Positions 1 to 64,000 of a stretch of DNA of 64,000 bases are shown here, piece by piece; the first letter of the stretch is position 1, and each line of letters opens with the position of its first letter. The notes under the pieces are model-generated. The model was not told the DNA's origin. It was given only the letters and a program-made list of their open reading frames with translations, and did not search any database. The position numbers were made by a program, and so were the translations under genes. Origin of the DNA: Medicago truncatula (Eukaryota; Streptophyta; Magnoliopsida; Fabales; Fabaceae); assembly GCF_003473485.1 (NCBI RefSeq), contig NC_053045.1:4490501-4554500 (forward strand), in the 5' to 3' direction.

Positions 1-55
1 CGCACAATAATTTTTTCTCCTTTGTGCTTGTACTCATAGAACCGGTAAAGCTTTG

Positions 56-247
56 TCACCCGTATTTACACATTTCATCAATGCACTTATAACCAATTGG
101 ACAATCGGCATCATTTTTACATTCAATAATTTCTGAATAATGTGTCTTACCACCACATGCTTCCGTTGTGACAAAAAATAAGAAAAGAAATAGAATCATA
201 ACATAGACAAACTTGAGAAGTTCAACCATATTTTTTCCTCTTTCCAT
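56..247 (-). CDS. NCR / late-nodulin-type secreted cysteine-rich peptide
   Basis: A 63-residue ORF. It opens with a short polar stretch and a long hydrophobic signal segment (about residues 8-28, rich in F, L, V), the look of the late nodulin signal domain. The short mature part has Cys at 31, 43, 49, 55 and 60. The last four follow C-X5-C-X5-C-X4-C, which fits the four-cysteine NCR pattern, with one additional Cys at 31. In this family such peptides are made in infected nodule cells and delivered through the secretory route to the symbiosome, where they act on the bacteroids. Start: Met1 gives 63 aa; Met7 is an equally credible start and more typical of NCR signal peptides. Many NCR genes have an intron after the signal peptide, but here the frame runs through without one. 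Expression in nodules is inferred from the family only. Confidence 0.8.
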   Translation of the reverse strand: MERGKNMVELLKFVYVMILFLFLFFVTTEACGGKTHYSEIIECKNDADCPIGYKCIDEMCKYG

Positions 248-283
248 CTATAAAATAGCTTATGATTTGATATCTTTATAATA

Positions 284-293
284 GTATATAAAG
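284..293 (-). promoter_or_regulatory. Putative TATA box of the NCR gene
   Basis: Read on the minus strand this is CTTTATATAC, about 40 bases upstream of Met1. The spacing is short but possible, and fits better if translation starts at Met7. The surrounding DNA is AT-rich, so a chance match is possible. Confidence 0.35.
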
Positions 294-465
294 TTGATGC
301 TCTCCTAAAAAAATAATTAAATAGTTGCTCTCACTTAGTTGTGAAAACTCTTAGTAATATTATAATCATTATTATTATATATATTCAAAGTATATCAGTG
401 TGTTTTGTTTTGTTTGTCCCTTTAGAATACCTAATAAGGAGGTCAACTAATAGTAAAGGAAAATA

Positions 466-579
466 TTTAACCTTTCATGATAGTAAAGGGAAAATTTTCT
501 TTTAAATCTTTTATAAAAAAAACCTAATTTTTTATTACTTTTTTAACCTTTCATGATAGTAAAGGGAAAATTTTCTTTT
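466..579. repeat. Direct repeat, 38-bp unit, two copies
   Basis: The same 38-base string (containing CCTTTCATGATAGTAAAGGG) occurs at 466-503 and 542-579, separated by 38 bases. It lies in the noncoding stretch upstream of the NCR gene. Between 580 and 1208 I see only AT-rich sequence and a short (AT)n at about 830-842. Confidence 0.7.
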
Positions 580-1208
580 TGGTCAATGGTAAATTTATTT
601 TTTGGAATAAATAACGAATGAGGTGAGAACATGTTTATGCACAAGTACAATGCTTTGTAAGATCATTTTTTGTTAATAAAATCATTGAATAAGAAAGAAT
701 GCATATTTAAATTTTTAATTTCATGATTTATTCTACATTATCATTCACATCAATTATGTAATTCACATTGATTTGCAAAATAAATTGGTACTGAATATAA
801 ACAGAAATTGTTTTTCAAAATGATTCATATATATATATATATCATAGAACCATTTTTTGAACTAAATGTTTAAATGACTGAGTGGGATTAAAATGGAAAT
901 TAAAACGATAATAATGTGTATACTTGGATATATGATTGCGTGAATGGTCTGACGTCTTTACTAAGGAAAATGCTTGTTGGCACGAGACCACCAAGCACGA
1001 CATGCAACAAATGCATTGTGACCCTTGGATTGCAGCACTTTTATTTCTCTCTCATCCGTGTGGTTTGTTTCGATGGCTGTTACATGTGTCGTGGGTTTGT
1101 CGTGCATGCATAGTATCGTGCGTTATAGCATTGCTCCTTTACTAAATTAAGGCAAAAAACTGTATCGTAAATATTGGTTTTGAATGTATTTATTTTCAAT
1201 TATGAATC

Positions 1209-1291
1209 TTTTTTTTTTTTTTTGAGAGAAACGTGTTTATAGCATTTCATTAATCATAATAGTTTCAATACAATTGTCATAATAAACGGCG
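1209..1291 (-). mobile_element. 3' tail of a 5'-truncated LINE, reverse orientation
   Basis: A T-run (1209-1223) followed by about 70 bases nearly matching the reverse complement of the 3' end of the LINE at 8500-8812. On the minus strand it encodes the same C-terminal residues (AVYYD...NCIETIMINEML, stop) followed by the poly(A). It is thus the last 80-90 bases of the same non-LTR family, heavily 5'-truncated at insertion. No clear target duplication was found. Confidence 0.7.
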
Positions 1292-1627
1292 GTTATGTGT
1301 TTGTGGTTATGTGTGTTTTGGACTGTCTGTCTGTGTATGATAAATTGTGCTAAGTTATAGAAAGTCAGTGTTACTAGGATCGGAGATCCTATTGAGAGAA
1401 CCTTCTCTATTTATGTGTTTTTCAGTGAACTCATTCAAATATCTCTTCTCTTTCCATCCACTACTAGAAGCCAGCTTCCAATAGTATATTTTCGTATAAA
1501 ATATACTATCCTATTAATCACCTTTATCCTAGACAAAAATATAGCTTTTTTTCTTGCGCCTTCATCTTTTATTCCATTTACTCAAAAAAACAAAACAATC
1601 TTTATTCCAACAATAGAAAATGTAGCT

Positions 1628-1877
1628 GCTGAGAATGGATTGGCATGTGCAAATCAACCATACTTGGCGTGAAGGAAATAGAAGTGCCGATTGGCTTGCT
1701 AATTTTAGCATTTCTGTGAATTATTTGAATTTGATTATTTTGGAGACTCCTCCTATTGAGCTTCGAAAGCTCATGTTTGATGATATTTCCGGGGCTTGCA
1801 TGCCTAAGAATATCCGGTTAATTTCGTAGTTTCTTTTCTTTTGAGCTTTGCCCTCTATTGTACCCAAAAAAAAAAAT
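1628..1877 (+). mobile_element. 5'-truncated LINE fragment with RNase H-like C-terminus
   Basis: The frame from about 1635 to 1829 reads WHVQINHTWREGNRSADWLA..., the C-terminal RNase H-like (RVT_3) motif of plant non-LTR reverse transcriptases, ending in a stop. It is followed by a short 3' region and an A-run (1866-1876). A 7-bp repeat TGTAGCT flanks the block (1621-1627 and 1878-1884), consistent with a target-site duplication. The sequence differs from the 8500-8812 LINE, so it belongs to a different subfamily. It is a dead fragment with only the end of the polymerase ORF. Confidence 0.7.
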
Positions 1878-1884
1878 TGTAGCT

Positions 1885-3960
1885 TCCATTATTCATTAGA
1901 ATCAGTTAAATTAGCTCTTGATAAGTAGTTTACAAAATTTAATCAAAATTGTAATGTTTTTTAACGGAAAAATCATTTAAAAGTGACTTTAATTATCTAT
2001 CCTAGAAACTCTTATCCTTACACTTTCTTTGCTTCTACCACTATGATAGATCGAAAATGTTCGACCATGATGAATATGGCAATAAGATGGAAGAGATGTA
2101 ATGTGTTTCCTAGAAAACATGATCATATAAATGTGCATACAAATTTATTGAGCGAATTCTAATTTGTATGATGAGCCTATGCTATAATGTAAGTCGGCTC
2201 CACATCGAAGTGATTCTATTTAAAGAAGTATCTCTTAGTTAAAATTTGAACATTGACTCATCATATTGTTTGAGTATAGTCTTTTATGTTAGACTCATCC
2301 TTTATTGATTGAGGTGGGAAGGTTTATTAAAGCGAAAATCATATTATATATGCCCCACGTTAGCTGTGAAAGAAGGCGATAAATATGACTTATTTCCAGC
2401 TATTGTGTGGATTAGAGAGATTATATTAGAAAGTGTTAAGTGGAGGAGTATTTTTTACTTTTTAGTGGTGGATATTTTCATTTAAGTCGAGTAGTTGATT
2501 TTTCCTTTTTGTCCGTTCATTACAAACTTGTTGATTGAGCTAACTAAACAAATAATGTAGCGATCCATCAATTAGTAAGGGTGGCTACATCCACAATTAG
2601 TCCTCAATTTTATTTTCTTATATTTTTTTGTATAGTTCATATACAATTAATAATAATGATATGAGATATGTTTGTTTTCTTAAAATACGTAAAATGTGGT
2701 ATTTTATGTAACCACAACCAGTAATGTTACATATGGATTTTCATTACCAGCTTGATCAATCAAATGCATAACATAACATGAATGAAAGGAATATCTTCAA
2801 AAAGCTTCTTCAAAAGTCAAAACTGATGCACTATCGATATCAGCTTCCACAATGAACACTGCAATATGGAGCACTCTTTCCTCATCAATCATTTGTTGTC
2901 ATTGATATGATTCCACTAATTGATTAAAAAAATTTCACGTGTTTGTTAATCGCTCTTTCATGAAACCAAAACACGACAATGAAAGAAGAGTACTTGGTTG
3001 TGGTCTTCAGATAAATATTAATATTGTTCATACCAATTGGTTTCTTTCCATGGAAGTAAGTGGCACTACGCATTTTAGTTTTTATAATCCCTGTCCTTGG
3101 ATTTTTGTAGGAATTAAAGTTGATGACAAGGACAAAATTTCTATGCATTCAATCATATCATAGTGACACTGAGTGAGAATGCAAAGAATGTAGAAACTTA
3201 TCTAAATTTCAAAAGTGTCGCCTTGAACCATGTCCAATCTTTCGCATTGTGGGTTGTAATCTCGTCATATATTTCTTGCTAATTTGTAAATAAACTAGGA
3301 ACCCGAGGATTACAGGACTATCTAGTTAGAATATTATGGGAGAATGTTAAGAGAAATAAGAGGATTGGCGATGGGTGGTAGGAAAATTGAAAATAGAATT
3401 AGCATTTGCAAAATTAGAGAGGGTGATGACTTAAATTATTTGAAATTATAAATTACATTATTTTCTGGTTATTACTATTTTCTGGCTTGTATTTATAACC
3501 GAGACACTTAACTGGTTTCTCCCCTACTTCAATCCTGTGAGTAATATAACAATGGCATTTGGCCAAAATAACTACTGTAAATTTGGGGTTTCCTACTTAG
3601 CAAATGTAAAATTAAGAGAACAATAATATTCAGATGCTGCTGATTCAAAAATGCTCCTGACATTCTGGGCAATGAAATTGCCTAAAACATCAGACACTTG
3701 CCCCAGCAAAGATTAAACATCACACCAAGGAATAAACACGCAGATATAGAGTTGATATTAAAAACAAACAGCAGGTCCGGAAACTTGCTGCTTGTAAAAT
3801 TCAGGTGTTCACACAAGACAAGACAATTAAAGCAGAAACAAGAAAAATAACTAGTCATGCCACCGTCGATCTAGAACCCAGTTCTGGGAACAAAAGCTGG
3901 GAGATGACGGTGCAGACTTCACACTTAATCCAAAAAACAACTTAACAAGACACGAAATAG
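1885..3960. other. Noncoding spacer between the LINE remnant and EF1A
   Basis: AT-rich, with only short chance frames on both strands and no recognisable protein, RNA gene or repeat ends. The part nearest the next gene (from about 3700) probably includes its 3' UTR and downstream flank. An AATAAA on the minus strand at 3983-3988 is a possible poly(A) signal but lies only about 46 bases past the stop codon. Confidence 0.5.
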
Positions 3961-4033
3961 AAATACTAAGAACCACAAACCATTTATTGTAATAACGACT
4001 ATAAACTTCCCAAGGAAAATCATCCTGCACGGT

Positions 4034-5476
4034 TCATTTCTTCTTGGCTGCTGACTTAGTTATCTTAGCTGTGCCAGGTTCCTTCTTCTCCACACCCTTG
4101 ATAACCCCAACAGCCACAGTTTGCCGCATATCTCTGACAGCAAAACGGCCAAGTGGAGGATATTCAGAGAAAGTCTCAACCACCATGGGCTTGGTGGGAA
4201 TCATCTTAATAATACCAGCATCTCCATTCTTCAGGAATTTAGGCTCCTTCTCGATCTCCTTACCAGAACGCCTGTCAATCTTAGTAACAAGCTCAGCAAA
4301 CTTGACTGCAATGTGGGAGGTGTGGCAGTCAAGAACAGGGGCATAACCATTTCCAATCTGGCCAGGGTGATTCATGATAATCACCTGAGATGTGAAGTTA
4401 GCAGCCTCCTTGGCTGGGTCATCCTTGGTGTTTGAGGCAACATAACCACGCTTGAGATCCTTGACAGAAACATTCTTAACATTAAATCCCACATTGTCAC
4501 CGGGAAGTGCCTCAGTGAGAGATTCATGATGCATCTCCACAGACTTGACTTCAGTTTGCAGTCCAGTTGGAGCAAAAGTCACCACCATTCCAGGTTTCAT
4601 GGTACCAGTCTCAACACGTCCCACAGGAACAGTTCCAATTCCTCCAATCTTGTAGACATCCTGAAGAGGTAGTCGGAGGGGCTTGTCTGATGGCCTCTTA
4701 GGCTCATTGATTTGATCAAGAGCCTCAAGAAGTGTTGGACCCTTGTACCAGTCAAGATTTGTAGAGCGCTCAATCATGTTATCTCCCTCAAAACCAGAGA
4801 TGGGAACAAATGGAATTTTATCTGGGTTATAGCCAACCTTCTTCATGTAGGATGATACTTCCTTCACAATTTCATCATACCTGCTCTTGGAGTACTTGGG
4901 AGTAGTGGCGTCCATCTGTTCAAGATAGCAAAAAATCAGTACTTGTATAAGCAAATTATAAAAATATCCAAATGCAACTACAAAGGGGAATCAAAAAATT
5001 TACAGTTCAAATACCTTGTTGCAGCAGCAGATCATTTGCCTCACACCAAGAGTGAAAGCAAGGAGAGCATGTTCACGAGTCTGACCATCCTTGGAAATAC
5101 CAGCTTCAAAACCACCAGTGGTGGAATCAATGATGAGAACAGCACAATCAGCTTGGGATGTACCAGTAATCATGTTCTTAATGAAATCCCTGTGTCCAGG
5201 GGCATCAATGACAGTGCAGTAGTACTTAGTGGTCTCAAACTTCCACAGAGCAATGTCAATTGTGATACCTCTTTCACGCTCAGCCTTGAGCTTGTCAAGA
5301 ACCCAAGCATACTTGAATGAACGCTTGTTCATCTCAGCAGCTTCTTTCTCAAACCTCTCAATCACACGCTTGTCAATACCTCCAAGCTTGTAGATCAAGT
5401 GACCAGTGGTAGTTGACTTCCCAGAGTCGACATGGCCAATGACAACAATGTTAATGTGAACCTTTTCCTTACCCAT
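4034..5476 (-). CDS. EF1A: Translation elongation factor 1-alpha (eEF1A)
   Basis: GTP-dependent delivery of aminoacyl-tRNA to the ribosomal A site in the cytosol. There are two coding exons on the minus strand: 5476-5015 and 4915-4034, with a 99-bp GT-AG intron (5014-4916) splitting the NKMD GTP-specificity motif exactly after CNK. The joined product is 447 aa, the normal plant length. It begins [20 protein letters not shown] and carries the P-loop GHVDSGKS (about 14-21), DAPGH and NKMD motifs. EF-Tu domains 2 and 3 follow, and the C-terminus ends in a lysine tail (SAAKKK). No defect is visible. The exon-2 frame extends upstream into the intron, so a naive ORF call would give a false start there. 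A 5'UTR intron and telo-boxes upstream match the usual organisation of plant EF1A genes, which are strongly and widely expressed. Confidence 0.97.
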
Positions 5477-5507
5477 TGTCCTTAAAAGTTTAAAACCACA
5501 AAAAGTT

Positions 5508-6538
5508 CTGCAAATTCAACAAAGAAAACAACATAAGTATATACTTCAAAAGAAAGAAAAAGTAAGGAAATTAACGGTAAACTATCAATTGATCAAGACA
5601 CAAGGATAAAGACATGTGTCTTAAAATCACAAATGATCAGCCATTCAGAGTTTCAAACAATAAATTAATTTATTAAATAAGAGCAACAACAGCAACATTC
5701 TGATACATACTTCATGATATCCAGGTCAACAATTCAAGTTTAAAGAGCATAATACATTCAGTAAGATAATATTCTAAACACAAACATTCATAAAGCAATT
5801 CAAAAAGAACATCTTCATCACACACGCATTTCTGTATACATCTTCATCACAACAGATAACATTCATACCAAAATCAAAGCAATGAAGATTTCAGCAGAAT
5901 AATCAAACAAAATAACAACATATAAAAGAAACCCACGTTTGAAAATACAAAACCCTTGGTCCTTCAAGTTAAAATCACAAACGATGAGCCAAATCAACAC
6001 ATGAAGACCATACATGAGTACAAAATAAGAGCAACAACAAAATTTCTAACGTTCAAGTTTGAAGGAGACTAAATAGAAAACAGAATTCAACAACAAAATT
6101 AAAATAAAATAAGAGTAACAAGCATAAACGATGCTAAAATAACATTATATACATGTATATTCATATATGTATCAATCAGCACAACAGAAAACTTTAGGTC
6201 AAAATAACGATCCCAAAAATTTTCATATCAAATAAAAAACTACCGATTCAAAATCATAAACGATCATCACAATATCTAAATTCAGAATAACAATTAAACA
6301 AGCACATAAATTTCACCAGATTATCACAGCATAATCGAATACCAAAATCATAAACGATTAACACGTTATCAAAATTTAGAATAACAATTAAACAGGCACA
6401 TAAATTTCATCATGATTATCATACCATAATCAGAAATGAAAACAAAAAGAAACTAATTTTTAACGATTCTGCGTAATCAGAAATGAATCGGCGAAATGGA
6501 TATGTGAATTAGAAACGAAAAAGGAGATATTGAATTAC
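5508..6538 (-). other. 5'UTR intron of EF1A
   Basis: On the minus strand a donor AG|GTAATT at 6538 and an acceptor TTTGCAG|AAC ending at 5508 bound an intron of about 1.03 kb, just upstream of the ATG at 5476. A long leader intron is a known feature of plant EF1A genes and enhances their expression. The interior is AT-rich with no ORF of note. The boundaries are inferred from splice signals; no transcript evidence is available here. Confidence 0.75.
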
Positions 6539-6550
6539 CTTTGAAGGATG

Positions 6551-6760
6551 CGCTAAAACCCTAGCAGCAAGGAAGAGAATGAGAGTGGAGTAAGAGTAAA
6601 CAGGGTTACAAAGTGAAGGGTTTATATATTAGTGCGGTTTTTTCGATTTTGACGGAATTGCCCTCTTTTGACCTAATTTAATTCCAATGAATCATGTGGA
6701 CTAGCGTTATTTCCTTGGGCGGCACGACAATTGTAGAAAAGGAGCGTTTTAGGGTTCTGT
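6551..6760 (-). promoter_or_regulatory. EF1A core promoter and leader with telo-box motifs
   Basis: A TATA box (AATATATAAA on the minus strand, 6621-6630) lies 80-90 bases upstream of the leader intron donor. AAACCCTAG at 6556-6564 and an AACCCTAAAA-type motif read on the minus strand around 6747-6755 resemble the telo-box (AAACCCTAA), known near plant EF1A and ribosomal protein gene starts. The remaining stretch to 7087 shows no gene. Confidence 0.6.
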
Positions 6761-7554
6761 CTATACTTTAGGTTACTTAACCAAGTGGATTTGACCTCAA
6801 AAAATGATCAAGAGAGTGCTTTAATGGAAGATACAATATTCTTCAATATATGTGTATTTTTTTTTTTTAAGGAATATATGTGTATCTATAATCTACATCT
6901 ACAATATAAACAATTCAAACATTCTCTATAAAATAGTACACATGACATGTTTTTAGGCCTAATTACAACTTTTAATATCACATTAAATCAGACAATTATG
7001 TACTTTTTAATTTCATTAAATCACCTACAAACAAAAGGAAATGAATTGTGTACAAAAAAATCAAAGAAAAAATCAAATCAAATAATATTAAACCAACAAT
7101 GAAGTCATTTCAAAACATAACCTCATGTATATTCCTCATTTCATTGCAATTCATTTTCATAGAATTCTCTTTCCATTATTTATTTATATCACCATCACAG
7201 TTCCAAACCCATAACTCTCAAACCAATTTTGTTTTGTTTTTCGAAAAACAAATGTCGCATGGTTTAATAAACTCATCTTTCATTTGAGGAATGCTATCAA
7301 AGTGCAAATGCATAACACAATTCTGCTCCACTTTGTGTCGTGTTTATAAAGAATTTGCTACACTAGCAATTGTAGGAAAGAAAATTGATAGATTGATTGT
7401 TTTGGGTTTGTTGGGTAAAATTTATAAATTTGTAGTATCTCACTCATTAATTAAAATTAATGGTGTCATATGCATATATCAATCAAATACAAACATAATT
7501 TTTATTTCTCAAATTTAAATTCAATTGAAATTACTATAAAATAAAATTCATATT

Positions 7555-7692
7555 TTTTTTTTCGGTCAAGTAGTCTAATGGCTAGAGCTCACACAATTTA
7601 ATTGTGGAAAAGTGGAGTGTCCGAGGTTCGAACCCCGGCTCCTGCATATAATATGCAATATCCCTATCAACTGAGCTAAGCTCACGGGGATA
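7555..7692 (-). mobile_element. tRNA-derived SINE, present only in copy A
   Basis: On the minus strand the element starts like a tRNA: an A-box (TAGCTCAGTTGATAGG, 7678-7663) and a B-box around 7636-7623 (GGTTCGAACC core), followed by a body and a terminal A-run (T-run at 7555-7562 on plus). It is flanked by ATAAAATTCATATT (7541-7554) and ATAAAATTAATATT (7693-7706), a 14-bp target duplication with one mismatch. Copy B has the empty site, so the insertion came after the duplication or was never in the B lineage. It is not a functional tRNA gene: the cloverleaf is not maintained beyond the promoter boxes. Confidence 0.85.
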
Positions 7693-8499
7693 ATAAAATT
7701 AATATTTAATTTGCAATATCGAAGTATTGTTTGGTCAACTTTATTATGGTACTAATCTACAATATAAAAATTTGAATCTCTTTCTATATAATACAGGTGG
7801 TTTATATATCAGTATCATTATTTTCTCAATCATCATTAATGCTAGACTAAATATGTTAATTCAAGTGTTTGCTCTAATCAAAGGATACCTTTAGGTTAAA
7901 CATATAAGACACCTCGGATAAATATTTCTATTCACAATATTACTCCTACATTTTATATTTTTGGTAGAATAATATCACATTGAATGCTAGAGGAATTACA
8001 TTCAAATTCAAATTATATGAAATTGATGGAGAGTAATTAAAATAATTGAGTAATCAAATTATATGAAATTAACGGTGTTGGTCAAACGTATGAAGGCAAT
8101 TGAATATGAAGGGATTCATCATTGATCTCTCAAATAATTCTTTCAAATATCACTCACTACATTCAGTGTAATTCAGATTCAAATATTTCAAATCTTATTC
8201 AACAGTGACAATCAAAACATTCAATGAAAATATCTTCAAATTCAAATACTCATGGTTTAAATAGTCAAGCATTCAATATAAAAATGAATTGTATTTTTGT
8301 TCAAATGAAAATGTGAACGTTTGTATGACATACACAAATAAAAAATTAACTGAAAAGACTAAAATATTAACGTTTGTAACTTATGGGTTTGTTGAAAGAG
8401 TTAAAAATTTCTTGATAATTAATTTACCAAATAACATTAAAAAAAAACTAAGAAATAATTTATAATAATGTTCGAGCCTACAATAGCTTAGATCATTAT

Positions 8500-8812
8500 G
8501 GTTGGGTGATATGCAGCTCGATAATGTGGGCTTTGTAACAGATTCTAAAGTAACAGTTTATGCATTCCTTTCTACACGGAAAGACCTGTCTGAATTTGGT
8601 TCTATTATTTCTTTTTGTCGTTCTTTGTTCCATAATTTATTTTCTAACTCTAGGGTGGAGTTTGTTAGGCCACAAGCCAACGCGATGGCTCATGCTCTTG
8701 CACGAGAGGCCACGTCTTTAGCTAGTTCTGCCGTTTATTATGATATATCCAATTGTATTGAGACTATTATGATTAATGAAATGCTATAAGCATATTTCTT
8801 TCAAAAAAAAAA
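8500..8812 (+). mobile_element. 5'-truncated LINE (RNase H end), present only in copy A
   Basis: The insert carries an open frame (8502-8789, 95 aa) with the end of a plant LINE ORF2 RNase H domain (VEFVRPQANAMAHALAREA), then a 3' tail and A10 (8803-8812). It is flanked by perfect 14-bp repeats GCTTAGATCATTAT (8486-8499 and 8813-8826). Copy B has one copy of the site (GGTTAGATCATTAT, about 50925-50938), so it shows the empty target. This is target-primed reverse transcription with strong 5' truncation. The intact frame and perfect duplications suggest a fairly recent insertion. Confidence 0.92.
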
Positions 8813-8826
8813 GCTTAGATCATTAT

Positions 8827-10560
8827 ATTAATTAAGATGAACCACACAAGTGAGATTCGAACCATATATTCAACTAAAGTCTTAAGAAGTTACGTATATT
8901 TGTAATCTCATTTATATGTTGTTCAACGTCTACTTTTACATCAATTGTGAAACTTTAACTCACAAGTGACACAATTATCTTATCTCACCATCTACTATTG
9001 TTAACATCTCTCTCTCTCCCTTTCTCTCTCCCCCTCTCCCTCCCCCCCTCTCTCTCTACATCTATGATCTGGTAACATAGCTAAATAAGATCAAAGAAGG
9101 TATATCATTGTAAAAAAAAAAAAATTGGTTGATGGTAATTTATAGGAGGGAGGTTTATATTCATTTCATTCATCATAAGGGAGAAAATAAATTAGAAACA
9201 TAAAGAAGATAAAAGGGAGATTTATGTTCACTTCTTTCCCTGAAAACCTTATGACATTAGGTATACGAGTCACTTCTCTTATATTTTTATCACCAACTAC
9301 TATTTTGATATAATTATTTTATAAAAAATTAGACTCAATTAAAAAAATGTCACATCATTTTAAAATTTCAAACAAGCATATATTTTTTCAACTCAACAAA
9401 ATGCATCTAAATTTTTTCATTGTCATATTCCACCAATAAACTTGAAATAATGGAGGTTGAATAAAAAAAAACATGAAATCGAATGACATTCAATTACTAA
9501 AATTTAAGATGAAAAAATTAAACAGATAACATCTAAAAATTAACAAAATAGTTCATCATAATTTTAGAACTTTCTGGGTATCCTACATCGAGTTTGATAT
9601 CACATATTCACCCTAAATCTCAATATATTAGTTATACGGGTCATCTCATTTATTTGTTGTTCATATTCTATTATTTCATCCAATATATAACTTTAATTCC
9701 CACTTTTTTTTTTTTGAAGAACTTTAATTCACACTTGATACATCAACATTTGTTAATCAATTGTGTAACTCTCCACGTCTGTAATTATCTGATATAGTCG
9801 AGTAAGGTCAAACAGAGACATAACATGTTCAAAAAGGTTGGTTCGTGGTGTTTCATGGAGAGAGATTTTTGTCCATTCCTTTCAAGAGAAGAAAGAAAGG
9901 ATATTCGAAGAAAAAGAAAATATATGAAAAGGGAATTTGAAAATGAAAGAAGATAAGGGAAAAAATAAGACTTGTGCGTTTGTTTGTGAGAGTATAGGAA
10001 ATAGTGTAAGTTGTTAGTAAATTTATGAGTTTGTTGAAAGAGTTTGAAATTTCTGCGTAATTATTTTACTAAAAAACATATTCAACTAAAAAAAGTGCCG
10101 CATAATTTTAAAGTGTAATAAACATGTATTTTGTCAAATTAGCGTAACACATATGCAAATTTCCATTATCACTTGCTACCAAAAATAAAATGAATGAATT
10201 TAAAATAATGGAGGCTGAATGAACAAATTCATAGGAAAGAGAATGACATCCAAAATCTAAATCTAAAGATAAAAATTAAACAAATCACATCCAAAAACTA
10301 AAATTAAATAAAAATAAGTTCATCATAATATTGTGACTTTCGGGGGATCCTACATTGAATTTGATTATCATATCAAACCAGGAGAATCACAAAAGTAAGT
10401 TTGACACCACATCTTTACCATAAACCTTAAGGCATTATGTATATGTGTCATATCACTAAGTTTCTCAACATCCACTCTTGCATTCAATGTGGAATTTTAA
10501 CTTACACGTAGCACATTAACATCTCTCTTTCAATTATGAGACTTTCTACTTGGCATAACA
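8827..10560 (+). repeat. Degenerate modular repeats inside copy A
   Basis: The phrase set 'ATCCTACAT..GAGTTTGATATCACA', 'TTAGGTATA..GGTCAT', 'CAACATCTACTCTT' and 'AACTTTAACTCACA' recurs with decay at about 8850-9000, 9570-9800 and 10340-10560, so a module of roughly 0.75 kb was duplicated in tandem before the large duplication. The corresponding region of copy B holds a further module (about 51540-51960) missing from A. A pyrimidine-rich run lies at 9008-9057. No protein is recognised. Confidence 0.5.
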
Positions 10561-11217
10561 GCAAAACCTGTACCCGCGGTTATCCGCCCGAACCAACCTC
10601 GATTTGGTGGGGTTCTCCACTTTGATTGGGTTTGGGTTTATCTCTGATTTCTCAACACGAGCACAAGATGGGTAAGATGGATATAGGTACCCACGCGAAA
10701 CACATACTCAAACTCATTTCAAATGTAGAAAATTAATTTATTATCAATTGAGATTTTCCATGTTATAATAATTGTCATTGAAATTTAAAGGAGCAACCAA
10801 ATTACTCAGCCATGAAAATGTTAATGTTATCATATTGTTGAATAATGTAGTATAACATTGCCCGCAGGCCTTGACAAAACTTCTTTTTGTATTAAAAAAA
10901 TGATTCATTGCAGGGATGAGAATAAGGCGGCGATACCCAAACCCGTCGGGGAAGGGGATTATATTCAATTTCTCATGCCCGTTGGATATGAGTAGGGTAA
11001 CATGAAAGTATATTAGGGTCGTGGATCGAACAAGAAATATAAAACCTTTATCAATTGCACCTTATTGTCATGCCTACTTTATGCATTCGAGATCAAGTCG
11101 GGCTATGATACCATCGTTAAACTTTGTGGAGTGGATCATCCTATTGAACATATACCAACTACACGAATGAGAATAATGCTACATCTTCTTGCAATATTTT
11201 ATAACGAAATTCTAACA

Positions 11218-11244
11218 TGTGCTTGGCACAGGTTTCCATACTAG
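11218..11244 (+). mobile_element. Decayed Helitron 3' terminus (copy A)
   Basis: GTGCTTGGCAC...CCATACTAG followed by TTTT is the copy-A version of the Helitron end at 54445-54474. The outer pairs of the hairpin stem are mismatched here, while copy B keeps a perfect 8-bp stem. CTAG lies at 11241-11244. The matching 5' end was not identified. Confidence 0.6.
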
Positions 11245-11998
11245 TTTTAACATATACGTTGGTGGTATGAATATTATAGATCATGAATGCACATTTACGG
11301 ATGTCCATTTTCTTCTTAGCCTTCCACATTTCTTATAGAGTGATGTGATTTAGACTTCTTTTTATTATATAAATTTATCAATTATAGCGGTCTTCTAAAT
11401 TGTTGGTCGTCTTTAATACAAGAGGATTGACTTATATATACATGTAACCTACAAATTTTAAGTCCTATAAATTGGACTTGCAGTGTAAACGATACTTTGA
11501 AGTGTATGATACAAATAATATTCCGTTCTCACATTATCTTTTATATCTACACTTCTATGGCCTAAAATATCTTATTAGAAAATGCTAATCAGTGTCTTTG
11601 AATATAGTAAAAAAATCTTGAAATTTGTATAATCAAATACTTAAAAGTGTAGGAAATGTTTCTTTTCAATATAAAACTTATCTTTTTTTGTCTTCTTAAT
11701 TAGTGCTCTGAAGCATTGGCCAGCATGATCATTTTATTATAATTTTGATTAATTTGATAATATTAAATGAGCACAAAGCTATACCAGTCCATGTGAATGA
11801 TGGCAAAATTTATTGAGCAGTATTTGTTTCAAATTTAAAAATGACATTCCCATGAAATCCTACATATGTTTTTTTTTTTTTTTTAAATCTGTAACTTCCA
11901 ATATTTCCAAGAATGTCAACTTATTTACCAAACACTTTTTTTTCAAAATACGATGAGTCAAATTTTTATATTTTTATTTCCGGATAAATTATTCCTAA

Positions 11999-13342
11999 AT
12001 ATAATTTATGTCACTGAAACAAACACCTCCTTGAAGTTTATATTTACAACTCTCTACCATGTGAATGATGACAAAAAATTCTTGAAGGTTATATTGTGAG
12101 GCTACTTCTTCGGTTCATTATATTTGGACCGGTATAATTTATGATCTTGAATTTTAAATTTTATTTTCATGTAAATTTGTTATATAGTTATTTCGTTCAT
12201 AATGTGTTTTTATTTTAACATGTTAATCTTTCATATTTCTTGCATAGAAAGTTTATAGAGAATTTTTTATATTTGACAAAATTATCATCTTGTTATCGAT
12301 AAAAGTTAATTCAGTTTATAAGGAGTGGGTCATATCTCATAAAAATGGGAGTTCAATTTTCGTTGTTAGTATGATGACTTCTTTAGCATGTGATTTGTTA
12401 ATACCTATGTCAGCACTGGTTGAGCCATGTTCTGACTTGATGAGCCTCCAAGGTCCAATTTATCTAGACTTTTTTTTATCATTGTTTATGAATATCATTT
12501 ATAATATGAATATCGAAGAACTGAACAAATATTAAAGTATCTTTGAAGAATTATTCAATGACTAGATTTTTCTTAATCGTTGTTTATGAATATCATATGT
12601 GATAAAAAAACAGACATATCAACACTAAATGTCATGGGGACCATAAAATCAGAAAGGGGGAAAAATATAGGGGGCAAAATCGCTCGTTTAAAACTATGGG
12701 GTGCAAAATCGCACAATTGGCAAACTATAGGGGGAAAAAGTGCAATTAAGCCAATATAATTTGTGTCACCGAAACAAACACCTCCTTGAAGTTTATACTT
12801 ACAATTCTCTACCATGTGAATGATGACAAAAAAATCTTAAAGATTATATTGTGAGACTACTTCTTCGGTTCATTATATTTGGACCAGTATAATTTATGAT
12901 CTTGAGTTTTACATTTTATTTTCATGTAAATTTGTTATATAGTTATTTCGTTCATCATGTGTTTTTATTTTAACATGTTAATCTTTCATATTTCTTGCAT
13001 AGAAAGTTTATAGAATTTTTTTTATATCTCACAAAATTATCATCTTGTTGTCGATAAAAGTTAATTCAGTTTATAATGAGTGGGTCATATCTCATTAAGA
13101 TGCGAGTTCAATTTTCGTTGTTAGTATGATGACTTCTTTAGCATGTGATTTGTTAATACCTATGTCAGCACTGGTTGAGCCATGTTCTGACTTGATGAGC
13201 CTCCAAGGTCTAATTTATCTAGACTTTTTTTTTTATCATTGTTTATGAATATCGAAGAGCTAAAAAAATATTAAAGTATCTCTGAAGAATTGTTCAATGA
13301 CTATATTTTTCTTAATCATTGTTTATGAATATCATCTGTGAT
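11999..13342 (+). repeat. Internal tandem duplication in copy A only (units 11999-12603 and 12754-13342)
   Basis: A unit of about 0.6 kb (from ATATAATTT.TGTCAC to TATGAATATCAT.TGTGAT) occurs twice in copy A but once in copy B (from about 55231). The units are separated by 150 bases (12604-12753) holding G-runs such as TATAGGGGG and the echoing phrases GCAAAATCGC, which look like the remnant of another insertion. Each unit contains the same decayed coding fragment described at 12290. Confidence 0.75.
12290..12490 (+). pseudogene. Decayed hAT-type transposase C-terminal fragment (copy A)
   Basis: The frame includes KEWVISHKNGSSIFVVSMM and then LACDLLIPMSALVEPCSDL. The order 'F-VVSMM...A-DLL-IPMS-LVE' resembles the C-terminal dimerisation region (hAT-C) of hAT transposases, which normally reads PVVSMMA.DLL.IP.S.VASE. 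It is short, isolated and duplicated in the second tandem unit (about 13045-13230) and in copy B. The assignment is tentative; it could also be an unrelated fragment. Confidence 0.4.
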
Positions 13343-16329
13343 GTGTAACTAAAGAACTAAAAAATTAATATTAAAAGTATATATGAGTGATTGCTCAAGA
13401 AATGAGTTTTTTTTTTCTTCGTAATTGTTTGTGAATATCGTTAGTGATATAATTTTGAAGAACTAAAATTTTAATATCAAATCATCACTAAAGAATAACT
13501 TAAAGAAAAAATCGATCATTGTTTATGAAGATCACTTTTGATTTAATTCTTGAACAACTTAAAGTTTAATATTAAAGTATCGTGTTAGAATTTCTCAATG
13601 AATAGAATTTATCGTCATTGTTTGTGATCATCATTTATGAAGCGATTGGTTTCTTGATGAAATAGACGTTATTTATGTCTCTTACTTTTGCTCTTAAAGT
13701 AATAGAATTGAGTGTATTATTTCAAAAGTATTTTGAAAGATTAGTCGTATTTGTAATGGAACAAAAAAATAATGGATGGTTGAAAGGGTGAAAGATCGCG
13801 TTATTTGCTGAATTTTATTTCAACAAATGGATCCGTACTATACTATTCATTTATATAATAAATGTTGTGCTTAACATAATTGATGCAGTAGAGATTATCA
13901 CTCATGTGATATGTGAATGTGAAAAATATATTGATATTAATTATAATTATGTTTAAGTTCTAAAATTTAAATTTGAAAAAATAAGAAGAAGAATTAAACA
14001 ATGTTGTAGCATGACGGTAAAAGGCATTTTGAAACCCACAATTTGCTTATATGAAGAGTTGTAGCTATGAAATGAAACTAAAATTATAGATGAGTTAAGT
14101 GAATGTAGAATAGGCAATAATAAGTAAAAAAAAAAAACAAAGATTGATAAAAACTAGCAAAACTATATAATTCCAAAAACAAACATTTCTTACATGAGAA
14201 TCGTCGTTTTGTAAAAAAAATCTTATTCTCGATCAATGGAGGAGATGTGAGAATCGTCATTTTGTTCAAATTTTCAATCAACCAATCGATTGCGTTATAG
14301 CATAGTATGTTCATTTCATCTAAAACTTCTTACATGACTTTCTTGAGCATTTTCTTCCATGTTTCTTTACTAACTTTCAATGACTCCGCCACTTATCTCA
14401 TGAGTTCATTATCTCCTGTGCACCTACCCTTACAAGCACGAGTAAATTATACTTTATTTTATTGAGAAACTTGGTTCCTCTAAATCAATATACATGTTGA
14501 AACATTATTCGTTTACATTGTTTATGTGTTTATGACATCATCTGCATCAACTCCATGTTCTAATTGAATTTCACTTGCTCCGTATTGAACATATATCGAC
14601 AATGTTATCCCAAAAGAAAACTTGGTTCCTCTAAATAAATATACATGTTGAAACCTTAAAGGTCATGATAAAATAGAGGGCATAAATTGCAGATGAAGAA
14701 ATTGGGGTTGGAGATAAAGAAGAAAAAACAGAGGGATGAAGAAGGTATAGTTTTTAAATTTCAAATTCTGATGTTCACGTTTTTTCAATTTGACTCCTCT
14801 GCAATTTTACGTTTTTAGTTTTGGTCCCTCAAATCTAGTCACTTATCATCTTTCATGCACATAGGTGTGCTTTGCCAACTCAGCAAGTGACACATGTGCC
14901 TCTGTTAGCCAACACAATTTTTTTTAACAGAACCTGACATTAGGGACCAATTCCAAAAATTTAAGAAGATATAAGGGCTATTTCACAAAAAAATAATAAT
15001 AAAGGGACTAAAACAAAAAACACGCCAACTTACGAAGACCTTTTACATATTTGAATTTTAGTAAATATTGGAAGAGAAATTAAATTTTTAACATGGTTTC
15101 CACAGCAGAACATGTACGTCAAACAAGGAAAAAGAAACATAACATTCATATATATTATTCTTCTATCGTTAATGAAAACAGTATCAAGTATTGACATTAA
15201 CTTGTGACAATTGATTCTAAACCCTAATTGATTAAAAATCGTGATGAATATTAAATAAAACGCATTTCACACTTACTCAGATTGTAATAAAACCTAAAAG
15301 ATAAATTTTTAACATGGTCTGCACTACTTTTCTTGTGCCTTTAACTCTAAACCTACGTCTTCTTTCTCAGTAACTCCCTCTAAACACTGTTTCAACTCGT
15401 TTTCTCCATACTATTCCTATAACTACCTAAAAATTTGGTTCAAATTCATTTCCTCGTACATGTCCTTTGCGACTCCCTTAAAATATTGTTGCAACTCATT
15501 TCCCCAATCTTCTTCATCTGCAACTACCTCAAAAATTTAGTTTTATTATTTTCAATTTATCGTCTTCTTCTTCTTCCTTTTCATCTAACTCTCCCGTAAA
15601 ATCAAGAGAATCTGACACTTTTTTCAAGTTTGAGCTTGATTCATATTCTTCATCCGCAACTCTATCAAACTCAAGGAAATTTGCCAGTTATCAAATTTTA
15701 GAGAATCTTATATTCTTTTCAACTTACCGTCTTCATCATTTTCCTTTTCAACTCTCACAAAATCCATAAAATAATCTACTTTTCAAATTCACAATTTTAT
15801 TATCTTCAATTAAACCTCTAGACACTCGTAACTATACAATAATCATTTATTGTGCTAAGCAACTAATCAAAAGAAACTCAAGACAACATCGAACAAACAT
15901 TACTTGCTTTTTGAAACACAAAAACGACTCCTATTAAGCAAGCTTTTTAATTTGTCAAAACTATTTTCATTTTGACATCAAAATCTTGGCGATTGGGACA
16001 ATAACGCAGCTATTTAGGTACTAATCGGGACGCGTAGGGGTGTAATCAAAGATAATTTAAGGTGTAACTAGTAAAAATGTTAGGTATTGTTTGTATGTAA
16101 CTGGGCTCTCTTCCTTCCGGCTCCGCTATTTCTCTCTCCTCCTTCTTTCATTTCATCTTTCTCAAATTAACAAAAAAAAAAAAAAAAACCTCACTCATTT
16201 TCTTGATTTTGAATTTTCGTTTTGATTTTGCTTCCGTATAACGAGTAACCCAGTTACATACAATTAACCCGAAAGGTCTTGTTGGTTTCTCCTGAAACTG
16301 GTTTACTCTGTTCTTTTGATATCACTCTC

Positions 16330-19300
16330 ATGTCGATATCCTTAGAGAGCGAAACAGCTTCGTTTCTTGGTTCTGAAGCTCACACTAATCTTCAAAGAAT
16401 ACTCCGATCATGCCCTAAAGTACGAACTCTTTTTTTCTCTAATTTATTTATTTTTTTGCTTACTGTAAATATTCTTTTATATTCAACTGTAAAGTATGAA
16501 TTTCAAGGTGAAGTAATGCAAACAACTTTGATCGATGATGATTATGGCTCTGTTTGGATAAACAGCTTAATTAAGTGCTTATTAGCATAAGCGCTTATCA
16601 TATAAGTGCTTGTGTATAATGCTATTCTTATACAAAATATAAAATAAAGTCGAATAGTTTTATATAAGCTATAGTGTATCTTTGGTTTCACTTTTTGAGG
16701 GACCAAAACTGATTCTAGTTTGTAACTTGAAGTATGAAATTGGAGCTTTTGATTCTAGAATTGATTTTTACACTCAAATTTATTGTTCTACTCACTTTTA
16801 CATCAATGTCTCCAAAACAAAAATCACTTTACCTACATCTTACTTTTAGTCGGAATCAATTTTACATAATCTATCAACTCAAAATCAATTTATGTCACTG
16901 CATAATCAAACAGACACATATCCATGAGATTTTATGGAAATAAGCTAACAGATTATGGACATGTCATAAGTTGTTTCCATAAGTTCCTCTAAGTAGTTAA
17001 ACAAGTAGGTAAGCTCATACATGTCAGTTCAAAATTCAAATAGATCCTTATTGTGCAATGTAGCAAGCAAAAAAGTTGAAAGGATAAAAACGGATGATTG
17101 TTTGTCTTGTTAGTTAATTGAAAGGATTAACTTGCTGCTGATAGTGATGATTTTATATGCATGGTAGTTGGATGAAGTTGGAGACTCCCACGAGTATGAA
17201 AACACGTTCTCAGAGCTTGTCAATTTCCTTGATTCTTTATTGGATGCTGCTTTTTCTGATCCGTACAATGAACATAAGGAGAACGATGCATTTGAAGCTC
17301 TGTCAGAGATTCATCGATACATTTGTTCCCCGTCTCTTGACCAGGTGATTTAACTATTTTCTGTCATTTTTTCACAATCATTTCACTGTTTCATAATGTA
17401 GAAGGTGTTTGGACACTTATTCGATAAGTAGTTATTATATATAAGAGCTTCTGCTTAAGTTTTTTGTACAATCGAAGAGTTTATGGATTTGGAACCATTG
17501 CGGTTGAGAAACCATGCAGTTACACACTGTACTTAATCTCTGCCATTGATTTGAGATCAGGTGGATTAAATTACAGATTCATTACAAATCATCTCATCCA
17601 TCAATTTTAAATCGGATGGTTGAGGTGAGGAACTGAGTCACACAGTTACTGCACCGAATCCATTTCCATAGTTTATGGGTGTAAACTCTGTATAGATTGT
17701 TTGTATTAGCTATTTTGAAGAGCTTATAAAAATAATTCAAAGCAGCTTGTTAGCATGTCATAAGCTATTTCTATCAGCTCTTCTTATGACCTACACAAGT
17801 GTTTGTGTAATAAGCCCAAAAAAGTAATTTCAAACGCCCATATAGACTTGGAAAATAGAAATCAAACAGCATAGAGACACGCCATTATCATTCGGAGCAT
17901 GTCTTCTTTCAATTCCACAGTATCATGTAAGTTATATTGAAGAGTTATTGATTAGTTAGTGATTTGACAGGAAGTTGTTGATGCTCTTTCCTTTGAAGTG
18001 CCAAAGGCTGTTTCAAAGTTTGCTGGTATTTCAAGCAAATTTTCGGACATGGCAATTAGCATCATTGATCAGTTCATAGCAAAATGTGGTCCAAGGGATA
18101 TGCTTTCAATTCTCTGTGATGTGAGTCTATTATCTTTATTTATGATTAAATGTATACTTCAGTGTTTAGAAGATATATGTGAAATCACATTAGTCCTCCA
18201 TTAATTAAAGATATCAAGTTGGTCCTTCACTGATAATTAAATTGTTGCGTACCAGAAGTACATCAACATACAAAATATAGAAAAAAGATATTAATATGCA
18301 CAAATACTGTAATAACTGTGTGCTATTGATGATGAAAAATGACAATGCAGTGGGGAAGAAGATCCCTAACTACCCACAGAGCACTGCTCCTTCAGAGAAA
18401 GGACTTTCTCTGCCCAAACCTTCTTAGGTCGTAACTGAACAGTGATGAATCCTCCTCTATTGCTATCCCTATCCTTTATATAACTGTCATTTCCCTCTAA
18501 CAAACAAGCCACATCAGCAAATGTAACCCACTCCCCTATTTAGTTCATTAGTTGGGCTTAGGCCCAAATCTAGTACCTAACATAAATCCCATCAGTTTCA
18601 TCCTTTTAGGGATCGATATGATATCACTGTAAGAACTAACTTGATGGCATTATTCAAGGAATAATTTGATGCATTGCTAAATTAACAAACGACCTGATGA
18701 CACATATACCTTTGAAGTCCAAAATGGACATTTTCGGATTTAACTATGTGCTGTTGGTCGTTTTGTATCTTTAAATATCTGTTTGCATATTGCATAGGTA
18801 GATTTGAAGTATGTTAGTTGAGTTAAATCTTTTAATGTACATTTACAGAAAGCTTCTATGATACTTCTTGTTTTGTGCCTTATGTGACTAGTTAGCCATT
18901 GAATGAATATTTTTGTAGAATCCAGATAGTCAATAAGAGTGTCTTTTTACATCCACCACCACCGTTTTCTTTATTACACACCCTGGGCTTGAGATCTATA
19001 GCAATCTCACATTTTTTTTTCTTTCAAAAACAAACAGGAGGGAGCAGGGGAGGGATTTTTGTAAATAAGGGACGGGGAGGCACTTATGCCAGACAAACTA
19101 TCTCTGAGGGGATTTAATTTCAGTCCCTTGGAAAGTTGGAATTACAAGGCTAAGCGGTCACCACTGCACCACTAATGCCCTGGTATCTATTCTGATCCCA
19201 CATCAAGTAGAGATATAGACAAAGTAATTCTTTTAAGACTCAGGCAATCCTTTATCCGTTGAGCTAGCTTTTGTATTAAGTAAACCTAGCGAAATTCTAA

Positions 19301-22300
19301 TTTGATGAAGAGGACCATCCCATGATCCTACATCGAAATATCAAAGTTTTTCTACCAAGGCTCGGTTAGCCTAACCTCTTGAGTTATTTTTCTTTTGAGA
19401 TTGAGTTAGGCCTAGGGCAAATTCTTTTAAGATCAATTTCTTTTAACTAGCCCATCACATAACCTTGACATGACACCTAGTCACCAATATTTTACTTCTT
19501 ACTATTCTTGCTATTTCCGAAATCAAATGTTTACATTCTACTCCATGGCTATGTATTAAAAAAAGGACTTTTTCTTTTTTTGGTTATAGTCATATCATAG
19601 GTAACATGCAAAAAAGCACTTTGACATTTTATTTGTTTAGTTTCGGTTAATGTTTTGATCCTATGCTTCTTTTAATTTAATTGAAACAGACATTAGGTTA
19701 CTCAAGTAAGGTGACTAATGCTGCGAGTTACATTGTTCCTCCTTTATCAGGGATCTCAAAGGGTAATTTTGCAGTGAACTTTTTGATTATTGGATATAAT
19801 GTACAACTGTAACCTCTGTTCAATAAAGAAACATGGCAGCGATCACGTTGTGAATTCATTGCTAATGTAGGGCTTGAAAGATCATGTTCATTGTCTTGTT
19901 TCTTTTAGAATTTGAAACTCCCGATCTGATTGGATTAGCTTACGCACTTTTGTTTATCTTGAATCTTAGTAGCTCAACCCACGTTTTTTACCCCTATTTG
20001 CCAGGCTCATTTTTTTTTCGTTTTCATGGCCTGAGTTTCATCAAATTGGTGATCATATAAATATTTATGTTAATATGGATAAAATTACTTGGTTTGGTAA
20101 GACTTATCGAATGTATTTATGATTATTTTTTTCACCCACACTAGCTAAGCAAATGATAAGATCAATTTGAAAGATATGTATTAAAAAGGATAGGTAATGT
20201 CTATTAAAGTCTGGTCACATGTCTAAGTGAAATAATGAAACCAGAGTAATTTTTTACAAGATAGTGTGGTTTTGCTTCAGCATTTTGAACTATCCTTTTG
20301 AGGAGAAGTGTTTTGGATTGGAGTAGTTGCTTGAATCTTGAGTTTAACTGGACTCATACCAAACAAATCCTAGCAAAGTATTTCTTTGAGTAAAGTGGTA
20401 TGTCATGGGTGAGAAAGAAATGTATTTTGTTTGTTTTTTGTGTGAAAATGTTCAATATTGCTCTTGGATGATATTCAAGTTGATATATGGATATCTGAGA
20501 TGAGAGAGTGTATATGAAATATAATGTCAACCTTGCAATACAGAGAGGAATAAACAAATCTTATTTTGAAATTGGAATTTTATGTCAAATCACCAAATAA
20601 TAATAATAACAAAAACAACAATAATAATAACTTTGAAGGTCCTTAGCTTGAGCTTGATATCAAATCACCAATAGTCTTGTTAGCTGCATATTGTACATAA
20701 CATTTTGTTTGGGGTTGTCTCCAATGGAGAATCTGTCCAATCACTTTATCATGTTCATTTTCTATGCATATTTGTTGATGAAATGCAAATCCTTAATGCC
20801 AGTTTTTGGTCGAGCATCTGTGTTTCGCTCTTTCAATGATTTGATGCCATATTCCTTGGATGTTTTCATTCATACCTATTTTTCCTTTTCAGTCCTTATA
20901 TCCATCCGGAGGCGTCAGTTTCAGCAAGTAAAAGAAACCATTCCTATAATTCTTAATGTATTGAAGGCTGTATCTTTGAAGTCAGACGAAGAACTCGATA
21001 ATGTCTTTGACCGAGCTGTTGAGATTGCAAATTCTATATATGAAGTTTGCGATAAGTTGGTGGTCTGTCTATTATAAAACATTTCATCTTTTCATTTGTT
21101 GGGAGAACATAAATTATTGTTATATTTTCAATTTTTTGCCGACATTTTTTCACTTAACAGGATGAGGATGCTGCAAGGGAGAAGTTCCGATCTCTGCTTG
21201 GTCTATATGTCCTGCAGTGCTTGGTAATTGCTCTGTACTGCATTTAAATTTTATAATTATTTTCCTTCCCAAGTTCACATCCACTACATTAATGTGATTT
21301 AATATGTTGCCATGCACTGTTCAGGCTCTTGTTTCAGCTGGTGTAAGCTATACAGCTTCAAGTTGTCATTCGCTAGTACTACAACTGTCACGAATTTCAT
21401 CATATTGTGGTTTATCTTATCTCAGTCTAGTTACAACTTATGATGTCGAGGTTGTGGCTAGCGCCGTTTTTGGAGGTAGTACTCTTAGGCTAAAGCTGTT
21501 AATTTATTTCGATGTTTACTCAGGCACTGTTTGTTTACACAATTTTTTAATCCATGTCAATTACGCAGAAAATAAAGATGATTATATGGACTGTTTATCT
21601 CATATCAAGCATGGTTGCGCTCTTTCAGGTCTGTGATAGGACAAAATTTCTGTAATTAAATTCTTGCCTTTTGTATTATGATTTCTTTTACACCAGCCCA
21701 TCAAATTCCATTTTTGCCAGTGATTTGGGGGCATGTCTCAGAGGAAGTTGCCCATGCTGCTAAAGAAGATATGACTGTGGTCAAGGATGAGCTTCGTAAT
21801 AACCAGATCAAAAGGTGGCAAGCAATAGGAACATTAAAACATGTTCTTTCCTTTGTAAGTCTGCCGTGGGAGTTAAAGAAACATACTATCAACTTCTTAC
21901 TTTGCATCACAGATGGCGATATCCGTGGAAACTGCGATGATGAACAGTCCCAGTGGTCGTCTTATATGCCAAATCTTTTTTCTGCTCTACAGGTACTGCA
22001 ATTCCTGACTTCAGTTTGTTTTCATTGCTCGATCATTTACTTTTTCTACGAGGAAGATGCCGACACGTTCCTCACTTTTGATTACACTATAACATTTCAG
22101 GCTGTTAAAATGGTCATCATGTATACTCCAGACCCAGAACATAGAAAAAACTCATTTGCTGTGTTAAAAGGAGTGAGTTTCTTATGCTATTCAATGCCTT
22201 TTAAGTTGCAAGTTTTTTTTATTTTTTTATTTATATAGTTTACGTATAATATTTAATCTTCATTTTATGAAATTGAGATATATGTTAATGTCTTGTGTGT

Positions 22301-23705
22301 GTTCATGTTACTCAAAGGTACTTGCTGATATTCCAATTTCTCAAAGGCTTGACATCTTGATAGCATTGATTACAAATACCGACTCTTCCTCCATGGTAAT
22401 TCTCTTGCTAGCAATTCTCTTCTTGAGGAGTGTTAGCAACACACCATCTAACACTCTTTTTCTAACACACTTCCTAGTTCCTATTGATTGAAATTTATGG
22501 AGTCTCAACCCACTTCGCTTGGCCTAGTGGTATAGGCTTGGGATTTTGGAGTGTGCTCCTCCTCAAGGTCTCAGGTTTGATTCTCTCTGGTGCCAATTTG
22601 AGGGGGTTAGTTTAGCTTCTTCAAAAAAAAAAAAAAAAAAAAAAATTTATGGAGTCTCACTATTTTGGAAATCGATCTCACTAAATCTTTGAGTCTCACA
22701 AATTTGGTGTGACCCATATAATTTTAGTCAATAGAATAGTATTAGAAAAATAGTGTTAAAAGGGTGTTGCTAACATGTCTCTTCTCTTAATCACAATTCG
22801 TTTAGCTACATTGTTTATTTAACTAGCTGGAAGTGTTAAATTATCTAATGGTGGTCTTGCATCTCTCTGTAGATTGCCATTTTGGTTGATCTTGTTCGGA
22901 GGGAAATGCACACAGAAATCTCCAGTAGTACGTCAGTAGTAAAAGATGTCCAACATATTGATATATCATTCTGGACTCCCAGTGTTCTTGAGTTGGTGGA
23001 GTCAATTCTAAGACCTCCACAGGGAGGACCTCCTTCCCTACCAGAGCAGAGTGATGCGGTATTCTTCCTGTTTCATAGTATTTGAAAAAGCACTATGCGT
23101 TATTCTGGTTTCATTTTTCGGTTATGCACTGTTTTGAAAAGGCTGTAGGTAATAGCATTCTGTTTACAACCTGCAGGTGCTGTCAGCTCTCAACCTATAC
23201 AGATTTGTAATAATGACAGAATCTACAGGTATGCAACATCAACTAAAGCAATCAAAAGATGGTGAAAACTACATTTCAAGAGTTCTTGATAAAAATGTAT
23301 TTAATTTGGAAGAGTTTTTTTTTTTGAGAAACAAGTACTTTATTTTTTAAGTTAACGGGCCTCTTAATTGTTAATTGTTCCTAAGCAGAAATAATTTTTC
23401 CTGGGTTTTGGTTTAATAATTACTAGTTGCGAGATGATCTAAATTAAAGTATAATTAAAGTTTCACAATTATGTTTTGTAACAGGAAAGACAAACTACAC
23501 TGGAGTCTTGTCGAGGAGCAGTTTAAACAAGGTCTACAATGAATGGCTGCTTCCTTTGCGTACGCTAGTGACAGGTATAATGGTAGAGAACAAGAGTGAT
23601 TATGATGAGCTTGCAATTGACACTCTATGCACCCTTAATCCACTCGAGTTGGTGTTGTATCGGTGCATTGAGCTTGTAGAAGAGAAGCTAAAGCAAGTCA
23701 CATAA
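16330..23705 (+). CDS. ALF4: ALF4 / glomulin-like protein (Aberrant Root Formation 4)
   Basis: Fourteen exons: 16330-16419, 17168-17344, 17971-18120, 19690-19762, 20893-21059, 21161-21223, 21325-21475, 21569-21628, 21721-21992, 22101-22172, 22318-22395, 22873-23058, 23177-23228, 23485-23705. All junctions are GT-AG and in phase. The product is 603 aa, close to Arabidopsis ALF4 (about 626). It is a helical, HEAT-like protein without obvious catalytic motifs; recognisable stretches include SDMAISIIDQFIAKCGPRDM and IKRWQAIGTLKHVLSFV. ALF4 is the plant homologue of glomulin: it binds RBX1, restrains SCF ubiquitin ligases, and is needed for pericycle divisions that start lateral roots. The start at 16330 gives MSISLESETASFLGSEAH. 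Upstream frame from 16279 is open but lacks an ATG in a good context. Introns hold SINE and MITE insertions. The promoter side is the end of duplication copy A. Confidence 0.93.
16548..17045. repeat. MITE-like sequence in ALF4 intron 1, probably nested
   Basis: The left part (TTTGGATAAACAGCTTAATTAAG, about 16553-16680) and the right part (about 16930-17045, with CATGTCATAAGTTGTTTCCATAAG) resemble the two ends of a common legume MITE with internal pairing. They are separated by 16683-16920, which looks like a separate insertion. A similar fragment pair recurs in intron 2 (about 17400-17480 and 17690-17850). Ends and target duplications were not resolved. Confidence 0.35.
17487..17669. mobile_element. 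MITE-like insertion in ALF4 intron 2
   Basis: A 183-bp block is bracketed by the 9-bp repeat AGTTTATGG (17478-17486 and 17670-17678). It carries related inverted sequences near its ends (ATTTGG near the left, CCGAATCCAT near the right) and lies inside older MITE-like sequence. A 9-bp duplication suggests a Mutator-type origin. The inverted repeats are weak, so the class is uncertain. Confidence 0.5.
22508..22642 (+). mobile_element. tRNA-derived SINE in ALF4 intron 11
   Basis: An A-box-like TGGCCTAGTGGTATAGG (22519-22535) and a B-box-like GGTTTGATTCTC (22573-22584) are followed by a short body and a long A-run (22624 on). The 17-bp target duplication AAATTTATGGAGTCTCA flanks it (22491-22507 and 22643-22659). 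It is a different family from the SINE at 7555-7692. It lies in a GT-AG intron and does not disturb the coding exons. Confidence 0.9.
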
Positions 23706-26700
23706 CCTGTCTTCTTGGCCAAAGTATCTTTATAATATTTTTTGGTACGTGTCAGTTTTGAAATATGAAATTATTAATTATCTCAAGTATAGACATTAAG
23801 TTTCAATAGTAACTCTCCTTGCAGATACAGTAAAATTGAGCACATTCATTTTGAGTTGTGCTTTGAATTTGTTTTTTAGGGGCAGTCTTTTGTGTAAAGT
23901 AGCAAATAGCAAAAGACACCGATTCATCGATACCTTCCTTTTTTACTTGAAAATCGATAAAAGTACCTGAAAAGGCTATTGAGTGTGGATTAGTAATGAA
24001 GAGTTGCTTAGTTTAAGGAGATCATACAATTTGATGCTGTTATTCTTCAAGGTGTCACTATTGCCTATCCCAATCAAGTTTACAAGTTCACCAGAAGCTT
24101 GTATGGTCTTTAGCAAGCCAGCATGCCACAGTTTGCTAAGCTTTTCACTTCCTTGTTGTCCCGAAATGTTGTCCCAAGGACGTAGAGTCGTAACTTCCAT
24201 AGTTTGTGAATTGGAATGGTTCACGTACTCACTTATCTATAGTGAATTTATCCAACATGCAGGGGTATTGGGGACCATACATGATGTGCATGTGTCTCGT
24301 TGGTTTTTTTTGTGTCAAATATCAATCTGCATCTGATAGTAACCTGCTTAGTTTCAGAGCGACAGACATGTACATGATTTTAATGTATGATGTATTTATT
24401 TAGTTATAAGTCATTTAAGGTTGTCACACATAAATTAAATACTGCAGCTAATAACATGAGTATCATAAACATTTTCCTAAATTATATACTTTAATCAATA
24501 ACACTTTCCTAAATAATTAATACTACATTCATATTGTAAAACAATATACGTATAAAATGAGACATTTTTGGGTTAAAATGATATACAATGTCCAATGAGA
24601 GAGGAGTACTACATGCAATTAATTGGTTGGCTTGCTTATAATGAAATTTCTATTGATATAATTTCATGATAAGAACTCAAAATTATATTAAAGTGCGTGG
24701 AAAAATAAAATTTCATTTTAGCAACTTTTTTATTGGATACATGCAACTTAAACTAAAATGATAATATATATATATATATATCAAATAAGGAATAGGTAAA
24801 TGGATTTCTAGGATTCACCAATCAGGACAGATCTTAGTGTCTCCTGTGTGGAGTTTGTGAATAATATATTTATCAACAGGGTGCATTTTTTTAGGCAAAA
24901 TGGGGGTAAAAAGTTTACTGAAAAAAAAATAAAAAAAATCCTATTTTGCCTACAAAATGGAATTTTTTTAATTCAGCTACGTTGGTTTGGTTAACAAGCC
25001 TTGCTAATCCCATCTATTTAATCATGTGCCACTTTGCACAAGTAACTTTTGAATTAAGAATTTGCTTACGTATCCCTTATTTCATGACGTTGTGTCTTGT
25101 GATAGCTTCTCATTAGCACCTTAATATTAATAAAATTCATTTCATTTTTATTGTATAATAACAGAAATGATATTTAATCTTATATAATAATTGGACATTT
25201 TTTTTTTGAAGGATTATATAATAATTGGACTAATGAGCTCTATTATCAGAATTCAAACCCAGAATCGACCTAACACGTGATGAGTGTTATTTTTTTGCCT
25301 AATATATACAAAGCACAAACCAATAGTCATATCATATTCATATGTTGTAATCACACAACTTTTCACATGATTCTTTAATTTCATGTCTACTATAACTGCC
25401 CTTGTATTATACATTTAGTCTCAATTGACGCTGGTGTAAAAATATGATATTATTATTCAAGCTAAATGTTGGATCACACATAAATATCTTTATGGTCGAT
25501 ATATTAAATTTTAAATGATTTGGACATAAATAGGTGTATTACATAATTGTTTGTATTATAAAACAAAATAGTAGGATGAATGTGTCAATTAGTTTTAATT
25601 TTTTTTTATAGATTGTTGTAAACATAATTCAATTTATAAGAACTTTTAATCCAACAGCCAAATTGGTTAATTATTATTAAATTAATTCCAACATTTCATA
25701 CGCCTAGGTGAATAGTGAATAGTGATTATGGACTCTTAACCTATCCTAGCTTGGTTTTTTTAACTTCTTCTTATGAGAAAACAAAAATACTATTTTTGTT
25801 ATGGGCAAAGCAAAGTTGTTTTTTACTACCAATTATCTTTCTAATGGTTAACATTGCAATGTTGTGATGTAACATTTTGTTGACATTGAGGAAAATAATA
25901 CAGCAAGAGTATCACGCAATTGACTTATATAGATGTAATGTATTTCTTTTGATTATTTTTTCTTGTGATATGTCATTATATACGAATAGCAAAAGAATCT
26001 ATATTTTGTAATTGACTTATATGGGTATGTTTAAAAATATTATGCATCGTGAGCTGCTTCTCAAATTAATGAAATACATTTTGGCATTTATTCTTCAAAT
26101 ATTTTTTCCTTTTTTTTTTTGTGTAACAAAGTTTCTTGACTCTCACCTTTTTTTCTACTTATTAGCAATTCAATTTTTTTTTTTTTTTTTGAGATAGGAC
26201 AATTCAATTTGTTTTGACAAATCTCAAATGTTGCATTCCACACGTAACATTCGCAACTTAAAAGCTTTTTAAGGAAGAATATGTGTAAACTTTGTCATCA
26301 CAAATATATTCATCTCGGTATCTTTAAGAAAGGTATAGTTAGCTATTTTTGAAATTTATGAGGCACTTTTTGGAATTTCTTCTTCAAATATTTTCCTTTT
26401 TTTGTGCAACAACTTTTTTTTTTGGCTCTCACTCTTTTTCTATCAGTAATCTTAGCTGAAATTTGACTTGTTCATCCAAATCCCAACTATTTGATTTCGA
26501 CTTGTATGTCAATATTATGAAATAAGGGATTACTAGATGTCATTAGAGGATGCATGTTCTACGATTGAGCAATTTGATATATGGTTTAGTGTGAATCCGT
26601 GCCTGAAAATTAATTGAAATTCCAACAATGATTGAAATAGAAAATGTTTATATATTAATTGTTATGTAAACATTTTTTTTTCCTTGACATAAATCTACCT

Positions 26701-27368
26701 CTAAACATTTAACTTAACTTCTTAAAACTTTTAGCTTGATCAAGTGAGCTACCAATCTTCAGAGAGATTCGATCAAAATTGGTGCTGGCTAGTGAGCTAC
26801 CAATCTCCAAAGAGATTCTATCAAAATTGGCACTGGAAAAAAACAAGAGATAACAAATGTGTTTCGAAATTCAACTCATATAAACTTTTGCTTATTTTTT
26901 GTCAAATTGACTCAAGTATGCCACCATTTAATCTTTAGAATGAATAAAATTGTAAGTTTATCGATCGTTGTTGGTATTTTAGATGATTTTATAGTACTAA
27001 TATACAATGGACCACCATAAAACTTGCTTTAAAAGGATTCTAAATTTTCATTTTTTATTTTGTCCATAAAGTATTAGCTCAATATTAAGAGTTTGATCTT
27101 GTAATCTTAAAAGGATAATTTGACAAGTGAACATCATTTTCTTGCCGTTGCCAATCAACCTAAAATTAAATTAAATTTCAGCTGTTAATTATTGTCGCGG
27201 TCCCTCTCTTTTTCTTATAGCTGAGAAAGCGAGAGAAAAAAGTCAGCTAAATAAATCGAAACAAAAGATTGAAAAAGTGACAAATACAGCAAGACACATT
27301 GCACAAAAGTAGGCTCAAAAGGGATTTAAATTTCTATGCCCTTTTTACGTTCTTTTCTATCACTTCAA
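23706..27368. other. Noncoding spacer downstream of ALF4
   Basis: The first few hundred bases are probably the ALF4 3' UTR. The rest is AT-rich (including an (AT)n at about 24766-24781 and several T-runs) with only short chance frames. A 48-bp perfect-length tandem pair sits at 26743-26838. No gene or mobile-element ends were recognised before the Helitron terminus at 27369. Confidence 0.5.
26743..26838. repeat. 48-bp tandem duplication
   Basis: Two adjacent 48-bp units (26743-26790, 26791-26838) share AGTGAGCTACCAATCT and GATCAAAATTGG-type phrases with a few mismatches. The region is noncoding. Confidence 0.8.
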
Positions 27369-27440
27369 CTAGTCGAGATACCCGTGCTACAGCACGGGTA
27401 GCGCGGCTTTGCCGCGCTGTACGGCGCGGCTTCGCCGCGC
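27369..27440 (-). terminator. Helitron 3' terminus with three stacked hairpins
   Basis: On the plus strand: CTAG (27369-27372), CGAGAT spacer, hairpin ACCCGTGCT/AGCACGGGT (27380-27399), then two near-identical GC-rich hairpins GCGCGGC-TTT-GCCGCGC (27401-27417) and GCGCGGC-TTC-GCCGCGC (27424-27440). In Helitrons the terminal hairpin acts as the stop signal for rolling-circle transfer. The two extra 7-bp stems are a duplicated additional structure and stand out from the AT-rich surroundings. Confidence 0.9.
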
Positions 27441-27696
27441 TTATCGACAGGGTACGTTCCAAAATAATTACGTTTATTGCGGATAGTGAAAAAATGAGTT
27501 GCTTTCATATATTAGAAGTAGATAATTGCGGAAAGTTGCTTTATTAGGCACCAATTTGATCATTTCAAAAGACCCTGCTACAACAGTAGTAATAATTATA
27601 AAGAAAAGGAAATATAAATTTATTGTAAGAAGTACATAGGAAAACATTTGATAGTCAAAGTTACACAATAAATTTAGCAATAAGAATAGTAGACTT

Positions 27697-28643
27697 TTAA
27701 TATTGTCTAGTTAATCTAAATACAAAAATGATGTTTTTTGCCATGACAGAGTCACACTTAAATTCTAGAAGAGTCCCAGGAGCAATGCGATTGCTTAAGC
27801 AAAATCTTCTCCATCCACTTCCAATTATAACAATTGTGGTATTTGTTTGTGGATCATTTATAAATAGCAATTTACATATTGTGACGTTGTTAGCTGTTCC
27901 ACATAATCTAAGATATTCATGGTTTTTAGCTTGTAAAAAGTTGCCAAGATCAGTTGGTAAAATCTGTAACACCAAAGAAATGATATAACATAGTGAAATA
28001 TTTATAGAGTTGTATAAAATGGAATCTGTAATAAGTAATATTAGAAAATAAAATATAAATATATAAAGGCTTACCAATTTTGAACTAACAATTGAATTTT
28101 CTGGAACTGTGAGTTGATATGTTAGATCTCGAGTAATGCAAGTAGTCAATCTATGGTAACGTGGATATTCATTTTTTGGTGTAGAACCATCGAATATTTT
28201 GATTTGGAATACACTATGACCTAAATATGTGAAAGACATAAGTGGATTCAATGTGATATGATAAAAATCTCTAAATTGATGCCAACCGGTAGTAAGTATT
28301 GGTATGGTGAGGATTTTGTTAAATTCAACTTGATGACAATTGCCAATACCATCTTGTAGCATCCATTGTTCTTGTAGTTCATCGAAATATTCTGCAACAA
28401 AAAGTGGATCTAATTCGCAAATAATCTAGAAAATAAAAAAAAGTATGTTAGTGGTGTAGCATGTAAATAAAACTGAAGAAAGAGATATTGAGAAAATTTA
28501 TTAAGTTATGTTAGTAATACCTCTGTGCAAACAGCTAAGAAAGAAGGTCTATTGGATTCAATTGTCATCAATGGAGCTCTGCTGGATTGCCCTTTTCTTT
28601 GATTTGATGGTAGTTCACTGATAGAGGAAGCACTGGACTCCAT
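27697..28643 (-). CDS. B3-domain-like protein 2 carried by the Helitron
   Basis: Three exons: 28643-28521, 28425-28075, 27963-27697 (41 + 117 + 88 codons plus stop), all in phase, 246 aa. The N-terminal 41 residues are polar and serine-rich (MESSASSISELPSNQRKG). Exon 2 has a B3-like core (W--LQDG-GN-HQVEFNK...IPILTTGWHQFRDFYHI). Exon 3 has a second, clearer B3 pattern: ILPTDLGNFLQAKN, then GSGWRRFCLSNRIAPGTLLEF, matching 'LP..F' and 'GW..F...N.L..GD...F' of plant B3 folds. B3 domains bind DNA in nuclear transcription factors. The protein shares exon layout and sequence with its neighbour at 29139-30114, so the pair arose by tandem duplication. It is the last gene before the Helitron 3' end. 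Its role in the element is unknown; promoter binding or end recognition would be speculation. Confidence 0.78.
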
Positions 28644-29138
28644 TGTTAGTGGACTGAAAGTTAAATGTTTACAACAATTTGAATGAAAAATATGATACTG
28701 AGATAAGTGAGTTGGTTTTTGATGGAAGGTCTATTTATATGTATGAAGTAGAGATAATGAAAAGTAGTAGAATAAGATATGTGAAAAGCAACTGTTACAC
28801 TTATTGGAAGATGCAAAGGCTGAAATAAGGCTGAACACGTCTCTGTTGGTGGCTGAATAGTCAATCACGGTTGGTTGGCATATTGTAACAGTGTATGAGC
28901 TGCATTAAAGCTTACGTGTAATAAGCAATAAACATTATTTATAAAAGTTGTTAATAATATAAGGTAATATACAAACATTATAATGTTTAAGTTACACAAA
29001 TAAAATGCTAATTAAAAGAGTTGTACTAAAATATTAGACAATAATTAGGTTCAAATAAAAAAAAATAGTCTAGTTAACACAACAACATTACATAATTGTT
29101 AATTTATTTAATAAAAGCACATAATAAATACATAAGTT
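28644..29138. other. Spacer between the two B3-like genes of the Helitron
   Basis: AT-rich, no ORF of note. It should hold the promoter of the downstream B3-like gene and the 3' flank of the upstream one; a TATATAAA-type run read on the minus strand lies near 28733-28742, about 90 bases before the ATG. Confidence 0.4.
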
Positions 29139-30114
29139 TCACTGAATAGTATTTGAAGTAGACCCTGATCCATGGATGGAGAGTTGATAAACATGGCACA
29201 TACAATGAGGACTATTTGTAGTAAATTTGAATCGGATGATTCCTGGCTGGAAATTATTTGCTCGGCATAATTTGTCCCAGCCCACTCCCAATTCAACAGT
29301 CGATTTTTCATTGTTACAAATAAAGACTTGAAACGCTTCAAATGTTCCTTGATCATGGCAGCAAGCAAGCATCTCATACTTTTTTTTTTTTAGAAACTCA
29401 CCAAAATGGTTTGAAATTCTCTGTAGAATAAAAAAATTAAAGTTAGACAGAACATGTAATTATATTTAAAATATAGAAAACAAAAAATTAAAGGAAATAA
29501 GGAATATTAATACACTAATATTAAAATATAGAAAACAAAATAAAAAATATTAAAAATGTATAGTAATAATTATATAATTGATGAACTTAACGATTGTAGG
29601 CCTTTTCAAGAGCATATCATTAACCCCTTGATCAAAGAAAAATGTTTCTTTTGGAAGGAGACTACGACTATGAAATTTCGGTAATGTCTTTGGATCATCA
29701 ATTTCTCTTAACATGCAAATGGCAAAGAGATCTATGTCATAGAAAGAGAACACAACTTCAGCATTATCAGGAATTTCGTGGTATTCCTTAATCTCCGCCC
29801 AGCCATCTGTTATTGTTGGAATATATGAGTTTTTGTTGAACTTGAGTTCATGAAATCCTCCTTCTTCGTTTAAAAGTTTCCATGTACCCCTGAGGCAGTG
29901 ATGATTTTTGTTGACAAACCTTTGATCAACCTCAGCATAGTTCTAATTTGAAATAAAAAAAAATTATATAGATGTTATTATTGATTAAGAAGTATGAATG
30001 AGGCAAAAATAATTTATAAGAAGAATGAATTAAAACCTGAAATGCTAATCGAACCACCGAAAAAACCTCAATTGGATCAGTTTGAAGTTTCGTTATAATT
30101 TGTTGTGCATTCAT
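29139..30114 (-). CDS. B3-domain-like protein 1 carried by the Helitron
   Basis: Three exons: 30114-30037, 29942-29592, 29420-29139 (26 + 117 + 93 codons plus stop), 236 aa, all in phase. An upstream in-frame ATG at 30162 would add 16 residues. Exon 2 (117 codons, exactly as in the neighbour) contains GTWKLLNEEGGFHELKFNK and PTITDGWAEIKEYHEIPDNA, a B3-like 'W...G...GW...' arrangement. Exon 3 contains HFGEFLKKKKYEMLACC and VELGVGWDKLCRANNFQPG followed by IRFKF, matching exon 3 of the paralogue. This is a two-module B3-like protein. The donor after exon 2 (GTTAAG) is acceptable but not strong, and that boundary is the least certain. Placement between RepHel and the paralogue, same strand, makes it a resident gene of the element rather than host flank. 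Confidence 0.75.
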
Positions 30115-30162
30115 TTTTCTCTGGCAATTTTGAGTTGATGAATGGTATGATATTGCATTCAC

Positions 30163-31179
30163 TACTATATATAGAGGAAATATAAATATTATTAAATTAT
30201 ATAATTCAATATGTTATAAATTTTTGTAGTTGATTTGGTAAGGATGAAACCAAAATCGTCTCTCACCTTGTGATAAGATCGTACAATACATTTCACTAAA
30301 AATAAGAACATAAATGTAGGTGATTTGCCAATTCAAATAGCTAGACTGTGCTCTCTTAAACTTTTGACGGATAGCACATGGTATAAGCACGTGATATTGT
30401 GAAATGTAGTAGTGAATGTGTGCACAATAGGACAAATTCAAGAAATGTAGTAGTGAATGGTGTACAATAAGACAAATTCAAAGCTGCAGGTGTTATATTT
30501 GTGTACTTTGTTTGGTGCCACTACAACCATTCACATGTCCTATATTTCTCCAACATCTTACTGGTACTTTGACTAAAAATAAGAAAACATACATGTTGGT
30601 TTTATTGATGATTTGACAATTCAAGTTGTAATACTATTCAAGTATAGAAGATGTGTTATGCATGCAAGTTGGGTACTTACAAAGTGCAGGTGTGTAGCAT
30701 GCGTGTATCAGTAACTTGTCATATAGTGGAATTTGGATGCAATTATACTACTTCATGTGTAATATAAATAATTATGAATTGATTTAGCTGCAACCACTTT
30801 TCAAGACTTAAATATAAACTTTATAGTTGCACTTATAAGATAATAATATATGTCATTAGTTACACATAGTAAACTGAATTAATGTTTCCTCAATCAAAAT
30901 AGCAACAATGTCCAAGTTAAATGATAACTGTGGAAAAGTTCAATTGAACTTGGATGTTGTTACTATGTGAATCCATTAATCCGTTATGCACCTATATCAG
31001 GTCCAACCAAAAAAAGAAATGAAGTCAACTTCTACGTTGTTGCTATGTGAGTCCATTAATCTCTTGTGCACCTAAATTTAAAAAGGAAGAAGATAAGTAA
31101 GTGTAGTTTATGATCATAGGTAGATAAAATCAGTGCATCATAAATTTAAAACGAAATTGTAGGAATGAGTTAACTTACA
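30163..31179. other. Helitron spacer between RepHel and the B3-like pair
   Basis: No gene seen. It contains two short tandem duplications: a unit of about 40 bp around 30400-30480 (GAAATGTAGTAGTGAATG...ACAAATTCAA twice) and a unit of about 75-80 bp around 30945-31075 (GTTG.TACTATGTGA.TCCATTAATC twice). The spacer should include the promoter of B3-like gene 1. Confidence 0.5.
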
Positions 31180-34100
31180 TCATAGATTTTCAAAAACTTC
31201 CTTGTAGACTACATTCATGGTAGTTGACAGTGGGATTTTGTCCTTGTCATGAATTAATATCTTTAATCCAGCCTTACTCTTTACCCTCGACATAGCAACA
31301 TACAATTGACCGTGACTAAATACGGATGTTGGAAGATATAAACCTACACTGTCTAGTGATTGACCTTGAGATTTATTGATAGTCATGGCATAAGAAACTA
31401 TAATAGGAAATTGTCTTCTGGTAAGCTTAAATGGCCATGGGGATTGGGAAGGAGACATATCCATTCTTGGAATGTAAGTCATGCTTCCTATATTTGTACC
31501 TGACATGATTTTCGCTTCAAGAACATGGTTGGCCATTCTAGTAATAATAAGTCTAGTACCATTGCATAATCCCATTGATTGGTCAATATTTCTCATAAGC
31601 ATGATAGGAGTTCCTACTTTCAACTTAAGTTTATGACCAGGCAGACCTGAGCATCTCAGGGAATTTAAAAATTCTGGTGTTAAGATATCAAATGATTGAC
31701 ATTCATCATTGATCTCTGACCTGTCAATCTCATCAGAACTTAAGTATTCTTGTTCTTCTCCTATACAATATAATAAATATGGATTGGAGTCATGTTTCTC
31801 TTTCAGGTGTAAATACATAAATAATGTAATATATTCGTTTGAAAAGTTACCTGGAATCAATGAGAGTATGTAGTCATTTATTTCTTCAACACATTCTATT
31901 GTTGAAGCCAGAATTGCTCTTGATTGTAAGTATTGAGGATCATTGTAGTAATTCAAGAAATCTGGATATGTACTCTGGAATATAGCCTGTATTGGATTAT
32001 CAAAATCATGTATTAAAAACTCGGCTGGTATATCAATTTCCACAATTCCATCATTTGGCTCGGATAGCTTTCCTTCGCCAACTTTCAAGAGCCAATCAGA
32101 GAAGTTTTTCAATTCCTGATTATCTGATGACATTGCATTCTGTTGAAGACGCATATTTTTGGTCAGAGTAAGAACTTCACATGAATCCCATATGTAGGAG
32201 GAATTTATTGTAGCATTAATTATGTCTGAGCGATTGGCTCTGGGTATAACCGGTAATATTTGTCGGCAGTCACCTCCAAATACCACAACTTTTCCACCAA
32301 AAATTTTATCTGAGGACATAATGTCTCTGAGAGTTCTATCTAGAGCTTCAAAGCAAAACCTATGAGCCATGGGAGCCTCGTCCCATATGATCAATTTGGT
32401 CATCTTTAAAAGTTGTGCAAGTTCACTTGTACCATCTATATTACAGCTGGAGTTCTCAAAGGCAGGTACAGGTATCTTGAACTTAGAATGTGCTGTCCTT
32501 CCTCCTGGTAGCAAAAGAGATGCTATACCACTTGTAGCAACTGTCAAAACAATCTTACCACGGCTCCTTATCCTTGCCGCCAAAGTTCGCCACATAAATG
32601 TTTTACCAGTACCACCATAACCGTGTAAAAAATACACACCTCCTTTCTCTTTACTAACAGATGACATTATTTTATGGTAGATGTTGCGTTGTTCATCTGT
32701 TTCAAAAATAAGTAAAATTTGTGTCAATATAATAAACTATTTTGAAAATGTTCCAGAAAATGCTAAATTAGTGTATACCTGTTAATGTAGCAAAGAGTTG
32801 TTGAAATTCTGCATCCAACTCGTTGACATTGTAATTTAATTCATCATAAATCAGTCGGTTTCCAAGTTGTTCGACAATGTATCCTTCAGGATATGGAAAT
32901 CCTTTGTAATCCTTCAAACTCCTTCTATTTCTTTCCATGTGCCTTTCAATCTCGGTCAATGTTAAGTTTTTAATTTGTTCTTCAGTAAGCATTAAACCTT
33001 GCACATGATAAAAGTAATTAGATGCCAAATGTAGAAATTGATTTTTACATTTGAAGATCATATAATTATTAAGAGATGATAAGCAAAAAAGGCATGTTTA
33101 CCTGGATTGTTTGCCAATCTTCTTTGTTCATAAAGAATACCATCACTTAGCCATTGCCATGTTTTTTCCCAAACATGTTTTGGCCTGTGCATTGAACTTG
33201 CGATCAACAAAGTAACAAATAACAATCTAAGAAAAAGTCCAGAACCCCAAACACTTGCTTCTTTAATAGCAGCAATGTATTCCTTGTCATCCATCAAAAA
33301 TCCACTTGCAAAACATGCCTCTCTATAGGTGTCGTAACAAACATTGTTAACAGTTCTGATGTCCTCATAAGAGGTTGGTCCTTGGACTTTGGTTAACATC
33401 AGTCTCAAGTAGAACAATTCTCCTGTGGTTGGTGGCACCCACATCAACCTTCCTATTGCAAAACCCCTTTTCCTTGGTGTCCAAGTACGTTTAGCTTTGA
33501 CATATACAAATTTAGACACAAATTTGGCATATGTAAGTGTCTTAGCTTCAGCGTACTTAGCATTGCACTGCAGCCACGATGTAAACATCGACTCTGTAAC
33601 CGAAGGTCTCAGCATCACATCATCTATATGTTCATAATCATTGAAATATACTGAGTGTTCGCCTTGCAAATGAAAAAATAACCTTTCAACAGATGGTTTT
33701 CTTCCATGAATAGGATATTTAAATATGCGCCAGCAAGCTTCGCTTGGTGAAACATATCTACAATCAAGGTACTTCTTGATTTCATCCTGACTGTTATCTG
33801 GACTTCTACTTGTTGAACCATCAGACACAACAGCTGCAGTTATTCGATCATACCCTTTGTTAATGTATTTAAAGAGATACTTGATTGAGCTGGATTGGTT
33901 GCACCACTCCATGTTTATATGAGCTTCATACTTCATTAACAAATGCGGATTATATGGAACAACTGACCGATTGTCCAATGCAATTCCATTCTTTAAAATA
34001 TGACTGCCATTATCCCTTCTTCTATAGACAGGATAACCCTCATGATCAACAATACTTGATTCCTGAAATTTCTTTGGATAGAATTTAGTACAACGATCTT

Positions 34101-36852
34101 TGTTATTCATGCAAGGGGATTTTTTATTTGCTAATCCACACGGACCATGCATCATGTGATTGCCCACCAATGTGTACAATTGTGGATTGTTATCTGGACT
34201 TGGTATTTCAGCTGAAATAATCTTGTCTATGTCTTCTGGGGTAGGATATTTGCTTGACGGGTGCAAGAAAATAAGAAGGTGTGCATGTGGGAGACCTCTC
34301 TTCTGAAATTCAATAGTGTACATGTCTGAAATTTAGAAAATGAAATTATTTGTTAGCAAACATATGGCAATTATAAATAGGAGTTAATAGTATATTAGAG
34401 AGTTGATAGCTACTCACATGCAATGACCTTTCCAAGGAGGTGTTTTTTCGTCAAATCTTTAAGTAGTTGATCAAACTTGATTTTGAACACTCTTGCTATA
34501 ATATCAGGTCTATCATGTGGTTTAAGACCTTTTGATGTTACATATCTTTGAATTTCTGGCCAGTTTGGATTGCAAGTAAAAGTTATGAACAGATCTGGAA
34601 ATCCAACCGCACTCGATATCGCCATAGCATCAAAGTAAAGTTGATCCATGTACCTTCGACCACCGGTATAGCTCGAAGGTAACACAACTCTTTTACCTTG
34701 TTTTGATGACTCTGGTTGATCTTTGTTTTGGTTCTCACTCAAAGACTTGTATTTACCAACTCTTAGCTTGGATTGATTTTTCCTTAACCATGACAACCTA
34801 TCAGCTTCCATCATGGTAAAGCAATCAACCAAAAACTGTAGAAATAGCCTTCTTGCACACAAGATTGTCATCGGTTCAAAAAGTCTGCTTTGTAACCTAA
34901 ATGCCAACCACTCTCTAATTGTGAGATGAACCCTCTTTGGTTTTTTGCCTGTCTTTTTATCTCTGTGCAGAACATCATCTCTATACCCATCCTCACCATA
35001 CGGAAACAAAAGTGGATACTGGTAGGCGAGGTATGCAGGATGAAATTCATCTATCCTTTGTAGCTCACCACATTGTGTTTCCATAATGATATCCCTTCTA
35101 GGAGCATAATCAACATCACCAAGTATAAGTGCTGCAACTTCTGAAACTGTAGGTTGATTATAGATACGTCCGTCTGTTGTCCTCTCAGAGATGAGCTTTA
35201 ACTTCAAATTTTGGACATCACCTTCGCACAACCTATCGCGAGCCATTCTAAATGACTTAGCATGAACATTATTTTCATCAAGCATTTTTTGCAATGCTGC
35301 AATCATTTGTATATCCAGCTGGTTTGCATTGCTACATTAAGAACAAAAAACATATCAACATTCTATATCAATTCTAATATCATAGTTAATATTTAATAAA
35401 CTATAAACTTGTTATGTACCTGAGACCTTGTAGCCGATGTTGCAATTCATTTTCTGTATCATATATATATAACTGGGCAAACTTTGGGGGACGTCCAGGC
35501 ATTGGAATCATACTGCCAATTCGGTGACATGCTTGTCCTTGAATCCTAATTGTAGGTGGTCCTCTACCTCTCCTGATATTTTTGTCCACTTTAAATCCCG
35601 GTGAACTAAATGCAAACATGCTATTATACAACCTTATGTTTTGTTGGAAATGTTTACATTCTGATGAGTTCTGATCATACATCAAATGGCTGAGCAATGC
35701 AGGAGGTTTCCTTAAATATGGTAATTGAATAGTTCCATCACCACAACACAGTCCAAACTTAGGATTTGCACTTTCTCTAGATTTATTTTTCCTCTCTTGA
35801 TACCACATACATGCTCCACATCGTTGACACTCTATGACAGGATCACCAATATCATAATATCCTACATGTATTTATATAAATTAGGATACTTGAATATAAG
35901 AACTAAAATAATGTTCTCAATAAATAGACATGTATTAGGAATGTGGTAAAAAATAATCAATTTGACTGCCTTCAGTTTTATCTAAATTTAAATAGTGCAA
36001 AAAACTACCTTGAGTATGGTATTGAGCACTATCTCTGAATTGACTGCCTGTTAAATCATCTTCATCAGAAGATTCACTCTCACTCTGGTGAACTGCATTG
36101 TATGCTTCGAAATCTTCACTATTAGCAGAACCATCACTCTCATCATTGATGTCAACATTTTCAGCAGCAGTTGAAGATGATGCAATATTTGTATCAATCA
36201 TCTCAAATCTATTTAATAAATTTATTCCAGTCATATGAGAAGTAGAGGCTTTTCTTGGATTTCGAATCTGGAAGTTGGATGATGTTGGTTGCGTGAAATT
36301 TGGAGTTGTGGTTTTAGGCGGACTCTTTGACATTAGATCATGACTTCTAAGAATAGATGGAGAATCCATTGAAAATGGCCTTTGCTGTAATGTTGAATTT
36401 GTTCGATGATAATTTGGAGAATTGATTGGAAAAGGATGCTTTGGTCTGTAGAATGGATTACCTCTGGATGCATTTTTTGAATTTGGAACAGGACTATGCA
36501 ATTGTGGCAAGCTAGTTTGTGTTCCATGTTTGTATAATGCAGAAATATTTGACACAGAAGGATTTGGATTGAAGGATGAAAACGGTCTTGCAGAGGTTAT
36601 ATCACTTGAACTTGGTTTCTGATTGTCTCTTATTAACCTAAATGGAGGAATAAGTTTGTGGTTCCTGTTGGTAGATGATTGTGTGTTCTGTGATGTAAAA
36701 TTAGTGTTGGTGATATCAGCTAATGGAGTTGTAGAAGCTGAAAGATATGATTTTCGTCTCTTGGGAAACCTAGACAGAAGAATTTCCTTTCTTCTAAGTC
36801 GTCTTGCTTTAGCATCTTTGACATGAGCATCATCTTTTCCTTCATCCACCAT
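31180..36852 (-). CDS. Helitron RepHel (HUH rolling-circle nuclease + PIF1-type helicase)
   Basis: Seven exons: 36852-36009, 35861-35420, 35331-34418, 34325-33102, 32997-32779, 32696-31851, 31760-31180. Every junction is GT-AG and in phase; product 1689 aa. The N-terminal 280 residues are low-complexity and basic, then acidic. Next comes a zinc-finger-like region (ECQRCGACMWYQER, GLCCGDG) and the Helitron-like N domain. The Rep centre has HUH residues in KRGLPHAHLL (His747, His749) and the two-tyrosine motif KYLFKYINKGYDR (Tyr 883-892). The helicase has Walker A GYGGTGKT (Lys about 1246), Walker B LIIWDEAPM, GGDCRQILPVIP, and the C-terminal TINKSQGQSLD and YVAMSRV motifs, ending VVYKEVFENL. 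The nuclease nicks and transfers the element strand and the helicase unwinds it. No break is visible. The 90-bp intron 31850-31761 is a multiple of three and free of stops, so unspliced message would still read through with 30 extra residues. Confidence 0.94.
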
Positions 36853-37369
36853 GTTTGAAGTTTGAGTTGAAATGCAAAAGAACAAACTATTAGTATGTGA
36901 AATGATATTTGAGTGAATTAGCACTTTTAAACATTTTTGTTTCCCTCCATATCTAAGTAAAATGATATATTTGTAATAGTTAACATTTGAAATCTAAATT
37001 TAAAATTGATTTCAAAAATTTCACTTTCCCTCCTACTTGTCAAATGTGATTGAACACAGTCTAGAAATAAGAGATTACACCAAAATAGGCTATAGATAAT
37101 TAACAAAAAAAATAAATCTAATTATTATTATAAATTGTTTATATTATTTCTTACTTGAAATCAGCCTTGGAAAGACAACATATAGATTACATGATTACAT
37201 CTAGAAGTCAGATCAGCCATAGGCTTTTTTGTGTGATCACGTCTTCCAAAGCTAGAGTTTAGCTGGAAACTATTATAAAAATGATATAGAGGGAACAATT
37301 TTTGGTAGAGTCTACAACAATTGCAGCAAAGTATGGTGTACAATACCAAATCTATAATCTACTTTTTCA

Positions 37370-37463
37370 ATCACATTTAACTTCATATGAATACATAAAA
37401 GATAGCATAAATTATTATCACATTTAACTTCATATGAATACATAAAAGATAGCATAAATTATT
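37370..37463. repeat. 47-bp perfect tandem duplication
   Basis: Units 37370-37416 and 37417-37463 read the same (ATCACATTTAACTTCATATG...). The second ends right at the TA target of the MITE at 37465, inside the Helitron intergenic region. Confidence 0.85.
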
Positions 37464-37464
37464 A

Positions 37465-37722
37465 CTCCCTCCGTCCCTCAATAAATGACCTAGTTGACTC
37501 TGACACACATACCAATGCATATGTTTTATCTTTGATATCTTCAATTATCTAGTAAAAAAAATTATAAAAATTTAATATTTTAAAAATACTCATCGAGACG
37601 AATCCAACAACATCTTACATGATATTATTTATCTTTGTGAATTAGTATAAAAGTATGGTCAAAGTATGTCAAGTCAATAATGTATATTGTCAACTAAGTC
37701 ATTTATTAAGGGACGGAGGGAG
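37465..37722. mobile_element. Stowaway-like (Tc1/mariner) MITE inside the Helitron
   Basis: 258 bp with terminal inverted repeats CTCCCTCCGTCCCTCAATAA / TTATTAAGGGACGGAGGGAG and TA dinucleotides at both sides (37463-37464, 37723-37724). Terminal CTCCCTCCGT is the hallmark of plant Stowaway/mariner MITEs. It is related along its length to the copy at 45042-45290. It lies between RPA and RepHel and interrupts no coding exon. Confidence 0.92.
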
Positions 37723-38211
37723 TATCGTTTTATCAATTTAAGATATTTGTAATATTGTGGCTAAGTGTAATATAATTATCATTATGTTTAGAAAACCGAG
37801 AATTTATGGTTTAATGATGTTCATTATTGAAATATGGTTAATATAATTTCATCTATATATGGTAACTAATGTTCTATAATATCTGATACTATAATGATGT
37901 AATTTTAGTAAAAAGATTATTAGGTGTCACATATATATATAAACAGTTTGTCAGTCAATATTGTATTATAAATGTAGTAGTTAATATTGCATTTGAATTC
38001 AAGCACATAAGTAGTAGTAGTCATTCAAAATAGCTTGTGAGTGAAGTCATTTAACAAAAGTCACGATGTTTGGATAGGTTAGATAATATATTACATCAGC
38101 CAAGATAAGTGCAAAAGACCAACATATGGTACTTAGATAATTGTTCAGAACCAAAGGTCAAAGTTAACCAAAAAAAGGTAGATAAAAGGTGTTCTTGTTA
38201 AGGTGATCTGA

Positions 38212-40781
38212 TTAGTTCTTTGGCTCTAACTTGGGTTGTTTGGCAAGCTTAGTTGAAGAAAGTTGGGTTGCCTCAACATCCTGTGTAGAACCAACCCAAT
38301 CAACATCTTCCTGCGAGTTTCTTTTGGGAGGAGGGGTCGCAGAACTGCAGGAAGGATCGGTTTCATCACAGAGGGATTGCTGCACAATCATTCAATGGAA
38401 TATATGAGGATTCTCTATAATTTGAGTATTTTATGTAGGTTGCTAGTTGTTAAACACTTGGAAAAACTATTTTGAAAATGACATGTATACAAATAAATAA
38501 CTTACAGTGTTCAAAGTATCAACAACTAACTCTTGAGACTCCTTCACTTCATCAACCTTCACCTCATCAAGAAGGGCAAGCTTTGAACTGGCCTACAATC
38601 ATTGATGGAAAAAATTTAAAATATATTTGTATAGAAACTTCAAAATATTGACTACAATCACGAGGTTATATACCTCTCCCAATCCAAATTGTTTTTCAAG
38701 ATTTTTCAAAAGCCCTTCATTGTCACTAATTTGAATAACAGAGTACGGACTTGATCCAGGACAAGCTTTGATTTTGAAAACCTTCTGTGGGCACACAACT
38801 TGATCCAGAATTGGGGGATAAGCCGTTGGATGAAACTGACCAATCTATGAACTCATAAACATTAGACACATATCTAAAAAGGAACAACACTATATTTAGA
38901 AGTAATGGAAAATGTTAACCTCAACCAACTGTTCTTTCAGCTCCTGAGCAGACATTCCTATTATGGATGCAACATCATTGTCCCATAACAAAAACTTTGC
39001 CTTATCATTCTTGTAAACAGCTTCAACCTCAACCCTAAACCTGAAAATAATAATGCTCATATTTTAGCCTTTAATATGAATGTGTAACTCATCTAATTAG
39101 TTAATGTTAAAGTTAGATAATTGCATAACTTATATGACCGATCGAATAATATTGAATCTGAGGTAAATGAAACTTATGTGCAACTATAACCATACTAACA
39201 AATTCTTATAAATATCAACTCTACCTACCTGGGTTTTGCTTCATCATTAATATGGTTTCCTCTACATTTGAGTTGGCCATTATCCATCCTCACACCTTTA
39301 GTACAAAAATTGCATCCATCATAGATCCATCCATATTTGTTGGCATTGATCTTTTTGATTTCAGCAATAGTTACACAAATGGTTTCCTTAAACATACAAC
39401 AATAACCAAAACAGTTATACAATAGTTCAAAACAATATTGATATTGTTGATAATAGGAATAATATCTTACATGCATCACATGATTGACCTCAGAAAGAGT
39501 GAGAAAATGAGCCTTATTCATGATATCCCCTTGTTGAGTTATCTGAGATCCTTGGGTAAGTTGTGACAATTGTTGGCTTGCATTGACATCATCAATTGGA
39601 AGTTCTGCAAATCTGTGTTGAAGTATTTAAAAACATAGTAACAAATGTTCTCGAAAATTTATTGTGTAAGCAAAATTGTGTAAAACATACCTAGTCTTAA
39701 ACTCAGCAATTTCAGGAATCTCAGCATTGATTATGACCTTAGTTCCAGACCAGGTATTGGTGACACACAAAGGATAAATACCTAACAGCCAAAATAGACA
39801 TCAAGACACAGTATTACGATTATAACTATGGTGTAAACACTTGCATAACAATAAATAGATTAAGGATTATTATGCGAACCTTGTGCTTCTCTAGCCCTCA
39901 TATGCTTGAGAACAATGAAGATTGTTTCAGGTCCATTTGCCTGGTTAAAAGCATCAAAGAATTGCTTTGCAAACTCATCCCAAAGTGTGGCATGAATCAT
40001 TAGGCCACTGTATTTATACGCATGATATCAAATAAAGTTAGTATATACTTAGAATATGGATAAATTAATAAGTTTAACTAAAAACCACCTAGCATCCTTA
40101 AGAAGAAAAGTGACTGATCTTATGATTGTTCCCTTTTTATTTGTATTAGTAATATCTTGGAAAGCTCCAATGACATCTGGCAAGCACACACACACAAAAA
40201 ATATAAGTGTTGGTACATCTATATGCACAATAATAGAGAAAGCACTAAAATATTAACCTATGAGCAGATCATTCCTGTAGTTTCCAGCCAGAATCTCTCC
40301 AAAGTCTTTAAATCTGAAAGAGGCTAAAGGGATGGCAGGAAAATCAACTGGTTTGATAATGGTTGCTCCTGAAACTGCAAGTCTGAAAGGATGAGTCGAA
40401 GCTTTGACCGCAACATCGTTTTTCAATACCTTAAAATTTAGCATTGTATAAGTATTGTTCTCCTTCAAGATTTCTTTCCATTTAGCAAGTTCCTCATATG
40501 GAACAGTCAGCTGGATCATGTCATTCTGCATAAATATATCTTGTCTTAATCTTGAATCATTCTTACTAAAAATGCAGTATTTAAAATAATGTATTTAAGG
40601 AATAGAATATCACCTCCTTATCAGCAATTACCATCTCCAAGTACTGCTCCTGTCTGTACTTACCAGTAACACACCAAAGATCCATGACCCTGACAGCAAG
40701 ACTCCAAACATCTTTGGAGTCATTCACATCCTTCACATTGTCATAAGGACGAGTAATAGCAATCTTCTTTCCCTTGTTCAT
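38212..40781 (-). CDS. RPA70-like single-stranded DNA-binding protein of the Helitron
   Basis: Eleven exons: 40781-40614, 40525-40258, 40176-40089, 40007-39880, 39781-39691, 39612-39471, 39386-39229, 39040-38920, 38844-38674, 38592-38506, 38379-38212; all GT-AG and in phase, 529 aa. An N-terminal OB-type domain (DUF223-like; WSLAVRVMDLWCV) is followed by a second OB domain (LWDEFAKQFFDAF) and a C-terminal OB domain with a zinc ribbon (Cys320, Cys323, Cys336, His340 in GCNFCTKG...KCRGNH). The tail is acidic then basic. Replication protein A large subunits coat single-stranded DNA; plant Helitrons are known to carry RPA-like genes, presumably to protect the displaced strand. It is the first gene from the Helitron 5' end, on the same strand as RepHel. 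An in-frame ATG at 40838 also exists, but an acceptor TGTTAG directly before 40782 supports the start used here. Confidence 0.88.
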
Positions 40782-41633
40782 CCTAACAGTGGGCTTACAT
40801 AGATTAGTGTAGTTCACAATATGAAAAACAACTTTCATCGATGATTATATAAAGAAACGTATAGACATTCAGATTGTTCATAAATCCAGCAAAATCATCA
40901 AACAACTATCATCTGCTCATCATGAAACATACAACCGGCCACAGACCAAAAAAACACAAAGATTGATGAAAGATCATAACTTTTACAAAGGATTAAGTTT
41001 TAAAAATGATAGCTTGAACCAAAAACACACACAGCTCCTGAAGGAGTTTGAAGGATTACAACAAAAACCATTAATAAACACACCAAAAAATCCAAATAAA
41101 GGCTTTTACAAACTTTTTAACTCATAAATGAAAACTTTGAAACACTTAAACTTACATGCAACCATTAATAAACGAAAATGACAAAAAGAAGAAGAAAAAT
41201 AACCATTATACTTTTACAGATCTAAATGTTCTTCATAAAATAGATTGAAAATCACCAAATAAATGTGTAACAATCAACATGCATCACGAAAGGAAAGCGG
41301 AATACGGAGGAAACAAAACGAAATTGATTTTTCATACCTTGGAGGGAGGCAGTTGGATCGATTTTAGAAGAGGAAAGCAGATTTTAGAAGATGCTTGCGG
41401 TGACCGGTTTGATTCTGAGAAGAATATTGAAAGTTAAGAGAGAGTGAAAATATACAATAATGGAGTAGTTTTATCTCACTGCAACTGATATGATGGTGAA
41501 CAGTTTGGTTTCCTTCTCAATGAAGAAAAAAGGGTATAATAGGAGGGAGAATTGTATAGCCGTTGGACAATAGGGAGTAGCTGCAGTAATTTGCACTAAT
41601 TAGTCCAAAAGTGGTTTTGACAGCCATAATAGA
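40782..41633 (-). promoter_or_regulatory. Leader and promoter region of the Helitron RPA gene
   Basis: On the minus strand a donor CTCCAAG|GTATGA (exon end 41338) and the acceptor GTTAG|G just before the ATG suggest a 555-bp 5'UTR intron. The region just upstream (about 41380-41460) is pyrimidine-rich with TGTATATTTTC as a possible TATA element. This is inferred from signals only. Confidence 0.45.
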
Positions 41634-42804
41634 CATATATAACCTTGTAAATGGTAAGTGAAAAATTTACTGCAAAATCAGGCATGGGTAAATAAGTAAA
41701 AATGGTAGTTACTTCCTTTCATATATTGTAAGTTGATTGATTAAAAAATAATACATTGCCACGAAAAGTTGACATTAGGTGAATAATAATAACACTAATA
41801 ATAATGGATATATAAGGGTTGCGTAATTCAATTGGTTTGAGATAAAGTCGAAAGAGTTGGAGATCTTAGATTTAAACTCAATTGATATTACTTTTAAAAG
41901 TAAAATATGGAAAGATATTTTAGACGGTCAACTAATTATAATCGTGTCATCATTAGTAACGCTTGACTTTAATAATTACTTTTAATGTAAAACATGGATC
42001 ATGTTATCTTGTGTCAAGGGCACAAGTTAAGTAAAAATATAATATTTTTATGGGTCCTGCTAACCGGTGCCCTCGGGGCACTGGTTAATCATACCATAAA
42101 AGGGAATTATTACCATAAAAAGAAACTGTTTTTGACATTATTATAAATTAATTACATAATTTCAATGCATTAACTACTATATAGTTTCCTTTTTCATACC
42201 CTTAACCAGTGCCCCGGGGGCACCGGTTAGCATTTCCCTATTTTTATATTGGAAATGATAAATGTTAAAATTCTAAAAAGTTGACTGCACAATTTTTAAC
42301 GTATATTTTTTATATTTGGTTCAGCAACTTGTACTCGGTACGTACATGTTAGCAATCAACATTCTCCATAACAACTTTTTGTTATATTAACCATCCTTTT
42401 GAGGGAATAGAATTCCGTTAATCCAGAATTCAATCAAAAGATAAATAGTTTAATCAATAATTGTTCAACCCTAAAATCAAACTTAAATTCTCTCAAACGA
42501 TTCATCCTTTCAAAAATTTCATTAAGTCTAATCACATGCTTAAAACATATAGAATCATGATTTGTTAAAAAGAACATTTATATTCACTATGTATCAAAAT
42601 TAAACTTAAAAAAATATATCAACTAAAAAGTGAGTACTATTATTGTTTTGAAGCTAAAAAAAAAACAGTGTGTGTGAAGACTCAAAGATACAAAAATACA
42701 CATTCACTTTCAAGTGGCTCACAAACTCTTACTTGTGTCCCTGTGTGCAATGCATGTGTGTTCCTTTTCATGTTCCATCTATCTTACATGTTTTCATAGA
42801 AACA
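41634..42804. other. Spacer between the Helitron and the receptor-like kinase gene
   Basis: AT-rich. It contains one MITE (42052-42238) and, toward the right, the probable promoter and 5' UTR of the kinase gene. No other gene was seen. Confidence 0.5.
42052..42238. mobile_element. 187-bp MITE with 9-bp target duplication (Mutator-like)
   Basis: The ends pair as inverted repeats (GCTAACCGGTGCCCTCGGGG and CCCCGGGGGCACCGGTTAGC, near both termini). A perfect 9-bp duplication TATTTTTAT flanks it (42043-42051, 42239-42247). A 9-bp duplication is typical of Mutator-like elements. No coding capacity. The strong inverted repeats could form a hairpin. Confidence 0.9.
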
Positions 42805-42949
42805 ATGAAAATGAAGCTTCTTTTTATGTTCTTCCTTATTCCTCACAAACCCATTTGGATTCTTGCCTCTATAGTAGACCCTCTTGTTCCCTCTCCTCAA
42901 ATTTCACCAATTCTTACATCAATCGCTGTATCTGCTTCCTCTCCAGGCA

Positions 42950-43022
<73 letters not shown>

Positions 43023-45797
43023 AATTCAAATTAAAAAATCATTACTTTAACTAAATGCAAATAATGTTTTGTGGTTTTTTTTTTAGGCCATTGTTAGTGT
43101 TTTTTGCTATTTCTCATTATTTGGATAATTAAATCCTACCCTTTTTTCTTAAACTCTCTTAAATTGCTATTAATGGTTTGAAATTTGAAAAAGTTTTAAT
43201 TTTTATTTACAATGTATTTGATTTCATGCTTACTTGGTATATACTGTATGTTGATATTGATCAGATATTCATGTGGGGGATGAACATCAAAATATGGATT
43301 CACACATGAAAAAGGTAATGGCTTTTGTGGCAGCTAGCACTGGACTTGGTGCTATCATTTTGTGTTTGTTAAGCTTCTGGATTTTTTACATCAAGTATTC
43401 TTCAAAATCCAAAAAGAAAAACCTTCAAAACTCAGGTATTTTGTGTTAAATATGGTTATAGTCCCTATAATTATCTCGAATTTTGTTTTAGTTCTTGTAT
43501 CGCCTTTTTAGTCCTCGCAAATTGCAAAAATTGTGTCTATAGTTGTGATTTTTGGGGACTAAAAAGTGGTTACATAGATTGAAAACAAGAAAATGTAAAT
43601 TTTGTGTTGATTAAGAGTTGTCTGAAAATTTGTTGCTTTTTTTTCCCTGTTCTGTTTTTTGTATGTCTAGATGGTGAAAAAGGGCTTCGTTTAGTTCCAT
43701 TTTTGAGTAAATTCAGTTCTGTGAGGTTGGTTGGTAAGAAAGGGTGTGTTCCAATCATTGACTATAAGCAATTAGAAAAAGCCACTGGAAATTTCAAGGA
43801 AAGTAACATCATAGGTGAGGGTGGTTTTGGATGTGTTTACAAGGCTAGGTTGGATGATAATTTAGATGTTGCCATCAAGAAGTTGAACTGTGAATGTCAA
43901 TATGCTGAGAGAGAATTTGAGGTAATTCTTGCTAATAATTTATTTATTTATTTTGTTGACTTAATTTTCTTTTTTAATGAAGAGTTGGAAAAAACTGTAT
44001 TGAATAGTTGGATGAATTTCCAGAATGAGGTGGATTTGTTAAGTAAAATTCAACATCCAAATGTAATTTCTCTACTGGGCTGTAGCAGTAATGAGGATTC
44101 AAGGTTTATTGTCTATGAGTTGATGCAAAATGGATCATTGGAAACTCAATTACATGGTAAAAATATTGTTTCTGATATCTTATTTTATTGGATTTGACTC
44201 TTCTAAATTGCGCTCTTTCGCTTTTAAGACTAATATAAGTGATTATAATCGTTACGGAAAAATTTCACCAATGATTGTTATGTCAACCTTTATAGCACCG
44301 ACATTTCAATTTGAAGGTGTGTCTGTTGTCTGATACGTGTCTGTTGTCTGTTAAGTGTCAATGTCCGACACAACTAACTTTCGTGGTTACATTCAATTAT
44401 TGTTATTATCTGATAATAGAAGACTCGTATCAAAAGTTAATGAGGTCAATGATAAAATAATACTAATCACTATTTTCCAAAAATTGATTATGTGAAGGAC
44501 CATCTCATGGCTCAGCATTGACTTGGCATATGAGGATGAAGATTGCTCTTGACACAGCTAGGTGACCTTCTTTAATCAATTTCCATTCCTTTCCTATGTG
44601 CTCTAATGTCTATGTTTCTGAACACACTATTGATTAATGTCAATCAGAGGTTTAAAATATCTGCATGAGCACTGCTACCCTGCAGTGATCCATAGAGATC
44701 TGAAATCTTCTAATATTCTTTTAGATGCAAACTTCAATGCCAAGGTAAAAAAAGAAAGACTATGTTGAAATTCATGTATAAATTATTTTCCTTATATTGC
44801 TATACATTTATTGTGTTCACATTTATTTCTTTGTGACCCTATGACTTGTTGGTGAATTCAGCTTTCTGATTTTGGTCTTGCAATAACTGATGGGTCCCAG
44901 AACAAGAATAACATCAAGCTTTCAGGCACATTGGGGTATGTTGCCCCAGAGTATCTTTTAGATGGTATGCCAGCTCAACTTAGTACAATTTCATGCATAT
45001 GCATTGGTCATACAAGTTGATCTATGAATGGTTATTTAATACTCCCTCCGTCCCATAATACTTGACACAGTTGACCTTATTACGCATGCCAATGCATAAC
45101 TTTGAGCTTAAATATCTTGAATTATATATCATAAAAAATTATGAAAATTTGATATTTTGAAAATACTCATCAAGACGAATCAAACGACATCTTATATGAT
45201 ATTATTTATCTTTATATATTAATAGAAAAATACAGTCAAAGTAAGTTAGGTCAAAATTCAAATGGGTCATCTATTACGGGACAGAGGGAGTATATAGTTA
45301 AACTTTCAACAGACCAGATCTAAGATGTTGCTTTTTTTAATACCCTTATGCATGATGCATTAATTGTGTATGGTGGTTAAGGTGGGTTTGAAAGGGAAAT
45401 GGCATGCAGTTGGAATACTATGTATTCGCATACTCAGTATTCGGTACATTGGTGGCTGTTTGGTCAAGTTCGGACAATCTAGAAAATATGCTGATTTTTA
45501 TTTTTATTTCAAATCTAAAATACCAAGTTTAAATATGAATTGTTTAATCTTGATTCAATGGTCATTGATGTGTTGACTCTATGAAGGCACAATATTCTGA
45601 CCGCACGCAATCGAGATCCGTTTGAAAGGTATGAACTGTGCATCTTGTGCTCGTATGGGGCATGTACCTATTAAATTAGAGGAATGATATTTTGACAACC
45701 AATTTCCAACAACTTTTAGTGACAACTTTTACATGTCAGTCTCATATGTATCATTGCTCTAGGTGCTTCTTGTCAGTGATAACAAAATATTAATGAT

Positions 45798-45847
<50 letters not shown>

Positions 45848-47102
45848 AGAAAAATAAACAATATCTTGAGAGTTGGATCTAAAATTTATGCACAACTACT
45901 GTGACAGCAAGCATTAGTGAGGTGGAATTGATTCTTGTCTGAAAGATGGGAAACGTTAGAAGGTTTTTTCTAGATCAAACACCTATAAGCATTATATTAT
46001 TCAGTTGAAATTTAATTAAATTTTAAGAGTTTCCTTTTTGTTAATTATAGTCATATTTTAGCATGAGGTATAAATGAAATGGATCACATCTGCAATGATT
46101 TTTGGAGAACATGGAGAATTAGCAAGCAAGGAACCAAGCGGGGTCTTGATTCAACAATTAAATTAGAAATAATGTGAAACTCATCCATAAAAAAAAAAAA
46201 AAATTGAATTATTTACTAAGGAAACTGCATTCAAATTATATTTACAGGTAAATTGACAGATAAAAGTGATGTGTATGCTTTTGGAGTTGTGCTTCTTGAG
46301 CTTCTATTAGGAAGAAAGCCTGTGGAAAAACTTACACCATCTCAATGCCAGTCTATTGTCACATGGGTATGTGTTGTTTGATCTGATTAGTATATGTTTG
46401 TTTTGACGGCGTGTGTCCACTTTGTAGCTTCTCAATATTCACGTTGAAACTGACTTGAAACACAAGAAAGAATAGATGAATGCCGAACAAACATATTATT
46501 AGATATGGTTGATATGATAAATGAATGATAATGAGCTATTTTTCTTCTAATTGCAGGCCATGCCACAGCTCACAGACAGATCCAAGCTTCCAAACATTGT
46601 GGATAATGTGATTAAGAATACAATGGATCCTAAGCACTTATACCAGGTTTAAGAATCTCCGAGTCTAAACACAAACTTATCGAGTTTATATATAAGTTAA
46701 CTGAGAAAACTTCTAAAAAACTGACAAGGAGGCTAATTTTATCTTTTGTGGTAATCAGTTGTTTAACAATACTATTATCACAAGATTTTTTAAATACTGT
46801 CTTTTTAGTTATTTTTTTTTAAGAAACTTGTTCAAATAGGCTCATAAACCTAAAACCAGGTTCCTGCTGGAGTTATCGTTGCTCTACATCTTCAATTTTT
46901 TGCAGCATTCTGCTTAACTACCACATGGAATTTGTGTACTTTATAGGTTGCTGCTGTGGCTGTATTATGTGTGCAACCAGAGCCGTGCTACCGCCCTTTG
47001 ATTGCAGATGTTCTACACTCCCTCATCCCTCTTGTACCTGTTGAGCTTGGAGGAACACTCAGAGTTTCACAAGTGACGCAGCAACCTAAGAATTCTAGTT
47101 AA
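42805..47102 (+). CDS. Receptor-like protein kinase (At1g80640/At2g25220-type)
   Basis: Ten exons: 42805-42946, 43265-43435, 43671-43921, 44024-44156, 44498-44561, 44648-44744, 44862-44964, 46248-46366, 46557-46646, 46947-47102; 441 aa, all in phase. It has a signal peptide ([13 protein letters not shown]), a short extracellular part and a single membrane segment (about residues 65-88, ending FWIFYIKY). The cytosolic Ser/Thr kinase has a glycine loop GEGGFGCV (153-160), VAIKK lysine (174), HRDLKSSN (catalytic Asp271), DFG (289-291) and the TLGYVAPEY activation segment end. All catalytic residues are present, so it should be active. Ligand and substrate are unknown. All introns are GT-AG except the first, whose only phase-compatible donor is CCAG|GC, immediately before a (TC)33 run. 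Intron 7 holds a Stowaway-like MITE and a (TAA)n tract. Confidence 0.9.
42953..43018. repeat. (TC)33 microsatellite at the intron 1 donor of the kinase gene
   Basis: 66 bases of pure TC begin five bases after the proposed GC donor (42947-42948). The unspliced frame would read through as Ser-Leu repeats to a stop at about 43048. Confidence 0.97.
45042..45290. mobile_element. Stowaway-like MITE in kinase intron 7
   Basis: 249 bp with terminal inverted repeats CTCCCTCCGTCCCATAAT / ATTACGGGACAGAGGGAG (one mismatch) and TA on each side (45040-45041, 45291-45292). It is related throughout to the copy at 37465-37722 (shared phrases such as ATACTCATC.AGACGAATC). Confidence 0.92.
45800..45845. repeat. 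(TAA)n microsatellite in kinase intron 7
   Basis: About 15 uninterrupted TAA units. Confidence 0.95.
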
Positions 47103-47765
47103 CATAGTCATCATCGATTTCAGACAACATTCTTCTTGCATTGAGAATTCAGGCAATGTTTTCATGATGCTGCCAAATGAATGATTCTTTATCAAAGCTC
47201 GGGATTGCAGACAGATTCATAGCCACATTGTTCATGTATGCGGTCTAAGAGTTTGACCATGAAACATAGAAACGTTCATAAGGGAAAAGGGTAGGCCCAA
47301 ATATGAAGAGCTTGGGATTGTTAATGATAAATGCGGAGTAGATTTTAGTTTTGATTTCATGAAAATATTTGTGTATAGTGAAGTGATTTTGTGGAACTAT
47401 GTACTGGTCAGAGAGGATCTGATTGTCTTTCATTACCTCTTCTGACTGTATGTAATTCAATAATACCGGATTACAAATAATTCATATAGAAGCTACTTAT
47501 TCTGCTAAAGTCGCTTGTTGTGTTTTCTTTGCAAGACATAAGGAATTTCTTTAAGAGGTAATTTGTTTAGAGTTCGGACATCCCATATCATGAAAATTGT
47601 GTCCATAATTCATGTGATTCAATTGTATTGACAAATCATGTGAACCATTGTATAGTACCTCTAATATTGACCAACAAAGTATCCGGAAACTACACAGTTA
47701 GGGAAAACATGCATTCATGTAGTCAATGAGTCGGAATCTTACGTCGGAATTAAAAAATAAACTTG
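47103..47765. other. 3' UTR and downstream flank of the kinase gene
   Basis: No further coding sequence recognised; short frames on the minus strand look like chance. The first 300-400 bases plausibly hold the 3' UTR (AATAATA-type motifs near 47458). Confidence 0.45.
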
Positions 47766-47773
47766 AATTGTGG

Positions 47774-47995
47774 GTAGGGCTAGCAATGAACCGAACCAAC
47801 TCGAAAATAGTTCGAAACTTGATTCGACAATTATCTCGTTGAACCTGATTCATGAAACAAATGAGCCGAACTTGAGCTAAAAATACCAAATGGGCCGAAC
47901 TTCAGCTAAAAATTAAGTTTGTTAGCTAAACGAGCTGAACATTAACTATATATAGTTCGACTCGTTTGATTCATGAACTAACTCGATTACTCGAT

Positions 47996-48027
<32 letters not shown>

Positions 48028-48900
48028 TTAAATTTATACCTTAAACTTTACTTTTTTATTTAAAAAAAAAATTATGTATCGTTATTTTTTCCATCGTATT
48101 TTAAACATATACCTTCTTGACCTTTTCACTTCCCTTTAAAAAATTAAAATTTTAAGTTATTACCATACACCTCTTTCCAATTCCAACGTGTAGGCATTGT
48201 AGTCTCCAACATTGAACCTTTAATTTACTCTCTTTTCCAAAATATTAATTTACCCTCCTTTCCACTATGAATGAAAAGATAACCTCATATCCTTGAACTT
48301 TCCAAATCTTTCCTTCATTTTCTCCAAATTTAGATACCCTATCTTCCAAAAACATTAACATTGTTTCCTTTTCATTTTCTGGTTTCACTAGTCACTTGAA
48401 ATCATAGGTGAAGTTTTGCTCTACCTTTAATTTATAATCTCTTCATAATATTTTCTTTTCATTTTATTACTTTCTTCATTATGTTTTGAGTGATCTAAGT
48501 TAATCAACGATAATGGATAAAAAGAAGGCAACAATGAATGTTGGTGGAAATAAATAATGGTTTTTGTAGAAATTGAATCCATGTGAATAAATTGATCTAA
48601 ACATGATAATATGACTTTGTAGAAATTGATCTAAACATGACAATATTGGTGAAAATAAGCAATTTTTTTAGCAGAAATTGATCTAAAGAATTTTTTTTTT
48701 TACTTTTGAGTAATGTGACTCAAGCAAACGAACTGAACCCAACGAGCCAAACCGAACTATTCGTGAACTTTAAACGAGTCGAACCCAAGCTGAAAAAATA
48801 GTTTGTGTCGAACTCGAGCCGAGTTTCGAGCTGAACCAATTCTTATCGAGTCGAGTCGAGCTCAGGCAGATTCGACTCGACTCGGCTCATTTCCAACCCT
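47774..48900. mobile_element. Non-autonomous hAT-like element, about 1.1 kb
   Basis: The left end (TAGGGCTAGCAATGAACCGA) pairs imperfectly with the right end (TCGGCTCATTTCCAACCCT). The flanks AATTGTGG (47766-47773) and AACTGTGG (48901-48908) form an 8-bp duplication with one mismatch, as for hAT elements. The subterminal regions are rich in short CGA-containing repeats (GAACC, ACTCGA, GAGCCGA), a common hAT feature; the middle is AT-rich without a transposase frame. An (AT)n/(AC)n tract lies at 47996-48026. Confidence 0.65.
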
Positions 48901-49431
48901 AACTGTGGATTACATGATCTTCATCTAACAATTATGATACATTGACTGCATGAGTGCATGTTTTCCTTGAAGGCATGATTTGAATCCATTTCATTGTGCG
49001 CGAATCATTTATGTTGATAGAAAGCCGTAACTGTTTCACCCCATGTCATCTATTGACATTGGTGTTGCCAATTTTGAAGAACCAATAATGTAAAATGATT
49101 TAATATAGGTAGTATTACAACAATAAGAAAGAATCAACAACTTGGTTCAAGTCTGCAAAAGAGACTCGTCTGTTACATCAACACTTTGATTCAACTTATT
49201 CAAGGTTACAACATGATTTCCAAAGGGACTTTGGGTACATATGTATGACAAACAATGCATACATACATAATAAAATTATTGTAATGTGTGTCAATCACTA
49301 TGATTTGGTATAATACTCACCAAAAATATATGCTTGCTTCAAAAGCATGTTTCACAGTGTTTCAGCTGACATTATGATATGAATCGATAATAACATCTGC
49401 AAGGTATTCACATTTGGCCAGTGACTCTCTT

Positions 49432-49585
49432 AACAGTTTTTATCCTTCCAGCCATCATTTCCATTTCTGCTTTCCATTCATCAAAGAGAGCTGGAGTCCC
49501 AACAATATTAGCAACAATCCTAGCCCCGTGAACAGGTGGATTAGAGTACATTGGTCGAGCAAGCCTTTTCAATTGGCTCTTTACC
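49432..49585 (-). pseudogene. Exon fragment of a mitochondrial-type aspartate aminotransferase
   Basis: On the minus strand an AG acceptor at 49587-49586 is followed by [19 protein letters not shown] and then [20 protein letters not shown], closely matching one internal exon of plant mitochondrial aspartate aminotransferase (the RPMYS-PP-HGA region near the PLP site). The match stops after [10 protein letters not shown]; no other exon of the roughly 430-aa enzyme is visible on either side. It is a captured or leftover exon, not a gene. It ends only about 100 bases from the left junction of duplication copy B. Confidence 0.8.
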
Positions 49586-52239
49586 CTGAAATACATAGTA
49601 ATCATCAAGTCGTTGAGTGTTAACCAAGACAAAACTTTTACTATAGCATACATTGCATTGGTCAAGTTGAATCAAAGATGTCTTCCTTCTTAAACCAACA
49701 ATGAAGTCATTTCAAAACATAACCTCCTCATTTCATTGCAATTCATTTTCATAGAATTCTCTTTCCATAATTTATTTATATCACCATCACAGTCCCAAAC
49801 CCATAACACTCAAGCCAATTTTGTTTTGTTTTTCGAAAAACAAATGTTGCATTGTTTAATAAATTCACCTTTCATTTGAGGAATGCTATCCCCCTGCCAA
49901 TTCTGCTCCACTTTGTGTCGTGTTTATAAAGAATTTGCTACACTAGCAATTGTAGGGAAGAAAATTGATAGATTGATTGTTTTGGGTTTGTTGGGTAAAA
50001 TTTATAAATTTGTAGTATCTCACTCGTTAATTAAAATTAATGGTGTCATATGCATATATCAATCAAATACAAACATAATTTTTATTTCTCAAATTTAAAT
50101 TCAATTGAAATTACTATAAAATAAAATTCATATTTAATTTGCAATATCGAAGTATTGTTTGATCAACTTTATTATGGTACTAATCTACAATATAGTAAAA
50201 ATTTGAATCTCTTTCTATATAATACAGGTGGTTTATATATCAGTATCATTATTTTCTCAATCATCATTAATGCTAGACTAAATATGTTAATTCAAGTGTT
50301 TGCTCTAATCAAAGGATACCTTTAAGTCAAACATAAGACACCTCGGCTCGGATAAATATTTCTATTCACAATATCACTCCTACATTTTATATTTTTGGTA
50401 GAATATCACATTGAATGCTAGAGGAATTACATTCAAATTCAAACTATATGAAATTGATGGAGAGTAATTAAAATAATTGAGTATTATATTTTAATGGTGT
50501 TGGTCAAACGTATGAAGGCAATTGAATATGAAGGGATTCGTCATTGATCTCTCAAATAATTCTTTCAAATATCACTATTCAGTGTAATTCAGATTCAAAT
50601 ATTTCAAATCTTATTCAACAGTGACAATCAATGATTTAAATAGTCAAGCATTCAATATAAAAATGAATTTTATTTTTGTTCAAATGAAAATGTGCACGAA
50701 AACAAAAAGTCACAACTTCTAATTTTTGTCCTCTTAAAAATCTCCACCTCTTTATATGACATACACAAATAAATAAATAACAGTAAAGACTAAAGTATTA
50801 ACGTTTGTAACTTATGAGTTTGTTGAAAGAGTTGAAAATTTCTTGATAATTAATTTACCAAATAACATAAAAAAAACAAAAAAAAAACTAAGAAATAATT
50901 CATAATAATATTCGAGCCTACAATAGGTTAGATCATTATATTAATTAAGAGGAACCACACAAGTGAGATTCGAACTATATATTCAACTAAAGTTTTAAGA
51001 CATTAGGTATATTTGTAATCTCATTTATATGTTGTTCAACATCTACTTTTACATCAATTGTGAAACTTTAACGCACATGTGACACAATTATCTTATCTCT
51101 CTTAAGTGTGAGACTCTAGGCGTAAGTGATACAAAGACATAAGCATAAAAAGTCATACATAGATACAACATGCTAAAAAAGCGTGTTGGTGGTGGTTAAT
51201 ACAAGAATGTTTGCGTTCCCTTCTTTCATGAAAAGAGAGAGGAAATTCAAAAAAGGCAGAAGATGAAAAATTAATATTAACATGAAATAAATGATAACGA
51301 AAAAAAAGTGGGGTTTGCTCGTGAGAGTATAGAGAATAAAGTGAGTTTTTGGTAAAATTATTTGTTTGTTTAAGGCCCTGTTTGGGAGATTGGAGAGGAA
51401 AGTATGGATTAGTTTGATGAGATGAGATTAGAGGGAAAAAAGAGAGAAGTCTCATCATAACATTAACACTTTGAGAGAGGTGTGGAGGGTACATTAGGTT
51501 TGATCATCACATTTGGCTAAGAGTATCCACTCAAATGAGATTGATATCACATATTCACTTAAAATGTCTAATAATTGTCACAATCAAATCACACCAAAGA
51601 TTAAAAGTGAAGGAATTAAAAATAATGAAGGTTGAATAAAAAAATAGTATCAAAGTGAAGGACATATAAAAACTAAAATTTAAGATAAAATAATTAGGAA
51701 AATGACATCCAAAAGTAGAAAATAAAAAACAGATCATTATAATGTTTGGACTTCCATGGAGTCTAAACTGAGTTGTATAATCACATTAGGTTGAGAGCAA
51801 CTACTCAAGTGAGAATGACATCATATCTACATCAAAATCCAAAAGAGATTAGGTATATAGGTCAACATACTTATATGTTTCTCACCATCTACTCTTTGGA
51901 TTCAATATGAAACTTGAACTCATATAGGACATGTTAACATCTCTCTCTCTCATGTGTTAGAATCTTTACATCTATGATCTGGTAAAATAGTCAAATAAGA
52001 TCAAAGAAGGCATATCATGGTAAAAAAAAAAAAAAAAAAAGAGTGTGTTGATGGTAATTTAAAGGAGGGAGGTTTATATTCATTTCATTCATCATAAGAG
52101 AGAAAATAAATTAGAAACATAAAGAAGATAAGAGGGAGATTTATGTTCATTTCTTTCACTGAAAACTTTATGACATTAGGTATACGAGTCATTTCTCTTA
52201 TATTTTCTCACCACCTACTATTTTAATATAATTATTTTA

Positions 52240-52553
52240 GGCTAAAATATGGTTTTAGCCCCTGCAAATATATCTCGTTTTGGTTTTAGTCCCTGTATAA
52301 AAAAAAATTGTTTTTGGTCCCTACAAAATTTTTTGTAGGGACCTTTTTTAAAAACAAAATATTTTGCAGGGACCAAAAACTACAAAATTGGTTCAGTTAT
52401 AATGTGCCACGTATGCAAATCATCACAAAAGTGGGGTCAGGTACTATTTTCAAAAACAAAATATTTTGCTGGGACCAAAAACAAAATTTCCTTATTACAA
52501 GGACTAAAACCAAAACGAGCCATATTTGCAGGGACTAAAATCATATTTTAGCC
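52240..52553. mobile_element. 314-bp MITE, 9-bp target duplication, copy B only
   Basis: Terminal inverted repeats GGCTAAAATATGGTTTTAGC / TTTTAGCC-type ends (GGCTAAAATATG against CATATTTTAGCC) with perfect ATTATTTTA on both sides (52231-52239, 52554-52562). Copy A has the uninterrupted site (AATTATTTTATAAAAAATTAG). The 9-bp duplication suggests a Mutator-like source. The interior holds further inverted phrases (GGGACCAAAAAC) and can fold on itself. Confidence 0.93.
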
Positions 52554-54444
52554 ATTATTTTATAAAAAATTAGACTCGATTAAAAAAATGTCGCACCATT
52601 TTAAAATTTCAAACAAGCATATATTTTTTTCAACTCAACAAAATGCTTCTAATTTTTTTTTCATTGTCATATTCCACCAATGAACTTGAAATAATGAAGG
52701 TTGAATAAAAAAAAAAACATGAAAGCGAGTGACATCCAATAACTAAAATTTAAGATGAAAAAAATTAAACAAATAACATCTAAAAATTAACAAAATAGTT
52801 CATCATAATTTTGGAACTTTCTAGGTATCCTACATCGAGTTTGATATCACATATTCACCCTAAATCTCAATATATTAGTTATACGGGTCATCTCATTTAT
52901 TTTTTGTTCATATTCTATTATTTCATCCAATATATAACTTTAATTCACACTTGATACATCAACATTTGTTAATCAATTGTGTAACTCTCCACGTCTGTAA
53001 TTATCTGATATAGTCGAGTAAGGTCAAACATAGACATAACATGTTCAAAAAGGTTGGTTCGCGGTGTTTCATGGAGAGAGATTTTTGTTCATTCCTTTCA
53101 AGAAAAGAAAGAAAGGATATTCGAAGAAAAAGAACATATATGAAAAGGGAATTTGAACATGAAAGAAGATAAGGGAAAAAACAAGACTTGTGCGTTTGTT
53201 TGTGAGAGTATAGGAAATAGTGTAAGTTGTCAGTAATTTTATGAGTTTGTTGAAAGAGTTTGAAATTTTTGCGTAATTATTTTACTAAAAAACATATTCA
53301 ATTAAAAAAAGCGCCACATAATTTTAAATGTGTAATAAACATATATTTTGTCAAATTAGTGTAACACATATGCAAATTTCCATTATCACTTGCTACCAAA
53401 AATAAAAAATGAATGAATTTAAAATAATAGAGGCTGAATGAACAAATTCATAGGAAAGAGAATGACATCCAAAATCTAAATTTAAAGATAAAAATTAAAC
53501 AAATTACATCCAAAAACTAAAATTAAATAAAAATAAGTTCATCATAATACTGTGACTTTCGGGGGATCCTACATTGAATTTGATTATCATATCAAACTAG
53601 GAGAATCACACAAGTAAGTTTGACACCACATCTTCACCATAAACCTTAAGGCATTAGGTGTATGGGTCATATCACTAAGTTTCTCAACATCCACTCTTGC
53701 ATTCAATATGGAATTTTAACTTACATGTGGCACATTAACATCTCTCTTTCAATTATGAGACTTTCTACTAGGCATAACAGCAAAATCTGTACCCGCGGTT
53801 ATCCGCCCGAATCAACCTCTATTTGGTGGGGTTCTCCGCTTTGACTGGGTTTGGATAATGGTTTAAGTTATCTCTGATTTCTCAACACAAGCACAAGTTG
53901 GGTAAGATGGATATAGGTACCCACGCGAAACACATACTCAAACTCATTTCAAATGTAGATAATTACTTTATTACCAATTGAGATTTTCCATGTTATAATA
54001 ATTGCCATTTAAATTTAAAGGAGCAACCAAATTATTCGGCCATGGAAATGTTAATGTTATCATATTGTTGAATAATATAGCATAGCATTGCCCGCAGGCC
54101 TTGACAAAACTTCTTTTTGTATTAAAAAAATGATTCACTGCAGGGATGAGAATCAGGTGGCAATACCCAAACCCATATGGGAAGGGGGTTATAGTCAATT
54201 TCTCATCCCCGTTGGATATGAGTAGGGTAACATGTAAGTATATTAGAGTCGTGGATCGAACAAGAAATGTAAAACCTTTGTCAATTGCACCTCATTGTCA
54301 TGCCTACTTTATGCATTCGAGATCAAGTCGGGCTATGATACCATCGTTAAACTTTGTGGAGTGGATCATCCTATTGAACATATACCAACTACACAAATGA
54401 GAATAATACTACATCTTCTTGCAATATTTTATAACGTAATTCTA

Positions 54445-54474
54445 ACCCGTGCTTGGCACGGGTGTCCATACTAG
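54445..54474 (+). mobile_element. Helitron 3' terminus in copy B
   Basis: A perfect 8-bp hairpin ACCCGTGC-TTG-GCACGGGT (54445-54463), TGTCCATA-type spacer, then CTAG (54471-54474) and T. This is a canonical Helitron end on the plus strand, of a different family from the large element at 27369 (different spacer and no GC hairpin pair). Upstream sequence from about 53780 (TACCCGCGGTTATCCGCCCG) may belong to it; the 5' end is not identified and there is no Rep coding sequence, so it is non-autonomous. Confidence 0.75.
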
Positions 54475-55556
54475 TTTTAACATATACGTTGGTGGTATGA
54501 ATATTATAGATCATGAATACACATTTATGGATGTCCATTTTCTTCTTAGCCTTCCACATTTCTTATAGTGTGATGTGGTTTATACTTCTTTTTACTATAT
54601 AAATTTATCAATGATAGCGGTCTACTAAATTGTTAGTCGTCTTTAATACATGAGCATTGACTTATACGTGTAACCTACAAATTTTAAGTCCTATAAATTG
54701 GACTTGCATTGTAAACGATACTTTGAAGTGTATGATACAAATAATATCTCGTTCTCACATTATCTTTTATATCTACACTTCTATGGCCTAAAATATCTTA
54801 TTAGAAAATGCTAACTAGTGTCTTTGAATATAGTAAAAAAATCTTGAAATTTGTATAATCTAATACTTAAAAGTGTAGGAAATATTGTTTTCAATATAAA
54901 ACTTATCTTTTTTTTTTGTCTTCTTAATTAGTGCTCTGAAGCATTAGTTATCATGATCATTTTATTATAATTTTGATTAATTTGATAATATTAAATGAGC
55001 ACAAAGCTATACCAGTCCATGCGAATGATGACAAAATTTCTTGAGCTGTGTTTGTTTCAAGTTTAAAAATGACATTCCCATGAAATCCTACATATGTATT
55101 TTTTATTTTTTTTAAATCTTTAACTTCCAATTCTTCCAAGAACGTCAACTTATTTGCAGAACATTTTTTCTTTAAAATACCATGAGTCAAATTTTCATAT
55201 TTTTATTTCCGGATAAGTTATTCCTAAATATAATTTGTGTCACCGAAACAAACACCTCCTTGAAGTTTATATTTACAATTCTCTACCATGTGAATGATGA
55301 CAAAAAATTCTTGAAGGTTATATTGTGAGACTACTTCTTCGATTCATTATATTTGGACCATTATAATTGATGATCTTGAATTTTGCATTTTATTTTCATG
55401 TAAATTTGTTATATAGTTATTTTCATGTAATTTATGATGTGATATGTTATATAGTTATTTCGTTCATCAAGTGTTTTTATTTTAACATGTTAATCTTTCA
55501 TATTTCTTGCATAGAAAGTTTATAGAGAATTTTTTATATTTGACAAAATTATCATC

Positions 55557-55784
55557 TTGTTGTCGATAAAAGTTAGTTCAGATTATAAGGAGTGGGTCAT
55601 ATCTCATAAAGATGCGAGTTCAATTTTCGTTGTTAGTATGATGACTTCTTTAGCATGTGATTTGTTAATACCTATGTCATCACTGGTTGAGCCATGTTCT
55701 GACTTGATGATCCTCCAAGGTTCAATTTATCTAGACTTTTTTTTACCATTGTTTATGAATATCGAAGAACTAAAAAAATATTAA
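55557..55784 (+). pseudogene. Decayed hAT-type transposase C-terminal fragment (copy B)
   Basis: Counterpart of 12290-12490 (KEWVISHKDASSIFVVSMM, then LACDLLIPMSSLVEPCSDL). Single copy here. The resemblance to the hAT-C dimerisation region is tentative. Confidence 0.4.
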
Positions 55785-57917
55785 AGTATCTCTAATGAAT
55801 TGTTCAATGACTAGATTTTTCTTAATCATTGTTTATGAATATCATCTCTGATGTGTTACTAAAGAACTAAAAAATTAATATTAAAAGTATATATGAGTGA
55901 TTGCTCAAGAAATGAGTTTTATTTTCTTCGTAATTGTTTGTGGATATCGTTAGTGATATAATTTTTGAAGAACTAAAATTTTAATATCAAATCATCACTA
56001 AAGAATAACTTAAAGAAAAAATCGATCATTGTTTATGAAGATCACTTTTGATTTAATTCTTGAACAACTTAAAGTTTAATATTAAAGTATCGTGTTAGAA
56101 TTTCCCGATGAATAGAATTTATCGTCATTGTTTGTGATCATCATTTATGAAGCGATTGGTTTCTTGATGAAATAGACGTTATTTATGTCTCTTACTTTTG
56201 CTCTTAAAGTAATAGAATTGAGTGTATTATTTCAAAGGTATTCTAAAAGATTATTCGTATTTGTAATGGAACAAAAAAATAATGGATGGTTGAAAGGGTG
56301 AAAGATCACGTTATTTGTTAAATTTTATTTATACAAATGGATCCGTATTATACTATTTATTTATATATTAAATGTTGTGCTTAACATAATTGATGCAGTA
56401 GAGATTATCACTCATGTGATGTGTGAAGGTGAAAATTCTATTGATATTAATTATAATTATGTTTAAGTTCTAAAATTTCAATTTGAAAAAATAAGAAGAA
56501 GAATTAAACTATGTTGTAGCCTGACGGTAAAAGGCATTTTGAAACCCACAATTTGCTTATATGAAGAGCTATAACTATGAAATCAAACTAAAATTATAGA
56601 TGAGTTAAGTGAATGTAGAATAGGCAATAATAATAAAATAACAACAAAGATTGATAAAAACTAGCAAAGTTATATAATTCTAAAAACAAACATTAAAAAG
56701 TAAAATTCAACGACTTTTATGCAAAGATCATTTGAAAAAACGATAAATATAAATACATTAAAAGACATGACAATGCAAAAATAATCTAAAAAAAAACACA
56801 TTGTTCTAAAGACTTAGAGGTTGGGAAAAAAATCTTATTCTCGATCAATGGAGGAGCTTTGAGAATCGTCATTTTGTTCAAATTTTCAATCAACCAATTG
56901 ATTGCGTTATAACATAGTGTGTTCATTTCATCTAAAACTTCTTACATGACTTTCTTGAGCATTTTCTTCCATGTTTCTTTACTAACTTTCAATGACTCGG
57001 CCACTGATCTCATAAGTTCATTATCTCATGTGTACCTACCCTTACAAGCACGAGTAAATTATACTTATTTTATTGAGAAACTTGGTTCCTCTAAATCAAT
57101 ATACATGTTGAAACATTATTCGTCTACATTGTTTATGTGTTTATGACATCATTTGCATCAACTCCATGTTCTAATTGAATTTCACTTGCTCTGTATTGAA
57201 CATATATCGACAATGTTATCCTAAAAGAAAACTTGGTTCCTTTAAATCAATATACATGTTGAAACCTTAAAGGTCATGATAAAACACAGGGCATAAATTG
57301 CAGATGAAGAAATTGGGGTTGAAGATAAAGAAGAAAAAACAGAGGGATGAAGAAGGTATAGTTTTTAAATTTCAAATTATGATGTTTACGTTTTTTCAAT
57401 TTCACTCCTCTGCAATTTTGCGTTTTTGGTTTTGGTCCCTCAAATCTAGTCACTTATCATCTTTCATGCACATAAGTGTACTTTGCCAACTCAGCAAGTG
57501 ACACATGTGCCTCTGTTAGCCAACACAATTTTTTTTAACGGAACCTGATGTTAGGGACCAATTCCAAAAAGTTAAGAAGATATAAGGGCTATTTCACAAA
57601 AAAAAAAAGATATAGGGACTAAAACAAAAAACAGGCCAACTTACAAAGACCTTTTACATATTTGAATTTTAGTAAATATTGGAAGAGAAATTAAATTTTT
57701 AACATGGTTTCCAGAAGTGAATCGAAAAGTTATTACTCTATTGAATTGACTTGTGCGGTCAATTTGAGTGTAAAAAATAGAGGATGAAGATTACATGATG
57801 CAATGCATACACATAGTTATGGGAATTAGGTATATGAAGGGAGAAAATAGGGAACCATTTACATGTTACCGTTGGAAGAAGAATAGTATCGTGGATCTTC
57901 ATTTTTGGTGGGTTCAA

Positions 57918-57920
<3 letters not shown>

Positions 57921-57986
<66 letters not shown>

Positions 57987-58020
57987 GCGTGTGCGCGTGC
58001 GCGCGCCCACAAACACACAC
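57921..58020. repeat. (TC)15-(AC)n-(GC/GT)n compound microsatellite
   Basis: TC15 at 57921-57950, AC repeats at 57951-57979, then an alternating purine-pyrimidine run GCGTGTGCGCGTGCGCGCGC (57987-58006) and more AC. It lies in a segment found only in copy B. Long alternating GC/GT/AC tracts can adopt Z-form DNA. Confidence 0.95.
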
Positions 58021-59299
58021 ATCTAAACCATGTAATTACCTTGTTGCTATTTAAAACAACAGAACATGTACGTCAAACAAGGAAAAAGAAACATAGCATT
58101 CATATATATTATTCTTCTATCGTTAATGAAAACAGTATCAAGTATTGACATTAACTTGTGACAATTGATTCTAAACCCTAATTGATTAAAAATCGTGATG
58201 AATATTAAAGAAAACACATTTCACAATTACTCAGATTGTAATAAAATCTAGAAGATAAATTTTTAACATGGTCTGCACTACTTTTCTTGTGCCTTTAACT
58301 CTAAACCTACACCTTCTTTCTCAGTAACTCTCTCTAAACACTGTTTCAACTCGTTTCCTCCATACGATTCCTATAACTACCTAAAAATTTGGTTCAAATT
58401 CATTTCCTCGTACATGTCCTTTGCGACTCCCTTAAAATCTAGTTGCAACTCATCTCCCCAATCTTCTTCATCTGCAACTGCCTCAAAAATTTAGTTTTAT
58501 TATTTCCAATTCATCGTCTTCTTCTTCTTCCTTTTCATCCAACTCTCCCGTAAAATCAAGAGAATCTGACACTTTTTCCAAGTTTGAGCTTGATTCATAT
58601 TCTTCATCCGCAACTCTATCAAACTCAAGGAAATTTTCTACTATTCAGATTCATAATTTTCATATCTTTCCTTTGCCAGTTATCAAATTTTAGAGAATTT
58701 TATATTCTTTTCAACTTACCGTCTTCATCATTTTCCTTTTCAACTCTCACAAAATCCATAAAATCATCTACTTTTCAAATTCACAACTTTATTATCTTCA
58801 ATTAAACCTATCATAATAAATTTGGCTTTCACAATTCTTTCTCATTGTCTCAGAGTAGACACTCGTAACTATACAATGAGCATTTATTATGCTAAGCAAC
58901 TAATCAAACGAAATTCAAGTTCTATCATTAGTTACACAACTCGAGTTGAATTTTTCTAACCATCTTCTAAAAACCATCGAGGACAACATCGAACAAACAT
59001 TACTTAATTTTTGAAACCCAAAAATGACTCCTATTAAGCAAGCTTTTTAATTTGTCAAAACTATTTTCATTTTGACATCAAAATCTTGGCGATTGGGACA
59101 ATGACGCAGCTATTGAGGTACTAATTGGGACGCGTAGGGGTGTAATCAAAGAAAATATTAGGTGTAACTAGTAAAAATGTTAGGTATTGTATGTAACTGC
59201 GCTCTCTTCCTTCCGGCTCCGCTATTTCTCTCTCCTCCTTCTTTCATTTCATCTTTCTCAAATTAACAAAAAAAAAAAAAAAACCTCACTCATTTTCTC

Positions 59300-59752
59300 T
59301 TTCTCTCTCTAGGGTTTCGTCACGAACTCTACCAAATCCCAGGGTTCATCCTTTCCCTTTCGTGATCCAGAGATTCTCGATTCACCTCGTTTCTTCGTCA
59401 ATTCCATCAAGGTTTGTCAAATCGCAACTTCTATCTGCTTACACTTTTCTTGATTTTGAATTTTCATTTTGATTTTGCTTCCGTATAACGATTATCTGAA
59501 GTAGGAATCGATTATGTGAGTGAAATTGAAGTCAAATGTGATTTTCGTTCTTCATTTGTTCATCTGCATCAAAAAATTATCATTGTTTCGGTATTTAACG
59601 GTTTGAGAAAAATTAAGCATGAATCAGCTATTTTAATTGTGATTAATTTCATGATTGATTTAGCATTTTCTTGTTGTTGATGAAAAGTCTTAGCTGGTAG
59701 AATTTTGTTGAATTGTTTATTTATTAAGATTGATTGAACTTGTTTTGTGCAG
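59300..59752 (+). promoter_or_regulatory. 5'UTR exon and leader intron of the capping-enzyme gene
   Basis: A pyrimidine-rich start (CTCTTTCTCTCTCTAGGGTT) opens a leader exon ending ATCAAG at 59411. Intron 59412-59752 (GTTTGTC...TTTGTGCAG) follows, and the second exon starts at 59753. The upstream promoter, about 59180-59290, is shared with duplication copy A. Confidence 0.65.
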
Positions 59753-59846
59753 GGAAAAAAGATTTTGATGAATTAGTAGTTTTTGTGGATTTTTATTGTG
59801 GCTGCGTGTGAATGTTGTTGTTGTTCGATGCTTGATGATAGTTGCA

Positions 59847-61117
59847 ATGGATTTGAATGCATCTCCGGTACCGGAGGAAGATGAAGATATTTTTGAGGAG
59901 GAGGAGCCCGTACATGTTCAACAGTTTGTTGCACCTGAAGAACGTATAGAAAGTGGAGCTGATATAGCACGCCGGGTACTATTTCTTATTTTTCTCTTTT
60001 TTATCCCTTCTGGCTTCATGGCAGTGTCAGTTTACGCTGGTTACGCTGAAGCACAAACACGATACTGATACTGAAACATTCACACCAACTAATTTTGAAA
60101 AAAAAAAAAAAGAGAGTCATAATTCAGTGTAATCACATGTGTTGGTGTCATGTCATTGTCGGACACCTAGACACTTCTATCACAAGTGTAGGCGCTATGG
60201 TGCTCTGGAATAGGAGTAATATGATGGTAGTTTCTTATTTTTTTAGTTTGGATCAGTAAGCGTGGGACTTGTGTTAATCTCACATGGCACATTATCAAAA
60301 TAGACCTTTTTTTAGAGGTGTGATAGGGATAGGATTTGAGTTCACACCTCATGATGTACAGGAACCTATGTAGAAGCTGTTTTGATACTTGCTTGAGATT
60401 TGATAGCACAAGTTTGTTTGTAGTTGAGCATTTATCTAAACTTCTAACCTGTTGTTTTAATGAGTGGATGATTAAAATTGTTTTGAATATCTCATTTCGC
60501 TGCAAGTGGCATTAAAAAAAAATAGGATTTATGATTAAAGGTGAATTCTATAAAAATTTATTGCATAGTTTTAAATGATGCGAGTCAAAAATTTTGATAT
60601 TGAATGTCAAGAATCAACTCACTCTCTTGTTCCCCCATCCCTTGAGTTACTGGTTTGGATCAGCACTTTTTGTGTTCATTATAGAGTTTAATCAAAATGC
60701 TGTAGAGAACACTGATTATTTTTTTGGGGGTTGCATAGAAATTAAATAAAACTAGACCATTGCTTAGTGTGTTGATTGAGATATTTCTTTTAAAAGTGCA
60801 AAAACAGGAAGAAAAAAAAAATTACAACCTCAAAATTAACCATTTGAAACAATGATTCTTTTTGGCTATCACATTATACACGGGTTTCTTAAGTAATTAG
60901 GGTTTCAAACTGTATATTACACTTACTTTTCTTTTTATTCACACAAGTCCTGAGTTATTGTATCTTTTTTAGGAGCGCGAGGAAAGAAAGAGACGCTTGA
61001 AAAGAGAACGTCCAGATGATAATAGACCTGTGCATCATTCACAGTCACCTCGATATGATCAACAACTATATCATGCAAAAAACCCTAAATCATATGATAC
61101 AAGCAGGCTTCCTCCGG
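59847..61117 (+). CDS. mRNA capping enzyme, N-terminal exons (partial)
   Basis: Two coding exons, 59847-59975 (43 codons) and 60973-61117 (48 codons plus one base), in phase. The protein opens MDLNASPVPEEDEDIFEEE, followed by an acidic region and then IARREREERKRRLKRERP and SYDTSRLPPG. This matches the start of plant bifunctional capping enzymes, whose next residues (WLDCPP.G) begin the cysteine-phosphatase-type RNA triphosphatase domain ahead of the guanylyltransferase. The enzyme adds the 5' cap to nuclear RNA polymerase II transcripts. The next exon is not found in the remaining 2.9 kb, so either the following intron runs beyond the window or the gene is cut off by inserted DNA. Only about 91 of some 600-680 expected residues are visible. 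Confidence 0.85.
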
Positions 61118-62339
61118 GTAAGGGTTTCTTTCCAATTTCCATGGTCTACTTGCTGCCAGTGATAATCAGCATTGTGATTGAAATAAGATATTTCTTAATA
61201 CAATCCTATCTCTATTTCAACCTATATTTGAAGTGGATTTATTATATATTGATGAAAACCGATGTTGTGCAATAAATTATGAAAAAGTAAGGAGCATTGT
61301 TGAAGAGTAACTTGAGCTGTTTGAGTTCTTTCATTAGAATAGTAACTGAAAAATTTAAACTTTACAAGGGTGCACGTGTAATACATCTTTAGTTAGGCAT
61401 TGACAACTAACTGAAACTAACCTTCTAACTACCCTGTTATTTTCCCTTAAACCTACCTAGGAACCATGTAGTTAACTGGTCATGTGATTAGAAGCACTAG
61501 ATACCAAAACCTATGATCCAACCAGTAAAGAATGAGCGATGCAATTTGTAAGATTGGCCTGCAGTAGAAAGTGATGATGCTGCATGAACTGCCTTGGACT
61601 GTCAGTGACAGATCCAAATAATATTTTTATGGAAATTTTTGATCAGCTTTAAGATTATGTGACATTCGGGATTTAGATTTTTATTTCGCTTGTTTTTTAT
61701 TTCACATTGATTAAGTGACTTATTTATTTTATTTTATTTTTTAAATTTTTTCTCAAGCTAAGTTAATTCATAATATTATCAAGCAAATTCTTAGTACATA
61801 TAGGAAAATATGAAAGCCACTACAAAGAGCATAATATATAATGCCAATGTTAAAGGACGAGCACCACCAAATTTTTTAATTGAACCAAATCTTTTAGTGT
61901 TTTATTATATTTATTATTTTATGTGCTTTTAGAGTAAACAATGTTACACTCTGAGTATTTATATAAAAAAATATATCAATATATAACTGATAAAGTACAT
62001 TTAAACATCTACAAATTATATTTTAGAATGTTGTATGATTTTTTCAATTTTGACACCATTAAATATTCTTGTCTAAAAGAAAACACCATCAAATATATGC
62101 GATCGAATAATCATTCAATAATGTATCTCTTATACTCTATTTGATTCTTCACAAATAAAATTATTCAATAACTTTTTTTGCGGGGTCAACACTTCATTTT
62201 TAATGGAGATAAACCTAAAGTTATTAAATAATTATTAGAAAAATAATATGCTAGTGGGGTAGGGCAGTTACCGCCAATACCAGATATGTAGATTTGTGCC
62301 TGTGGACTGTAGACACTATACACCTCAATATCAGACAAA

Positions 62340-62664
62340 GGGCCCGTCTGTTTTAAATTTTTAGAAGTCCTTTTTTTTCAATGTTTTAATTATATTTGTG
62401 TGAGCTTTTCTCAAAAATCATTTTGTTGGAAAATGATTTTGTAAATGAAATCGCTATTTTGATTTTGATTTTTAAGAGAAGAGAGATTAATCATAGTTTA
62501 TGGTTTTTATGCTTTTTAAATGATATTAATGAAAAAACATTTTAGCATGCATAGTTTTCAACTTGAATGCTTTGTCAACCATGGTTTATGCTTTTCCCAA
62601 AAGTCTCTAAAGAAAATCTCTTATATCAAAAAGATTTTATAAAAAATCTAAAACAAACAGGCCC
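62340..62664. mobile_element. 325-bp inverted-repeat element (MITE-like)
   Basis: Left end GGGCCCGTCTGTTTTA, right end TAAAACAAACAGGCCC: terminal inverted repeats of about 16 bases with two mismatches. Inner regions also pair (GATTTTGTAAATG / TTTATAAAAAATC). No clear target duplication, so the superfamily is open (hAT or Harbinger type possible). Confidence 0.65.
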
Positions 62665-63139
62665 AGTATATTGTGATTGATTGCTTCGTGATCATATTTG
62701 CTTCATTATTCTACAACCCTGATTGACTTGCATTAATAGAATTATTAGTTGAATCGTGCAAAAAATGGTATGTATCCCGAGTATGACCTTAACAAAAAAT
62801 GGTATGTATTCTGATTATGACCATAACAGTTGTAATGAGACCATTGAGGATGATTACCATTTCAATATCCTCTACTGCTCCCATGGCTGCAATTTCCATG
62901 GTTAGTCAAATTGGAGACAAATGTCGAGGAATCTGGTAAGGACAACATTCATTTCAGAAGAGCGACCTCTTTACGGCTGTTAATGAGATTGTTTACATTA
63001 GGGTCGTCACGGTTTACCTCTATGATTTTCATGAAGATCAATGTAGTCAGTATCGAGATCCTACGTAGGATCGGTTGGCCGTTGAAAGAACTTAAACACG
63101 AGGAACGTAACCCGGTTCGTAAGTAGGATCGGTAGGTTG

Positions 63140-63330
63140 TTGATAGAGTTGAGAGAAATAGATAGAGAAAATAGAGGGAAAACAGAGGAACCAAGCATAA
63201 AAACAGAGATAATAGAGGAAAAACAGAGGAACCAAGCAACAAAATAGAGAAAAACAGAGGAAACAGAGGAAAAACGGCAAAAAACAGAGGAAACAGAGGA
63301 AAACTGGCAAAAAACAGAGGAAACAGAGCA
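63140..63330. repeat. Purine-rich tandem array, AAACAGAGGAA unit
   Basis: The phrases AACAGAGGAAACAGAGGAAA and ACGGCAAAAAACAGAGG recur many times with small changes on the plus strand, which is almost entirely purine. Minus-strand frames here are the low-complexity Phe/Ser/Cys/Leu shadow of this array, not genes. Confidence 0.8.
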
Positions 63331-64000
63331 AAACCGAGCCAGAGTTAAGTCGAAGCACGGTCGAGACCAAGTGGTAGTCCTCACTCTATCATTACTTTTT
63401 GCCTCAGATGGAGTACAAGAAAAAGGCAATTTAATCGCCCCCTTTTTGGAATTGTTATTGGTTTGAATGGTATAGCAGAATTGGAAGACATGGGAGTATA
63501 TGCAGCAAAAGAATGCAACAGGTCTATCTGGGCCGTGGTCACTGATACAAGGTTTGGTGAAATTGTACCAGAAAGGCAGTCACAGAAAATTGGTTGTAGG
63601 GTGGTGCAGACTTCACATGCACTAGAAGCTTCACACGTGAGATGGGGCATGCATTGGATTTGGACGACAAGATCTCTTGGAACAGGATGGTTGGCACTGT
63701 CTGATGTGATTCAAATTTTCACACGAGTGTGGGTCATGACTCATGAGAATTGATGTTGCATTGCAGGGAAATTTCGAAGTGGCGGTTGGCCAGAATAGTC
63801 ACCACAACCTGACATATTAAGGCACTAAATAGCAAGTTAACTGATTTGGTTAGCTTGAAACTTGAAAGAATCCGTCTTTTGACACAATCTTGTAGACATG
63901 TTAGGGCTCTAAATAGCAAGTTGACTTATTTAGGTTTGATCAGCTGAGGACTAGCTAGCTGATTCTCTGATTAAGGCTTTTTCAGCCCAGGGGTTCTATG

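Follow-up and report, generated by a model that had tools for sequence, protein, structure and literature searches.

The 64,000-nucleotide window, the whole stretch of DNA analysed here, contains a recently moved plant Helitron, and this element very probably belongs to a Helitron lineage with a resident B3-type cassette between RepHel and the 3' terminus. The cassette recurs in several Helitron families, inside their termini. Element-borne genes of DNA-binding type that are under selection between families are a concrete candidate for the regulation of plant Helitrons, and the candidate lends itself to testing because of the small size of the proteins, the youth of the family and the differing B3 sets of related elements. 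Genes with introns can also be lasting Helitron parts, contrary to the usual picture of captured fragments. Our search of open-access literature listings found no paper on Helitron B3 genes.

The element and its four genes

An earlier note on this DNA had described a Helitron with four resident genes (RPA, RepHel and two B3-like genes) and a canonical 3' end, and both descriptions are borne out (Table 1). Three hairpin arms (27380-27399, 27401-27417 and 27424-27440) are followed by the terminus at 27369. The 5' end had been placed at 41633, which is ruled out by sequence common to three copies out to 41736; the former end was 103 bp too short. When the three copies are aligned, the flanks diverge beyond this boundary, which reads A|TCAACTTACAATATATG. 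The element has the 5' TC of Helitrons, a 3' CTRR with a hairpin just inside and, as seen at the empty site described below, A|T insertion without duplication.

Table 1. Features of the Helitron in the window
Feature	Position	Strand	Description
Whole Helitron	27369..41736	minus	14,368 bp; 5' TC...CTAG 3'; A and T flanks; ends common to the C3 and C6 copies
5' terminal 120 bases	41617..41736	minus	begin with TCAACTTACAATATATG; used in the genome search for ends
RPA-like gene	38212..40781	minus	11 exons, 529 aa; DUF223 2.5e-16; zinc-like Cys motif
MITE-like insert	37454..37733	.	taken to be MITE-like from its TIR CTCCCTCCGTCCC; between RPA and RepHel
RepHel gene	31180..36852	minus	6 exons (model), 1719 aa; Helitron_like_N 1.9e-47, PIF1 1.6e-92
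B3a	29139..30114	minus	exons 30114-30037, 29942-29592, 29420-29139; 236 aa; two B3-like domains
B3b	27697..28643	minus	exons 28643-28521, 28425-28075, 27963-27697; 246 aa; two B3-like domains
3' terminal block	27369..27440	minus	three hairpin arms, then CTCGACTAG|T; read from sequence

Genome search counts here and below are lower bounds. The 120-base 5' end gave 18 matches, three of them full-length and corresponding to the three long copies; the 120-base 3' end gave 37 matches at 36 places, mostly partial. The two further long copies, C3 and C6, have both ends and all four genes as in the window, in different flanks. C3 is 99.7% identical to the window Helitron in both aligned pieces, and the 14 differences between them over 6163 noncoding sites fit the recent activity that had been proposed. 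Identity to C6 is 96.5-98.6%, depending on the piece, and C6 is without 307 bp at the position of the MITE-like insert. C6 is flanked by T on either side (T|T). For C3 an empty site was recovered: the joined flanks match uninterrupted paralogous repeats across the junction (e.g. C5:11979975, C3:45527157 and C4:59882641), at A|T and with no target duplication.

Both ends and all four genes recur in C3 and C6 amid different flanks, and the C3 site exists uninterrupted; the B3 genes are therefore internal to the element, and the common ends and the C3 empty site rule out that the element stops between RepHel and the B3 pair. As for family members without that pair, both other long copies carry B3a and B3b in the corresponding position. 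The interpretation in the earlier note is supported.

All four gene models are predictions from genomic sequence alone. Their order on the minus strand is RPA, RepHel, B3a and B3b, with unbroken frames across GT-AG introns. The open frames and exon counts given earlier for RPA and the B3 genes (11, 3 and 3) stand, but RepHel is modelled with six exons rather than seven. RepHel has the HUH nuclease, tyrosine region and Pif1 helicase of Helitrons, and its key residues are retained as claimed: HAH, YLFKYINKGYD, Walker A/B and the later helicase motifs. The RPA-like gene is recognised as that of plant Helitrons by its DUF223 match; its matches to REPA_OB_2 (2.7e-5) and Rep_fac-A_C (5.9e-5) are both under the family cut-offs.

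The Pfam B3 assignment (PF02362, cut-off 30.1 bits) falls on the second domain of the Helitron B3 proteins, which in this respect resemble the B3 transcription factors of the host. B3b scores above the cut-off (31.8 bits) and B3a below it (21.2 bits); B3a fits DUF3303, which overlaps part of the B3-matching stretch, about as well (21.5 bits, cut-off 21.2). At E <= 0.1, PF02362 matches 8 of 8 B3b proteins and 4 of 7 B3a-type proteins. The first domain is weakly B3 (E <= 1 in 7 of 14 members, best 9e-4). In B3b, one B3-like domain is in exon 2 and the other in exon 3. Structures predicted from the window exons were too poor to use (pLDDT 43 and 46); with the poor model of B3b exon 2, the top nine Foldseek rows comprised seven B3 chains, with topoisomerases at ranks 2 and 8 and a best E of 0.14. 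Profile searches of the PDB with the Helitron B3 proteins gave no significant match, and a first-domain profile gave two non-significant ones (E 0.48 and 0.41), the second being the B3 protein At1g16640. Inspected by eye, the listed PF02362 matches (150 of 583 candidates scored) included no Helitron B3 place.

B3 genes beside RepHel across the genome

B3-like genes lie within 15 kb downstream of RepHel, on the same strand, at at least 22 of 171 collapsed RepHel loci, and two loci have B3-like genes elsewhere; RPA is within 20 kb upstream in 15 of the 22. The order RPA-RepHel-B3, whose recurrence the earlier note had proposed to check, was found again in other Helitron families, but the B3a-B3b order within it is not universal. 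B3b comes first at C4:34.35M and C4:41.5M, and C1:31.53M has three B3 genes. Two of the 22 loci (C5:24.10M and C5:24.11M) may be a single element, and the link at C1:23.7M may be accidental because an RPA match sits between RepHel and B3.

For the Rep domain, 126 matches minus 23 short C-terminal pieces, each beside a kept match, left 103 and collapsed to 93 loci. With B3a matches alone, at least 19 of these 93 were linked, compared with a mean of 0.09 and a maximum of 2 in 2000 trials of random placement. The RPA set (46 loci) comes from part of 132 matches, since short pieces were dropped where they belonged to the same locus, and the listed subsets held 150 of 152 B3b matches and 150 of 151 PIF1 matches.

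A hairpin-CTAG|T end was present in the correct orientation at 16 of the 37 B3 places examined and reversed at none, and it was absent from 20 shuffles of all 54 slices; every end found lies, within its slice, 3' of the B3 genes. Conversely, at least 12 of the 36 places matching the 3' end have a B3 match less than 3 kb inside, with none on the wrong side or strand. RepHel matches lie within 15 kb upstream of 17 of the 39 B3b-type loci, and the other 22 have none among the matches listed. Host B3 genes are numerous (583 first-look candidates), and none of 57 host loci, chosen by hand from 151 matches to spread over clusters, had a RepHel match within 15 kb. The recurrence of related extra genes in other elements of this genome suggests a benefit to the element and speaks against accidental cargo.

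Trees and selection

We built a Rep tree from 67 of the 93 loci, 59 of them taken from 60 fetched stretches and 8 being search loci; this tree and the B3 tree are midpoint-rooted for drawing only. A 100/100 branch divides this tree into groups of 23 and 44 rows; 16 of the 17 B3-linked rows belong to the group of 23 and one to the group of 44. For seven of the 23, the nearest B3 match listed from three protein searches is at least 154 kb off or the contig has none listed. RPA and PIF1 matches are both present at four of the seven (C7:17.18M, C11:0.42M, C6:28.46M and C2:23.38M), the other three being C3:17.30M, C3:26.39M and C2:31.39M. In the B3 tree, where some rows have long branches and are perhaps misplaced, 24 B3b-type sequences form a single branch (88/96). 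Rep and B3b distances correlate across 10 loci (r 0.79, reached in 0 of 10000 permutations) and less so when each lineage is represented by a single locus (r 0.46, reached in 16 of 720); co-inheritance is therefore broad rather than strict.

Judged from substitution counts, the predicted B3b and B3a-type genes are under purifying selection between families. Between-family Ka/Ks, a simple count on tblastn pieces that is biased toward low values because stops and gaps were omitted, was 0.27-0.29 for B3b of the window against four loci of three other families (Ks 0.66-0.98). Nearer B3b pairs gave higher ratios (0.47 against C1:19.86M and 0.65 against C3:16.03M), and two pairs excluding the window gave 0.98. 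B3a-type ratios were 0.19-0.54 in 15 usable pairs (Ks 0.05-0.75), with no usable between-family pair for the window B3a. Rows mixing B3a and B3b exons were dropped (the window, C3 and C6 from the B3a list; C7:13.2M and C8:34.9M from the B3b list). Within the family, ratios against the C6 copy were 1.24 for RPA, 0.75 for RepHel and, each from 10-11 changes, 0.36 for B3a and 0.32 for B3b.

Possible roles of the B3 proteins

The element resembles the canonical plant Helitron, as described for example in PMC4683698, in its TC...CTAG ends, 3' hairpin, A|T insertion without duplication and RPA plus RepHel, RPA being named there as the additional gene of many plant Helitrons; what sets it apart is a resident pair of B3-type genes, each with two domains, placed between RepHel and the 3' end. 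Going by known families, RepHel (HUH nickase and Pif1-type helicase) would cut the element at its two ends, TC and CTAG, peeling off one strand for RPA to coat. Less surely, the two-domain B3 proteins may be element-encoded factors that bind double-stranded DNA of the element itself. The role we favour, at nearly an even chance, is that the predicted proteins act on the transcription or silencing state of the element.

A more specific version, possible but rather unlikely, is that B3 is an independent counterpart of VANC in another transposon class, serving sequence-specific self-recognition and anti-silencing, with a steadier B3b and divergent, exchangeable B3a-type partners that co-evolve with the DNA of the family. 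To our knowledge VANC is unrelated to B3. PMC5735166 describes VANC of VANDAL elements as a transposon-encoded DNA-binding accessory protein with conserved and variable parts that acts on its own family, as the Helitron B3 proteins might. VANDAL is a MULE whereas the window element is a Helitron, and the targets of VANC are tandem motifs (PMC5735166), of which none were seen in the window Helitron.

That search compared words in the window element with 30 shuffles and found no VANC-like tandem motif array; only terminal hairpin words were far above the shuffles. CCCTCC, GGAGGGA and AGTTACACA slightly exceeded the highest of the 30, and GGAGGGA in part marks MITE ends. AGTTACACA was set aside as a binding-motif candidate since it is dispersed (five inside the element, 0.35 per kb, and five outside, 0.10 per kb) and nearly missing from other B3 slices (3 in 113,724 bases). 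CATGCA occurs at 0.70 per kb inside the element and 0.56 outside.

It is also conceivable, though we think it unlikely, that the B3 proteins assist transposition by binding subterminal DNA and guiding RepHel to the ends or to A|T targets. In favour, the terminus lies 3' of the B3 genes at the 16 places where one was found, and B3 linkage is concentrated in one section of the RepHel tree; yet seven rows of that section and 43 of the 44 outside it show no B3 link, and strong word enrichment is confined to the terminal hairpins. B3 is a domain of host regulators, and the first-domain profile finds At1g16640, if without significance. The proteins could act on host genes and help the element indirectly, for example via germline or developmental state, but the divergence of the B3a-type genes and their reshuffled order would better fit targets in the element itself or in rival elements, and we regard host targets as improbable.

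Capture of host gene copies, which would make the B3 genes cargo carried by a single element and its recent copies, is well known in Helitrons (PMC6431247), and PMC6431247 also describes extra coding parts in Helentrons (OTU protease, AP endonuclease); these have other functions, and captured parts are usually fragments. The abundance of B3 genes in the genome and the 22 B3b-type loci without a listed RepHel nearby are in keeping with capture. It is nevertheless very improbable given B3 genes with introns in several families having different termini, the single B3b-type branch, the low B3b Ka/Ks against three other families and the lack of RepHel near the sampled host loci. Almost certainly wrong is a pair of neighbouring elements, an RPA-RepHel Helitron and a separate non-autonomous one with B3: although B3 genes are close to a Helitron end with no RepHel match listed at C1:44.6M, C4:45.3M and C7:46.16M, the identical joint structure stands at three places with different flanks, the empty site lacks the whole 14.3 kb and excludes such a pair for the C3 copy, and the sole match of the Helitron terminus pattern on the minus strand of the window is at 27368.

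Boundaries, copies and genes of the element

A search of the host genome (430 Mb, 42 contigs, eight large chromosomes), in which 5' and 3' end matches were paired, recovered three long copies of the window's Helitron and six short elements that are presumably non-autonomous. The two other long copies, on C3 and C6, have flanks that differ from each other and from those of the window. All three agree on a 5' end at 41736, so the 5' end of 41633 in the earlier note was off by 103 bases. Noncoding sequence of the window element differs at 14/6163 sites from the C3 copy and at 77/5787 from the C6 copy, placing the splits at about 0.1-0.2 and 0.5-1.0 million years, respectively, at general plant rates.

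The C3 copy was inserted in a host repeat, and its joined flanks match unbroken copies of that repeat, including C5:11979975 (88%), C3:45527157 (85%) and C4:59882641 (81%, starting at base 29). Two of these three read GAGTTTTA followed directly by TTTTATATAAAAG across the point occupied by 14.3 kb in C3; the third has TTTA before the junction and TTTTATATAAAA after it, with four extra bases before and one change after. These junctions indicate insertion between A and T with zero duplication. The empty site thus spans the whole 14.3 kb, and an element boundary between RepHel and the B3 genes, a possibility raised earlier, was looked for and is absent. The terminus pattern found no other Helitron end on the same strand anywhere in the window. 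The B3 part is inside the element.

The four genes of the window copy can be read intact as first described, with GT-AG introns throughout and no stops. The exon counts proposed for RPA, B3a and B3b also stand, and RepHel is modelled with six exons, not seven. The RPA-like protein has additional matches to REPA_OB_2 and Rep_fac-A_C under those families' cut-offs, and RepHel retains HAH, YLFKYINKGYD, GYGGTGKT, IWDEAP and the later helicase motifs. The C3 copy is missing 108 bp, a multiple of three, from RepHel. Damage in the C6 copy comprises two stops and small gaps in RepHel, a 2.2-kb intron insert and one stop in B3a, and a 19-bp insert in B3b. It also lacks 307 bp at the site of a MITE-like insert, which therefore probably arrived in the window element after the split from C6.

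Features of the window and of related loci (exon counts and protein lengths from sequence models; C, contig; M, Mb)
Feature	Position	Strand	Description
Helitron	window 41736 to 27369	minus	ends TCAACTTACAATATATG... and ...CACGGGTATCTCGACTAG; flanks A and T
RPA-like		minus	11 exons, 529 aa; DUF223 2.5e-16
RepHel		minus	6 exons, 1719 aa; Helitron_like_N 1.9e-47, PIF1 1.6e-92
B3a		minus	3 exons, 236 aa
B3b		minus	3 exons, 246 aa
Long copy	C3:25137550-25123292		both ends and interior in common with window element
Long copy	C6:31568399-31584625		both ends and interior in common with window element
Six short elements	C1:27.08M, C1:2.32M, C3:39.31M, C4:37.48M, C4:45.63M, C5:36.71M		1.1-3.1 kb; both ends related to window family
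Terminal type 1	window		
Terminal type 2	C1:31.53M, C5:23.73M, C7:14.33M, C8:25.3M		
Terminal type 3	C4:34.35M, C4:41.5M, C6:22.67M		at both C4 loci, B3b and B3a are followed by an incomplete third B3b piece with the second domain alone, just before the 3' end
Terminal type 4	C7:13.2M, C8:34.9M		
Terminal type 5	C5:0.155M, C5:17.98M		
Terminal type 6	C1:44.6M		
Tandem duplication	window 37370-37463		47 bp, perfect; adjoins MITE-like insert
MITE-like insert	window 37454-37733		inverted repeats of CTCCCTCCGTCCC; lies between the RPA and RepHel genes
Inverted repeat	window 42058-42232		31 bp (97%), arms 113 bp apart; just outside element's 5' end
Protein kinase exon	window 43583-44197	plus	Pkinase 3.7e-14; ~1.8 kb past element's 5' end
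Second Helitron 3' end	window 54445-54473	plus	ACCCGTGCTTGGCACGGGTGTCCATACTAG followed by T; other type

Recurrence of B3 genes downstream of RepHel

We compared the positions of RepHel matches (at least 126 and 151) with those of B3 matches (at least 112 and 152). Collapsing the listed matches gave 171 RepHel loci. At 22 of them, B3-like genes follow downstream within 15 kb on the RepHel strand, and 15 of these 22 have RPA upstream; at two other loci the B3-like genes lie elsewhere. With the Rep domain alone, 19 of 93 listed loci are B3-linked downstream, one upstream and none on the opposite strand; random placement gave a mean of 0.09 and a maximum of 2 of 93 (2000 trials). None of 57 host B3 loci, a hand-picked sample among the listed matches, lies within 15 kb of RepHel. 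The order RPA-RepHel-B3 recurs, and the B3 pair is not a one-off. We consider a Helitron lineage with a resident cassette of B3 genes highly probable.

Termini were scanned in 54 slices covering 37 B3 places, with 20 shuffles as control. At 16 of the 37 places the B3 genes are followed downstream by a hairpin with CTAG before T; at the other 21 the terminus was not found within the slice examined. Reversed ends were absent from all 54 slices, and no shuffle produced an end. By eye, the 16 termini sort into six types. The window's own 3' end matches 36 genome places, 12 with a B3 match less than 3 kb inside and none with one on the wrong side.

Four papers describe Helitrons that carry RepHel plus RPA, fragments captured from elsewhere, or further ORFs of unspecified kind, and B3 is not named in the accessible parts of those descriptions (PMC4683698, PMC6431247, PMC13317346, PMC9033089). 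By title or abstract start, no paper on Helitron B3 genes appeared among the open-literature matches listed; an earlier mention, for instance in Repbase notes or subscription papers, is possible.

Identity and history of the B3-type proteins

PF02362 matches at E up to 0.1 were obtained for 8/8 B3b proteins and 4/7 B3a-type proteins. In the window's proteins the best match lies over the second domain. Across the members examined the first domain is weaker (7/14 at E up to 1), and for the window's B3a the DUF3303 match is about as good as the B3 one. Single-exon structure models were poor (pLDDT 43 and 46). With the poor model of B3b exon 2, B3 chains (TEM1, NGA1, ARF) took seven of the top nine Foldseek ranks at a best E of 0.14, which is not significant. 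The B3a and B3b families are related across both domains (hhalign 99.7%, E 6e-27). We assign both to the B3 type with moderate confidence.

The tree built from 67 Rep domains contains a 100/100 branch with 16 of the 17 B3-linked rows among the 23 on one side, against 1 of 44 opposite. For the remaining seven of the 23, the protein searches listed no B3 match closer than 154 kb; at four of these seven, both RPA and PIF1 are matched. In the B3 tree, 24 B3b-type sequences form a single branch (88/96), and B3a-type sequences are more divergent. Distances between loci in Rep and in B3b are in broad agreement (r 0.79 for 10 loci; 0.46 when each lineage is represented once). The B3b genes at C6:22.67M and C2:30.0M are very close to those at C4:34.35M and C4:41.5M (Ks 0.07-0.09), but their B3a-type genes come from a different branch and the gene order differs. 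Elements seem to have exchanged the cassette among themselves, and B3b is its steadier component.

Between the window's B3b and those at C5:23.73M, C7:14.33M (these two counted as one family), C4:41.5M and C5:17.98M, Ka/Ks was 0.27-0.29 at Ks 0.66-0.98. B3a-type pairs gave 0.19-0.54 (15 usable pairs). These low values show that both kinds of gene are retained as proteins between families; the window's own B3a had one usable pair, with the C6 copy of its own family (0.36). Values were higher in nearer pairs, up to 0.98, a pattern that decay of many copies once they have transposed would produce.

Possible roles and neighbouring features

RepHel and RPA carry out the rolling-circle steps of Helitrons, and would do so for the window element. 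For the B3 proteins we favour a putative role in which they bind their own element's DNA and keep it expressed or unsilenced. Between-family selection, linkage to RepHel-bearing copies and the combination of one steady and one divergent member point this way, as does VANC, the VANDAL anti-silencing protein, presented in the accessible text of PMC5735166 as a transposon protein acting on its own family. Counting against it, no binding-motif array was found in the window element, and the related RepHel rows without B3 weaken it. The main rival is a direct role of the B3 proteins at the element's ends. That the B3 genes are captured passengers is very unlikely given their retention as proteins between families; slightly in its favour are the lack of an upstream RepHel match, among the matches listed, at 22 of the 39 B3b-type loci, the DUF3303 match of B3a and the higher Ka/Ks of near pairs, which also slightly temper our confidence in a resident cassette. 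At least three of those 22 loci (C1:44.6M, C4:45.3M, C7:46.16M) adjoin a Helitron 3' end, and some of the rest look degraded.

The word AGTTACACA occurs at window positions 27659, 28990, 30858, 39081 and 39369 (0.35/kb inside the element versus 0.10/kb outside); it is dispersed, was chosen after the fact and is infrequent in other B3 slices. Just beyond the 5' end, the inverted repeat at 42058-42232 is perhaps a small inverted-repeat element.
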